Source: an uncultured Clostridia bacterium (GTDB lineage: Bacteria > Bacillota > Clostridia > Christensenellales > Borkfalkiaceae). From it: a stretch of 50,211 nucleotides of DNA. A model generated the notes under the pieces. It had not been told where the DNA came from. It searched no databases and was given only the letters and a program-made list of their open reading frames with translations. The DNA lies in assembly GCA_947589565.1 (NCBI GenBank), contig CANQBW010000005.1:1-50211 (forward strand), written 5' to 3'. This document shows, piece by piece, positions 1-50,211 of the stretch (within the stretch, counting starts at the first letter, position 1; the number at the start of each line of letters is the position of its first letter). The position numbers and the translations under genes were made by a program.

Positions 1-81
1 TACTTTTCTTCCAAACCCCACAACTTCTCTTTGAACAAAATCTTAATTCCTGTTGCACTTAGTTTGACAATTCACCATTAA

Positions 82-110
82 TGTCATGTTGAGCGTAGTC
101 GAAACATCTC
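82..110 (+). repeat. Dispersed TGTCAT...GAGCG repeat, copy R1
   Basis: Short copy of a dispersed repeat that begins TGTCATGTTGAGCG and ends GTCGAAACATC. At least seven related copies occur in this window (140-196, 211-241, 255-318, 25068-25143, 25158-25242, 25290-25338, 44573-44629). No gene is seen in 1-81, which is AT-rich and without a clear motif. Confidence 0.7.
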
Positions 111-139
111 GTTCTTTTTTAAATGGAACACAACATTCT

Positions 140-196
140 ATCGACCCAGGGGATCCATTCGACTCCGCGGCTACGCCGCTCCGCTCAGGATGACAT
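140..196 (-). repeat. Dispersed TGTCAT...GAGCG repeat, copy R2
   Basis: Read on the minus strand this copy runs TGTCATCCTGAGCGGAG, then a small GC hairpin around GTA, then GTCGAATGGATCCCC and GGTCGATAGAA. It has the same order of blocks as the copy at 44573-44629, including the final GGTCGATAGAA, so the repeat unit is about 57 bases. Confidence 0.75.
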
Positions 197-210
197 CGCT
201 TTTTTGTACG

Positions 211-241
211 TGTCATTCCGAGCGCAGTCGAGGAATCCCCC
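211..241 (+). repeat. Dispersed TGTCAT...GAGCG repeat, copy R3
   Basis: Plus-strand copy: TGTCATTCCGAGCGCAG followed at once by TCGAGGAATCCCC. It lacks the internal hairpin seen in copies R2, R4, R7 and R8, so the hairpin behaves as an optional insert within the unit. Confidence 0.75.
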
Positions 242-254
242 GGAGTGAGCAAAG

Positions 255-318
255 AAACGTCCCAAAAAAGACGGCACCCCGCGGCTATTGCCGCGGGGTG
301 CCTGCTCGGAACGACAGA
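255..318 (-). repeat. Dispersed repeat R8 with long GC hairpin
   Basis: On the minus strand the block TGTCGTTCCGAGC is followed by a perfect 13-bp GC-rich stem (273-285 with 290-302, loop TATT on the plus strand). The head resembles the other TGTCAT...GAGC repeats, and the hairpin stands where shorter hairpins sit in R2 and R4. A T-rich run (TTTTTT on the minus strand) follows, so this copy could also act as a terminator for leftward transcription from rpoC. Confidence 0.6.
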
Positions 319-328
319 AGGGAAATGT

Positions 329-354
329 GCGCCGTCCGCAATAGCGGACGGCGC
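329..354. repeat. Perfect GC-rich palindrome
   Basis: An 11-bp perfect stem (329-339 with 344-354) closes a loop AATA. It resembles the hairpins at 273-302, 11484-11512, 25098-25128 and 30538-30573 in architecture (long GC arms, short AT loop) but has its own arm sequence. It lies downstream of rpoC and may contribute to transcription termination. Confidence 0.6.
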
Positions 355-376
355 GCGATAATATTTCTAATTTAAT

Positions 377-530
377 GCGCGTTGGAAAATCACACTTTTC
401 CATAAGCGCACCCCATTTGCCGAACCCCTTCGGCTTATTGCCTTTTGAAACGATTTTGACAACGGGGTTGTGGGAACTCGAGAGCCTATTTCCTCGAAGG
501 AAATATTTTCGCAGAAAAGATTTCCTTCGA
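377..530 (-). repeat. Three-hairpin structured element, copy A
   Basis: Read on the minus strand, 9 bases after the rpoC stop. Hairpin P1 (530-494): 11 bp, a C/T mismatch, 5 inner pairs and a TGC triloop. A 53-base linker starting GGAAAT follows (493-441), then CAAT, hairpin P2 (GCCGAA, loop GGGG, TTCGGC), then AAATGGGGTGC and hairpin P3 (377-409, inner stem TGGAAAA/TTTTCCA). The same order and the same 53-base linker occur at 24897-25048 and 25444-25616. Whether it acts as RNA or DNA is not known. Confidence 0.75.
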
Positions 531-538
531 AAACTCTT

Positions 539-3500
539 TCACTCCTCTTCCGCCACCGCGGTCTCCTCCATGAGGAGCTCGTTGGGACGGCCGAGCGTCT
601 GAACGGAGACGTTCTTGTAGTCCTTCATGCCGGTGCCGGCGGGAATGAGTTTGCCGATGATGACGTTCTCCTTCAAGCCGATGAGCGGGTCGCGCTTGGT
701 GCAGATCGCAGCTTCGGTCAGGACTCTCGAGGTCTCCTGGAAGGACGCCGCCGAGAGGAAGGAATCCGTTGCGAGGGCTGCCTTCGTGATTCCGAGGAGC
801 ACCCGCTTTGCCGTGGCGGGAATGCCGCCCGAGGTGATGTTCTTCTCGTTCTGTTCCTCAAAGGTGAACATATCGACGAGCTGACCGGGGAGCATATCCG
901 TCGTGCCCGCGTCCTCGATGCGGACCTTGCGGAGCATCTGGCGGACGATGATCTCGACGTGCTTGTCGTTGATATCGACGCCCTGGGAGCGGTAGACCGA
1001 CTGGACCTGTTCCAAAATATAGTCCTGCACTCCCTTGACGCCCTTGACGCGGATGATGTCCTGCGGGTTGACGGAACCTGTGTTCAGAAGATCGCCCGGA
1101 ATGACCTTGTCGCCGTTCTTGACCTTGAGTTCCGCGTTGAAGGGAAGGACATACTCCTTGAGCAGGATGTTCGTCCCCTCTTCGCGCACGAAGATGTGGT
1201 TGAGGTTGTCGCTGTTGTCCACGGAGACGACGCCCTTGAACTCGCAGATGGTCGCGACGCCCTTGGGTTTTCTCGCCTCGAAGAGCTCCTCGACACGGGG
1301 AAGACCCTGGGTGATGTCCCCCGTTGCGGCGATACCGCCCGTGTGGAAGGTTCTCATCGTCAGCTGCGTACCGGGCTCGCCGATGGACTGTGCCGCGATG
1401 ACGCCGACCGCCTCGCCGATCTTGATGGGAAGGGTCGTCGCCATGTTCTTTCCGTAGCACTTCGCACAGACGCCGAAGCGGGTGTTGCAGTTGAAAATCG
1501 AACGAATGTTGACCCCATCCTTATATTTTTCAAGGCTTGCGATTTTCTTCGCCTTCTCTTCGGTGATCATTTCGTTGCAGGGAACGAGGATCTCCCCGTT
1601 CTCGTCTGTCAGATCTTCCGCGGCGAATCTGCCCGTGAGACGGTCCTCGAGGGACTCGATCATCTCGCCGTTGGGGCCCAAGATCGCGGAGACGACGGTG
1701 CCGCGCGGCTTCTTGCCGGCATAGCAATCCTCTTCGCGCACGATGACGTCCTGCGAGACGTCGACAAGTCTTCTCGTCAAATACCCGGAGTCTGCCGTCT
1801 TGAGGGCGGTGTCGGCGAGACCCTTTCTGCCGCCGTGCGAGGAAATGAAGTACTCGAGCACGGACAGGCCGTTTCTGAAGCAGCTCTTGACGGGGACCTC
1901 GATCTTTTTACCCTGGGGGTTGACCATGAGTCCGCGCATACCGGAGAGCTGTTTGATCTGGTCGATGGAACCGCGGGCGCCCGAATCCGCCATCATCCAG
2001 ATGGGGTTGAATTTATCGTGTGCGCCCTGATCGCGGAGAATGCTTGCGACTTTGTCCGTCGCGTCGTCCCACACGTCGATGACCGCATGATAGCGCTCGT
2101 CCTCTTTCAAAAGACCGCGGTTGAACTTCGTAGAGATCTTGGCGACCATCGCCTCGGCGTTTCTGACGATCTCCTCCTTCTCCTCGGGGATCTTCATATC
2201 GAAGACGGAGGTCGTGAGGGCGGCGAGCGTCGAATACTTATATCCGCGCTCCTTGATCGCGTCGAGCACGGCAGACGCCTTGGGCGCGTAGCCCGTCTTG
2301 AAGCAGGCCTCAACGATCTTCGAGAGGTGCTTCTTGCCGATCGCACGCGCGTTGCCGATAAATTCGGTGGAGAGTTCCAGTTTGAGGTAGTCCTCGGGAG
2401 CTTCCCGCTTGACAAAGTTCAAATCTTGCGGCATTCCGTCGTTATAGATGATCCTGCCGACCGTCGTCTTCAAGATACCCGTCACGCAGAGGGCGCCCTT
2501 CTCGTTGCGGTATGCGACGACATGGCCGCGAAGACCGTTGTTGGGCACATACTCCTCGCCCGAGAAGTCCTTCTCGTAGGGAAGAGGAAGGTCCTCAAAC
2601 TTGCCCTCGGGAAGTTCCACGGTGCGGCGGACGTAGATTTCGTCCTGGCAGTGCACATCCTTGAGCTGATAGCTCATGAGCGCCTCATCAAAGGAGGCGA
2701 AGACGGGCGGCTCGTAAGTCTCGCCGTTCTCGTCGGGTCTTCCCTGATCGTCGTACTTCTTGCCCTCCTCCCTGCGGAGAATGGTGAGGTAGTACGCGCC
2801 GATGATCATATCCTGCGTGGGGCTCATGACCGACTTGCCGTCGGCGAGCTTCAAGATATTGTTCGCAGAGAGCATCAAGAATCTCGCCTCTGCCTGCGCC
2901 TCGACGGAGAGAGGAAGATGGACTGCCATCTGGTCGCCGTCGAAGTCCGCATTGAAGGGGCCGCAGACGAGCGGAGAAATTTTGATGGCTCTGCCCTCGA
3001 TGAGGACGGGTTCGAATGCCTGAATGGAGAGTCTGTGCAGCGTGGGCGCACGGTTCAGAAGGACGGGGTGGTCCTTGATGACCTCTTCGAGAACGTCCCA
3101 GACAAAGTCCTTTCCCTTCTCGACGGTGCGCTTCGCGCTCTTGATGTTGTGGCACTTGTTGGTCTCCACCAATCTCTTCATGACGAAGGGCTTGAAGAGC
3201 TCGATCGCCATCTCCTTGGGAAGGCCACACTGGTATATTTTGAGCTCGGGGCCGACGACGATGACCGAACGGCCCGAATAGTCGACACGCTTGCCGAGAA
3301 GATTCTGACGGAAGCGGCCCTGCTTGCCGCGGAGAAGTCCCGAGAGGGATTTGAGTTCGCGGTTGGAGGGACCCGAGAGAGGCTTGCCCCTTCTGCCGTT
3401 GTCGATGAGGGCGTCCACCGCCTCTTGAAGCATCCGCTTCTCGTTCTTGATGATCATGCCGGGTGCACCCAGCTCGATCATTCTCTTCAAGCGGTTATTT

Positions 3501-4300
3501 CTGTTGATGACCCTGCGATAGAGATCGTTTAAGTCCGAGGAGGCGAATCTTCCGCCGTCGAGTTGGACCATGGGTCTCAGATCCGGAGGAATGACGGGGA
3601 GCACGGTCAAAACCATCCACTCGGGACGGTTGCCGCTTAAACGGAACGCCTCGATGATCTCGATACGCTTGATCGCCTTGACGCGCTTGGGTCCCGTCGT
3701 GGTATTTTCGATGATCTCCTTGGCTTCCTTGCTCTCCTTTTCGAGGTCGATCGCCATGAGAAGTTCGCGGATCGCCTCCGCGCCCATGCCGACTTTGAGG
3801 CCGGTGTTCTCGCCCATCGTATCCTCGATCTCGCGGAGCTGTTTGTCGTTGATGACCTGCTTGTATTCGAGTCCCGTCGTGCCCGGATCGAGAACGACGT
3901 AGGCTGCAAAGTAGATGACCTGCTCGAGGGCCTTGGGGCTCATATCGAGGAGGAGTCCGATCTTGCTCGGCACGCCGCGGAAGTACCAAATGTGGGAGAC
4001 GGGTGCGGCAAGTTCGATGTGACCCATGCGCTCTCTTCTCACCTTTGCGCGGGTCACTTCGACGCCGCACTTCTCACAGACGAGCCCCTTATAGCGGATG
4101 CGCTTGTACTTTCCGCAGTGGCATTCCCAGTCCTTGGTGGGCCCGAAGATCTTTTCGCAGAAAAGGCCGTTGGGCTCGGGTTTTTGGGTGCGGTAATTGA
4201 TCGTCTCGGGCTTGGTAACTTCGCCGTAAGACCATTCCCGAATCTTTTCGGGAGACGCTACGCTGATCTGAATGCTGTTAAAGTCATTTAACTCGTACAT
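539..4300 (-). CDS. rpoC: DNA-directed RNA polymerase subunit beta'
   Basis: Beta' subunit of RNA polymerase, which with beta forms the catalytic cleft for RNA synthesis. The 1253-residue protein has an N-terminal zinc ribbon (Cys60, Cys62, Cys75, Cys78), the catalytic loop NADFDGDQM at 450-458 with the three magnesium-binding aspartates, and a second cysteine cluster ([11 protein letters not shown]) in its C-terminal half. Length and motif order are those of Firmicutes beta'. The start codon lies 15 bases past the rpoB stop, behind a GAGGGGAGGGG ribosome site, so it is the second gene of an rpoBC operon. Structured element A begins 9 bases after its stop codon. Confidence 0.98.
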
Positions 4301-4315
4301 ATTTCCCCTCCCCTC

Positions 4316-8410
<4,095 letters not shown>

Positions 8411-8517
8411 TCGTCAAATTAACTCCTTATTTTTTTGTTGTTATCATTGACGATCTACCGAGTATATCTTTTCATCGATAAAAATCGAAATGCTACCGAA
8501 ATTTTTCGTTCAAGCCC

Positions 8518-8546
8518 TTTACAAACGCCGAAAAATACGCTATAAT
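8518..8546 (+). promoter_or_regulatory. Probable rqcP-ispDF-radA promoter
   Basis: TTTACA (8518-8523) and TATAAT (8541-8546) stand 17 bases apart on the plus strand, with a predicted start near 8553. The leader to rqcP is about 170 bases and ends in a T-rich stretch (8687-8694) behind a possible hairpin (8647-8678), so an independent short RNA or attenuation before rqcP cannot be excluded. Confidence 0.65.
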
Positions 8547-8561
8547 AGGCTTGTGACAGAC

Positions 8562-8611
8562 GGGAACTTTGCCCTCTTCGAAGGTTAAAAAAGAAGGAGA
8601 GCCTACTTCCC
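8562..8611 (-). promoter_or_regulatory. Hairpin in the rpoB leader
   Basis: In the minus-strand RNA an outer GGGAA/TTCCC stem (8611-8607 with 8566-8562) encloses a nine-pair stem, GCTCTC-C-TTC with GAAGAGGGC (8602-8593 with 8579-8571), with one bulged C. One pair is G-U on this strand but a mismatch on the other, so the fold favours a leftward transcript. A second stem, CAAGCC/GGCTTG, lies further downstream in the leader. Its function is unknown; control of rpoBC is an inference. Confidence 0.5.
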
Positions 8612-8633
8612 GAACATAATGGTACAGTATGTC

Positions 8634-8662
8634 ATTATAATCCTTTTCGCATGCCGAGTCAA
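8634..8662 (-). promoter_or_regulatory. Probable rpoB-rpoC promoter
   Basis: On the minus strand a -35 box TTGACT (8662-8657) is separated by 17 bases from a perfect -10 box TATAAT (8639-8634). The predicted start is near 8627, giving a leader of about 215 bases before rpoB. It points at the rightward promoter at 8518-8546, so the two transcripts would overlap at their 5' ends for about 75 bases. Confidence 0.7.
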
Positions 8663-8724
8663 TCGCTTTTGCGTGCGAAATGCGACTTTTTTTGTATTTT
8701 TTTGTTCCGATTGGGAAAAAAGAG

Positions 8725-8967
8725 ATGAGAATCGATAAATTTTTGAAGGTATCGCGCATTTTAAAGCGGCGCACGCTCGCCCAGGAAGCGGCGGATGCGG
8801 GAAAGATCACAGTGGGCGGAAAAGTCGTCAAACCCTCCTATCGCCTCAAGATCGGGGACGAAGTCGAGCTGAATTTCGTCGGCGGCACCCTTAAATTCCG
8901 CGTTCTGGACCTTAAGGAGAGCGTGAAAAAGGAGGAGGCGGCCTCTCTCTATGAGATCATCGCCTGA
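8725..8967 (+). CDS. rqcP: S4-domain RNA-binding protein RqcP
   Basis: Small S4-domain protein of 80 residues, the RqcP (YabO) family, which binds stalled 50S-peptidyl-tRNA complexes and helps RqcH add alanine tails in ribosome quality control. The S4 fold is visible as MRIDKFLKVSRILKRR, then AQEAADAGKITVGGKVVKPS and the VGDEVEL-type turn (IGDEVEL). The start at 8725 fits the family N terminus; an in-frame upstream extension would add unrelated residues. It is the first gene of a rightward unit; its stop lies 17 bases inside the longest reading of ispDF, suggesting translational coupling. The link to RQC is known for the family, not shown here. Confidence 0.9.
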   Translation: MRIDKFLKVSRILKRRTLAQEAADAGKITVGGKVVKPSYRLKIGDEVELNFVGGTLKFRVLDLKESVKKEEAASLYEIIA

Positions 8968-10081
8968 AATGATGACGAGCGTCATTCTCTGCGCCGCGGG
9001 AAGCGGGATCCGCGCGCGATTCAAGGAAAACAAAATTCTAAAAGAGTACAACGGGCTGCCCGTTCTCTCCTATTCGCTCTCCGCATTTGCCCCCTTTGCC
9101 GACGAAATTCTCGTCGCCGTAAGGGAAGAGGACGAGGAGAACATCAAAAAGCTCCTCTCCCCCTATCCGATTGCACGGACGGTGCGCGGCGGAAAGACGA
9201 GGATGGAGAGTGTTTACGCCTGTCTAAAGGAAACGCGGGGCGAAATCGTCTTAATTCACGACGCAGCGCGCCCTTTTGTCTCGAAAAACACGATACAGGT
9301 GTGCATTTCGACGATGAAAGAGTTTGGAAGCGCGGTCTGCTCCCTGCCATTAAGCGACACAATTGCCCTCGCGGAAGGGGGAAAAATCCTCTCTCAGCCG
9401 CCGAGAGAAAAGCTATTTTCTTTGCAGACGCCGCAGGGATTCTATACCAAAAAACTGAAAAAAGCCTATGATGAAGCTTTTACAAGCGGCAGGACGGACT
9501 TTACCGACGACAGCGGCGTGTATGCGGCGTTCTGCGAGCCGCCGCACCTCTTTTCGGGAGAGAGAGACAACAAAAAGTTGACCCATCCCGAAGATTTTTG
9601 TGTTACAGAGCGGGCGGGATTCGGGATCGACACCCACGCCTTCGGGAAAAATCAGGATTTTATCCTGCTCGGCGGGGTGAAAATTCCCTCAAGTAGCGGC
9701 TTAGAGGCGCACAGCGACGGCGATGTGCTTTGTCATGCGCTCATGGACGCGCTTCTGTCTGCGATCGGAGAGAGGGACATCGGCTTTCACTTCCCCGACT
9801 CGGACGAGCGGTTCCGCGGCGCGGACAGCATGAAACTCCTTGAAATTGTCATGAAAATGGTACATGGGTGCGGTTTTTGCGTGAAAAACATCTCGATCTC
9901 TGTTCTTGCGGAGAGGCCGAGACTTTCTCCTTACATCGAAAAAATTCAAGAAAATCTCAAAGCCGCGACGGGCTGCGAAAGTGTCGCCGTTGCGGCGGGA
10001 ACCAACGAAAAATTGGGGTATGTGGGCGAGGGCAAGGGGATCACCGTCTATGCGCTCGCGCTGCTTGCCCGAAACAGGTGA
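8951..10081 (+). CDS. ispDF: Bifunctional IspD/IspF isoprenoid enzyme
   Basis: Fusion of two non-adjacent steps of the MEP isoprenoid pathway: IspD (residues 1 to about 218) couples CTP to methylerythritol phosphate, and IspF (from about 222) makes the cyclodiphosphate. IspD shows the nucleotide loop VILCAAGSGIRARF and a conserved IHDAARPFV motif. IspF shows the metal ligands Asp227 and His229 (GIDTHAF), a later LEAHSDGD, and TNEKLGYVGEGKG. The start at 8951 is favoured by GGAGGAGG 12 bases upstream, although MMTSV at 8969-8972 would also fit the family. It overlaps rqcP by 17 bases and ends 4 bases before radA. Fused IspDF is known in several bacterial groups. Confidence 0.93.
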   Translation: MRSSPEMMTSVILCAAGSGIRARFKENKILKEYNGLPVLSYSLSAFAPFADEILVAVREEDEENIKKLLSPYPIARTVRGGKTRMESVYACLKETRGEIVLIHDAARPFVSKNTIQVCISTMKEFGSAVCSLPLSDTIALAEGGKILSQPPREKLFSLQTPQGFYTKKLKKAYDEAFTSGRTDFTDDSGVYAAFCEPPHLFSGERDNKKLTHPEDFCVTERAGFGIDTHAFGKNQDFILLGGVKIPSSSGLEAHSDGDVLCHALMDALLSAIGERDIGFHFPDSDERFRGADSMKLLEIVMKMVHGCGFCVKNISISVLAERPRLSPYIEKIQENLKAATGCESVAVAAGTNEKLGYVGEGKGITVYALALLARNR

Positions 10082-10085
10082 AAAA

Positions 10086-11465
10086 ATGCCGAAATCCACT
10101 TCTCAATTCGTCTGCAGCGAATGCGGATACACTTCCCCCAAGTGGCTGGGAAGATGTCCTTCTTGCGAAAAATTCAACACCCTCGTCGAGGAACTTGCAG
10201 TTCCCGCGGGCCCCAAAAAGCAGAGCACGGGCACTCGTCCGACCCTTACAAAGGCGCCCGTTCCCCTCTCGCAGGTCAAATTCGAGAGTTTCGACCGCAT
10301 CTCGACGGGAAATTCCGAGCTCGACATCGTTCTCGGGGGCGGGATCGTGCGCGGCTCTCTCGTCCTCGTCGGCGGCGATCCCGGCGTCGGAAAATCGACC
10401 CTTTTAACGCAGGTCGCGGCGCACCTTTCGCAAAAACACAAGGTTTTGTATCTCTCCGCGGAGGAGAGCTGTTCGCAGGTCAAGCTCCGCGCCGAGCGGC
10501 TCAAACTCAACTCGGACAACCTCTATCTTTTGAACGAGACCAACCTCGACAGCGCGGAAGAGGCGTTTTATGACGCCGAATTTGTCGTCGTCGACTCCAT
10601 TCAGGCAGTCTATACCGACCTCCTCTCCTCTTCCGCAGGCAGTGTGGGACAGGTGCGCGAATGCGCGGGCAAGCTCATGCGGATCGCAAAATCCCGCGGC
10701 ATCACCTTCTTCATCATCGGACATGTGACGAAGGAAGGAACGCTCGCCGGGCCCAAAGTTTTGGAGCATATCATGGACACCGTCCTCTACTTCGAGGGGG
10801 AGCGGACGGAGAGTTTCAAAATTTTACGCGCCGTCAAGAACAGATTCGGCTCGGTGCAGGAGGTCGGCGTGTTCGAAATGACGAGCGAAGGGATCCTCGG
10901 CGTGAGCGACTATTCCGCCCTCTTCCTCTCCGATTCCCGCGGCGAGGCGGCAGGCTCCGCTGTGACCCCCGGGGAGACGGGAAACCGCTGCATGATGGTG
11001 GAAATTCAGACCCTCATGACGAAAACTTCCTACGGTCTTCCGAGAAGAATGTCCCTCGGGATCGACATCAACCGTCTCATCGTGCTCATCGCCGTTCTCG
11101 AAAAGCGGTGCGGCCTATCTCTCGGCAACCAGGACATCTACCTGAACGCAATGGGCGGGATCAAGATCACGGAGCCGAGTGCGGATCTTGCTGTCTGCGC
11201 CGCCCTTGCGAGCGCGGAGAAGAATCTTCCCATCGACAAGGACACGGCGGTCTTCGGCGAGGTCGGGCTCACGGGCGAAGTGCGTCCCGTCTCCTATTCG
11301 GAAAAACGGGTCAACGAATGCCTGAAGATGGGCTTCAAGCGCGTCATTCTGCCCGCCAGAAACTATAAGGCTTGCCAAAAATTTAAGGACAAGATCGAAC
11401 TTGTCCCAGTCTCCTATGTCGGTCAAATGATCAAGAACCTCTTCCCGCCCAAAAAGAACGATTGA
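10086..11465 (+). CDS. radA: DNA repair protein RadA
   Basis: RecA-like ATPase that drives branch migration of recombination intermediates and is a helicase in several bacteria. The 459-residue protein has an N-terminal zinc finger (Cys10, Cys13, Cys24, Cys27), Walker A GGDPGVGKST at 96-105, the RadA-specific KNRFG motif at 251-255 and a Lon-protease-like C-terminal domain ending near YVGQMIKNLF. The ATG at 10086 starts exactly at the zinc-finger domain, four bases after the ispDF stop, so the gene is translationally linked to it. Pairing of radA with isoprenoid genes is seen in other Firmicutes near clpC. Confidence 0.96.
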   Translation: MPKSTSQFVCSECGYTSPKWLGRCPSCEKFNTLVEELAVPAGPKKQSTGTRPTLTKAPVPLSQVKFESFDRISTGNSELDIVLGGGIVRGSLVLVGGDPGVGKSTLLTQVAAHLSQKHKVLYLSAEESCSQVKLRAERLKLNSDNLYLLNETNLDSAEEAFYDAEFVVVDSIQAVYTDLLSSSAGSVGQVRECAGKLMRIAKSRGITFFIIGHVTKEGTLAGPKVLEHIMDTVLYFEGERTESFKILRAVKNRFGSVQEVGVFEMTSEGILGVSDYSALFLSDSRGEAAGSAVTPGETGNRCMMVEIQTLMTKTSYGLPRRMSLGIDINRLIVLIAVLEKRCGLSLGNQDIYLNAMGGIKITEPSADLAVCAALASAEKNLPIDKDTAVFGEVGLTGEVRPVSYSEKRVNECLKMGFKRVILPARNYKACQKFKDKIELVPVSYVGQMIKNLFPPKKND

Positions 11466-11483
11466 GAATAACGATTTTTATGA

Positions 11484-11512
11484 GGCGCGGGCGGCAAATT
11501 GCCGCCCGCGCC
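11484..11512. terminator. Terminator-like GC hairpin between convergent genes
   Basis: A perfect 14-bp stem (11484-11497 with 11499-11512) lies 18 bases after the radA stop and 7 bases before the stop of the convergent gene at 11520. No strong T run follows on either strand, so it is a probable but not textbook bidirectional terminator. Its shape matches the GC palindromes listed near 273, 329, 25098 and 30538. Confidence 0.6.
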
Positions 11513-11519
11513 GTAATGT

Positions 11520-12371
11520 CTATTCGGTTTTTCGTTCGCGCCATTTTTGAATCAGCTTTTGATAGAGCGGGATCTGAAAGGGCGCGGAGATGATGAGATA
11601 GATCGGAATGAGGAAGACAAACGCAGGCCCGATCAGCCACAGGACGGGGAAATAGAAGGGCTTTCCGCCGTTGATGTGAAAGGCGTCCGTCTTGAAAAAG
11701 CTCGGCACGAACGGGTCGAACACCGCGGCCGCCCAGGCAAAATCGGGGCGCACGCCGAAGGTAAAACTGCTGTTCCGAAACCCGGGGTTGAGAAGATCGC
11801 TGAACTCTGCGTCGACGAGTCCCACGCCGATCAAAAAGAACTCATTCAGGCAGATGATCGTCTCCCAGACGAGAAAGAGGAGCGGGATCGTCCAGAATTT
11901 GCTCCACCGCGGGCGATAGATTCCCGTGATCGCCGACACGAGCGGCACCGCCAAGAGGTTGGTATGGCAGATGTAGAAGCGGATCGTGTCGAAGGCAAAC
12001 GGCGGCATGTTGATGGCTTCCGTCGGGAAGAAGAGCGCGCCGAGTCCCCCGCTCACACCGATGAAGTACATGAAGTCATGCAGCACAGTCTGCTTTTTGA
12101 TGAGGAAGATGAACGGGAAGAACACCGTCGACACCGCGCAGAGGTTCTCTACCGTCGACCGCCGAATGGACTGCGGCAGATTGTTGATATAGGGCACGAA
12201 CGCCTGCTTCAGAAAGTGCAGCGAGAAGTTCAAAAACAGGATGACGAGAAGGGTGATTCGGACCGTCTTTGTACTTTTCCCGCGCAAAGAAAGCGACAGC
12301 GCGACAATATAGACAAGCGCGAGACAAATATACAGGAAGTAAAACCCGTTCCCGATCTTCACCACGCCCAT
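11520..12371 (-). CDS. YwaF/TMEM164-like integral membrane protein
   Basis: A 283-residue polytopic membrane protein with about six hydrophobic helices. Its layout resembles the YwaF (TIGR02206)/TMEM164 family: short N terminus, a HFLKQAF segment in the second helix, an YICHTNLLAVPLV helix with a buried histidine, and a polar loop before the last helices. TMEM164 members are acyltransferases in animals; the bacterial function is unknown to me, and membership is judged by eye only. It starts 5 bases after the stop of the giant Ig-repeat protein and is the last gene of the ABC operon, ending near the 11484 hairpin. It might modify or anchor lipid linked to that system, but nothing in the sequence proves this. 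Confidence 0.6.
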   Translation of the reverse strand: MGVVKIGNGFYFLYICLALVYIVALSLSLRGKSTKTVRITLLVILFLNFSLHFLKQAFVPYINNLPQSIRRSTVENLCAVSTVFFPFIFLIKKQTVLHDFMYFIGVSGGLGALFFPTEAINMPPFAFDTIRFYICHTNLLAVPLVSAITGIYRPRWSKFWTIPLLFLVWETIICLNEFFLIGVGLVDAEFSDLLNPGFRNSSFTFGVRPDFAWAAAVFDPFVPSFFKTDAFHINGGKPFYFPVLWLIGPAFVFLIPIYLIISAPFQIPLYQKLIQKWRERKTE

Positions 12372-12376
12372 AGGCT

Positions 12377-15300
12377 TTAAACGTACTCCCGCTTGGAGGA
12401 GGGAATCGCCTGCGAAATGATTTTCCCGACCGATTCCGCCGTGCCGTTGATAAATGTGTTCGCTTCCGTTCCGTCAGGCCATTTGACATCCTTGAGGGAG
12501 TTTTTGAGGTCGGTGATGTGGTCGTTCTCCCTTTTTTCGATCTTCGAAACATCGCGATAGACTTTTTGCATGTGCCAGAGAATGTGATCGGTATTCTTTT
12601 CAAGCTTCCCGTCGCTGCCGATTGTCTTATATTGGCAAAGCAGACGGATATCGCGTTTGTCCGTAAAGAGCTCACTCATTGTTCGGCTTGTGAATCCGCT
12701 TTGCCCGCCGTCTATCGTATTTAATACGTTGAAGGTTAATATTGTAACACCCATTCCACTGTTTTCTATAGCAACTTTTGCAAAAATATCACCGCTTGAC
12801 GAATCTTCTTGGTAGGTATCATTCTTCCAATGATAGGTCTTCACCGGTCCGCCTGTTTCCGTGCAAATCATGTTGATATAGTATTTTTGATCTTTCAAGG
12901 TGTTTTTCGTACTGTCACTTCCGAACCATTCAAGAACATCTTTTGCGGCATCTTTAATTCCGGGGACGTCTACCATTTCAAAGAACACTTTGCCCCCGTC
13001 TTCTGTAATGCCGGTATTATACATGTACCCACCGTTTATTGCTCCGAATTTATCCTGCAGCCCTTTTGCATTCGAGTAATTCAACACATCGAAAAATCCT
13101 TTGAAGTACAAATTGTTGTTTTTCCCGGTTTCAAGTGAAATCGCTCTCATGCTCTCCGCAATGACGACATTTTCGAAATAAGCTTCGCGCCTTGTATCAA
13201 GCGGAATACCTTCAGCAGCTTTCGCATATAGCTGCAATGCTGCATTCGCAACATACCTCATCACGGTATTTTTGAAGTAGATCCTATCTTTTCTTTCACC
13301 GTTAACCGTCTCTGCGATTGGGTCCATCTTGCTGTAATATTGCAGGTCGGAATAGTATGCACCGCGCATATTGAGAATAATTTTATGCGTTTTGCAGTCG
13401 ACGGAATCGGCAGGATTCGTGCCCTTCAAGGTTAGATTATAGAGCCACCCGAACGTAATTCCATCCGTTCCGGTATTCTCTGCCGTGCCTTTGCTTGCTA
13501 CTAATGCCGTGTTCAACGCTTGGAAATTAACTTGATTGCCGTTGCCGTAAATCAAATCTTTTCCGAGTTGAGCAGGACTAGTGGAATTGATGATTTTGTC
13601 TGTCGCATTCGGTTCATCGGTCAATTCGTCGGGACCGTACAAATTGTTGTGCAAGACGACCTTGCGATGATTGTAATATCCATTCGCATTGAAGACATTG
13701 ACAAGCTCCTTATCTTCGAGGACATTAAAGTTGTAATGGGTCTTGACTTGGCTGTTCTTGGCGCCGTCGCTCGCCTCTATGCGAAGGAAGGTATAGGCAT
13801 TTTCGGAAGGCTTAAAGTTCCTTCCGCTGTTGTCTTCTTTCGCCTGAGGAGTCTTCTTCCAATTTTCCTCTTCGCCGAAGTTTCCGAAGTAGTCGTTCTG
13901 CACGTCGCTCTCGGAGAGACCTCCGAAGTCGCCGAAATAGATATCCGCGTGGCCTTCATTTGCGTAAATGTCTACCCAGGTGATCTTTTGAGCGTCGGCA
14001 GCAAATTTACCGTTCTCGGCAATGACATTGCCGTCGACTTTGGTCAATTTCGAGGACCCATTGTCCACTTTTGTAATTTCATAGGTATCTTCTCCGCAGG
14101 TGACTTTATTGCCGCGCTGCGTCGTGATGACTTTTTCGCCGTTCTCCGTAACCCTTGAAAAAGTCCAGAGAATGGACTTAGGATCGGCGGGTGCATTCGT
14201 TGTAGTATCTTTCACGGCCTTGATGGGAATGCGGAAGTAGTCGACCGTATTTGTACCGCTTCCTTCATAATCGCTTTGTTTTGCAAAGACGCGCACCTGC
14301 TGATAGCCGAGGTAGACGTCGTCGCTTTTCTCATAATTGAAACCGGGAAGCTCGACGCGCACCATATCCGAACAATTGAGAAGAAGAGTAAACTTCTTTT
14401 CTCCGCAATGAAGGGTCACTTCTTCATTCAGGAAATAGTGATCGTCGGCGGGGAGCTTGACTGTGATCTTTTCCTCGGTGACCTCATGACTCCAATTTTC
14501 GGGATATTCAAGCTCAAAGAAATTTTTAAGTGCGCCGAGATCATACCCGCCGAGGTTGTTTGGAAGCTCCGGTTTCTCGATACAGATATCGAAATTGCCC
14601 TGGATCGCCTTCGGGAAGCAGTACTCTCTCATTCCGTCATCGGCTGCGAAGGATTCGAAGGTGATCTTATTTTTGCCGTCGCTGTATTCGATGTGATATT
14701 CCAGCTCAAGTTCCTCGAGGCCGAGTTTTTTGAGGTTGAGATTGCAGACCGCCTTTCCGCATTTGACTTGAAGAATGTTCCCGGTCTGCCCGCTCATCGA
14801 GAGCTTTAAATTGCAAGTTTTTCCGTCGGAAGAGACAGTCGTCCAATTGTTATCTCCGAAGGAATAGGAGACTGTCTTTTCCGTGATCGTGTGGTTATCC
14901 TCACGGCTGAGTTTTACGGTCAATTCGAGCGAGGAGAGCAAAGTCGTATACTCCGTCTTCTCGTCAAGCTTTTGATTGCCGAAAGATATCTCTGCGGTGT
15001 GGGCGAGCACGGCGACGTTGACGTTGAAATTGTACGTCTGTCCCGCGATCTGCAAGCTCGTCTGTTCGGTTCCCCCCTCCTTTGCGGTCAGGCTGAGGGT
15101 CGCACGGTTATTTCCGACTTTGATTTCATAGTCGAACTTAAGATTCGAAGTGAATTTGATCGCGCCTTCGGAAAGTTCGAAATCCCGGGGAACTGCGGAG
15201 GAGGCGTCGACGGTGAGGGTCAGCACAACGCCGATGTCGTTGAAAATCAGGTCGTTTGTCTCCTCCTGAGAGAGTACTTCCTCTCCCAACAAGACCTTCG

Positions 15301-17413
15301 GGGGAACTTCGAGTCTTCCGTGTGTGGTGGAGACTCTGACGTCGGAAGAGCAGATCTCGCCGCTCTTTCCGCTATAGTCAAACGCCTTGTCGCTGTAGAC
15401 GATGGAGGCGGAGAGCGTCGCATTGGTCTCGCCGACGGCAAACTGTTTTTTCAAAAAGCATTGCAATCTGTTGTTGACCCGTATCAGGGTCTGCTCCTTG
15501 CCATCGACAAAGAGCTTTTTGCCCTCCATGGCGTCGGGGAAAACGTCGAGCGTGATGTTATAATCCATGCTCTCCTTGGAAGTGGAGAAGCCGTCGTCCA
15601 CGCTGAATAAAATGTCGTCGGGAAGGACTTCCTTGTCGACATAAATTTTGATCTGATAGGGTTCGGGAACGGTCAAAGAATTTCCCGAATCGGGTTCAAA
15701 GGAGACTGTGACGGTCGCAAAGCCGCCCTTTTGCGGCACGAGACGGACGCCCTCTTCCACTTTGATGACGTCGCTGTCCGATGTGCAGACCGCCTTTGTC
15801 CCCTCGGGGACGGCAAGTTCGAGCACGCCCGTCTCCTTTGCCCCGTTGTCGTAGAAGGTGAGCACGACGGTCTGTTCTTTTTCGCTGTTTAGTTCGATCT
15901 TCTTGTCAGAGTCCTCGGGCTCTGCATAGGTGACGACAAGATCGGCGGAGGCATGGACATTCCCCTTTGCATCTGCCGCCGTCGCCGTCACGGTCGCCTT
16001 TCCCGCCTTGTCGAAGACGAGAACGGAGTTCTTCATGTGGGCTGCGCCCTTGACGGAGTAGGAAATGAAGTCGGTATGGTTGGCGGGGTCTGCGATCACG
16101 CCGATCCCGCTCGCTGCGCTGCCCGATCTCACCTCGCTCAGATTGATGCTCTTCACGCTGATGTTCGTCTCGCCGATCTGAACGCCCGCAAGGTCAAAGG
16201 AAATGTTCCTCGTATGCCGCGTGATGTTGATTTGGCACACATCCGTGACAAATTCCTTGATCTGTGCGCTGTTGTAGTCGTATTTTTTCGCGCGGATCGT
16301 GACGGTCACGAGCCCGAGTTCTGTCGTCGGCTCCACGTCGTTCAGACGGAAGGTCTCCGAAATTTTATCGAAGGAGATCAAGCCCTCCTTGTCGCAGGAG
16401 ACTTCCTCGATCTTCCGATAGGACCCCTCGGGGGTCGACAAAAGTCTGATCTCCTCGAGCGTCTTCCCCGAAAATTCGTCGTAGTCAAAGGCATAGGAGG
16501 TCTTTTCGAACAGAACGCCCATATAATAGCCGTTTGTGCAGTGATATTTGACGGAGACGGTATCCTCGTGTCCCCTGCCGTCGATTGCGGTCGCCGTCAC
16601 CGTCACGGCTCCCGCCTTGTAGAAATTGATCTCTCCGTTTTCGTCCGTCTTGGCGATGTTTTCATCCGAAGAGGAATAGGTCACCGAGTAGGTCGCGTTT
16701 TCGGGCGTCGAGAAGAGTTTTGGAAACTGCGCCTTTGTCTCGGCGGTGACGACCGAAGAGGTCTCAGAGGAGAGACTCTGCAGGGGCTCATGGCAGCGGA
16801 CCTCGACAGAAGCCTTGATCTCCGGCTTTTCCGAAGAAGCGGCTGTGATCGTCACCGTGCCCGCGCCGCGGCAGGTGATATCCCCGCTGCTTGTGACGGA
16901 GAGCACGGACGGATTCGAGCTTGTCCAAATGACGCTCTTGTTGTTTGCCTCGAAGGGCACGACCTCTGCAAGCAGCCGCTGCGAGGGGTCTCCCCGATAG
17001 ATATCGTTTTCGAACTCCTTGATCGAGACGGCGTGGACGGAGTTGTCGGTGACGAGCACTTTGCGCTTTGCGCTCGCCGCCTTGTTTTCGGCGCTCGTCA
17101 CGGTGACGAAGGTCTCGCCGTAATAGTTGGCTTTGATTTTGCCGTTTTCGTCGACGGTGGCAACGTCCGTGTCCTCGATGGAGAAGACGAGGTCCTGATC
17201 ATCCGCTTCGAGCGGGAAGACGTTGACCTCCAAGAGTTCCTCGGGCGGGGCGGACTCGTCCTTCATGACGAGGACGAGCGTCTCGCTCTTGACAAACTCG
17301 ACCTTTTCCACATAGATGTGGACGATCATGCTCATGATCGCTCCGCTCACGAGCATGATCGCGAGGATCAAGAGAGGCAATAAGATAATTGTGGATACCA
17401 TTAACTTCTTCAT
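12377..17413 (-). CDS. Giant membrane-anchored Ig-repeat surface protein
   Basis: A 1678-residue protein of unknown function. Residues 5-35 form one long hydrophobic segment without a visible signal-peptidase site, so it is probably an N-terminal anchor with the rest outside. From about 37 to 500 there are at least four BIG2-type Ig-like units, recognisable by SSNPSVLSVTSSGDITCRGAG, DENGEINFYKAGAVTVTATA and DKAGKATVTATAADAKG. More beta-rich modules fill the middle. Residues of about 1205-1640 look like a parallel beta-helix (rows such as IYFKNTVMRYVANAALQLYA and AYFENVVIAES). No sortase signal ends the chain. It is the third gene of an operon, 16 bases after an ABC permease. The DNA for the C-terminal third is AT-richer, which hints at a separately acquired module. 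Confidence 0.8.
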   Translation of the reverse strand: MKKLMVSTIILLPLLILAIMLVSGAIMSMIVHIYVEKVEFVKSETLVLVMKDESAPPEELLEVNVFPLEADDQDLVFSIEDTDVATVDENGKIKANYYGETFVTVTSAENKAASAKRKVLVTDNSVHAVSIKEFENDIYRGDPSQRLLAEVVPFEANNKSVIWTSSNPSVLSVTSSGDITCRGAGTVTITAASSEKPEIKASVEVRCHEPLQSLSSETSSVVTAETKAQFPKLFSTPENATYSVTYSSSDENIAKTDENGEINFYKAGAVTVTATAIDGRGHEDTVSVKYHCTNGYYMGVLFEKTSYAFDYDEFSGKTLEEIRLLSTPEGSYRKIEEVSCDKEGLISFDKISETFRLNDVEPTTELGLVTVTIRAKKYDYNSAQIKEFVTDVCQINITRHTRNISFDLAGVQIGETNISVKSINLSEVRSGSAASGIGVIADPANHTDFISYSVKGAAHMKNSVLVFDKAGKATVTATAADAKGNVHASADLVVTYAEPEDSDKKIELNSEKEQTVVLTFYDNGAKETGVLELAVPEGTKAVCTSDSDVIKVEEGVRLVPQKGGFATVTVSFEPDSGNSLTVPEPYQIKIYVDKEVLPDDILFSVDDGFSTSKESMDYNITLDVFPDAMEGKKLFVDGKEQTLIRVNNRLQCFLKKQFAVGETNATLSASIVYSDKAFDYSGKSGEICSSDVRVSTTHGRLEVPPKVLLGEEVLSQEETNDLIFNDIGVVLTLTVDASSAVPRDFELSEGAIKFTSNLKFDYEIKVGNNRATLSLTAKEGGTEQTSLQIAGQTYNFNVNVAVLAHTAEISFGNQKLDEKTEYTTLLSSLELTVKLSREDNHTITEKTVSYSFGDNNWTTVSSDGKTCNLKLSMSGQTGNILQVKCGKAVCNLNLKKLGLEELELEYHIEYSDGKNKITFESFAADDGMREYCFPKAIQGNFDICIEKPELPNNLGGYDLGALKNFFELEYPENWSHEVTEEKITVKLPADDHYFLNEEVTLHCGEKKFTLLLNCSDMVRVELPGFNYEKSDDVYLGYQQVRVFAKQSDYEGSGTNTVDYFRIPIKAVKDTTTNAPADPKSILWTFSRVTENGEKVITTQRGNKVTCGEDTYEITKVDNGSSKLTKVDGNVIAENGKFAADAQKITWVDIYANEGHADIYFGDFGGLSESDVQNDYFGNFGEEENWKKTPQAKEDNSGRNFKPSENAYTFLRIEASDGAKNSQVKTHYNFNVLEDKELVNVFNANGYYNHRKVVLHNNLYGPDELTDEPNATDKIINSTSPAQLGKDLIYGNGNQVNFQALNTALVASKGTAENTGTDGITFGWLYNLTLKGTNPADSVDCKTHKIILNMRGAYYSDLQYYSKMDPIAETVNGERKDRIYFKNTVMRYVANAALQLYAKAAEGIPLDTRREAYFENVVIAESMRAISLETGKNNNLYFKGFFDVLNYSNAKGLQDKFGAINGGYMYNTGITEDGGKVFFEMVDVPGIKDAAKDVLEWFGSDSTKNTLKDQKYYINMICTETGGPVKTYHWKNDTYQEDSSSGDIFAKVAIENSGMGVTILTFNVLNTIDGGQSGFTSRTMSELFTDKRDIRLLCQYKTIGSDGKLEKNTDHILWHMQKVYRDVSKIEKRENDHITDLKNSLKDVKWPDGTEANTFINGTAESVGKIISQAIPSSKREYV

Positions 17414-17429
17414 ACACTGTTACTCCTCA

Positions 17430-19031
17430 TCAAATCTCCGTTTTACGGTACCGTTCTTCGGCTGTGAACCAAAAGACAACAAAGTTGACCGCCGCATAGA
17501 TCGTGGTCACTGCAATTGCGGTAAGATATGCAAACATCTTCCCGTTTGCGAAAATTTTCGGGAAGAGGACGCTGCACGCCCCTAAGATCGCGGCGATGAC
17601 GAGCCCGATCAGGAGCATGTAGATGATGTTGATCTCCTCCGCCTCTCCGTTTGCCTTGGGCTTCAAGTTGGGGTTTGCAAGATTCAGATTGATCCCGTTG
17701 AACACGAGCCCTGCCGCGAGCAGTAGCTGCGAGAGCAAGAGAAGGGCGATCTCCGTTCCGTCGATGAATTTCAGTGCGCCGATGACGGCTGCGCTGATGA
17801 CGAGGGCGACTGCGCTCACGCCGATATTCAGAGCACCCTTGATGAGAAGCTGCTTTCTGAAGGAGACGGGGATCATCTTGGTGATGTAAAAATTTCTGCC
17901 CTCCACGCTCAGAACGGTCGCCGCAAAGGAGGAGATCATCGCCATAAAGATGGCGACAACGAGCATGGACGCGCCGAAGTTGATGCCCGTCCCGACCTGC
18001 GCCTCGCCGACCATCGTCACAAGACGATTGCAGAAAAAGACCATGACGGGCGTGGAAATCGCAACGCCGAGATAGAAATAAGAGTACGTCTTGGTGCGCA
18101 AAATTTCGCGGAAACTGTAGCGGAAGATCGCCCGCGCGTTGTGAAATCCGTCAATTGAGGTGCGCCGTTCGTACATTCCTTCCCCGCCGTCGAGCGCACG
18201 TTTGCGGAAGTTGTTGCACACCGTCCGCGCCAGGGCGACGCCGCCCGCGATGAGAAGGACGCCCGCCCCCAGATAGACCCCGAACCCGAGCAGGAAATTT
18301 TCGAAAAAGACGGCGTTCCCGAGGTAGTAGGCGGGGTTGAAATAGGAGTCGAGCGCGGCAAGAAGGGCCTCCCAGATTTCGAGGGTCCCCTCCTCCCAGT
18401 TGCGGTGAATGAAAAATTCCGCAAGCACCGTGAGAATGTAATAGTAGAGCAGAAATGCCCCGATCAGAAACAGCACAAAGAGCACGAGCCGAACGATCCC
18501 GTGCTTTTCAAGATAAGAGGTGAGATATACCGCGGGGACTGCGATAAAGATCGAGAGCCCGAAGGGAACCATCGGCATGAGCAAAATTCCGAGCAGCACG
18601 CCGAGGCAGTAGAGAGCGCTCATACACCCCATTGCAATGCCGAACACGAGCATGACGGGCAGGAGCAAAATCGCCGAATAGATCAGAAGGTCGATATAGT
18701 TGAGAATGAGCTGGCTTAAAAAGAGCTTGAAGGGGCTGAGCGGAAAGCGCGCCGAGATCAGAAGATCGGCGGGACGGTAGAGCCTCTTCATCTGCATTCC
18801 CGTCGCCGCGACAGTCAGTCCCGCCATGATGACGGTGAGATAGAGGACGGACAGCCGCTTTGCACCGACCGAAATGCTCGATTTTAAGACAAAGGAGAGC
18901 GTCCAGACGAGCGCAAGGGCGATCGCGACGGCAAAGAGAGAGGCGACGAGCGTCATGATCGCGCTCGCCTTGTTGTTGTTTTTGTTGAGCCCCCACTTCA
19001 ATTTGAGTTGCAGACGGATAAATTCACGCAT
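17430..19031 (-). CDS. ABC exporter-type permease
   Basis: A 533-residue membrane protein with roughly 12 hydrophobic helices, two blocks of six separated by a soluble stretch around residues 275-310 (RALDGGEGMYERRTSIDG). It resembles the large single-gene ABC-2/ABC-exporter permeases that pair with one ATPase. Its start overlaps the ATPase gene by 8 bases, so the two are translated together and most likely form one transporter. The substrate is unknown. The next gene, the giant Ig-repeat protein, follows after 16 bases and is a candidate partner or cargo. Confidence 0.85.
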   Translation of the reverse strand: MREFIRLQLKLKWGLNKNNNKASAIMTLVASLFAVAIALALVWTLSFVLKSSISVGAKRLSVLYLTVIMAGLTVAATGMQMKRLYRPADLLISARFPLSPFKLFLSQLILNYIDLLIYSAILLLPVMLVFGIAMGCMSALYCLGVLLGILLMPMVPFGLSIFIAVPAVYLTSYLEKHGIVRLVLFVLFLIGAFLLYYYILTVLAEFFIHRNWEEGTLEIWEALLAALDSYFNPAYYLGNAVFFENFLLGFGVYLGAGVLLIAGGVALARTVCNNFRKRALDGGEGMYERRTSIDGFHNARAIFRYSFREILRTKTYSYFYLGVAISTPVMVFFCNRLVTMVGEAQVGTGINFGASMLVVAIFMAMISSFAATVLSVEGRNFYITKMIPVSFRKQLLIKGALNIGVSAVALVISAAVIGALKFIDGTEIALLLLSQLLLAAGLVFNGINLNLANPNLKPKANGEAEEINIIYMLLIGLVIAAILGACSVLFPKIFANGKMFAYLTAIAVTTIYAAVNFVVFWFTAEERYRKTEI

Positions 19032-19746
19032 CTCTCTTCCCCTCGTTGAGTTCCATATAGTACTTTCCGAGGTCGAAGCCCTCTTCCCGTCTCAGATCGA
19101 CGATGTCGGCGACCTCTCCCTTCCGAATGAAGACGATCTTGTCGCAAACTTTTTGCACGACATCGAGATTGTGAGAGGAAAAGAGGACGGAATGTCCCCC
19201 ATCTGCGTAGTTTCGGATAAAATCGCACAGGAGCGTCATCGTCTGATGGTCCAAGCCGACCATGGGCTCGTCCAACACCCAGAGCTTGGGTTCGTGCGTG
19301 AGCGCACCCAAAATGCAGATCTTCTGCCGCATTCCGTGCGAATAGCCCGCGATCTGCACGTCGAGGGCATGGGCGATCTCGAATTTCACCGCAAGATCGT
19401 CCGTGATGTACCTCTTCTGTTCCTTGGTCGCCCCATAGAGGCTTCCGATATAGTTGATGTACTCCCTTCCCGTCAGTTTTTCATAGACGGAATGGTCGTC
19501 GGGAACGTATCCAATGAGCTTCTTTGCCTGTTCGGACTGCTTTACAATGTCGAATCCGCCGACATGGATCGCGCCCTCCGTGAAGGGAAGGACGCCTATG
19601 ATGCTCTTGATGATCGTGGATTTTCCCGCGCCGTTGCTTCCGACGAGTCCCACAACTTCCCCCTCCGAAACGGTAAAACCGATATGGCGGGCGGAATAGT
19701 TCGGGTTGTTCCGATACTTCTTAGAATAATCACTCACTTCCAACAT
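19024..19746 (-). CDS. ABC transporter ATP-binding protein
   Basis: A 240-residue ATPase that powers the permease encoded next. It has Walker A GSNGAGKST (36-44), a GYVPDD Q-loop region typical of ABC-2 ATPases, a signature YSHGMRQK at 135-142 that departs from LSGGQ, Walker B LWVLDEP (156-161) and the H-loop histidine in LFSSHN. The ATG follows a GGAG ribosome site at 19744-19746 and is the first codon of a four-gene leftward unit. The degenerate signature is common in ABC-2 type exporters and does not by itself suggest loss of activity. Confidence 0.93.
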   Translation of the reverse strand: MLEVSDYSKKYRNNPNYSARHIGFTVSEGEVVGLVGSNGAGKSTIIKSIIGVLPFTEGAIHVGGFDIVKQSEQAKKLIGYVPDDHSVYEKLTGREYINYIGSLYGATKEQKRYITDDLAVKFEIAHALDVQIAGYSHGMRQKICILGALTHEPKLWVLDEPMVGLDHQTMTLLCDFIRNYADGGHSVLFSSHNLDVVQKVCDKIVFIRKGEVADIVDLRREEGFDLGKYYMELNEGKRDA

Positions 19747-19778
19747 ATGTTTCTCCTCAACTCCTCAATGGTTATACT

Positions 19779-19807
19779 ATTATAACACATCTGCGGATAT
19801 AAAACAA
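19779..19807 (-). promoter_or_regulatory. Probable promoter of the ABC/Ig-protein operon
   Basis: Minus-strand TTGTTT (19807-19802) and TATAAT (19784-19779) are 17 bases apart, with a start near 19772 and a short leader to the ATPase start codon at 19746. The -35 box is weak. Confidence 0.5.
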
Positions 19808-19829
19808 CCGCATTTCGACATAATAGAAT

Positions 19830-19859
19830 AAGATGTGCCGAAAAAACGCGACACATCTT
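19830..19859. terminator. Stem-loop followed by T run
   Basis: An 8-bp stem (AAGATGTG with CACATCTT) is followed on the plus strand by CCACTTTTTT. The orientation suits rightward transcripts, yet both flanking genes read leftward, so it may instead help isolate the two leftward units. Confidence 0.4.
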
Positions 19860-19891
19860 CCACTTTTTTACAAATTATGGAATAAACTCAA

Positions 19892-19934
19892 GGTTTCGGC
19901 AAAAATATTGCGCAGCAAGATTTTTGCCGAAACC
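19892..19934 (-). repeat. P1-type hairpin, copy B, behind parC
   Basis: Directly after the parC stop, a 15-bp perfect stem (19892-19906 with 19920-19934) continues past one C/T mismatch into a 4-bp inner stem with a TGC triloop (minus-strand reading). This is the P1 architecture of the three-hairpin element, with the longest arms of all copies, but P2 and P3 are not recognisable next to it. It could serve as a terminator, although only a modest T-rich stretch follows. Confidence 0.65.
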
Positions 19935-19935
19935 C

Positions 19936-22359
19936 TTATTTCTTGATAGAATAAATCACCTTCACAGGTTCGGAGAGGCCCTTCAGGGGTCTGCCGCGGG
20001 TGCCGGTGACGTCGATGGGAATGCTCTCCGTGGAGAGGGTGATCGCCTCGTTGTCCGTCTTGATGAGAAGAGAATAGGGCTCGGTGACATAGTCGGCAAA
20101 GAGCACTTTTTCACCCTCTTTCAAGGAGGCGATCTGCACGCCCTTGCGGTATCTGGGCAGAGAGTCGATCTGCGCGACGATGACCCGCTTGAATCTTCCG
20201 TTCGTGAACGCCGTGACGATCTCCCCCGCGCCGTCGATCTGCGAGGCGAAGAGGACGCTGTCGCCCTCGTTCAGATTCATGCCCTTGACGCCGCCCGCGA
20301 CTCTGCCTTGAAGAGGAATGTCGTCCTTTCTCGCGTTCAGACACATGCCCTTTTCGGAGACAAAGAAGACGGTGTCCTCTCTCCCCGCGGTATCCGTCTG
20401 GACGGTGACGACCTCGTCGCCCTCGGCAAGTTTGATCGCCTGAAAGCTGTCCTTGGAGACGACATATTCGCTCCACTGCGTCTTTTTGAGCATTCCCTGT
20501 TTGGTGACAAAGAGGACGTTCCCCTCTTTCTGCGCCCAGGGGAAGATGCCGACGGGACGTTCCCCCTTTTCGATGCCGTCGAAGAGGTCGGAAAGCTCGA
20601 AGCCGCTCTCCTGGTATTTGCAGACGCACTCCTCCGCCCTCAGGTGCAGGCATTTGCCGAAATTGGTGAAGACGAGGGCGTCCTCGTCGGACATGACGGC
20701 AAGTTTTGCGGTGACGATCGCGGAGGGACGGGTCTTTTCGCTCACTTCCTTGGAGGAGGCGGAGAAGTTTTTGTCCGAGACGCACTTGATTGTCCCCGCC
20801 GCCGTGAGGAGGAGCTGCGAGGAAACGCCCGGCTGGCGGATGTCCGTGCGCTCCGCCGCCGTCTCGCTCTCGCTGCCCACGAGAGTGGACTTTCTCGGGA
20901 GCTTATACTTCTTTTTGATCTCGCCGATCTCCTCCTTGACGACCTCGAGCTGCAATTTCGTGCTGCCGACGATCGCCGTGAGCTTTTTGATGAGTTCCTT
21001 GAGCTGCTTTAATTCCTCTTCGAGCTTGAAGACCTCGAGTTTGGTGAGCCTTGCAAGGCGCAGATCGAGGATCGCCTGTGCCTGCCGCTCGCTGAGGGAG
21101 AAGCGCTTGCGCAATTTATCCCGCGCGTCCGACGTGGAGTCGGCATTCTTGATGATCTTGATGACCTCGTCGATGTTTCTGACGGCGATGATCAATCCTT
21201 CGAGGATATGGCAGCGCTCCTTCGCCTGGTTGAGGTCGAACTTCGTGCGGCGCAATATGACTTCGCGCTGATAGTTGACATAGTACTTGATGATGTCGAG
21301 AAGCCCCATCTGGACGGGCTTCCCCCCCGCGATGGCGACCATGTTGATGCCGAAGGTCGTCTCGAGGTCGGTATATTTATAGAGGATTTTCAAAATCGCC
21401 TCGATGTCGGTATCCCCTCTCACCTCGATGACGGCGCGGGTGCCCACGCGGTCGGATTCGTCGGTGACGCGGGTGATCGGGGAGAGCTGTTCCTTCTTCT
21501 CCTCTCTCAGCTCCGCAATGCGGCGCAGAAGGTTCGCCTTGTTGACCTGGTAGGGAAATTCGGTGATGACGATGTTCTTCTTGTCCGCCTCCCCCTGTTC
21601 CACCTTGATGCGGGCGCGGAGGGTGATCTTGCCCTTTCCCGTCTTATACGCCTCTTCGAGTTCGCCCGCGATGATGTATCCGCCCGTGGGAAAGTCGGGG
21701 GCGGGAATGTATTTCATGAGTTCCTTGAGGGTGATCGAAGGCTTGTCGATGTAGGCGATGACGCCATCGATGGTCTCTGCAAGATTGTGCGGCGGGATAT
21801 TCGTCGCAAGTCCCACGGCGATGCCCGACGCGCCGTTGACAAGTAAATTCGGAAATCTCCCGGGGAGCATGTCGGGCTCCTTCAAGGAGTCGTCGAAGTT
21901 GAGGGAAAAGCTGACGGTGTCCTTGTCTAAATCGCGCAGAAGTTCGAGCGCGAGCGGCTCCAATCTCGCCTCGGTGTAGCGCATTGCCGCGGCGGGGTCG
22001 CCGTCCACAGAGCCGAAGTTTCCATGACCGTTGACGAGGGTCCTGCCCATGTTGAAGTCCTGCGCCATGCGGACCATCGCGTCATAGACGGAGGAGTCGC
22101 CGTGCGGGTGGTATTTACCCATGCAATCGCCGACGATGCGCGCCGACTTCTTGTGCGGCTTGTCGGGGAGCAGCCCCATCTCGTACATGGTGTACAAAAT
22201 CCTGCGCTGGACGGGCTTCAAGCCGTCCTCCACGCGGGGGAGCGCTCTGTCCATGATGACAAATTCCGCATAGGGCAGCATGGAGGAGGGAAGGACCTCT
22301 TCAAGCGGCGTTACAAACAGATTGCCCTGCGGTTCGACTTGTTTTTCACTCTTCTTCAT
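19936..22359 (-). CDS. parC: DNA topoisomerase IV subunit A (ParC)
   Basis: Type II topoisomerase A subunit, 807 residues, which cuts and rejoins DNA. The catalytic tyrosine is Tyr128 (AMRYTE). The quinolone region reads [10 protein letters not shown] with Ser89 and Asp93 at the positions of E. coli GyrA Ser83 and Asp87, that is, the sensitive form. The C-terminal blades include [11 protein letters not shown] but no GyrA-box of the QRRGGKG type, which argues for ParC rather than GyrA. It overlaps the upstream parE by 14 bases. A second gyrase pair elsewhere in the genome would settle the naming. Confidence 0.88.
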
Positions 22360-24400
22360 CGCGTGCCCCCTTCTTTTCTACCCTCTCGAGGAAGGAATCC
22401 GTCTTGTTGAAATTGGCAAAGCGGTTCAAAAATTCCTTTCTGCCCTCGACCTTGTCCCCCATGAGGGTGGTGATCATGTTCTCCGCCTCGACGGCGTCCT
22501 CGATGGTGACCTGCGTCAGATTTCGCTTGACGGGATCCATCGTCGTCGTCCAAAGCTGCTCCGCGCTCATCTCGCCCAAGCCTTTATAGCGTTGAATGAG
22601 ATAGCCCCTGCCGACCTTTTCGATCTTCTCCTGCAACTCCTTGTCGTCGTAGGCGTACTCCTCGGCGGAGCCGTTCTGCTTATAGACCTTATATAGGGGC
22701 GGCATTCCGATGTAGACATGCCCCGCATTGACGAGCGGCCGCATGTAGCGGAAGAAGAAGGTCAAAAGAATGCAGCGGATGTGGAAACCGTCCTGGTCGG
22801 CATCCGAGAGGATGATGACCTTGTGGTAGTTGAGCTTGTCCAAATTGAAATCGTTTCCGATCCCTGCGCCGAGCGCGGAGATGATCGTGCGGATCTCCTC
22901 GTTTGCGAGCACTTGATCGAGCCGCTTCTTTTCGACGTTGAGCGGCTTGCCGCGGAGGGGCAGAATGGATTGAAATTGTCTGACCCGCGCCTGCTTCGCC
23001 GTGCCGCCTGCGGAGTCCCCCTCGACGATGAAGAGCTCATTCTGTTCGGGCTTTCTCCCCGAGCAGGCGGCGAGCTTGCCGACGAGCATCAGGGAATCGA
23101 TACTGTTCTTCGCACGGGCGTTGTCCTTCGCCTGCCGCGCCGCAATGCGCACCCGCGCCGCGCCCTGCGCCTTCTTGAGGATCTCCTCAAAGCACTTCTT
23201 TGACCCTGTCTGCGAAAGAAGCGCCCTCAAGCCCTCCACGACCGCGCTCTCGACGGGTGACTTTGCCTCGGGATTGCCGAGCTTGGTCTTGGTCTGTCCC
23301 TCGAACTGCACGTTCTTCATCTTGATGGACAAGACCGCCGTGAGCCCCTCGCGGAAGTCGTCGCCGAGGAAATTGGGGTCCTTCTCCTTGAGCGTCTTGC
23401 TCTCCCGCGCATAGTCGTTGAGCATTCGCGTCAGTCCGCTGCGGAAGCCGATCTCATGGAAGCCGCCCTCCGGCGTCGGAATATTGTTGACAAAGGAGAA
23501 AAGATTCTCGGTATATTCCCCCGTGTGCTGAATGGCAAATTCGATCTTGATTCCCTCTTTCTCCGTCTGATAATAGAGGGGTTTTTGATAGAGGGTCGTC
23601 TTGCCCTCGTTCAGGGACTTGACGAAGTCGGAAATTCCCCCTTCATAATGGAAGATGACGGAGTAAGGCTGCGTCGCCCCCGCAAGATCGAGCTGAACTT
23701 CCTCGCCGCTGTTCTGCGCGTCGTATTCTCCCTGCGTAATGCGCTCATCGACCAGACGAATGGAGAGCCCCTTGTTCAAAAAGGCGAGCTCGTTGAGACG
23801 GTTGGAGACCGTCGAGAGCTGGAACTCCGTGGAGGAAAAGACGGTGTCGTCGGGCAAAAAGTGAACGTAAGTCCCCCTTCTCTTCGTCTTCTTGTTGAGA
23901 TTTTGCAAAGGGCCCATCGGAATGCCCGACTCGACCTTCTTTTTCTTGCTGTCATACCCCGAGCGGAACTCCATGCCGTAGGTATTACCGCCCTTGTAGA
24001 CCTCGACTTTCAGCCACTTGGAGAGGGCGTTTGTGACGGACGCGCCGACCCCGTGAAGACCTCCCGAAAAGGCATAGTTGCTCTCGTCGAATTTGCCTCC
24101 CGCATGGAGCTGGGTAAAGACGACCTGAACGCCGGAGACCTTCATCTTGGGATGAATGTCGATGGGAATGCCTCTGCCGTTGTCCTCGACGGAGGCGGAA
24201 CCGTCCTTGTGGAGAATCACCTCGATCTTGTCGGCGTAGCCGTTCGCCGCCTCGTCCACTGCGTTGTCGACGATCTCCCAAAGGATGTGATGCAGTCCGC
24301 GGGAGCCGGTCGAACCGATGTACATGCCCGGACGGAGCCGAACGGCGTCCAGCCCCTCGAGGATGGTAATGTCCCCCGCGTCGTAATGATTGGCTGCCAT
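22346..24400 (-). CDS. parE: DNA topoisomerase IV subunit B (ParE)
   Basis: ATPase subunit of the ParC partner, 684 residues from [17 protein letters not shown]. The GHKL ATP site shows [17 protein letters not shown] and [10 protein letters not shown], and the TOPRIM part shows [17 protein letters not shown] and SDADQDG. The DADQDG variant and the lack of gyrase-specific features favour ParE. An in-frame extension of 33 residues upstream exists, but a promoter and the ribosome site GAGG lie within it, so the ATG at 24400 is used. It heads the parE-parC unit. Confidence 0.88.
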
Positions 24401-24433
24401 GTAAACCTCGCTATTGGTAAAATAGATAGACTC

Positions 24434-24462
24434 ATTATACCATATTTTGGGGAATAAGGCAA
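24434..24462 (-). promoter_or_regulatory. Probable parE-parC promoter
   Basis: TTGCCT (24462-24457) and a perfect TATAAT (24439-24434) are spaced by 17 bases on the minus strand. The predicted start near 24427 leaves a leader of under 30 bases to the parE ATG at 24400. A half copy of the P1 hairpin (TTTCGAAGGAAATCTTTT) lies just upstream, near 24475-24497. Confidence 0.6.
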
Positions 24463-24511
24463 GCAACGAGACTATATTTCGAAGGAAATCTTTTTTCAAA
24501 GCACAAGAAAG

Positions 24512-24535
24512 AAAAAAGGAGCATTAGAATGCCCC
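24512..24535 (-). terminator. Rho-independent terminator of the small membrane gene
   Basis: On the minus strand GGGGCATT, loop CT, AATGCTCC (24535-24518) forms an 8-bp stem with one G-T pair and is followed by TTTTTT. It sits 16 bases after the stop of the small gene at 24552 and supports that gene being real. Confidence 0.75.
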
Positions 24536-24551
24536 GAAGATCCATGGAAAA

Positions 24552-24737
24552 TCAATTGTAAAAGTTCAGAAACCCGAAGATGATGAGATACGTCCCGATC
24601 GCCCCCAGGATAAGCCCCGAGGCAACGAAGGGAATGGGGATCGTCTTGTAGTAATACATCGTGAGTAAACTGACGATAACCCCATAGAGCCCGAGAATGC
24701 TTCCGATGATGATCTGAATGACGCGTTTGTTTTTCAT
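24552..24737 (-). CDS. Small two-helix membrane protein
   Basis: A 61-residue protein beginning MKNKRVIQIIIGSILGLYG with two hydrophobic helices (about 8-27 and 36-58) and little else. I do not recognise a family. Support comes from its composition, the clear stop and the terminator 16 bases downstream; against it, no good ribosome site precedes the ATG. It stands alone between the parE promoter region and the repeat cluster. Confidence 0.45.
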   Translation of the reverse strand: MKNKRVIQIIIGSILGLYGVIVSLLTMYYYKTIPIPFVASGLILGAIGTYLIIFGFLNFYN

Positions 24738-24848
24738 GCCAAAAGATTAGCACAAATTGGCAAAGACTTCAATGCTTTTCACAAAGATTTTGAATATAAT
24801 TCATTTTTTGTCACATTTTTAAGAAAAAACATCACAAATCACGCCGAT

Positions 24849-24884
24849 TATGTCTGACATAGTACTATGCAAAACGGCAAAAAA
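24849..24884 (+). repeat. 36-base repeat with TATGTC/GACATA palindrome, copy 1
   Basis: Starts with the palindrome TATGTCTGACATA and continues TACTATGCAAAACG to a run of A. A copy at 44669-44704 matches at 33 of 36 positions. Copy 1 lies 12 bases upstream of element C on the same strand. At copy 2 the A run forms part of a terminator. The gap 24738-24848 holds nothing else that I can identify. Confidence 0.75.
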
Positions 24885-24896
24885 TGGAATTTGGTT

Positions 24897-25048
24897 TCGA
24901 CGAAAATCTTCCTGCGGAATATTTTCGTCGAGGAAATGAGCTTTTTTGCCTCGATTAGTTTGGTCCTCTCGTTCGCTTTCACAACAATAAGCCGAAGGGG
25001 TTCGGCAAATGGGGTGCTGCTCCGGCAAGGGAACCTTGCCTCGCGCAG
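24897..25048 (+). repeat. Three-hairpin structured element, copy C
   Basis: P1 is 24897-24931 (11 bp, C/T mismatch, TTCC/GGAA inner stem, TGC triloop). A 53-base linker follows (24932-24984, beginning GGAAAT and containing TTCGCTTTCA), then CAAT, P2 (GCCGAA, loop GGGG, TTCGGC, 24991-25006), AAATGGGGTGC, and P3 (25017-25048: CTGC...GCAG around GGCAAGG-GAA-CCTTGCC). The 33 bases 24985-25017 are an exact inverted copy of 408-440, but P1 and P3 arms differ from copy A while still pairing. Confidence 0.8.
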
Positions 25049-25067
25049 TAATTTTGGAACGTCCCCG

Positions 25068-25143
25068 TCGATAGCTTAAGGGGATGTTTCGACGACGCCG
25101 CGCCGCCTGCATATAGCAGGCGGCGCGGCTGCTCAACATGACA
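25068..25143 (-). repeat. Dispersed repeat R7 with GC hairpin
   Basis: On the minus strand TGTCATGTTGAGC is followed by a 14-bp GC stem (25097-25110 with 25116-25129, loop ATATA), then GTCGTCGAAACATCCCC and CTATCGACGGGG. This has the block order of the other repeats with a long hairpin inserted. Confidence 0.7.
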
Positions 25144-25157
25144 GTGGTAAAAAGCAA

Positions 25158-25242
25158 TGTCATTCCGAGCGCAGTCGACGACGCGCCGTTCTATTGTTTA
25201 TCGAAGCGCGGCGCACGAGCCTTTAGGCGAGTATGGATCCCC
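25158..25242 (+). repeat. Dispersed repeat R5
   Basis: Plus-strand copy: TGTCATTCCGAGCGCAG head, a GC-rich imperfect hairpin around GCGCCGTTCTATTG and AAGCGCGGCGC, a second small hairpin (GCCTTTAGGC), then GGATCCCCCC. It is the longest member of the family in this window. Confidence 0.65.
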
Positions 25243-25289
25243 CCAAGCAAGCGACGGGACGTTCCTAAAATCGTAATACAACAATCTAA

Positions 25290-25338
25290 CGACCAAGGGG
25301 ATTCTTCGATTCCGCTTCGCTCCACTCAGAATGACATC
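25290..25338 (-). repeat. Dispersed repeat R6
   Basis: Minus-strand copy: TGTCATTCTGAGTGGAG followed by CGAAGCGGAATCGAAG and AATCCCC. The hairpin insert is reduced to a small GCG/CGC pairing. Confidence 0.7.
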
Positions 25339-25443
25339 GGTAGCCCTTTGTTCTAAAAAATGCGCGGAGCAGAATCGCCATTCTGCGGCAGCGGTTCGGC
25401 GGTAGCGTCCGCCGCACCCCGCCTCGCTACCGGCTCGGCTGTC

Positions 25444-25616
25444 GCGTTGCGGTTCACAGCGCACTGCGCTGTTGAACAGAACTCGCAACGCTCCACCCTG
25501 TTTGCGCCCCACAGGACGCACATTGTTGTGAAAGCGATTAAGAGGATCAATCAATTCAAGGCAACCAAGTCCATTTCCTCGAACGTAAATATTCCCGAAG
25601 GGAAGATTTCGTTCGA
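25444..25616 (-). repeat. Three-hairpin structured element, copy D
   Basis: Read leftward from 6 bases after the rarA stop. P1 (25616-25579): 11 bp with one bulged base, C/T mismatch, TTCCC/GGGAA inner stem, TTC triloop. Then a 53-base linker (25578-25526, GGAAAT start, TCGCTTTCA near its end), CAAT, P2 (25520-25503: TGCGTCC, loop TGTG, GGGCGCA), AACAGGGTG, and a long P3 (GCGTTGCG with CGCAACGC, inner stem around an AGT loop). P2 and P3 arms are unrelated to those of copies A and C yet still pair. Confidence 0.75.
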
Positions 25617-25622
25617 AATTTT

Positions 25623-26942
25623 TTATTTATGTTGTTTTTTCCACTCCTTGATCTCTTCGAGGCGGGCTTTGAATCTCCCCTCCACGCCCTCTTCGGTCGG
25701 AAAATAGTACTCCTTTCCCAGGAGACTGTCGGGCAGACACTGCATGGTCGTCAACTTGTCCTTATAGTCATGGGCGTACCTGTACCCCTTGCCGTAATCG
25801 AGATCCTTCATGAGTTTGGTGGGCGCGTTTCGGATGATGAGCGGCACCGGTTCCGAGAGCATGGACAGGGCGTCCTTCTTCGCCAAGTTGTAGGCGACGT
25901 CGAGCGCGTTCGACTTGGGCGCGATCGACAGATACACGACTGCCTCGGTGAGGTGAACCGAACACTCCGGCATTCCGATGAGGTGACAGGCCTGATAGGC
26001 GGCGACGGCGATCTCGAGCGCACGAGGGTCGGCAAGTCCCACATCTTCGCTTGCAAACCGCGTGACCCGCCGCGCGATATAGATGGGGTCCTCCCCCGCT
26101 TCAAGCATCCGCGCGAGCCAATATACGGCGGCGTCGGGATCCGAATTTCTCATGGACTTATGCAATGCGGAGATCAGATTGTAGTGTTCTTCTCCCGATT
26201 TATCATAGAGAAGGGACTTTCGCGAGGTGCACTGCTCGACGGTCTCCCGCGTGACGGTCGTCTTTTCCCCATTGAGGTCGCCGTTCAGAATCGCCATCTC
26301 AAGGGTGGAGAGGGCGTTCCGGGCGTCCCCGTTTGCAAAATTTGCGATCATTTCGAGGAGCTCGTCGGAAATTTCCACCTCCTGCCCGCCGAATCCGCGC
26401 TCGTCGGTGATCGCGCGGCGCAAGAGAGAGGTGAGCTCTTCCGTCTTGAGCGCCTGGAGGACAAAGACCTTGCAGCGGGACAGAAGCGCCCCGTTGACTT
26501 CGAAGGAGGGATTCTCGGTGGTCGCGCCGATCAGAATGATGCTTCCCTTTTCGACATAGGGAAGAAAGGCGTCCTGCTGGGCTTTGTTGAAGCGGTGAAT
26601 CTCGTCGACAAAGAGAATGGTCTTCTCGCCGAACCTGCGATTCTTCTCCGCCTGCTCCATCACCTGCTTGATCTCCTTGATCCCGCTCGTGACGGCGGAA
26701 AAATCGATGAAATTCGCCTTGGTGCGATTGGCGATGATCCGCGCGAGCGTCGTCTTGCCAACGCCGGGCGGACCCCAGAAGATCATGGAGCCGACTTTAT
26801 CGCTCTCGATGAGCCGACGGAGGACTTTCCCCTCACCCAAGAGATGTTTCTGCCCGCAGAACTCCTCCAGCGTCTGCGGCCGCAGCCTCGCCGCCAGCGG
26901 CTCCGACTCCGCCCGCTCAAAAAATGTTTCCTGTTCTATCAT
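25623..26942 (-). CDS. rarA: Replication-associated recombination protein RarA
   Basis: AAA+ ATPase of the RarA/MgsA (WRNIP1) family, which acts at stalled replication forks. The 439-residue protein from MIEQETFFERAES has Walker A GPPGVGKTT at 57-65, Walker B ILFVDEIHRF, sensor ATTENPSFEVN and the C-terminal tetramerisation region (DVAYNLAKKDA, YGKGYRYAHDY). An upstream in-frame ATG would add ten residues, but GAGGGG lies right before 26942. It is transcribed alone from a consensus promoter, and structured element D begins just after its stop codon. Confidence 0.95.
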   Translation of the reverse strand: MIEQETFFERAESEPLAARLRPQTLEEFCGQKHLLGEGKVLRRLIESDKVGSMIFWGPPGVGKTTLARIIANRTKANFIDFSAVTSGIKEIKQVMEQAEKNRRFGEKTILFVDEIHRFNKAQQDAFLPYVEKGSIILIGATTENPSFEVNGALLSRCKVFVLQALKTEELTSLLRRAITDERGFGGQEVEISDELLEMIANFANGDARNALSTLEMAILNGDLNGEKTTVTRETVEQCTSRKSLLYDKSGEEHYNLISALHKSMRNSDPDAAVYWLARMLEAGEDPIYIARRVTRFASEDVGLADPRALEIAVAAYQACHLIGMPECSVHLTEAVVYLSIAPKSNALDVAYNLAKKDALSMLSEPVPLIIRNAPTKLMKDLDYGKGYRYAHDYKDKLTTMQCLPDSLLGKEYYFPTEEGVEGRFKARLEEIKEWKKQHK

Positions 26943-26989
26943 TCCGCACCGCCCCTCGCGGCAAAAAGCCACAAGTACCCTTTTTCAAA

Positions 26990-27018
26990 ATTATACTCCT
27001 CCCCCCGCCCCCTGTCAA
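26990..27018 (-). promoter_or_regulatory. Consensus rarA promoter
   Basis: TTGACA (27018-27013) and TATAAT (26995-26990) on the minus strand, spacing 17: a perfect sigma-70 consensus promoter. The predicted start is near 26983, about 40 bases before the rarA ATG. Confidence 0.75.
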
Positions 27019-27103
27019 GTTTTTGTAAAGCCATTTACGCACATACAAACTTCCTGCGTGAATTAACTTTTTTTGTAATTTGGTAAAATACTCATATTAA
27101 AAC

Positions 27104-27132
27104 TTGTTTTATTTCATTTTTTTTGTTATAAT
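27104..27132 (+). promoter_or_regulatory. Probable promoter of the 27156 gene
   Basis: TTGTTT (27104-27109) and TATAAT (27127-27132) with 17-base spacing on the plus strand; start near 27139, followed by a GGAG ribosome site at 27146-27149 and the ATG at 27156. Confidence 0.55.
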
Positions 27133-27155
27133 TATTGATACTTTCGGAGAAAAAA

Positions 27156-27713
27156 ATGATTTATTATCATATTGATAGAACCTGCTCGATTCAAATTGGA
27201 AACCTTGATTTTTCCCGCAAAAGCACACCGCCCTTTGGCGCAAGTTTTTCTCACTTGTCACGCCATGGATATAATTATTTTGCGGGACAAAGTGATTCGA
27301 ACAACTCTCGTGAATGGGAGTTCGCTTTAGAGTATATTCGGGCAACAAAATACCCGAATTTACCGTCACGCTTTCAATGCCTTTTTGCAACATCATCGGA
27401 AAAAGATTTTCGTCAATGGTTACATTATTTTTTCCAATATCCTTCACCGTTCCATATGGTAAAGATAGAAAGCGATAGCGGCTATGAATTTGACGCCTCT
27501 TTTTTTACCGGAGCCAAACTTAGCGATTTCCCGTTTACTCTCCAAAGTCACCCTACGTCATTAGGGGCAATGTGTGAAGTTGCTGATCATTATTGGGCTG
27601 GAGAGAAGACAGCAAAACCTTTCTTGGAGGTATTAATTCCCTTACCTTGTAAAGTCGTTGAAATCGAAAAATTTTTTATAAACTTCGACAAATCGATCAC
27701 ATTAATTCATTAA
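27156..27713 (+). CDS. DUF2441-like hypothetical protein
   Basis: A 185-residue soluble protein. Its opening MIYYHIDRTCSIQIGNLDF and the later SRFQCLFATSSEKDFRQW and FLEVLIPLPCKVVEI recall DUF2441, a family of unknown function; the match is from memory and uncertain. The ATG at 27156 is chosen over a TTG seven codons upstream because GGAG lies seven bases before it. The gene is AT-rich compared with rarA next door and opens the accessory stretch that ends at the tRNA-Leu gene. It has its own promoter and no partner on the same strand. Confidence 0.6.
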   Translation: MIYYHIDRTCSIQIGNLDFSRKSTPPFGASFSHLSRHGYNYFAGQSDSNNSREWEFALEYIRATKYPNLPSRFQCLFATSSEKDFRQWLHYFFQYPSPFHMVKIESDSGYEFDASFFTGAKLSDFPFTLQSHPTSLGAMCEVADHYWAGEKTAKPFLEVLIPLPCKVVEIEKFFINFDKSITLIH

Positions 27714-27756
27714 AGGTACGTTACGACAGAAACGAAAGTTATTTCAGATTACGCTA

Positions 27757-28539
27757 TTATAATTTATCGGTATAGTCCTCGGCTCTGTACTGCCCGACAA
27801 TGCGCTTTCCCACCAAAGTAATTGCCTTTTTGGGGCAGAGACTGATACAGCGATAGCACATCGTACATTTTCCGAGCGGCGAAACAACGCCGTCTTTCAA
27901 AAGGAGATTCTTCATAGGGCAAATGCGAACACAGTTCCCGCATCCCACGCAAAGCGCTCTGTCTATCTTTAATTTTTGACTATAATGCTTCGTCTTGTTG
28001 TAGAACCATAGCCTTTGACCGAACAGCCCTGCAGCATGAGCGAAAATACTCAAACCGTCGCGAGGGAATTTCCCGTTCTTGATTTGCAAAACCGCACGCT
28101 CGATTTTATCTTCCGCACGGCGGATGATTCGGAAATTCTCCTCTTCACTTTTCTTTAAGAGTTTACTGTCGCATACGCTATCCGGCATTTTGAGATGCAG
28201 ACCGCCCAATACATGAGCTCCGCACTTTTTGAATAGTCTTGCCGCGCAACCCGCCCCGTCTCCGCTGAATGCTCCCATCGTCACCACGCATAGAACGCTT
28301 TTCCCTCTCCAAAGCTCTTTGTATTCAAGAATAAAATCCCGTACCATTTTCGGAGCATTTGAAAACTGCACGGGATAGCCGAAGATGATATTTTTGTAAC
28401 CCTCGGCAACGGAGAATACGGAATCATCTTCGATTGCGACAATCGGGGCGCATTCGTCTAACAAGTTTACAAGTCTTGAGACGCAAAACTTCGTGTTCCC
28501 CGTTCCGCTGAAGTAAATTGCACAAAATTTCCTTTCCAT
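27757..28539 (-). CDS. EFR1-type flavodoxin-ferredoxin fusion
   Basis: A 260-residue redox protein: a flavodoxin-like N-terminal domain with the FMN loop SGTGNT (11-16) and VTMGAFSGDGAG, then two [4Fe-4S] motifs (Cys197, 200, 203, 207 and Cys225, 228, 231, 235). This is the layout of EFR1-family ferrodoxins of anaerobes, which move electrons between flavin and iron-sulphur partners; the partner here is unknown. A GGAG ribosome site precedes the ATG. It lies in the AT-rich accessory stretch. Confidence 0.85.
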   Translation of the reverse strand: MERKFCAIYFSGTGNTKFCVSRLVNLLDECAPIVAIEDDSVFSVAEGYKNIIFGYPVQFSNAPKMVRDFILEYKELWRGKSVLCVVTMGAFSGDGAGCAARLFKKCGAHVLGGLHLKMPDSVCDSKLLKKSEEENFRIIRRAEDKIERAVLQIKNGKFPRDGLSIFAHAAGLFGQRLWFYNKTKHYSQKLKIDRALCVGCGNCVRICPMKNLLLKDGVVSPLGKCTMCYRCISLCPKKAITLVGKRIVGQYRAEDYTDKL

Positions 28540-28580
28540 CTTTCTCCGTCCATTATAAAATAGAGTAGCGCAATCAGTAT

Positions 28581-28609
28581 ATTATACCATAAAAACAGGA
28601 GGAACAAGA
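28581..28609 (-). promoter_or_regulatory. Promoter upstream of the flavodoxin gene, ATGGTATAAT type
   Basis: Minus-strand TCTTGT, 17 bases, TATAAT, with the segment TGTTTTTATGGTATAAT identical to that in the promoters at 30465-30493 and 31184-31212. The -35 box is weaker than in those two. Confidence 0.5.
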
Positions 28610-28626
28610 AGACTCGTCAAGGCTAT

Positions 28627-29121
28627 TTACCTTGCTATCATTTCTTTTGCGATGGTCTCAACGCTTTTAGAGGTTGTTTCGATTTTGACCGTTTTTAAAT
28701 TCTGATACAAAGGCAATCGCGCAACACTTTTTTCAATTATGTCCGCCGCCCGAATCCCCTCTGTGATATCTTTTAGCAGTCGTTCCCGCAGCGTTTTCTC
28801 GTCGCAGACAAGCGAAAACGCTTTCACGGTGCACCGGCTCGTATCAATTCTTTGTAACAAGTCGTCTATAATATCCTGTCGGTGCATGACCCAACAAAAG
28901 ACTATGTTTTCATAGACAGAACAATGAATAAAGTTATTGAGCAGATGGCAGATGTTATCCATAACCATATTTTTGGTTTCATCCGTCACTTGAAAGGGAT
29001 TTGCGTTCCAACACCAATCCCCGTCAAGAAACACGCTATTCACCAGCATTTCATTCATTTTTCGGCATACGGCAGTTTTTCCCACGCCCATTGTCCCGCC
29101 GATCAAATAAAGTGTTTTCAT
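28627..29121 (-). CDS. P-loop nucleotide kinase-like protein
   Basis: A 164-residue AAA/kinase-fold protein with the P-loop GGTMGVGKT (8-16), a Walker B-like VFLDGDWCW and a lid-type region with basic residues (LRERLLKDITEG). It resembles small nucleoside or shikimate-like kinases annotated only as AAA family ATPase; the substrate is unknown. It is the last gene of a leftward group that starts at 30430. Its ribosome site TTTAGCGGAGAA is repeated before the gene at 30430. Confidence 0.7.
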   Translation of the reverse strand: MKTLYLIGGTMGVGKTAVCRKMNEMLVNSVFLDGDWCWNANPFQVTDETKNMVMDNICHLLNNFIHCSVYENIVFCWVMHRQDIIDDLLQRIDTSRCTVKAFSLVCDEKTLRERLLKDITEGIRAADIIEKSVARLPLYQNLKTVKIETTSKSVETIAKEMIAR

Positions 29122-29156
29122 AATTCTCCGCTAAATTTATCGTTTTGTTTTGAGTT

Positions 29157-29567
29157 CTATTCAAGATTGAAAATATCGTTTTCGTTCGAGTTGTCAGAAG
29201 ATTGATTTTTATTCTTTTTCGACGAGACGATTTGTTTGACGGTATGGATATACCACAATATTCCCGTTATGGGGGAGACAAGAAGACTCAATACAAGGAT
29301 CCCGCCGAAGCCCAAAATTACGCCGATGCGCACTCCGTCCCGAAAAGCATGATCGGGGGATTTTCCTTCGAAATATTTGATTGCCAATTGCACGCCAAAA
29401 AGCACGGAAGGAATGATAAAAAACGCCCACGAAACGACAATTACCATTGACGTAACTCTATATGTGTCGGGAATAAAAGCCGGATCGAGAAGATATAGTA
29501 AAACGGTTAACCCCGCAAGCGTAATGCAAATTGTCAAAACAATCAATAATTGTTTTATTTTGTTCAT
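29157..29567 (-). CDS. Three-helix membrane protein of unknown function
   Basis: A 136-residue protein with three hydrophobic helices (about 6-28, 40-64 and 82-108) and a polar, Asn/Ser/Lys-rich tail after KKNKNQ. I do not recognise a family. A CGGAG ribosome site precedes the ATG; the gap to the TfoX-domain gene upstream is 22 bases, so it is probably in the same transcript. Confidence 0.65.
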   Translation of the reverse strand: MNKIKQLLIVLTICITLAGLTVLLYLLDPAFIPDTYRVTSMVIVVSWAFFIIPSVLFGVQLAIKYFEGKSPDHAFRDGVRIGVILGFGGILVLSLLVSPITGILWYIHTVKQIVSSKKNKNQSSDNSNENDIFNLE

Positions 29568-29589
29568 CGAGTTCTCCGTTAATTGAACT

Positions 29590-29907
29590 TTACCGCTTTT
29601 TCAATTTCGGCATTGGCAGATCGTCATACATTGCCTCAAATAATCCCGTCAAAAAAGCCTTGTCGTCCACATTGTCCACATTGAGCATTTCCTTCGCACC
29701 CTCATACGGCAGGGAATACTCCGCTTGTGGCAAATAGGATAAAGCGGATTTCACGGGTTTTACGAGCAACCGATCGTCATAGATCCCGCCGACAAGTTTA
29801 CCGCGATAGTAAATCAGAAATTCACCCATCATAGGCTTGTAGGTTACGTCCTTTAAGTCGGATAATTGCTCTGAAATGAAATTCAGATATTCTTTGCTTG
29901 ACGGCAT
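29590..29907 (-). CDS. TfoX N-terminal domain protein
   Basis: A 105-residue stand-alone TfoX/Sxy N-terminal domain. The family core is visible: TYKPMMGEFLIYYRGKLVGG, DDRLLVKPV, and the closing PMPKLKKR. Full-length TfoX regulates competence in Gammaproteobacteria; the short forms in Firmicutes have no settled role. The start at MPSSKEYLNF follows a GGAGGG site, and upstream in-frame sequence belongs to the overlapping neighbour. The gap to the gene at 29930 is 22 bases. Confidence 0.8.
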   Translation of the reverse strand: MPSSKEYLNFISEQLSDLKDVTYKPMMGEFLIYYRGKLVGGIYDDRLLVKPVKSALSYLPQAEYSLPYEGAKEMLNVDNVDDKAFLTGLFEAMYDDLPMPKLKKR

Positions 29908-29929
29908 AATCCCTCCGCGAAATTGAAAT

Positions 29930-30430
29930 TTATTGATTTCTTCTTCCGTGCCATTCAGTCCAAAACGCGAGATAGCCGTCCCGATCGATTTTGTCGTTTG
30001 GAAGTATTTTTGGAGTGCAAGATTTATAAAATGCTTCAACTTTATCTGCAAAGGCAAAGACGGCTCGTTTGTACTCTTCAAGCGAAATTTCTTCTCTTAT
30101 ACCGTCCTCCAATACCAAAATTACCCTATCCCTGTCGTGAAAAACCGACCAATCGATTCCGTTATTGCATCCACATATGATCACATTGTCCAATGTTTCG
30201 TTTGCGAAGATCGAAAATCCACAGCAAGGAAATAGCTGATTGTCGGTATGGATTACATGATTTTCAGTCAATGTTTTTAGCAGATAGAGCGCAGAAGCAC
30301 TGACCGTGGCATCATACTCCAACCGCCTGCCCCCGATATAGGCGACGGCGTGACCATGCAAACACAGGTCCTCTCGTTCATCAATGCCTTCCAACCAATG
30401 AAAATCCGTGGCGTCGATCGAAAAACTCAT
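29930..30430 (-). CDS. Hypothetical protein of the accessory stretch
   Basis: A 166-residue soluble protein starting MSFSIDATDFHWLEGID. I do not recognise it. It has a regular alpha-beta pattern (LILVLEDGIREEISLEEYKRAV-like segments near the end) and several cysteines (CLHG, FPCCGF, ICGCNNG). The start follows TTTAGCGGAGAA. It is the first gene of a four-gene leftward group with the TfoX-domain, membrane and kinase genes, under the promoter at 30465-30493. Confidence 0.65.
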   Translation of the reverse strand: MSFSIDATDFHWLEGIDEREDLCLHGHAVAYIGGRRLEYDATVSASALYLLKTLTENHVIHTDNQLFPCCGFSIFANETLDNVIICGCNNGIDWSVFHDRDRVILVLEDGIREEISLEEYKRAVFAFADKVEAFYKSCTPKILPNDKIDRDGYLAFWTEWHGRRNQ

Positions 30431-30464
30431 ATTTTTCTCCGCTAAATTCCTGTTTATCATAATA

Positions 30465-30493
30465 ATTATACCATAAAAACAAGGCAAACGCAA
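30465..30493 (-). promoter_or_regulatory. Promoter of the 30430 gene group
   Basis: Minus-strand TTGCGT (30493-30488), 17 bases, TATAAT (30470-30465). The spacer ends TTGTTTTTATGG and the box is preceded by GCAAGT-type flanks shared with 31184-31212, so the two promoters are copies of one sequence. Confidence 0.65.
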
Positions 30494-30537
30494 GTAGCAG
30501 GCGGTGATAACAGATAAAAAGGAAATCCGACATAGTA

Positions 30538-30573
30538 AAATAGCGCAGGCGGCAAATGCCGCCTGCGCTATTT
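30538..30573. terminator. 17-bp hairpin behind the lipoprotein gene
   Basis: A perfect 17-bp stem (30538-30554 with 30557-30573) begins 86 bases after the lipoprotein stop. On the minus strand it is followed by TTTTAC, a weak T run. Arms are GC-rich like the palindromes near 329 and 11484. The rest of 30574-30658 holds only a small palindrome (GTATAG/CTATAC). Confidence 0.55.
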
Positions 30574-30658
30574 GGTGCACCGTCTGAAAATAAATAAGTA
30601 TAGTGCGCTATACCTATGGCGTAGACACCGTCGTCCGTTTGGGAAATTCAAATTTATA

Positions 30659-31114
30659 TTACTGATTTGTACTTACGATTATAGTATAAGAATATTCATC
30701 AAGCTCTATTAAAATAGCCGAATACCGTATTGCTTGTTTACAAGTCAAAGCATAATGCTTTATTTCTCCGTCGTTTGGCGTTACAGATTGAATTTCCAAA
30801 GCGTCGGTATCATAATTGAAAATGACGCTTTCGGGATTAGTAATTACGGGGTATTGACTACCGCCGCCGGCAGAATAGGCAACCAAAATGTGATATGTTT
30901 TGCCGACTTCTAAAACATAATCGTCTTCCACAAGCGTTGTTTTATCGGCATAGGGCGAATTATAAACGCCATATGCCGCGTCGTCATCTTCGGGCAAACC
31001 TATACAAGCAACTATGCCATATATTTTTGCTTTGGTAGAGCCGCACGCCGTCAATGTCAACGATGATATTATTAATAACAAAAAAGACTCAAATATAGAT
31101 AATTTCTTTTTCAT
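30659..31114 (-). CDS. Small lipoprotein of unknown function
   Basis: A 151-residue protein with a lipoprotein signal: basic MKKK, a hydrophobic stretch and the lipobox LTAC, which would make the Cys at about position 24 the lipid anchor. The remaining 125 residues look like one beta-rich extracellular domain (VGKTYHILVAYSAGG, EYSYTIIVS). I recognise no family. It is transcribed alone from the promoter at 31184-31212 and is AT-rich. Confidence 0.75.
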   Translation of the reverse strand: MKKKLSIFESFLLLIISSLTLTACGSTKAKIYGIVACIGLPEDDDAAYGVYNSPYADKTTLVEDDYVLEVGKTYHILVAYSAGGGSQYPVITNPESVIFNYDTDALEIQSVTPNDGEIKHYALTCKQAIRYSAILIELDEYSYTIIVSTNQ

Positions 31115-31183
31115 ACTACAAATCTCGCTAAATGGTAATTTATAAGAATTAGGTGTTTAAGAACTTTTCGATTTAACGCTACA

Positions 31184-31212
31184 ATTATACCATAAAAACA
31201 GGGAAAACGCAA
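31184..31212 (-). promoter_or_regulatory. Promoter of the lipoprotein gene
   Basis: Minus-strand TTGCGT (31212-31207), 17 bases, TATAAT (31189-31184), with the same TGTTTTTATGG segment before the -10 box as at 30465-30493. The start near 31177 gives a leader of about 62 bases. Confidence 0.65.
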
Positions 31213-31262
31213 GTAGCAAGCGGCGCTCATCTCCACCCTCTCGTCCCTTCAAGATTCGTATA

Positions 31263-31300
31263 AACGAGCAGGCATACCCAAAAGGGTATGCCTGCTCGTT
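31263..31300 (-). terminator. Terminator hairpin touching the tRNA-Leu 3' end
   Basis: A perfect 17-bp stem with an AAAA/TTTT loop (31263-31279 with 31284-31300) begins at the last base of the tRNA CCA end. The T run after it is short. It is a strong stem and probably ends the long leftward operon plus tRNA transcript. Confidence 0.7.
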
Positions 31301-31382
31301 GGTGCGGATGAAGGGACTCGAACCCCCATGGTCGCCCACAGGAACCTGAAACCTGCGCGTCTGCCAATTTCGCCACATCCGC
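31300..31382 (-). tRNA. tRNA-Leu(CAG)
   Basis: Minus-strand tRNA of 83 bases including an encoded CCA end. The acceptor stem pairs GCGGATG with CATCCGC; the D-arm reads TGGCGAAATTGGCAGACGC, the T-arm loop GTTCGAGTC, and a leucine-type long variable arm lies between. The anticodon loop TTCAGGT gives CAG, so it reads CUG leucine codons. The last anticodon-stem pair is a T-T mismatch, often tolerated with a modified base. No promoter is evident in the 27 bases upstream, so it is probably cut from the transcript of the operon ending at 31410. Confidence 0.93.
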
Positions 31383-31409
31383 ATATTTTGTTGTCGGGGG
31401 ATTTGTTGC

Positions 31410-32093
31410 TTACCGAAAAGCCGTCTTTTTGAGATTGCCGTCCGCTGCGTCGAGCTGCCAAACGGTGCCTTCGCCGAGCGACTTTACAGGTTCGCCGTTT
31501 GTGATTTCCAAGGCGGAGCAGTTCTCCAATCCCCACGCCTGCCACTTATTATAGCGCACTATTTCGTCAAAGTCAAGCATTCTTTCATTGTAATGGGGAG
31601 AAATTTTTCCCTTTACAAGACCCAAACCCTTCCACATCTCGTACTTTCCCTCTTCCACGGAGTCCGAATACATGTCCTCGAACCAGCAGATCGCGCCCGC
31701 GGAGAGCCCGCAGAGCATCACCCCGCGCTCATATGCCTCGAGAATAAAGGGCAGAATGCCGCTCCTCTTCCATTCCTCGAGCATATACACGGTATTTCCG
31801 CCGCCGACATACAGAAAATCCGCCTTTTTGAATTTCCCCTTGATCTTTTCAAGGTCGATCTCCCTGTTCACGGTCAATACGACGTCCGTCTTAATATCAA
31901 ACAGCCCCGTATAGACCTTGTGAAAGGTATTGTAATAGGGCATACAGTCATGGCTCGCCGTCGGAAGGAAGAGTCCGAACGCGCGGAGAGTTCCCGCATG
32001 TTTCTTCGCCTCTGCCGCGATGTATTCGTCGATTTTGATCGTCTCTCTGTTCTTGAGTTCTCCCCCGCCGATCGCGAGAATGCGCTTATCCAT
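31410..32093 (-). CDS. Peptidase E-like protein (family S51)
   Basis: A 227-residue S51-family serine peptidase, related to alpha-aspartyl dipeptidase (peptidase E). The class I amidotransferase-like fold shows GGGNT at 97-101 and the nucleophile elbow GLSAGA with Ser131. It overlaps the PII gene by 8 bases and is the last protein gene before tRNA-Leu. Substrate preference cannot be read from the sequence; some S51 members act on other beta-linked or cyanophycin-type peptides. Confidence 0.85.
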   Translation of the reverse strand: MDKRILAIGGGELKNRETIKIDEYIAAEAKKHAGTLRAFGLFLPTASHDCMPYYNTFHKVYTGLFDIKTDVVLTVNREIDLEKIKGKFKKADFLYVGGGNTVYMLEEWKRSGILPFILEAYERGVMLCGLSAGAICWFEDMYSDSVEEGKYEMWKGLGLVKGKISPHYNERMLDFDEIVRYNKWQAWGLENCSALEITNGEPVKSLGEGTVWQLDAADGNLKKTAFR

Positions 32094-32838
32094 TCTTTCC
32101 CTCCATGCGGTCCGCCTCGCTGTCCCCCGCGGGGATCCCGACCGTTCTGTCGACGGGCAGCGAGAAGATGACCCCGTTCGCCTCCGTCTTGAGTCCGACG
32201 GTCTCGTTGAGTGCCTCCATGATCGCCCGCTTGTTCTCGTGTTTGGACAAGATCAAGAGAATTTCCTGCTCCTGCATGAGGGTGATCCCGATGAACTGTT
32301 CCGATTTTTCATTGCCCGTGGAGCGGGCGCGGACGACGGTCCCTCCCGCGGCTCCCGCGGCGCGGGCTGCCTCCATGGCGATGTCCACATGGTTGACCGC
32401 GATCGCGGCGACGATCAGGTCGTATTTTCTCTCTTCGGCGTGCATGATCCCCCTCCCATCCAGCGTTTTTTCGGTCGCCGCTCCCACGAGTCCCTTGGAG
32501 ACGATCTCCGAGACCCCCGACAGCGGAATGGTAAATCCGATCCCCTTTCCCACGCGGTACTGCATGATCTTCTGGCGCATCATTCTCAAAATGAGAGTCT
32601 CGTCCGTCTCGGGAAAGAGGGAGAGCATGATGCTCTTTTCGGACTGACCGATCCCCAAATAGTCCAGAACGGCGGAGTGCGCCGTCCCCATGCCCGCAAA
32701 GGAGAAGACGAGCGCGAGAGAAAATTCATTCAAAACCTCTTTGAGCGCCTCTTCGTCGTCCTTGTTGACGATACTGAGGAGCAATTTGGGGCGCGGAACG
32801 CGCTCTGTAGCTCCCGCAGGCGATTTTCTGTTCGGCAT
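32086..32838 (-). CDS. Tandem PII-like regulatory protein
   Basis: A 250-residue protein with two GlnB/PII-like ferredoxin-fold domains (about 18-110 and 125-220; second copy KYDLIVAAIAVNHVDIAMEAARAAGA, cut here to its recognisable core VAAIAVNHVDIAMEAA). The uridylylation-loop motif of true PII is absent. It shares one base (TAATG) with the DUF1538 membrane-protein gene upstream. PII-like proteins commonly sit next to the transporter they control, so it most likely gates the DUF1538 protein; the ligand is unknown. Confidence 0.75.
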   Translation of the reverse strand: MPNRKSPAGATERVPRPKLLLSIVNKDDEEALKEVLNEFSLALVFSFAGMGTAHSAVLDYLGIGQSEKSIMLSLFPETDETLILRMMRQKIMQYRVGKGIGFTIPLSGVSEIVSKGLVGAATEKTLDGRGIMHAEERKYDLIVAAIAVNHVDIAMEAARAAGAAGGTVVRARSTGNEKSEQFIGITLMQEQEILLILSKHENKRAIMEALNETVGLKTEANGVIFSLPVDRTVGIPAGDSEADRMEGKNG

Positions 32839-34352
32839 TAATCCACCTCGAAATCAAGGATCCTGTCCTCTACCTTGAGAAATTGACGCTTGATCCTCTT
32901 CGTCTTATATTTGTATGTAATTCCCAGAATCTGAATGCTGATGAGGGGCGCGAGCGCGACAAACGCAACGCACCCGAACGCCTGCGTCATGATCGCCCCC
33001 GTGCCGCTCCTTATGAGCGTCGCGCCGATCGCCATCGGCAGGACAAAGGAGCTGACCATCGCGCCGCTTGCGACGCCGCCCGAGTCGAAGGCGATACCTG
33101 TATACATGGGCGGGGTGAAAAAGGTCAGAGCGAGCGCGATCACATAGCCGGGGATCAGGATATACATCACAGAAATTCCCGTTAAGATTCGAACCATGGC
33201 GAGCCCGATCGCGACGCAAACCCCGATACAGAGTCCCTTTTTCATCGCAGAGGAGCTGATCGCGCCCGCGCTCATGCGCTCGACTTGCTTTTTCAAGACG
33301 TGCACGGCGGGCTCCGCCGCCACGACGAAATAGCCGATGACCATGCCGACGGGAATGAGCAGTGCGCCGCTCCAAAGCTTAGCAAGCGCCTGTCCGATCT
33401 GAAGTCCCACGGGCATGAATCCGACGTTCGCGCCCGTCAAAAACAGGACAAGTCCCACAAAGGTATACAAAAATCCGAACAAGATCCGCAGCATCTGGCG
33501 CTTGTGGAAGGAGCGCGTGATGAGCTGGAAGAGCAGAAAGAAGACGGCAATGGGACAAATCGCGATGGCGACCTCTCTGCAATAGCTGCCGAGTCCCCGC
33601 AGATAGAGGAGAAGAAGTCCCCGTGTCTCCTCCACTTGGGTAATTTCGGGGGGAATGTAGTCGGTTCCCGTGATTTGAAAGACGATCCCGAGCACCAAAA
33701 CTGCGACAATGGGTCCCACGCTCGAGAGCGCGACGAGCCCGAAGGAGTCGTCCTGTCCCTTCTTGTCGCCGCGGACGGAGGCGACGCCGACGCCGAGCGA
33801 GATGATGAAGGGAACGGTCATAGGCCCCGTCGTCACGCCGCCCGAATCGAAGGAGACCGCCCAGAAGTCCGGCGAGACGAAGATGCTCAAAAGAAAAGCC
33901 GCTGCATAGAAGACGATGAGAAGGATAGAGAGCCGAATCCGAAAGACGATGCGGAGCATGGCAAGGGTGAGAAAGATGCCCACGCCGAGCGCGACCGTCA
34001 AAATCAAAATATAGTTCTCGATCCCCGGCACCTGCTGAGCGAGGATGGTGAGATCGGGCTCTGCGATCGTGACGATGACGCCGATGACAAAGGACAAGAG
34101 CGCGATCAGCCAGATCTTTCTCGAATGGGTCATGGCGGAGCCGATCTTCTCGCCGATGACGAGCATGGACATGTCCGCGCCGAGCGTAAAGCACCCCATT
34201 CCCACAATCAAGAGCAAAACTCCCCCCAAAAAGAGGATAAAAGTCCCCGCGTCGAGCGGCGTAAAGGTCATGCTCAAAACCATCACGATGAGCGCGATGG
34301 GCAGAATGGAGGACAGCGATTCGTTGATTTTTTCCCTGAGCGAACCCGTCAT
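32838..34352 (-). CDS. DUF1538 membrane protein, probable PII-gated transporter
   Basis: A 504-residue polytopic membrane protein of the DUF1538 family, with about 12-14 helices arranged as two halves. Each half carries the same signature: SFDSGGVTTGPM at 167-178 and AFDSGGVASGAM near 421. Such internal duplication with conserved Gly-rich re-entrant motifs is typical of secondary transporters, but no substrate is established to my knowledge. It overlaps rpiB by 4 bases upstream and the tandem PII gene by one base downstream, which suggests a regulated transporter-PII pair. Confidence 0.85.
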   Translation of the reverse strand: MTGSLREKINESLSSILPIALIVMVLSMTFTPLDAGTFILFLGGVLLLIVGMGCFTLGADMSMLVIGEKIGSAMTHSRKIWLIALLSFVIGVIVTIAEPDLTILAQQVPGIENYILILTVALGVGIFLTLAMLRIVFRIRLSILLIVFYAAAFLLSIFVSPDFWAVSFDSGGVTTGPMTVPFIISLGVGVASVRGDKKGQDDSFGLVALSSVGPIVAVLVLGIVFQITGTDYIPPEITQVEETRGLLLLYLRGLGSYCREVAIAICPIAVFFLLFQLITRSFHKRQMLRILFGFLYTFVGLVLFLTGANVGFMPVGLQIGQALAKLWSGALLIPVGMVIGYFVVAAEPAVHVLKKQVERMSAGAISSSAMKKGLCIGVCVAIGLAMVRILTGISVMYILIPGYVIALALTFFTPPMYTGIAFDSGGVASGAMVSSFVLPMAIGATLIRSGTGAIMTQAFGCVAFVALAPLISIQILGITYKYKTKRIKRQFLKVEDRILDFEVD

Positions 34353-34804
34353 GATCTCAAATACTTGTCTTCGATCGCCTTGATCTTATCGATCCGTCTC
34401 TGATGTTTTTCGAGCTTTGAGAAGGGGGTCTCCAAAAAGGTCTTGACGATGTCGAGGGCAAGATTGACCCCGACGATCCCCCCGCCGAGGGCGAGCGCGT
34501 TCGCGTCGTTGTGTTCGCGCGTGAGGCGTGCGCCCGTCGCGTCCGTACAGAGGGCGCAGCGCACCCCGGGAACCTTGTTCGCGACCATGCTGATGCCGAT
34601 CCCCGTCGTGCAGACGAAAATTCCCCGCTCGCACTCCCCCTTTGCGACCGCCTCCGCCGCGGGAAGCGCGTAGTCGGGATAGTCGCAGGAATCGAGCGTC
34701 TTTGTGCCGAAGTCGAGGACTTCATAGCCCCCCTGTTTCAAAAATTCTGCGATTCTATTCTTGAGGGCAAGCCCTCCGTGATCGCAGGCAATTGCAATTT
34801 TCAT
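34349..34804 (-). CDS. rpiB: Ribose-5-phosphate isomerase B
   Basis: Interconverts ribose 5-phosphate and ribulose 5-phosphate in the pentose phosphate pathway. The 151-residue protein starts MKIAIACDHGG, with Asp8 and His9, the catalytic Cys65 in CTTGIG, and REHNDANALALGGG. The start at 34804 follows GGAGG and overlaps the phosphatase gene by 4 bases; a longer in-frame reading adds unrelated residues. RpiB next to a YwlE-type phosphatase and Sua5 (ywlC-ywlE-ywlF) is a conserved Firmicutes order. Confidence 0.95.
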   Translation of the reverse strand: MKIAIACDHGGLALKNRIAEFLKQGGYEVLDFGTKTLDSCDYPDYALPAAEAVAKGECERGIFVCTTGIGISMVANKVPGVRCALCTDATGARLTREHNDANALALGGGIVGVNLALDIVKTFLETPFSKLEKHQRRIDKIKAIEDKYLRS

Positions 34805-35292
34805 ACCCCATCCTCCACATTTTGGCTTTCGGGAGTGTTGCAGAACTTTTCGATGACGAGCGGCAGGCACTCCCGGATCCTGCGCAGCGTCGCACGGTAG
34901 ACGTTGATATCCTTGCCGTAAGGGTCGGGGATTTCCATCCCCGCAAGAGAGGGAAAACTCGTCACATTCGGATATTTTTGAAGCGCCTGCTGCTGCGACT
35001 GCGTCATGCAGATGACGACCTTCGCCTCTTTGATGAGCTTTTCGGTGAGCTGCCGAGGCTTGAAGGTCTTGAGGACGGAAATTTTCGCCTCGGAAAGCGC
35101 CTGTGCGCTGTTCGCGCTCATGGGAGAGCCCGTCTCCGCCTTGAGTCCCGCCGAGCCGATGGTGTATCCCGTGATCTTTCTGCGGCGGAGCTCCTTTCTC
35201 AAGGCCGCCTCCGCCATCGGCGAGCGGCAGGTGTTCCCCGTGCAGACAAAGAGGATCTTTTCACGTTTTTTCCTATTTTGTTTCTCCATCAT
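34801..35292 (-). CDS. Low-molecular-weight protein phosphatase (YwlE type)
   Basis: A 163-residue phosphatase with the P-loop CTGNTCRSP: nucleophile Cys17, Arg23, and the general acid Asp123 in IPDPYGKD. In Bacillus the homologue at this gene position, YwlE, removes phosphate from arginine; Thr21 in the P-loop (GNTCRS) is the residue linked to arginine preference in YwlE, which supports that reading here. It overlaps tsaC by 20 bases and rpiB by 4. Confidence 0.88.
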   Translation of the reverse strand: MMEKQNRKKREKILFVCTGNTCRSPMAEAALRKELRRRKITGYTIGSAGLKAETGSPMSANSAQALSEAKISVLKTFKPRQLTEKLIKEAKVVICMTQSQQQALQKYPNVTSFPSLAGMEIPDPYGKDINVYRATLRRIRECLPLVIEKFCNTPESQNVEDGV

Positions 35293-36259
35293 TCACCCCG
35301 AAGGCGCGATGCAGGCGGTTGAGGACCCCCGCCATCACGCCATCCTTTCTCGTAGGTTGTATCGCGATCAAGAGCGTCGCCTTTTTTTCTCCCTCGTGAA
35401 GGAGAGCATACAGTCTCTCCGCCATCTCTTCCCCCGTCTCTCCGAGGTCGAGGACGCGGAACCCTTCAAGCTCTTTCGCTGTCTTGCTCTCGCAGAGAAG
35501 ATAGGGCGTGCCCTCGGCAGCCTGATAAATCTTCACAGCCTCTTCGGCGCTCTCACAGAACGCCGTCTTGCAGCGGGGAAGATAGTGCTTGTAGCTCATT
35601 CCGGGACTCTTGGGCTTTTCGCCCTCCTTTTTTTGATAAAACTCGCACCCATGTGCCACTTTTGCGATCATTTCGCGGGTCACGAGCCCCGCGCGGAGGA
35701 TCTTCGGGACCTCTCCCGTGCAGTCGAGAACGGTGCTCTCGATCCCCCCGTTGCACGCTCCCCCGTCTAAGATCAGGGGGATCTTTCCGCAGAGATCCTC
35801 CATCACATGCTGCGCCGTGACGGGCGAGACATGCTTGGAAAGGTTCGCGCTCGGCGCGGCGATCGGAAGATCCACTTCCTTCAAAAATTTCTGCGCCGTT
35901 ACCGAAGAAGGCACACGAATCGCGAGCGTATTCAGTCCGCAGGAGACGTATTCCGAGACCTTCCCCGTCGAGGGATAGACCATCGTCAAAGGCCCCGGAA
36001 GAAATGCCTCTCTCAGAGCCTTCGCATAGGGCGGCTCGGAGTCGATGAGGGGCTTGATATCGTACCCCCTGTGCACATGGACGATGAGCGGATTGTCGGA
36101 AGGCCTTCCCTTGAGGGAAAAGATATGCTTGACCGCTTCGTCCGAAAAGGCGTTTGCGCCCAATCCATAGACGGTCTCCGTGTGAAAGGCGACCGCCTCT
36201 CCCGCGCGGATATACTCCGCCGCGAGGGCGAAGTCTGTCTTTGAAATTTTCGTCTCCAT
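35273..36259 (-). CDS. tsaC: Threonylcarbamoyl-AMP synthase, Sua5 type
   Basis: Makes threonylcarbamoyl-AMP for the t6A modification of ANN-reading tRNAs. The 328-residue protein has the YrdC/Sua5 catalytic domain (FHTETVYGLGANA, KGRPSDNPLIVH, PSANLSKHVSP) and the extra C-terminal Sua5 domain, so it is the long Sua5 form. It shares one base with the dnaB stop (TGATG) and overlaps the phosphatase gene, so it is in the middle of a dense operon. Confidence 0.94.
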   Translation of the reverse strand: METKISKTDFALAAEYIRAGEAVAFHTETVYGLGANAFSDEAVKHIFSLKGRPSDNPLIVHVHRGYDIKPLIDSEPPYAKALREAFLPGPLTMVYPSTGKVSEYVSCGLNTLAIRVPSSVTAQKFLKEVDLPIAAPSANLSKHVSPVTAQHVMEDLCGKIPLILDGGACNGGIESTVLDCTGEVPKILRAGLVTREMIAKVAHGCEFYQKKEGEKPKSPGMSYKHYLPRCKTAFCESAEEAVKIYQAAEGTPYLLCESKTAKELEGFRVLDLGETGEEMAERLYALLHEGEKKATLLIAIQPTRKDGVMAGVLNRLHRAFGVNDGETK

Positions 36260-37692
36260 CAGTCGAAGGGAACCCCTCCCTCGTCGGGCGGGACCTCCCC
36301 CTCATAGGGCGGAGGCTCTTCCCCGCTGTAGCGGGGCTCCTCTTGGGGCGCCCCCTGTTCGTCGACGTCGATGAATTTGGTACTCTCCCCCAAAAACCGC
36401 AGCTGAATGCGGCCGGGGGGGCCGTTTCTGTGCTTTGCGATGACGAGCTCCGCCGCCCCTTTGACGATGTTCCCCTTCTGGAGCTCCTCGGGCGTCGCGC
36501 CCACGTCGGGACGGTTGATGAACATGACGATGTCCGCGTCCTGCTCGATGGCGCCCGACTCTCTCAGGTCGGAGAGCTGCGCTTCCTTGGTCTGGATCCG
36601 TCTCAGCTGGGAGAGCGCGATGACGGGAACATCGAGTTCCTTTGCCATGATCTTCAGATTTTTGGTGATGTAGGCGACTTCCTGTGTGCGGTTTTCCGCG
36701 TCGAAACTCTTTTTGTCCCCTCCCATCAGCTGGATATAGTCGATCATGACAAGGTCGAGCGCACCCTCCGCGCTCTTTAGTCTTCTGCATTTCGAAAGGA
36801 TCTCCGCGGGGGTGATCCGCGAGGAGTCGTCGATGAAAATTTTGCTCTTTCTCATCTTTTCGCTCGCGACCATGAGGTTTTTCCAATCCCTCTGGACGAG
36901 TTTCCCCGAGAGCGCCTTCTCCATGCTCACTTCCGCATAGGAGCAGAGGAGCCTCTGCACGATCTGAATGCGGGGCATTTCGAGGGAGAAGACCGCCGCC
37001 GTGCCGTTCTTTTTGAGGCAGGCGTGCTCGACGATGTTCATCGCGAGCGAGGTCTTTCCCATGCCGGGACGCGCCGCGATGACGATGAGATCGGACCGCT
37101 GCAGTCCGTTCGTAATTCGGTCGAGGTGTTTAAAGCCCGTCTCCACGCCGCGCATGGCGTTGGGATCCGACTGGATCGCCTCGAATTTTTCGATGACCGA
37201 GGAAATGACCTCTCCGTCTCCGAGCCCCGAGAGATTGGAGCCGTTCTCCTGTCTGCTGACGTCATAGACGAGCTTTTCCGCATGGGACAGGGCCGCCCCC
37301 TCATCCTCCCCCTTCATGCCGGTCTCGATGATGCTCTTCCCCACGCGGATAAGTTCACGGTTGACCGAATCGCGGCGCAGAATTTCCGCATACTGCCTGT
37401 AATTTGCGGAGGAAGGAAGAAGCTGCGTGAGGTCGGTAAGATAGGAAACTCCCCCCGCGCTGTCCAGATTCCCGTCATGCTCGAGCCGATCGGCGAGGGT
37501 GACGACGTCCACCGGCATTCTCGCCGCAAAGATCGCCTTCATCGCACGCAGAATGATGCGGTGTTTTTCCGAATAGAAGTCCTCTTCCCGGAGCCCTTCG
37601 AGGATGTCCGTCTGGACATCCCCGTCGTTGATAATACATCCGAGAAGAGCGGCTTCCGCATCGGTATTGTGAGGCATCTGATGGTTCGGCAT
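36259..37692 (-). CDS. dnaB: Replicative DNA helicase DnaB
   Basis: Hexameric 5'-3' helicase of the replication fork, 477 residues. The N-terminal domain (PHNTDAEAALLG) is followed by a RecA-like motor with Walker A ARPGMGKT, Walker B LVMIDYIQLM, and the DnaB motif SLEMPRIQIVQRLL. After the usual end (KFIDVDEQG) the protein has a tail rich in Pro and Glu (EEPPPYEGEVPPDEGG), longer than in most DnaB. It starts after AGGG and lies 15 bases after pepF. In this window the dnaD-like primosome gene lies about 5 kb away and divergent. Confidence 0.96.
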   Translation of the reverse strand: MPNHQMPHNTDAEAALLGCIINDGDVQTDILEGLREEDFYSEKHRIILRAMKAIFAARMPVDVVTLADRLEHDGNLDSAGGVSYLTDLTQLLPSSANYRQYAEILRRDSVNRELIRVGKSIIETGMKGEDEGAALSHAEKLVYDVSRQENGSNLSGLGDGEVISSVIEKFEAIQSDPNAMRGVETGFKHLDRITNGLQRSDLIVIAARPGMGKTSLAMNIVEHACLKKNGTAAVFSLEMPRIQIVQRLLCSYAEVSMEKALSGKLVQRDWKNLMVASEKMRKSKIFIDDSSRITPAEILSKCRRLKSAEGALDLVMIDYIQLMGGDKKSFDAENRTQEVAYITKNLKIMAKELDVPVIALSQLRRIQTKEAQLSDLRESGAIEQDADIVMFINRPDVGATPEELQKGNIVKGAAELVIAKHRNGPPGRIQLRFLGESTKFIDVDEQGAPQEEPRYSGEEPPPYEGEVPPDEGGVPFD

Positions 37693-37707
37693 TGTTTTTC
37701 CCTTGTT

Positions 37708-39477
37708 TTAGCAGATTTTTTCGAACTCGCTGAGAGCTTCCTCGAACTCACGCATAGCGGCGAGGAAGGTCTCTTCCTTGGTGAGGTCGGCTCCCGCGAT
37801 CTTGAGAAGGGAGACGGGATCCGTCGAGCAGCCGCCCGAGAGGAACTTGAAGTAGTTTTGGACGGCGCTCTCCCCTTCGTTCAGAATTTTATTGGCAATG
37901 CAGATCGCGGAGGTAATGCCCGTCGCGTACTTGTAGACATAGAAAGAGGTGTAGAAGTGCGGAACGCGCGCCCACTCGGTGGCGATCCGCTCGTCGTGAA
38001 CGATCGCGCTTCCGTAGTAGGTCTCGTTGAGTTTTTTGTAGAGGGCGGAGAGATTGTCCTTGTTGAGGGGCTCGCCCGCCTCCGCCATCGCGTGCGCCTT
38101 CTCCTCGAACTCCGCAAACTGCGTCTGACGGAAGAGGGTCGTGCGGATCATGTCCATGAAGTAGTTGAGCAGGAACTTCTTGAACATGGGGTCGGTCGCC
38201 GTCTTCAGAAGATACTTGTAGAGGAGCACTTCGTTGACCGTGCTCGCGACCTCGGCGACGAAGATACGGTAGTCCGCCTTTGCGTAGGGCTGGTTCTTGT
38301 TGGAGAAGTAGGAATGGATGGAATGCCCCATTTCATGCGCGATCGTGAACACGTCATGCGCAGTCTTCTGATAGTTCAGAAGAACGAAGGGATGATTTCC
38401 GTAAATTCCGATGGAATATGCGCCGCTGCGCTTGCCCTCCGTCTCGCAGACGTCGATCCAGCCCTCGTCCCTGCCCTTGCGAAGGAGGGAATTGTACTCT
38501 TCGCCGAGGGGCTTAAGTCCCTTTAAGATGAGCTCGTAAGCTTCTTCATAGGAAAGTTTCAGATCCGCTTCCTCGACGAGAGAGGGATAGATGTCGTACA
38601 TATACATCGTGTCGAGACCCAAGACCTTCTTTCTGAGCTGAATATAGCGGTGCATGAGGGGGGTATGGTCGTTGACGACTTTGATGAGGTTTTCATAGAC
38701 GCTCTTGTCGACGTCTTCCTCTTTCAGTGCCTTCTGCATACAGGAATCATAGCCGCGAACCTTCTGGTAGAAGATGTCCTTCTTGACGTTGGCAAAGTAG
38801 GTCGTCGCGATCGTGTTGAGGACTTTTCCGTAGGCGTCATAGTATTTCTCATACGCCTCTTTGCGCTTTGCGCGGTCCTTTCCGTTGATGATGACGGAGT
38901 ACATGCCGTGCGAGAGGCGCATCTTTTCCCCTTCATATTCGATCTCGGGGAAGTCGACCTCTGCATTGTTCAGCATGGTGAACACGTCCTGCGGCGCGGA
39001 GGTGACTTCGCCCGCCTGCGCGAGAATGCGCTCCTCCTTGTCGGAGAGAATGTGCTTCTTGCGGTCGACGATCTGTTTGAGCATATAGTCATAGTCCTTG
39101 AGACGGGGATCCTTCATAAAGGAGAGAAGCGTCTCATCGGGAAGGGAAGTGAGTTCGGGGACGACAAAGGAAGTCTCCGCGTCGAGCTTGGTGAGAAGGC
39201 TGGAAATTTTCGCCATATAGGAATTGTACTTGGTGTTGCGGACGTCCTCGTCATGCTTTAAATGGGCATACAGGTAGACGCGAAGGAGAGGAACGGTGTA
39301 CTCTTCCTCCGCCTTGAAATAGGCGAGAACACCCTCCGCGGTATGTAAGGTCCCCCGATATTTTCCGAGATCCATCTTCTTCTCGGCGGCAGAGAACGCC
39401 TCTACCCATTTTTCGTCGCTCGGAAAAACGTCCGAGGTTCTCCATTTGTACTGCTCTTTGACTTCGCTTCTTTCCAT
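37708..39477 (-). CDS. pepF: Oligoendopeptidase F
   Basis: M3B zinc metallopeptidase of 589 residues that cleaves short peptides in the cytoplasm. The zinc site HEMGH lies at 381-385 (AHEMGHSIHSYF) with a downstream glutamate ligand region FVAEVASTVNEVLL. The ATG at 39477 follows GGAG and the N terminus MERSEVKEQYKWRTSDVFPS matches the family; longer in-frame readings extend into the neighbouring gene. It sits 23 bases after degV and 15 bases before dnaB. Confidence 0.95.
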   Translation of the reverse strand: MERSEVKEQYKWRTSDVFPSDEKWVEAFSAAEKKMDLGKYRGTLHTAEGVLAYFKAEEEYTVPLLRVYLYAHLKHDEDVRNTKYNSYMAKISSLLTKLDAETSFVVPELTSLPDETLLSFMKDPRLKDYDYMLKQIVDRKKHILSDKEERILAQAGEVTSAPQDVFTMLNNAEVDFPEIEYEGEKMRLSHGMYSVIINGKDRAKRKEAYEKYYDAYGKVLNTIATTYFANVKKDIFYQKVRGYDSCMQKALKEEDVDKSVYENLIKVVNDHTPLMHRYIQLRKKVLGLDTMYMYDIYPSLVEEADLKLSYEEAYELILKGLKPLGEEYNSLLRKGRDEGWIDVCETEGKRSGAYSIGIYGNHPFVLLNYQKTAHDVFTIAHEMGHSIHSYFSNKNQPYAKADYRIFVAEVASTVNEVLLYKYLLKTATDPMFKKFLLNYFMDMIRTTLFRQTQFAEFEEKAHAMAEAGEPLNKDNLSALYKKLNETYYGSAIVHDERIATEWARVPHFYTSFYVYKYATGITSAICIANKILNEGESAVQNYFKFLSGGCSTDPVSLLKIAGADLTKEETFLAAMREFEEALSEFEKIC

Positions 39478-39500
39478 AATATATATCTCCTTTTTTATTT

Positions 39501-40343
39501 TTAAATTGAAATGAACAGGACGCCGAGCGTATTCTTCCCGCAGTGTCCCGTGATGACGGATCCCGCGACCGTCTCGATGACTTCGTCGAACTCGAAGAGT
39601 TCCTCCACGCACTTCTTGGCAACGTCCACGAGCTTCTTCTCCGCGGAGCTATGGGTGATGAAGGCGCGGGTCTTATCGTAATTCGGATATTGCAGACGAA
39701 GGTCGGAAATGTAGTTCGTGATGCACTTCTCCATGCTCCCGCGGTACTTTTTGTCGGCGTAGAGTTGCCCGTCCCGCATTTCGATGAGGGGATGGATCTT
39801 CAGAAGATTTGCCCCGTACATCTGCATTCTCGAACATCTTCCCCCTTTAAAGAGGTAGTCGAGGCGGTCGGGCACAAAGGAGGTGTTGATCTTCGGCGCG
39901 ATCGCCTGGGTCTCTTCGACGATTTTTTGTGCGTTCTCCCCCGCGTCGCGCAAATCGCAGGCTTTCATGACCATGAGTCCCTGTCCCGAGGAGAGGGCTT
40001 TGCTGTCCACGACGAAGACCTTCTTTTTGAACTTCTTCGCAGCCTCCGCCGCATATTGGTTGGAGGAGGAAGATCTTGCGGATATATTGTAATGGATGAC
40101 CGTCTTACCCTCGTCGACGAGTTTTGCAAAGAACTCCTCGAAATCTGCCGTGCTCGGCGCAGCGGTCTTGGGAAGCTGACCCGTCTTCTCGAAGTAGTCG
40201 AAAATATCCTGCGGACAGATGTTCACGCCGTCCAGATAGGATCTCTCCCCTAAAATGACGGAGAGGGGCATCACCTTGATGTTGCGGCTCTCGCAGAGAG
40301 CCCCCAAGTCACAGGTACTGTCCGTAGTAATTTGTATATCCAT
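39501..40343 (-). CDS. DegV family fatty-acid-binding protein
   Basis: A 280-residue DegV (FakB-like) protein, a family that holds a fatty acid while FakA kinases phosphorylate it. Recognisable parts are TDSTCDL at the N terminus, NISARSSSSNQYAAEA, VDSKALSSGQG, the region DRLDYLFKGGRCSR and the C-terminal GHCGKNTLGVLF. The start follows AAGGAG. The gene lies in the lepB-degV-pepF unit. No fakA is in the window, and the bound lipid cannot be told from sequence. Confidence 0.9.
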   Translation of the reverse strand: MDIQITTDSTCDLGALCESRNIKVMPLSVILGERSYLDGVNICPQDIFDYFEKTGQLPKTAAPSTADFEEFFAKLVDEGKTVIHYNISARSSSSNQYAAEAAKKFKKKVFVVDSKALSSGQGLMVMKACDLRDAGENAQKIVEETQAIAPKINTSFVPDRLDYLFKGGRCSRMQMYGANLLKIHPLIEMRDGQLYADKKYRGSMEKCITNYISDLRLQYPNYDKTRAFITHSSAEKKLVDVAKKCVEELFEFDEVIETVAGSVITGHCGKNTLGVLFISI

Positions 40344-40359
40344 AGAAAACTCCTTAAAA

Positions 40360-40980
40360 TTATTCTTCTGTTTCGGTCTTGCCGCTGCGGAAACGCTCCC
40401 ATTTCGCGATCTGCGCCTTATTTTCGATCGCCCACTTAGGAACGACGCCGACGACGTCCTTGAGTTTGAAACAGCCGACGCTCCGCGAGTCGACGCTGTT
40501 GTTGCGATGGTCGCCCATGAAGAAGATCTCTCCTTCCCCCACGGTGACTTCCCGAAAATCCGCGGTGGGATACTGAGCATAGGGCTCCTCGAGAAGGGAA
40601 AACTCCTCCTCGCCCGCTTTTTTGAGGTAGACGCCCCCCTCTTCGCACTTGACGGTATCTCCCGCGGTCGCAATGACCCGTTTGATGATAAATTCCCCGC
40701 GGAAGGTCGCCCTGTCGCCGTAGGGCGTGACGTCTAAAATGACGACGTCCCCCCGCTCCACCTTTTTATACCACTTGTCGGCATAGAGAATGTCGCCGCT
40801 TTGAAGGGTGTTCTCCATCGAGCCGCCCGACACTTCCACCGTGAAATAGCGGCTGATGAAATTCAGATTGAGAATGAGCGCGATGACGAGAAGAGCGCAG
40901 ATTATAAGAAGTACATAGTCACTCTTGCGGCTCTCCCTTTCATTGAGCATTTTTTGCAATTTTTTCGCGCCTTGCTCCAC
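40360..40980 (-). CDS. lepB: Signal peptidase I
   Basis: Membrane serine-lysine peptidase that removes secretory signal peptides. The 206-residue protein has one transmembrane helix (about 22-45), the nucleophile Ser54 in GGSMENTL, the general base Lys100 in FIIKRVIA, and the box GDHRNNSVDSRSVG. The length fits Gram-positive SPase I. It starts 9 bases after the hydrolase gene and 16 bases before degV. Confidence 0.94.
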   Translation of the reverse strand: MEQGAKKLQKMLNERESRKSDYVLLIICALLVIALILNLNFISRYFTVEVSGGSMENTLQSGDILYADKWYKKVERGDVVILDVTPYGDRATFRGEFIIKRVIATAGDTVKCEEGGVYLKKAGEEEFSLLEEPYAQYPTADFREVTVGEGEIFFMGDHRNNSVDSRSVGCFKLKDVVGVVPKWAIENKAQIAKWERFRSGKTETEE

Positions 40981-40989
40981 TTGTCCCCC

Positions 40990-42675
40990 TTAAAGCCACT
41001 TCATGTTGTTGATCAACACGTCGTCCTCGCTCAAGAATACGACGGATTTGACGTCGCGGAAATCGGGGAGGGGTGCGCCCGTCTCCGACTTGAAATCGTT
41101 GCAGGTGAACAAAAAGTTTTTCCACTTTCCGCCGCCGCCGACCTCTTCTTCGATGGCAAACCCCTTCTTCTCCTCTGCGTCCATATAGAAGACGATGAGG
41201 AGTTTAGAAGTTTTGAACGCATAGGCGTCGAATTGGAAACAGGCGCCGTCGGGGGGCACGCACCGCGGCTCGCTGACGCGGAAACTGATGATCCCCCCCA
41301 TCGCGGAGACGCCCTGGATCTTGCCGTAGCCGTCCATGAGCTTGACCTCCGACGAGCCGCCGTCCGCAAAGCAGTCGGCAAAGGAGCTCGCGCGTCTTCG
41401 GAAGACGGAAAATCCCTGGGTCCCCTCGCTGCCCGAATAGAGGAGAAGCGTCTTGAGCCGTCCGTTGCGATATTTTTTCTTTAAGGTGACCTCTTGGATC
41501 TTGGAGGTGATGGAAAATCCGTTGGAATAGCGCACGAAGGAATAGAAGAGCACCTTTCTGCTGCCCTCATATACTTCGAGCGGGAAGATGATCTCGTTGT
41601 TGTGCATGTCGCGCATGTTGCCGAGCAGGCGTGTCCAGTCGCGGGACTTGAAATTGTCCGCCTTTTCCGCAAAGAAGATGCCGCACTCCTTGGGGTCCCC
41701 CGCGGGGTCGTAGCTCGCCTTGATGTTCAGATTTCCCATCTCGTCCTCGAAGGCGACGGCGCCGACCGGCTTACTCAGATACACCGACCGTCCGAGCAAA
41801 AATTTATCGAGGAACATGAAGATATCGAGGAAGGAGTGGGAGCCGATGAGCCCGTTCCCGTGCGAAGAGTACATGATCGCCTTTTCGACGGCGGGATTGA
41901 TCTGCTGGAAGGTATCGTAGACGCGGTCGTAGTTGCACTTTTTGTCGTTGATCGCGCTGATCATGAGGACGGGGCATTTGACATGCGGCGCATAGCTCTG
42001 CGAATCGATGCCCGCGATAAAGCGGTGCCGCTCCTCATTGAAGACGCGCATCTCCCCGCCCGCAAATTTCTCCATGTCCCGATAGGCGAGCCAGCCCGCC
42101 GCGCAGATCGCGATCATGCACTTGAGCGGGGAATAGGGAGCGATCTTCCAGAGAATTTCTCCTCCCGTTCTCAGGCCCAACGCGCCGAAGGCGGTCACCT
42201 CTTTCTTTTCGGAGAGATACTTCGCCGCATAGCGGGCGACCGCCGCCCACTCATACCAGCTCGTCTCCCGTGCGGTCTTGTCCGCGTACTCCATCGCACG
42301 TCCCGCGCGCGCATAGTTGGCAAAATCGATGTCTCTCGGATAGATGGTATGCCTGCCCCTGCCCATGTCGCCGCAATAGTCCACGCACAGGACGCCGAAG
42401 CCCTGTGTCACAAAGCGGTTGACGAGTTTTTCGTCGAACGGAAAGCCCGCCTCGAAGAGGATCATGAGGACGGGATACTCCTCCTTGTCCTTGGGAAGGA
42501 AATATTTCGCATAGATTTTTACTCTGCCGTAGACAGTCTCCCGCCCGAGAAAGTACACCTCTTTTAAGACGGCGCCGTTTTGAAGCGTCGTCTCCGATAG
42601 GATCTCCTCCATGAGCGGAAGGCTCTCGTCAAAGTCCTTCCAGAGGGTCACGGGCGTCAGGATCGTATTTGCCAA
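40990..42675 (-). CDS. Alpha/beta-hydrolase-like protein lacking the serine nucleophile
   Basis: A 561-residue protein. Residues of about 60-290 look like an alpha/beta hydrolase of the acyl-peptidase or acetylxylan-esterase type (PVLMILFEAGFPF, GFGVLCVDYCGDMGRG, a possible acid in ISAINDKK and a histidine in HGNGLIGSH). The nucleophile elbow reads GLRTGG (167-172) with Arg169 where G-x-S-x-G has serine, so the usual activity is doubtful. The C-terminal 220 residues are beta-rich and may be a carbohydrate-binding-like domain. The start is a TTG at 42675 behind AGAGAGGT; ATG codons upstream lack a ribosome site. It is the first gene of the long leftward operon. Confidence 0.7.
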   Translation of the reverse strand: MANTILTPVTLWKDFDESLPLMEEILSETTLQNGAVLKEVYFLGRETVYGRVKIYAKYFLPKDKEEYPVLMILFEAGFPFDEKLVNRFVTQGFGVLCVDYCGDMGRGRHTIYPRDIDFANYARAGRAMEYADKTARETSWYEWAAVARYAAKYLSEKKEVTAFGALGLRTGGEILWKIAPYSPLKCMIAICAAGWLAYRDMEKFAGGEMRVFNEERHRFIAGIDSQSYAPHVKCPVLMISAINDKKCNYDRVYDTFQQINPAVEKAIMYSSHGNGLIGSHSFLDIFMFLDKFLLGRSVYLSKPVGAVAFEDEMGNLNIKASYDPAGDPKECGIFFAEKADNFKSRDWTRLLGNMRDMHNNEIIFPLEVYEGSRKVLFYSFVRYSNGFSITSKIQEVTLKKKYRNGRLKTLLLYSGSEGTQGFSVFRRRASSFADCFADGGSSEVKLMDGYGKIQGVSAMGGIISFRVSEPRCVPPDGACFQFDAYAFKTSKLLIVFYMDAEEKKGFAIEEEVGGGGKWKNFLFTCNDFKSETGAPLPDFRDVKSVVFLSEDDVLINNMKWL

Positions 42676-42767
42676 AAAAATTACCTCTCTTAATTTGCCG
42701 TTGCGTGAAGCCGCAGAACGTCTGCCTTCGGGCATTTTCGAAAACCCGTTTGAAACCACTTTCTTTT

Positions 42768-42796
42768 TTGGCAGAAATATGCTATACTATTATACA
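42768..42796 (+). promoter_or_regulatory. Probable dnaD promoter
   Basis: TTGGCA (42768-42773), 17 bases, TATACA (42791-42796) on the plus strand; start near 42803, then GAGG and the ATG at 42840. Because the -10 box shares bases with the opposing promoter, only one polymerase can bind at a time. Confidence 0.5.
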
Positions 42797-42817
42797 GCAG
42801 TCCCAAAAAAAAAGCAA
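42789..42817 (-). promoter_or_regulatory. Promoter of the 31-43 kb leftward operon
   Basis: Minus-strand TTGCTT (42817-42812), 17 bases, TATAAT (42794-42789), start near 42782. Its -10 box overlaps the -10 box of the rightward dnaD promoter. Confidence 0.6.
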
Positions 42818-42839
42818 GCATAAAGAAGAGGAATCTTAG

Positions 42840-44549
42840 ATGTCTTTCTCCGCCTTTTCCGAAGAATTTCATGCAAACATGTTTACGAATGTCGAGAATG
42901 CGTTCATCACCCGCTATCTCCCCTGGGCAGACGGCGACGCAGTCCGCGTCTATCTGTACGGACTCTACCTCTGTTCGAAAAAGGAGGACGTCGAAGCGGA
43001 GACCGCAGCCAAGCTCTTGAAACTCTCGGAAGAGAAATTCCGTGAAATATATCGCTTCTGGGAGGAGTGCGGGCTCGTCCACATTCTCTCGGAAGATCCC
43101 CTGCGCCTTGTATATTTGCCCGTGAGTTCCTCTCTCGGAAAGCCCAAGCCCGTCCGTCCCGAAAAATACTCCGAATTTAACAAGGAGCTCTATCGCAGGC
43201 TTCAGAAGATCAACCGGGATATCACCCCCCCTGAGACGAAGAAGATCATTGACTTTTTGGAGAACAACGAGATGGAGCCGATGGCGTTCCTCCTCGTCTG
43301 CGAATACAGTATCGCAAAGAAGGAAGAGTTCAATCTTTTCCATATTCTCAAAAAGGCGAAACAGCTCGTGGACGCGGGAAAACTCACCTATGAATCGGTC
43401 GAAGAGGAACTTGCCGACTTTAACCGCGGAGAGGAACTGCTCGAAAAGATCTTCAAATTCCTCGAAATTTTCCGAGACCCCAACGGCCGCGACCGGGAAT
43501 TTCTCGAAAAGTGGCAGAAGGACGGCGTGCCGCGGGAAACCGTTCTCCTCTGTGCCGAACATATGAAAAAAGGCACCCTCGGGAGACTGGATTCCCTGCT
43601 CGAGGAGCTGAAAAACAAGGGCATACATAACGCGACGCAGGCGAAGAAGTATCTCGAGGAGCGGGAAAAAAACGCAAACCTCGTCTTTGCCGTCGCGAGG
43701 AAGATCGGCGTCAAAGTGGAAAATCCCCGCGCCTACGCGGAGGAGTACATCGAAAAATGGGAAGGTTTCGGTTATGGAGAGGAGAGCATTCTCTCCGTCG
43801 CCGCCTTTGCCTTCAAGCTCCGCTTCGGCTTTTCGGAGATGGACGCCCTCCTCGGGAAGTTGCATTCGGAGGGAATCAAGGAGGGAGACGTCAAAGAGTA
43901 CTGTTCAAGCCGCGAGAACTCGCTCAAATTGCTTAATTCCATTCAAACGGTGTGCTCTTCCGTCAAAAACTCGCTCAGAACCCTCAACACGGTCGCCGAA
44001 TGGAGGAAGAAATTCTCGGACGATCTGATCTTAACGGCCGCCCAAAAGAGCGCGGAGGCAAGCGCCCCCTTATCCTACATGAACAAACTGCTCTTGAGTT
44101 GGGAGAAGGACGGGATCACTTCCCCCGAGAACATTCCCGAAAAGGCAAAGGTTCCAAAGGAGCTCTACCGCGAGACGGCGATCGCCGCGGACAAAAGAGC
44201 CGACCGCGAACACTACTATGCGATCAAGAGAGAGAACGCGATCGACCTCGCCGAAAAAAACAGGGAGAAGGCAAGGCAAGATCAAGAGTTCTCCGAGAGC
44301 GAAAAGATCATCAAGCGCGGCGAGATCGAGCTTGCAAAAGCAGAGCTCTACGCCCCGCAGACCCTTCCCGACATTCTCAAGAGAATGCAGGAGGCAAACG
44401 AGAGAAGGAAGAGCGCCCTTACCCGCCTTGGACTTACGGAGGAGGACCTGCAGCCGAAATTCAGCTGTCCCCTCTGTTCGGACACGGGATTTTTGCCGAA
44501 TGGCGTTCCTTGCAAATGCTATAAAAATTTCGATGAAAATCTTTCATAG
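42840..44549 (+). CDS. DnaD-like primosome protein with C-terminal zinc motif
   Basis: A 569-residue protein related to DnaD, which helps load the replicative helicase. The N-terminal half is a winged-helix region (YLYGLYLCSKKE, LKLSEEKFREIYRFWEECGLV); the middle has repeated DnaD-type helical units ending in Y-I-E-K-W or LLLSWEKDG signatures (near 310 and 415). A charged coiled-coil stretch follows. The last 27 residues hold CPLCSDTGFLPNGVPCKC (Cys543, 546, 558, 560), a motif that normally opens the helicase loader DnaC/DnaI. No ATPase part follows, so the protein seems to carry only the loader's zinc module. The ATG follows GAGG. Confidence 0.8.
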   Translation: MSFSAFSEEFHANMFTNVENAFITRYLPWADGDAVRVYLYGLYLCSKKEDVEAETAAKLLKLSEEKFREIYRFWEECGLVHILSEDPLRLVYLPVSSSLGKPKPVRPEKYSEFNKELYRRLQKINRDITPPETKKIIDFLENNEMEPMAFLLVCEYSIAKKEEFNLFHILKKAKQLVDAGKLTYESVEEELADFNRGEELLEKIFKFLEIFRDPNGRDREFLEKWQKDGVPRETVLLCAEHMKKGTLGRLDSLLEELKNKGIHNATQAKKYLEEREKNANLVFAVARKIGVKVENPRAYAEEYIEKWEGFGYGEESILSVAAFAFKLRFGFSEMDALLGKLHSEGIKEGDVKEYCSSRENSLKLLNSIQTVCSSVKNSLRTLNTVAEWRKKFSDDLILTAAQKSAEASAPLSYMNKLLLSWEKDGITSPENIPEKAKVPKELYRETAIAADKRADREHYYAIKRENAIDLAEKNREKARQDQEFSESEKIIKRGEIELAKAELYAPQTLPDILKRMQEANERRKSALTRLGLTEEDLQPKFSCPLCSDTGFLPNGVPCKCYKNFDENLS

Positions 44550-44564
44550 AAATCTTTTCATCGA
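44530..44564 (+). repeat. P1-type hairpin, copy E, over the dnaD stop codon
   Basis: A 10-bp stem (44530-44539 with 44555-44564), two mismatches, a 4-bp inner stem and an ATA triloop, in the same orientation as dnaD and including its stop codon. It has the P1 architecture of the structured element, but a TGTCAT-type repeat follows instead of the linker, P2 and P3. Confidence 0.6.
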
Positions 44565-44572
44565 GGTTTACT

Positions 44573-44629
44573 TGTCATCCTGAGCGGAGTGGCGAAGCCA
44601 CGTCGTCGAAGGATCCCCCCGGTCGATAG
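44573..44629 (+). repeat. Dispersed TGTCAT...GAGCG repeat, copy R4
   Basis: TGTCATCCTGAGCGGAG, hairpin TGGC-GAA-GCCA, GTCGAAGGATCCCC and GGTCGATAGAA. It starts 23 bases after the dnaD stop. It is the cleanest copy of the unit and defines its block order. Confidence 0.8.
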
Positions 44630-44668
44630 AAAAGCTATTTAACGGTTTCGCATTATTTTTTTCAGTAC

Positions 44669-44704
44669 TATGTCAGACATAATACTATGCAAAACGTCAA
44701 AAAA
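44669..44704 (+). repeat. 36-base repeat with TATGTC/GACATA palindrome, copy 2
   Basis: Matches 24849-24884 at 33 of 36 positions. Here the palindrome is longer: AGTACTATGTC pairs with GACATAATACT (44665-44687) with one mismatch. The terminal A run doubles as the upstream arm of the terminator at 44699-44725. Confidence 0.75.
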
Positions 44705-44725
44705 CGGGCTTTGAGCCCGTTTTTT
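44699..44725. terminator. Bidirectional terminator between dnaD and the fusion-gene operon
   Basis: Six A, stem ACGGGCT/AGCCCGT with a TTG loop, then six T: a symmetric Rho-independent terminator that works on both strands. It separates convergent dnaD (+) and the 44748-49924 genes (-). Confidence 0.9.
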
Positions 44726-44747
44726 CTCTCCTCTATCCGACTTTTAT

Positions 44748-44918
44748 CTATTTTCTTGTGAATAAAGATCTGAGTTTCTCGATCGTTACAAGATTTTCAT
44801 TTCGTTTCCCTTCGAAGCCGCAAAACGCGGCAAGTTCTTCCTCGGTGAGGGAGACCGTCATGCCCTGCTCGTGGGAAATAGTGGAGAGAATACAACGCTC
44901 TCCGACAAATACTTCCAA
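44748..44918 (-). CDS. Possible small protein behind the fusion enzyme
   Basis: A 56-residue reading frame on the minus strand with coding-like composition, containing MTVSLTEEELAAFCGFEG and ending RSLFTRK. Only a TTG at 44918 or an internal ATG (MTVSL, 37 residues) can start it, and no good ribosome site is seen, so it may be translated by coupling to the fusion gene, whose stop is 23 bases upstream, or be the remnant of a larger gene. The bidirectional terminator follows 22 bases after its stop. I do not recognise a family. Confidence 0.35.
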   Translation of the reverse strand: MEVFVGERCILSTISHEQGMTVSLTEEELAAFCGFEGKRNENLVTIEKLRSLFTRK

Positions 44919-44941
44919 ATCTTCATATAGGATTGTGAAGA

Positions 44942-47900
44942 TTATTTCAGGAAAAACTTGATCAGTTTTTCATTCACCTTTCGATAGGGCTGATAGCGCA
45001 TGGGAAGGTCCAAAAGCGTCGATTTATCGACGATACTTTTATAGTGGCTGAACGTTTCAAAGCCCGTCTTTCCGTGATAGGACCCAAGTCCGCTCGCACC
45101 GAAGCCGCCGAACGGCATATAGGGCGTCGCAAGATGAATGACGACGTCATTGACGCAGCCGCCCCCAAAGCCGATCTCCGTAGTCAATCGCTTGATCCTC
45201 GATTTGTCTGCCGAGAACACATACAGCGCAAGGGGCGCGTCGTTTTCCTTGATATACTTCACAACTTCTTCCTCGTCCTTATAGGTCAAAATCGGCAGGA
45301 CGGGTCCGAAAATTTCCTCCTGCATGACGGCGTCGGCGTATTGCACGCCGTCCAAAACAGTCGGCTCTATTTTCAAGCGCTCCGCGTCCGTCTTTCCGCC
45401 GTGGACGACCTTCGTCTTGTCGATGAGTGCCGAGACGCGGACAAAATGCTTTTCGTTGATCATTTTGCCGTAAGTCGGATTTTCAAGGGGGTTCCTTCCG
45501 AACTGCGCGATGATCTGCTTTTTCAGCTCCGCAAGAAGAGGATCGTGTATCTTTTCCGAGCAATAGATATAGTCGGGCGCGACGCACGTCTGACCGAGAT
45601 TGAGGAATTTCCCCCATACGATCCGCTTTGCGGCAAGTTTTAAATTTGCCGTTTCGTCCACGATACAGGGACTCTTTCCGCCAAGCTCCAACGTCACGGG
45701 AGTCAGCCTCCCCGCTGCTTTTTCATAGACGAGCTGTCCCACTCTCTTGCTCCCTGTAAAGAAAATGTAGTCGAACTTGATTTCCATGAGTTCCCGGTTG
45801 ATCTTCGCGCCGCCGAAGAGCACCGAGACATATTCGGGCGGAAACACGCTGTCGATCACTTCTTTGATCGCCTTGTTGGTGTTCGGCGAATAGGCGCTCA
45901 ATTTCAGCACCACGGTATTGCCCGCCGCGATCGCATCGATGAGAGGGTCCATGGAAAGAAGGAACGGATAGTTCCACGGATTCATGATGAGCACCGTTCC
46001 GTAAGGCGACGGAAGTCGGTAGCTCTTTGAAATTGCCTGGGAGAGCGGGGTTTTGACTCTCTTCGGCTTTGCGAACTTCTTCATATGCTTCAACATAAAG
46101 GAGAGCTCGCTCAATGCAAGCCCCGTCTCGCACATATAGCTCTCGGTCCCGCTCTTGCCTAAATCGGTTTTCAGTCCCTCGTGCAATGCGGGCAAATTCG
46201 CCTTGATTGCAGAATAGAGAGCTTCCAACCTTTTTTTGCGGTGCTTTACAGATAACGTTGCGCCGCTTTCAAAATACTTCCTTTGGCGATTTACGATCGT
46301 GGGAATGTCCGTTTCGTCGACATTCTCGCCGTGCAATTTCAGATACATTTCTTTGAGTTTTTCTCTATCCCATAAGACGGGGACAGGATACAAGGGATTT
46401 GCCTCTTTTTCGGCGTAAAAAGCAAGCTCTTCGAGATCGCCGCGGCGAATTTCTTGAAAAGTGCTGCCAATGCCGAATTTCGCGTTCATTTCCTCGATTT
46501 TCCCAATGACAGCCTCCGCGCCCTGCGAATAGGACACATTCTTGTCGATAAGTCCGCAGAAAAGGGCGATTTTCCAAAGTTTCTTATGAACAGCTTTGCC
46601 GTATTCCCGCAAAACGACGGGCAGAATGACCGCGTTGGCAAGTCCGTGCGCAATGTTGTATTTTCCGCCGAGCGCGTGCGCGAGCGCGTGAACATAGCCG
46701 ACATACGCCTTGCTGAACGCTCTCCCCGCCTTGTGCGACGCGAGGAGCATTGCCTTTTGCGCCGCTTCTTCGCCTTGATAGGACTTTTCGAGATTTTCAA
46801 ATACGAGCTTGATCGCCTCCAGGGCGTCTTTGCGCGTCTCTCCGTTTCCGCCCCTTCCGATATACGCCTCGATCGCATGGGTGAGCGCGTCCATGCCCGT
46901 GGTCGCTACAATGTGTTTGGGGAGCGATTCGGTCAGGCTCTCATCCAAAACGGCGTAAGAGGGAATGAGCGGAAAGTCGTTGATCGCATATTTGTGGTGG
47001 GTGGCAGAGTCGACGACGACCGCGGCAAGCGTCGTTTCGCTTCCCGTCCCCGCCGTCGTGGGAACGGCAATCAGCAAGGGAATTGCCTTTCTCACCTTCA
47101 AAATTCCGCGCATTTTATTAAGCGACTTCTCGGGTCTTGCAACCAAGGCGCCGACGCATTTCGCGCAGTCCATCGGAGAGCCGCCGCCAAAGCCGATGAG
47201 GGAATCGCAGCCCTCGCTCCTATAAAGCTTTAACGCTTCCTCTACATTGTCCGTTGTGGGATTGGCGACTGTACCGTGATAGAGGGTTATGGAGATCCCC
47301 TCCGTTTTCAAGGAATTTATAAGCGGCTCACAAAGTCCGAGCTCAAAGATCGTTTGATCGGTGACGATGAGCGGGTGCGTCTTTTTGTTGGCTCTCAAAA
47401 CCTCGGGAATATCTGTGAGCTTTTCTATAATTTTCGGGTCTTTATAAGGCAGCAGCGGGAGAGCAAGTTTCAGTATCCCCTGAAAAATACGGCAGTACAG
47501 TCTTTTGAAGAAGTGGACCCCCTTTTCGGCGTGCAAAATCAGGGAAAATGCCAGAAGAATCTGTGCGGGATAATAGGTCGCAAGGCACAAAATGCGCGGA
47601 AGCGCATTTGCAGCAGAGAACATATCGATGAGGAGCATTAAATCGGATGTAAAGAAGAGCACACTGCCGAGCGCAAGGAGGACGGCAAGCGCGGTCCCCT
47701 TTCTTAAATCTGCAAGCGCCTTTCCCACCATGAGCGAGAGAATGAGGGCATACAAAACGCACACGATCTCCATGAGGCTCCCGCCGAACGCAAAGATGGG
47801 CGCAAGCGTGATGAAGAGAACGGACGGGACAAAAATCACGGCGGAGACGACCAGATCGGCAAGGCGAAACCCGAAGGAAGTGTAATATGCCGCGACATAG

Positions 47901-48193
47901 AACACATGCGCCGCGGCAAACAGCGCTGCGCCGGTCAAAAACCACACTTCCCCCGTGTTGTAAATGAAGATATCCCCCGCCATTGCAAAAAGACAGCCGA
48001 TGGACATGAGGATCGGAAAGGATCTCTTTGCCTTACATTTGAACGCATAAAAGAGGTTCACAAGTGCGACAAACGCAAAGCACGCGCTCGCTGCGCTCTT
48101 TAACCAGAGTGCGGGACTTATGATCAGCATCACATCAAACGCGATCACGCCCGCCAACAACAAGAAATCGATCAAATAAACTGTTCTTTTCAT
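44942..48193 (-). CDS. YhhN lysoplasmalogenase - iron ADH - ALDH triple fusion
   Basis: A 1083-residue protein with three enzyme domains. Residues 1-225: about eight helices with the YhhN/TMEM86 marks AGDIFIY (72-78), SDLMLL (183-188) and YYPAQ (207-211); this family hydrolyses the vinyl ether of lysoplasmalogens to free aldehyde. Residues 240-625: iron-type alcohol dehydrogenase with GGGSP (336-340) and metal ligands Asp435, His439, His502 and His516. Residues 635-1083: aldehyde dehydrogenase with NPWN (738-741), FTGSK, Glu836 (LELGGK) and Cys870 (GQTCVAP), and the C-terminal end of class-3 fatty aldehyde dehydrogenases. The domain order is the reverse of AdhE. All catalytic residues I can check are present. 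It starts 3 bases after the amide hydrolase stop. A role in plasmalogen breakdown is an inference from the domains. Confidence 0.9.
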   Translation of the reverse strand: MKRTVYLIDFLLLAGVIAFDVMLIISPALWLKSAASACFAFVALVNLFYAFKCKAKRSFPILMSIGCLFAMAGDIFIYNTGEVWFLTGAALFAAAHVFYVAAYYTSFGFRLADLVVSAVIFVPSVLFITLAPIFAFGGSLMEIVCVLYALILSLMVGKALADLRKGTALAVLLALGSVLFFTSDLMLLIDMFSAANALPRILCLATYYPAQILLAFSLILHAEKGVHFFKRLYCRIFQGILKLALPLLPYKDPKIIEKLTDIPEVLRANKKTHPLIVTDQTIFELGLCEPLINSLKTEGISITLYHGTVANPTTDNVEEALKLYRSEGCDSLIGFGGGSPMDCAKCVGALVARPEKSLNKMRGILKVRKAIPLLIAVPTTAGTGSETTLAAVVVDSATHHKYAINDFPLIPSYAVLDESLTESLPKHIVATTGMDALTHAIEAYIGRGGNGETRKDALEAIKLVFENLEKSYQGEEAAQKAMLLASHKAGRAFSKAYVGYVHALAHALGGKYNIAHGLANAVILPVVLREYGKAVHKKLWKIALFCGLIDKNVSYSQGAEAVIGKIEEMNAKFGIGSTFQEIRRGDLEELAFYAEKEANPLYPVPVLWDREKLKEMYLKLHGENVDETDIPTIVNRQRKYFESGATLSVKHRKKRLEALYSAIKANLPALHEGLKTDLGKSGTESYMCETGLALSELSFMLKHMKKFAKPKRVKTPLSQAISKSYRLPSPYGTVLIMNPWNYPFLLSMDPLIDAIAAGNTVVLKLSAYSPNTNKAIKEVIDSVFPPEYVSVLFGGAKINRELMEIKFDYIFFTGSKRVGQLVYEKAAGRLTPVTLELGGKSPCIVDETANLKLAAKRIVWGKFLNLGQTCVAPDYIYCSEKIHDPLLAELKKQIIAQFGRNPLENPTYGKMINEKHFVRVSALIDKTKVVHGGKTDAERLKIEPTVLDGVQYADAVMQEEIFGPVLPILTYKDEEEVVKYIKENDAPLALYVFSADKSRIKRLTTEIGFGGGCVNDVVIHLATPYMPFGGFGASGLGSYHGKTGFETFSHYKSIVDKSTLLDLPMRYQPYRKVNEKLIKFFLK

Positions 48194-48196
48194 TTT

Positions 48197-49450
48197 TTAT
48201 TTTCCTGCGACTGTCTTCAATTCTCCCGTAGCAAAAGAATACTCATAAATCGCCGTGGAATCGTCGAAGTTTTCATTGGAGACCCAAAGTACTGTTTTTT
48301 GCGTCAGGTTATAAATGACGCTATGTACGGTACAGCCGTCCCCCTTCCCCCAACTTCTTCTGCCGACGGTTTTGAGGATCTCCATCGCCGCCCACTCGTC
48401 CTTTACGACGCCGTCGGTTTTGGAGAGGTCGGAATAAATTTGATCATACCGATCAAGTCCCGCCTTATCCTCGTCCTTGGTATAATACCCGGGCTGAATG
48501 ATGAAGTTCGTGATCCATTGAAAGTCGCTCTCTCCCTCATGATCTCCGATCTTCTCATCCCCCGTGTTATAGGTGACGACAAGTTCGCGGGCGGAGCCGT
48601 CGTTGTCCGTCTCGTCCGTGCCGCCCACGGGGACCCATTCGAGAATGGCGCTTTTTCCCGTCGCGTCTGCAATCATATAGTGGAAAGAGGTGTTTGCCGA
48701 GTCGTGAAGATTATATTGCTTGACAAGCTCGACCGCCTCATCTACATCGTCCGCATAGTCGAGGATCATGCGAAGCATGGTCGTCGAGGTGATGTCGGGC
48801 TTATTCGGATCGTTCTGGTCGGTCGCGACGGCGTTGTTGTTTTCGGGTTCACCCTGATAGGTCATATAGATGCCGCAGCTCACACCCGCATCGTTGATCC
48901 CGTCGAGGGGCGCAAACGGAGCGGCAAGGCAAGTGATCTTATTCATCAGCCCTTCCACGTTTTTCTCCGTGCTAATTCCGACATAGTTCAGATCAACCGT
49001 TGAGAAGGACGCGTGTCTGCCGCCGCCGGGGTTTGTGAGAGTCAGGCAGACGTTTGTCTTATCGAAGTCATAATTGCGGGCGAAGAGCCTATCCCCGCTC
49101 TCGGTCACCGCCGTAAAGGAGGAACAGCCGATATCGCTCTCCTTGATGCCCATATCCATGAGTCCGCGGGTAATTTTATTGGAGATGAATGCAATGAGTT
49201 CGGAGTCCTTCTTCGCGCCGCCCTCCTCAAGGAAATCGTCGAAATAGAACCCGCCGCTCACTTTCATGCTGTAGACTGCGCCGTCCTTATGCGCATCGTT
49301 GCGGTCTCGAAGCAACGTGAAGCTCGAAACAGAAGAGAACTCGTTGTGCCAGATCCCGAAGAACACCGAAACGAGAACGATGATCAATGCGAAAATGACC
49401 GCAAGCAGAATGCAGAGGGTGCGCAGCAAGATTTTTTTGGTTTTTGTCAT
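48197..49450 (-). CDS. Membrane-anchored linear amide C-N hydrolase
   Basis: A 417-residue Ntn-type hydrolase of the choloylglycine/acyl-CoA:6-APA acyltransferase group. An N-terminal hydrophobic helix (about 7-33) anchors or exports it. The likely nucleophile is Cys109 in IGCSSF, where cleavage between Gly and Cys would expose it, as in the C45 acyltransferases; RNYDFD at 125-130 is the conserved Arg/Asp motif. Such enzymes cut fatty acyl or bile acyl amides. It lies between marR and the fusion enzyme, with a GGAG ribosome site 24 bases after marR, so an N-acyl lipid is a plausible substrate (inference). Confidence 0.8.
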   Translation of the reverse strand: MTKTKKILLRTLCILLAVIFALIIVLVSVFFGIWHNEFSSVSSFTLLRDRNDAHKDGAVYSMKVSGGFYFDDFLEEGGAKKDSELIAFISNKITRGLMDMGIKESDIGCSSFTAVTESGDRLFARNYDFDKTNVCLTLTNPGGGRHASFSTVDLNYVGISTEKNVEGLMNKITCLAAPFAPLDGINDAGVSCGIYMTYQGEPENNNAVATDQNDPNKPDITSTTMLRMILDYADDVDEAVELVKQYNLHDSANTSFHYMIADATGKSAILEWVPVGGTDETDNDGSARELVVTYNTGDEKIGDHEGESDFQWITNFIIQPGYYTKDEDKAGLDRYDQIYSDLSKTDGVVKDEWAAMEILKTVGRRSWGKGDGCTVHSVIYNLTQKTVLWVSNENFDDSTAIYEYSFATGELKTVAGK

Positions 49451-49474
49451 ATTCTTTTCTCCTTTTTTGAAATT

Positions 49475-49924
49475 TTATTGATTGTTTTTTATCAATTCCT
49501 TATAATATGCTCTCAAATTTTCATTGATCACATCGAGCGATCGATAAAAGAAGATCCTCTCCTCTTCCGTAAAGTCCACGCTGCCCGCGGCAACTGCCCT
49601 CTGAGCACACGCACAGATATTGCTTGTAAATTGCTTTCCTTCTTCCGTCAGTTTGATGGTCGAATAGCGCCGATTGGCGTCATAGATGACATAGCCCTTT
49701 TCCTGCATCATTTTCAGCGCGCGCGAAATCGCCGCCTTGTCTTCGAGCGTCAATTCCGAGAGCTCCTTCGCCGTAAGCCCCTGCGGATTCTTGTTGAGAT
49801 AGTAACTGCACATCACATGAATGGGCTTCAAGCCGTATTTTTCGATTTCAAAGGTCTTAATTTTTTGAACAAGCTTGTTCAGCCGCAAGATCGACAGCGT
49901 AAAATCCACAAATAAATCTTCCAT
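49475..49924 (-). CDS. MarR-family transcriptional regulator
   Basis: A 149-residue winged-helix regulator with the MarR core: LTAKELSELTLEDKAAISRALKMM, cut at its key part ELSELTLEDKAAISRAL, then GYVIYD and YSTIKLTEEG. It is the first gene of the operon with the amide hydrolase and the triple-fusion enzyme. Two near-identical inverted sites flank and overlap its promoter, so autorepression, relieved by a lipid or phenolic ligand, is likely by family precedent. The ligand is not known. Confidence 0.9.
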   Translation of the reverse strand: MEDLFVDFTLSILRLNKLVQKIKTFEIEKYGLKPIHVMCSYYLNKNPQGLTAKELSELTLEDKAAISRALKMMQEKGYVIYDANRRYSTIKLTEEGKQFTSNICACAQRAVAAGSVDFTEEERIFFYRSLDVINENLRAYYKELIKNNQ

Positions 49925-49936
49925 AAAAAGCCCCTT

Positions 49937-49985
49937 AGTTGATTAGTCAACCAAAGTATACCCTTTCTTGGTTGATTTGTCAACT
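49937..49985 (-). promoter_or_regulatory. marR operon promoter with paired operator
   Basis: Minus-strand TTGACA (49983-49978), 17 bases, TATACT (49960-49955), start near 49948. The sites AGTTGATTAGTCAACCAA (49937-49954) and TTGGTTGATTTGTCAACT (49968-49985) form one large inverted repeat; each half is itself nearly palindromic. One overlaps the -35 box and the other the start region, the classic layout for MarR repression. Confidence 0.8.
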
Positions 49986-50055
49986 GATTTTCCGATATCA
50001 TTTTTTGTCGGTTCTATTCCAACCGAATTGGCTCTTTCGTGAGGAACAAACGGCA

Positions 50056-50095
50056 ACCGCCGACAGAGCATTACGCTCCGTCGGCGGTCTTTTTT
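50056..50095 (+). terminator. Strong rightward terminator without an obvious gene
   Basis: A 14-bp stem with one mismatch (ACCGCCGACAGAGC with GCTCCGTCGGCGGT, loop ATTAC) is followed by TTTTTTATTTTT on the plus strand. No plus-strand gene ends before it. The preceding 49986-50055 shows only a small CCAA/TTGG hairpin; a short plus-strand RNA is possible but unproven. Confidence 0.7.
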
Positions 50096-50134
50096 ATTTT
50101 TATCATTAAATTTCAGATGAACAAGGCAATTTGG

Positions 50135-50172
50135 TTGACAAGAATAATACCATATAGTATAATTCTATATGG
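50135..50172 (+). promoter_or_regulatory. Consensus promoter with palindromic operator
   Basis: TTGACA (50135-50140), 17 bases, TATAAT (50158-50163): perfect consensus. The palindrome CCATATAG-N7-CTATATGG (50150-50172) encloses the -10 box, so a repressor bound there would block initiation. Confidence 0.8.
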
Positions 50173-50191
50173 GATTGACAGGGAGATTTCT

Positions 50192-50211
50192 ATGGATAGT
50201 CAATTTGGATT
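50192..50211 (+). CDS. Start of a gene cut by the window edge
   Basis: ATG at 50192 after a GGGAG ribosome site gives MDSQFG before the window ends. The opening resembles PadR-family regulators, which often begin MDSQ or MDTQF, and an autoregulator would fit the operator just upstream. Six residues are too few to be sure. Confidence 0.5.

Follow-up and report, generated by a model that had tools for sequence, protein, structure and literature searches.

Lysoplasmalogenases of the YhhN/TMEM86 family (PF07947) include L. pneumophila YhhN, MtbYhhN and TMEM86A/B. Eight catalytic residues have been proposed for the YhhN enzymes (PMC11994398), and an N-in/C-in topology has been published for MtbYhhN (PMC9052158). 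Their activity has been assayed by coupling either to added alcohol dehydrogenase (ADH; PMC9052158) or to oxidation of the aldehyde (PMC11994398). The described members of the family are single-domain proteins, and we found no YhhN-ADH-ALDH architecture described in the titles and abstract openings listed for the lysoplasmalogenase and plasmalogen degradation literature. An aldehyde dehydrogenase (ALDH) and an iron-type ADH (Fe-ADH) are found together in AdhE, where an N-terminal CoA-acylating ALDH is followed by the Fe-ADH, and the fatty aldehyde dehydrogenase FALDH carries a C-terminal membrane anchor.

The window analysed here is a stretch of 50,211 nucleotides from an uncultured Clostridia bacterium of the gut, and positions 44942–48193 of its minus strand encode a single protein of 1083 amino acids, with the reading frame open from its ATG throughout. 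Pfam matches were obtained to YhhN (residues 39–218, E 7e-22, 78.4 bits against a gathering score of 25.6), Fe-ADH (258–417, E 2e-42), ADH_Fe_C (430–617, E 6e-39) and Aldedh (624–1054, E 2e-89). The three-domain chain of the preliminary description, with PF07947 at its N-terminus, is therefore borne out. An AlphaFold2 model of the whole protein had a mean pLDDT of 87.1. The genome has one copy of the fusion together with three further Fe-ADH matches; one of the latter lies in an AdhE-sized open reading frame of 869 residues.

The YhhN domain (residues 1–222; 47528–48193, minus strand) shares with the described lysoplasmalogenases the Pfam match, eight predicted transmembrane helices, the eight residue types and a predicted N-in/C-in topology. 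All of the proposed residues were found, as K32, G73, D74, H96, G176, S183, D184 and Y207, in the same order (K, G, D, H, G, S, D, Y) and with matching or near-identical spacing, the residues having been matched to the published list by order and spacing and from an alignment without TMEM86 sequences. They are conserved in the fusions that we aligned. Eight transmembrane helices are seen in the AlphaFold2 models (pLDDT 87.1 and 95.8), and in the model the lysine and arginine residues of the connecting loops are confined to the side on which both termini lie, which puts both dehydrogenase domains in the cytoplasm in the predicted topology. We infer that the domain is of lysoplasmalogenase type and would release an aldehyde from lysoplasmalogen.

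Between YhhN and the ADH lies an amphipathic helix (residues 228–247; 47453–47512, minus strand), the best window of which has a higher hydrophobic moment than any of the 819 windows of residues 248–1083. The helix belongs to a conserved leader that is also present in unfused members of the same ADH subfamily. The ADH domain that follows (residues about 250–620; 46334–47446, minus strand) matches PF00465/PF25137 and has D435, H439, H502 and H516 at positions which we take, from FucO, to be those of the Asp and three His metal ligands. It is 31–34% identical to Fe-ADHs of the FucO, ZmADH2 and B. methanolicus MDH type, from which it differs in its conserved amphipathic leader and in being fused on both sides. 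The ALDH domain (residues 626–1083; 44945–46318, minus strand) is closest to the ALDH3 type, with about 40–45% identity in structural alignment to a family that includes ALDH3A2 and S. aureus AldH; the nearest solved structures include S. aureus AldH, ALDH3A1 and human fatty aldehyde dehydrogenase. N741, E836 and C870, presumably the catalytic Asn, Glu and Cys, are in place. Unlike its relatives, this ALDH stands behind an Fe-ADH and would be attached to the membrane through YhhN, not through a C-terminal anchor. These sequence features place it in the class-3/fatty-aldehyde type, with predicted activity on long-chain aldehydes. The alignments thus agree with the earlier claim that the catalytic residues of both dehydrogenases are intact. 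The fusion resembles AdhE in pairing an Fe-ADH with a member of the ALDH superfamily; however, the order of the domains is reversed and the ALDH is class-3 rather than CoA-acylating. An ordinary AdhE can therefore be rejected, and the independence of this fusion from AdhE, as previously proposed, holds.

The same architecture was found in other genomes, as the preliminary description had suggested looking for: among the 120 database proteins listed, at least 31 have all three domains and three more have YhhN joined to ADH. Because these independent copies are present in other records, a frameshift or assembly join within the gene is excluded. Inspection of 64 loci from named records revealed the triple fusion in one frame in 10 (some of them cut by a contig end, and one in a single frame only if TGA is read as Trp), a YhhN-ADH fusion followed by a separate ALDH in three and a break inside the ADH in one. 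The triple architecture is thus recurrent in many Clostridia-type genomes. In our tree all YhhN domains that are joined to an ADH fall into a single clade (SH-aLRT 100) on a long stem, from which we conclude that the YhhN-ADH join probably arose once. It could be argued from the occurrence of the parts in both two-gene and one-gene versions that neighbouring genes were joined by accident, or that the product is non-functional, but we consider this extremely improbable given that the catalytic residues are conserved, that the frames remain full-length among copies spanning all three domains at 49–87% identity, and that the joined domains form a single, long-stemmed clade.

The fusion is the third gene of an operon on the minus strand, behind a MarR-family regulator (49475–49924) and an Ntn amidohydrolase (CBAH/AAT; 48197–49450) that has an N-terminal hydrophobic segment and resembles the C45 proenzyme, at a score below the cut-off of that model. 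Only 3 nt separate the end of the amidohydrolase gene from the start of the fusion. A promoter-like sequence, TTGACA-17-TATACT (11/12 matches; 49955–49983, minus strand), precedes the operon and is accompanied by two copies of a candidate operator, GTTGANNAATCAAC: one (GTTGACAAATCAAC; 49971–49984, minus strand) overlaps the −35 element and the other (GTTGACTAATCAAC; 49938–49951, minus strand) lies just past the −10 element. An exact-match scan found no further GTTGANNAATCAAC elsewhere in the assembly. The MarR protein would bind these sites and control the operon. Downstream, at 44705–44719, inspection of the sequence revealed a likely bidirectional terminator hairpin with A/T runs on both flanks, which the scanner had missed.

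Taken together, we consider it an even chance that the fusion is a MarR-controlled, membrane-anchored enzyme for fatty-aldehyde salvage, with YhhN acting on lysoplasmalogen or a close relative. The eight-helix domain would hydrolyse the vinyl-ether bond of this lipid within the membrane, and the fatty aldehyde released would pass to the tethered dehydrogenases at the cytoplasmic face. There the ALDH might oxidise it to a fatty acid with NAD(P)+ and the Fe-ADH reduce it to a fatty alcohol with NADH, so that between them the two would remove aldehyde at no net cost in cofactor. The fatty acid could then be handed to FakB/FakA (a DegV-family protein plus a kinase) and reused in phospholipid. Since the published assays rely on ADH or on aldehyde oxidation, the fusion carries relatives of both coupling enzymes.

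Support for a salvage module of this kind comes from the co-occurrence of YhhN with the ADH and ALDH subfamilies, mostly unfused, across 151 genomes of the order. Both YhhN and at least one of the two subfamilies were present in 63 genomes, a subfamily only in 24, YhhN only in 18 and neither in 46 (OR 6.7, which is partly a between-family signal and uncorrected for phylogeny); the association persisted when the five fused genomes were removed (OR 6.2) and when counted by genus (OR 6.9, p 1e-4). A potential alternative, which we regard as possible but tentative, is that the protein is a module for fatty alcohols and aldehydes in general, in which fatty alcohol is oxidised first to aldehyde by the Fe-ADH and then by the ALDH to an acid for FakB, with YhhN acting on another enol-ether or lyso-ether lipid or serving mainly as a membrane platform. 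In keeping with this, no group in the tree is larger than that of the ADH-ALDH fusions lacking YhhN (83 of 184 rows, which were sampled for being similar to the query and close to it in length), the ADH leader is amphipathic and conserved even where YhhN is absent, and the fetched flanks of unfused ADH and ALDH genes contained no adjoining YhhN gene; the coordinates nevertheless place YhhN on the contig and strand of the ADH in G091, at a distance of about 4.5 kb, and at about 10 kb in G080. Among close relatives, one locus has lost YhhN (L038) and two have lost both YhhN and ALDH (L154 and L159), and within the genus an ADH or ALDH relative reaches E 1e-60 or lower in 21 of 37 genomes, whereas YhhN is found in four. 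The dehydrogenases must therefore have a use that is independent of YhhN, which counts against the salvage reading. Among culturable relatives, Absicoccus porci has the unfused ADH and Oliverpabstia an ADH|ALDH pair. A mere platform, however, would not need the YhhN residues that are conserved in the aligned fusions, and YhhN accompanies the dehydrogenase subfamilies in genomes where they are unfused as well.

The operator and its neighbours in relatives connect the putative salvage enzyme with fatty-acid genes, in part of the family. A DegV gene lies between MarR and the fusion at L040 and L155, directly after the same operator at L253 and L284, and after the operator plus MarR at L286 and L296 (called with Pfam PF02645 at L040, L155 and L253, and by BLAST to the L253 DegV at the other three); FakA (TIGR03599) was present in all nine genomes checked. 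A regulator gene at the head of its own operon has been described for FabT-FakAB (PMC13046290). The fusion locus is likewise regulator-first, with a DegV/FakB partner in some relatives, but it adjoins cleavage and aldehyde genes instead of a fab operon, the comparison being one of gene arrangement. An exact operator match was found in seven of 16 chosen genomes and in 34 of 121 genomes of the family. Exact matches were lacking from G009, G023 (which is cut by a contig end), G167 and G179, all of which carry the fusion, and the single site of G155 lies away from its fusion, so that only some members of the family come under the regulatory link. Of 19 operator regions opened (3 + 16, mostly selected because position 6 is T or C), seven had a related MarR, DegV, ADH or ALDH gene and 12 had none, and we conclude that the motif by itself lacks specificity. 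The coupling of YhhN to the dehydrogenases put forward earlier thus draws support from the single clade, the unfused co-occurrence and the operon and operator shared with fatty-acid genes in some relatives, while which lipid is cleaved, and in which direction the dehydrogenases work, stay at the level of prediction.

The preliminary description had reasoned from the production of plasmalogens by many anaerobic Clostridia. Using PF09989 as a marker for PlsA, we found it in the genome itself and in 36 of the 37 genus genomes regardless of whether YhhN was present (4 of 37). Across the order, YhhN and PF09989 were negatively associated (both 21, YhhN only 60, PF09989 only 32, neither 38; OR 0.42), and the ADH subfamily likewise showed no positive association (OR 0.26); the ALDH subfamily alone did (both 22, ALDH only 14, PF09989 only 31, neither 84; OR 4.3). 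We therefore reject the proposal that YhhN tracks endogenous plasmalogen synthesis across the order, and this rationale is unsupported among the relatives. Moreover, three genomes with YhhN-ADH fusions (G155, G167 and G179, 98–100% complete) had neither PF09989 (E 1e-30) nor PF01869 (E 1e-3), and so the objection that fusion-bearing genomes might lack plasmalogens applies in part. Given these findings, the substrate may originate in another organism or may be something other than a plasmalogen, and the absence of PlsA from these three genomes also fits a general fatty alcohol and aldehyde module.

We think it rather improbable that the fusion feeds or edits the plasmalogens of its own cell, clearing aldehyde side products or supplying chains to PlsA/PlsR-type reductases under the same regulon. 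Bacteria are reported to use long-chain aldehydes for plasmalogen synthesis (PMC9702350), and the ALDH association is consistent with such a role. The genome of the window (G000) has a PlsA-like gene (C49), a single frame of more than 1000 codons that contains DUF2229 as well as two BcrAD matches, beside an open reading frame that may be PlsR, judged only by its position (cut at 367 aa by the contig end; its DUF2229 score of 20.4 bits is below the cut-off). The operator is also found ahead of DegV-DUF2229-HGD-BcrAD operons, relatives of split PlsA/PlsR, in G061 and G280. Against this, PlsA-like genes occur in 36 of the 37 genus genomes with or without YhhN, and sharing of the operator with split reductases was seen only in these two genomes, both of the same genus.

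A broader proposal, which is unlikely and made less probable by the absence of the operator from distant fusion genomes, is that gut anaerobes have a regulon for recycling vinyl-ether lipids. One MarR operator would govern a cofactor-balanced machine that cleaves lysoplasmalogen and dismutates the aldehyde, along with the amidohydrolase and a fatty-acid carrier, to which some species would add PlsA/PlsR-type reductases; the making and unmaking of the vinyl-ether tail would then be co-controlled, and species lacking PlsA would act on plasmalogens of the host or of neighbours.

In the literature that we found, plasmalogen breakdown in anaerobic bacteria is little described, although synthesis genes are now known. 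At the fusion locus candidate enzymes lie together with a regulator and an operator, and the question becomes testable with one purified protein. There is a hint that bacteria may consume host or dietary plasmalogens even where they have no known genes for making such lipids. If the salvage reading is true, the fusion would represent a dedicated bacterial route for recycling vinyl-ether lipids.

The reading frame at 44942-48193 (minus strand) was intact in the window and encoded a protein of 1083 aa with Pfam matches to YhhN (PF07947), Fe-ADH and Aldedh in that order, bearing out the preliminary description of a YhhN domain, an iron alcohol dehydrogenase (ADH) and an aldehyde dehydrogenase (ALDH) on one chain. 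When the fusion was compared with NCBIfam, the best 25 of the 59 matched models all scored below their own cut-offs, and therefore no named specific enzyme among the models listed fits it. The nearest solved structures were ZmADH2, B. methanolicus MDH and FucO for the ADH part, and S. aureus AldH, ALDH3 and human fatty aldehyde dehydrogenase for the ALDH part. The catalytic residues of both dehydrogenases had also been described as intact, and this held up: D435, H439, H502 and H516 of the ADH and N741, E836 and C870 of the ALDH were invariant across an alignment of 43 relatives, of which 29 have YhhN and 14 lack it. From alignments to solved relatives and the customary numbering of these families, we take the first four to be metal ligands and the remaining three to be catalytic. 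For the YhhN part, when 27 YhhN sequences were aligned, that of E. coli among them, query residues K32, G73, D74, H96, G176, S183, D184 and Y207 fell in conserved columns. A study of TMEM86A/B proposes eight catalytic positions (K, G, D, H, G, S, D, Y), alanine at most of which lowered activity to <10% (PMC11994398); the query residues were paired with this list by order and spacing only.

An AlphaFold2 model of the fusion (mean pLDDT 87.1, pTM 0.67) had eight long helices (residues 2-222), a further helix at 228-247 and then the two dehydrogenase domains, with residues 1012-1037 of low confidence. Modelled alone, the YhhN domain (pLDDT 95.8) adopted a 7TM-like fold plus an additional helix. 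It can be seen in the predicted model that Lys and Arg in the YhhN inter-helix loops are confined to the side of both termini, from which both dehydrogenase domains should be cytoplasmic. Of the 18-residue windows that start at 226-231, the best exceeded all 819 windows in residues 248-1083 in hydrophobic moment. This amphipathic leader before the ADH was also conserved in aligned relatives without YhhN, so that association of the ADH with the membrane may predate its joining to YhhN.

The same architecture was seen in other genomes, as the preliminary description had asked to be checked: among the 120 database relatives listed, 31 had all three domains and three had YhhN and ADH. Fe-ADH was also present in all 27 proteins matching the YhhN region, and ALDH in 19 of them (the set was drawn from the 8000 best-word candidates whose length was 0.55-1.75 times that of the query). 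Within the genus, PF07947 was found in 4 of 37 genomes, each time within the YhhN-ADH-ALDH fusion. Two-gene forms also occurred, either YhhN-ADH followed by ALDH (loci L050, L051, L056 and L170) or ADH followed by ALDH. The record titles of named loci pointed largely to gut metagenomes; one, titled Mycoplasmataceae (L041:8001-11270), gave a full triple fusion only when TGA was read as Trp (four codons), which suggests transfer into a TGA-recoding lineage. No account of this architecture was found in the literature searched.

A quickly built tree of 128 YhhN domains placed every one of the 51 ADH-joined copies in a single clade (SH-aLRT 100, stem 1.03); these include L041 and L054, "solo" by the length cut yet ADH-joined, the former being recoded and the latter cut by a contig end. 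L175 and L176, labelled as fused, fell outside this clade and are not ADH fusions. In a FastTree ADH tree (184 rows), fused forms lay in several separated clades amid unfused ones. With one YhhN clade and scattered fused ADHs, the join looks, on these sequence trees, to have arisen once, with later losses or transfer. The neighbours of the query in the ADH tree were L038/L153 (the same gene; ADH-ALDH only) and L154/L159 (ADH only), placements that suggest recent loss. L176:5408-8122 (minus strand, genome G125) encodes a Lipase_3 domain with a C-terminal YhhN (904 aa), a second YhhN fusion to a lipid enzyme, and in L178:7809-10559 (minus strand) the ADH is preceded, within a frame of 916 aa, by a partial match to PfkB kinase, through either a fusion or a missing stop.

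Upstream of the fusion on the same strand were an Ntn amidohydrolase (48197-49450; CBAH/C45-like, with an N-terminal hydrophobic segment and no PDB sequence relative at E 0.01) after a 3 nt gap, and beyond it, after 24 nt, a MarR regulator. The operon start had a promoter-like TTGACA-17-TATACT, with putative operator copies GTTGACAAATCAAC, overlapping the promoter, and GTTGACTAATCAAC, after it. Exact GTTGANNAATCAAC occurred in the whole assembly at these two promoter sites only (reversed control, 0), and at no more than one mismatch the window gave 3 matches (two being both strands of one site) versus 0.18 in shuffles. Of the 74 distinct loci whose upstream sequence ran to 700 nt or more, 17 had a MarR of the query's subfamily upstream, one of them divergent (11 of the 17 loci with YhhN versus 6 of the 57 without), and 14 had the strict operator there (9/17 versus 5/57). 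A cluster count over 89 loci, duplicates included, found MarR at 17 loci and the amidohydrolase at nine; of these 17 MarR loci, 15 (14/16 without the duplicate L153) had the exact pattern where MarR begins, and L049 and L087 did not. Genome scans did not find the exact operator in G009, G167 and G179, fusion genomes of greater distance, or in G023, where a contig end cuts the fusion, and G155 had one exact site, on a contig other than that of the fusion. We conclude that conservation of the operon and its operator extends to part of the family. Read by eye, a short frame of about 60 codons (about 44750-44930, minus strand) follows the fusion stop, ahead of the likely terminator hairpin, and a perfect 12/12 sigma-70-like promoter lies on the other strand close to the end of the window (50135-50163, plus strand).

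The operator also accompanied genes of the DegV family, whose proteins serve other Firmicutes as FakB carriers of fatty acids (PMC10138225). A DegV gene lay between MarR and the fusion in G019 (L155) and in L040; the order was operator, MarR, DegV, amidohydrolase in G186 (L286) and operator, MarR, DegV in G198 (L296). In G061 and G280 the operator stood ahead of DegV, DUF2229, HGD-like and BcrAD-type genes; such DegV-DUF2229-HGD-BcrAD operons, split PlsA/PlsR-like and behind the palindromic operator that the fusion operon has, lie at L253:306-4143 and L284:2547-6449. G280 has both an operon of this kind and MarR-amidohydrolase-[YhhN-ADH]-ALDH, each carrying a pair of operators at a spacing of 58 bp. 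No related gene was found in 12 of the 19 regions opened around operator matches. FakA was present in 9/9 genomes checked. The best pointer to a fatty acid as the product is this linkage with DegV genes. In the window, a DegV/FakB-like gene (39501-40673) lies on the same strand as the fusion operon, 4.3 kb downstream.

Among 151 genomes of the order (a sample chosen by the search tool, each genome at least 85% complete), the ADH subfamily was found in 60 (E 1e-72), the ALDH subfamily in 36 (E 1e-100), YhhN in 81 (E 1e-6) and the PlsA marker PF09989 in 53 (E 1e-30). ADH or ALDH occurred with YhhN in 63 genomes, without it in 24, YhhN alone in 18 and neither in 46 (OR 6.7, p 8e-8, the p values being too small because Fisher tests ignore phylogeny); the corresponding counts were 35/8/12/25 by genus and 58/24/18/46 (OR 6.2) without the five fused genomes. 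PF09989 was associated positively with the ALDH subfamily (OR 4.3) and not with the ADH subfamily (OR 0.26).

The earlier argument from plasmalogens was not borne out across relatives. In its favour, the window's own genome (G000) has a PlsA-like gene with two BcrAD regions and DUF2229, adjoined in the PlsR position by an ORF that is cut by the contig end, an arrangement in line with the two-gene plsA-plsR operon described for C. perfringens (PMC12838417); PF09989 was also present in the other YhhN-bearing genus genomes G009, G019 and G023, and in G061. Against it, YhhN was not positively associated with PF09989 among the 151 genomes (OR 0.42), and neither PF09989 nor PF01869 was found in the fusion genomes G155, G167 and G179 (98-100% complete), where the substrate would probably come from outside if YhhN there is a lysoplasmalogenase. 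We conclude that the architecture of the fusion and its conservation are real, and that it is likely to be a salvage enzyme for lipid tails or fatty aldehydes, for which lysoplasmalogen is a plausible but unproven substrate.
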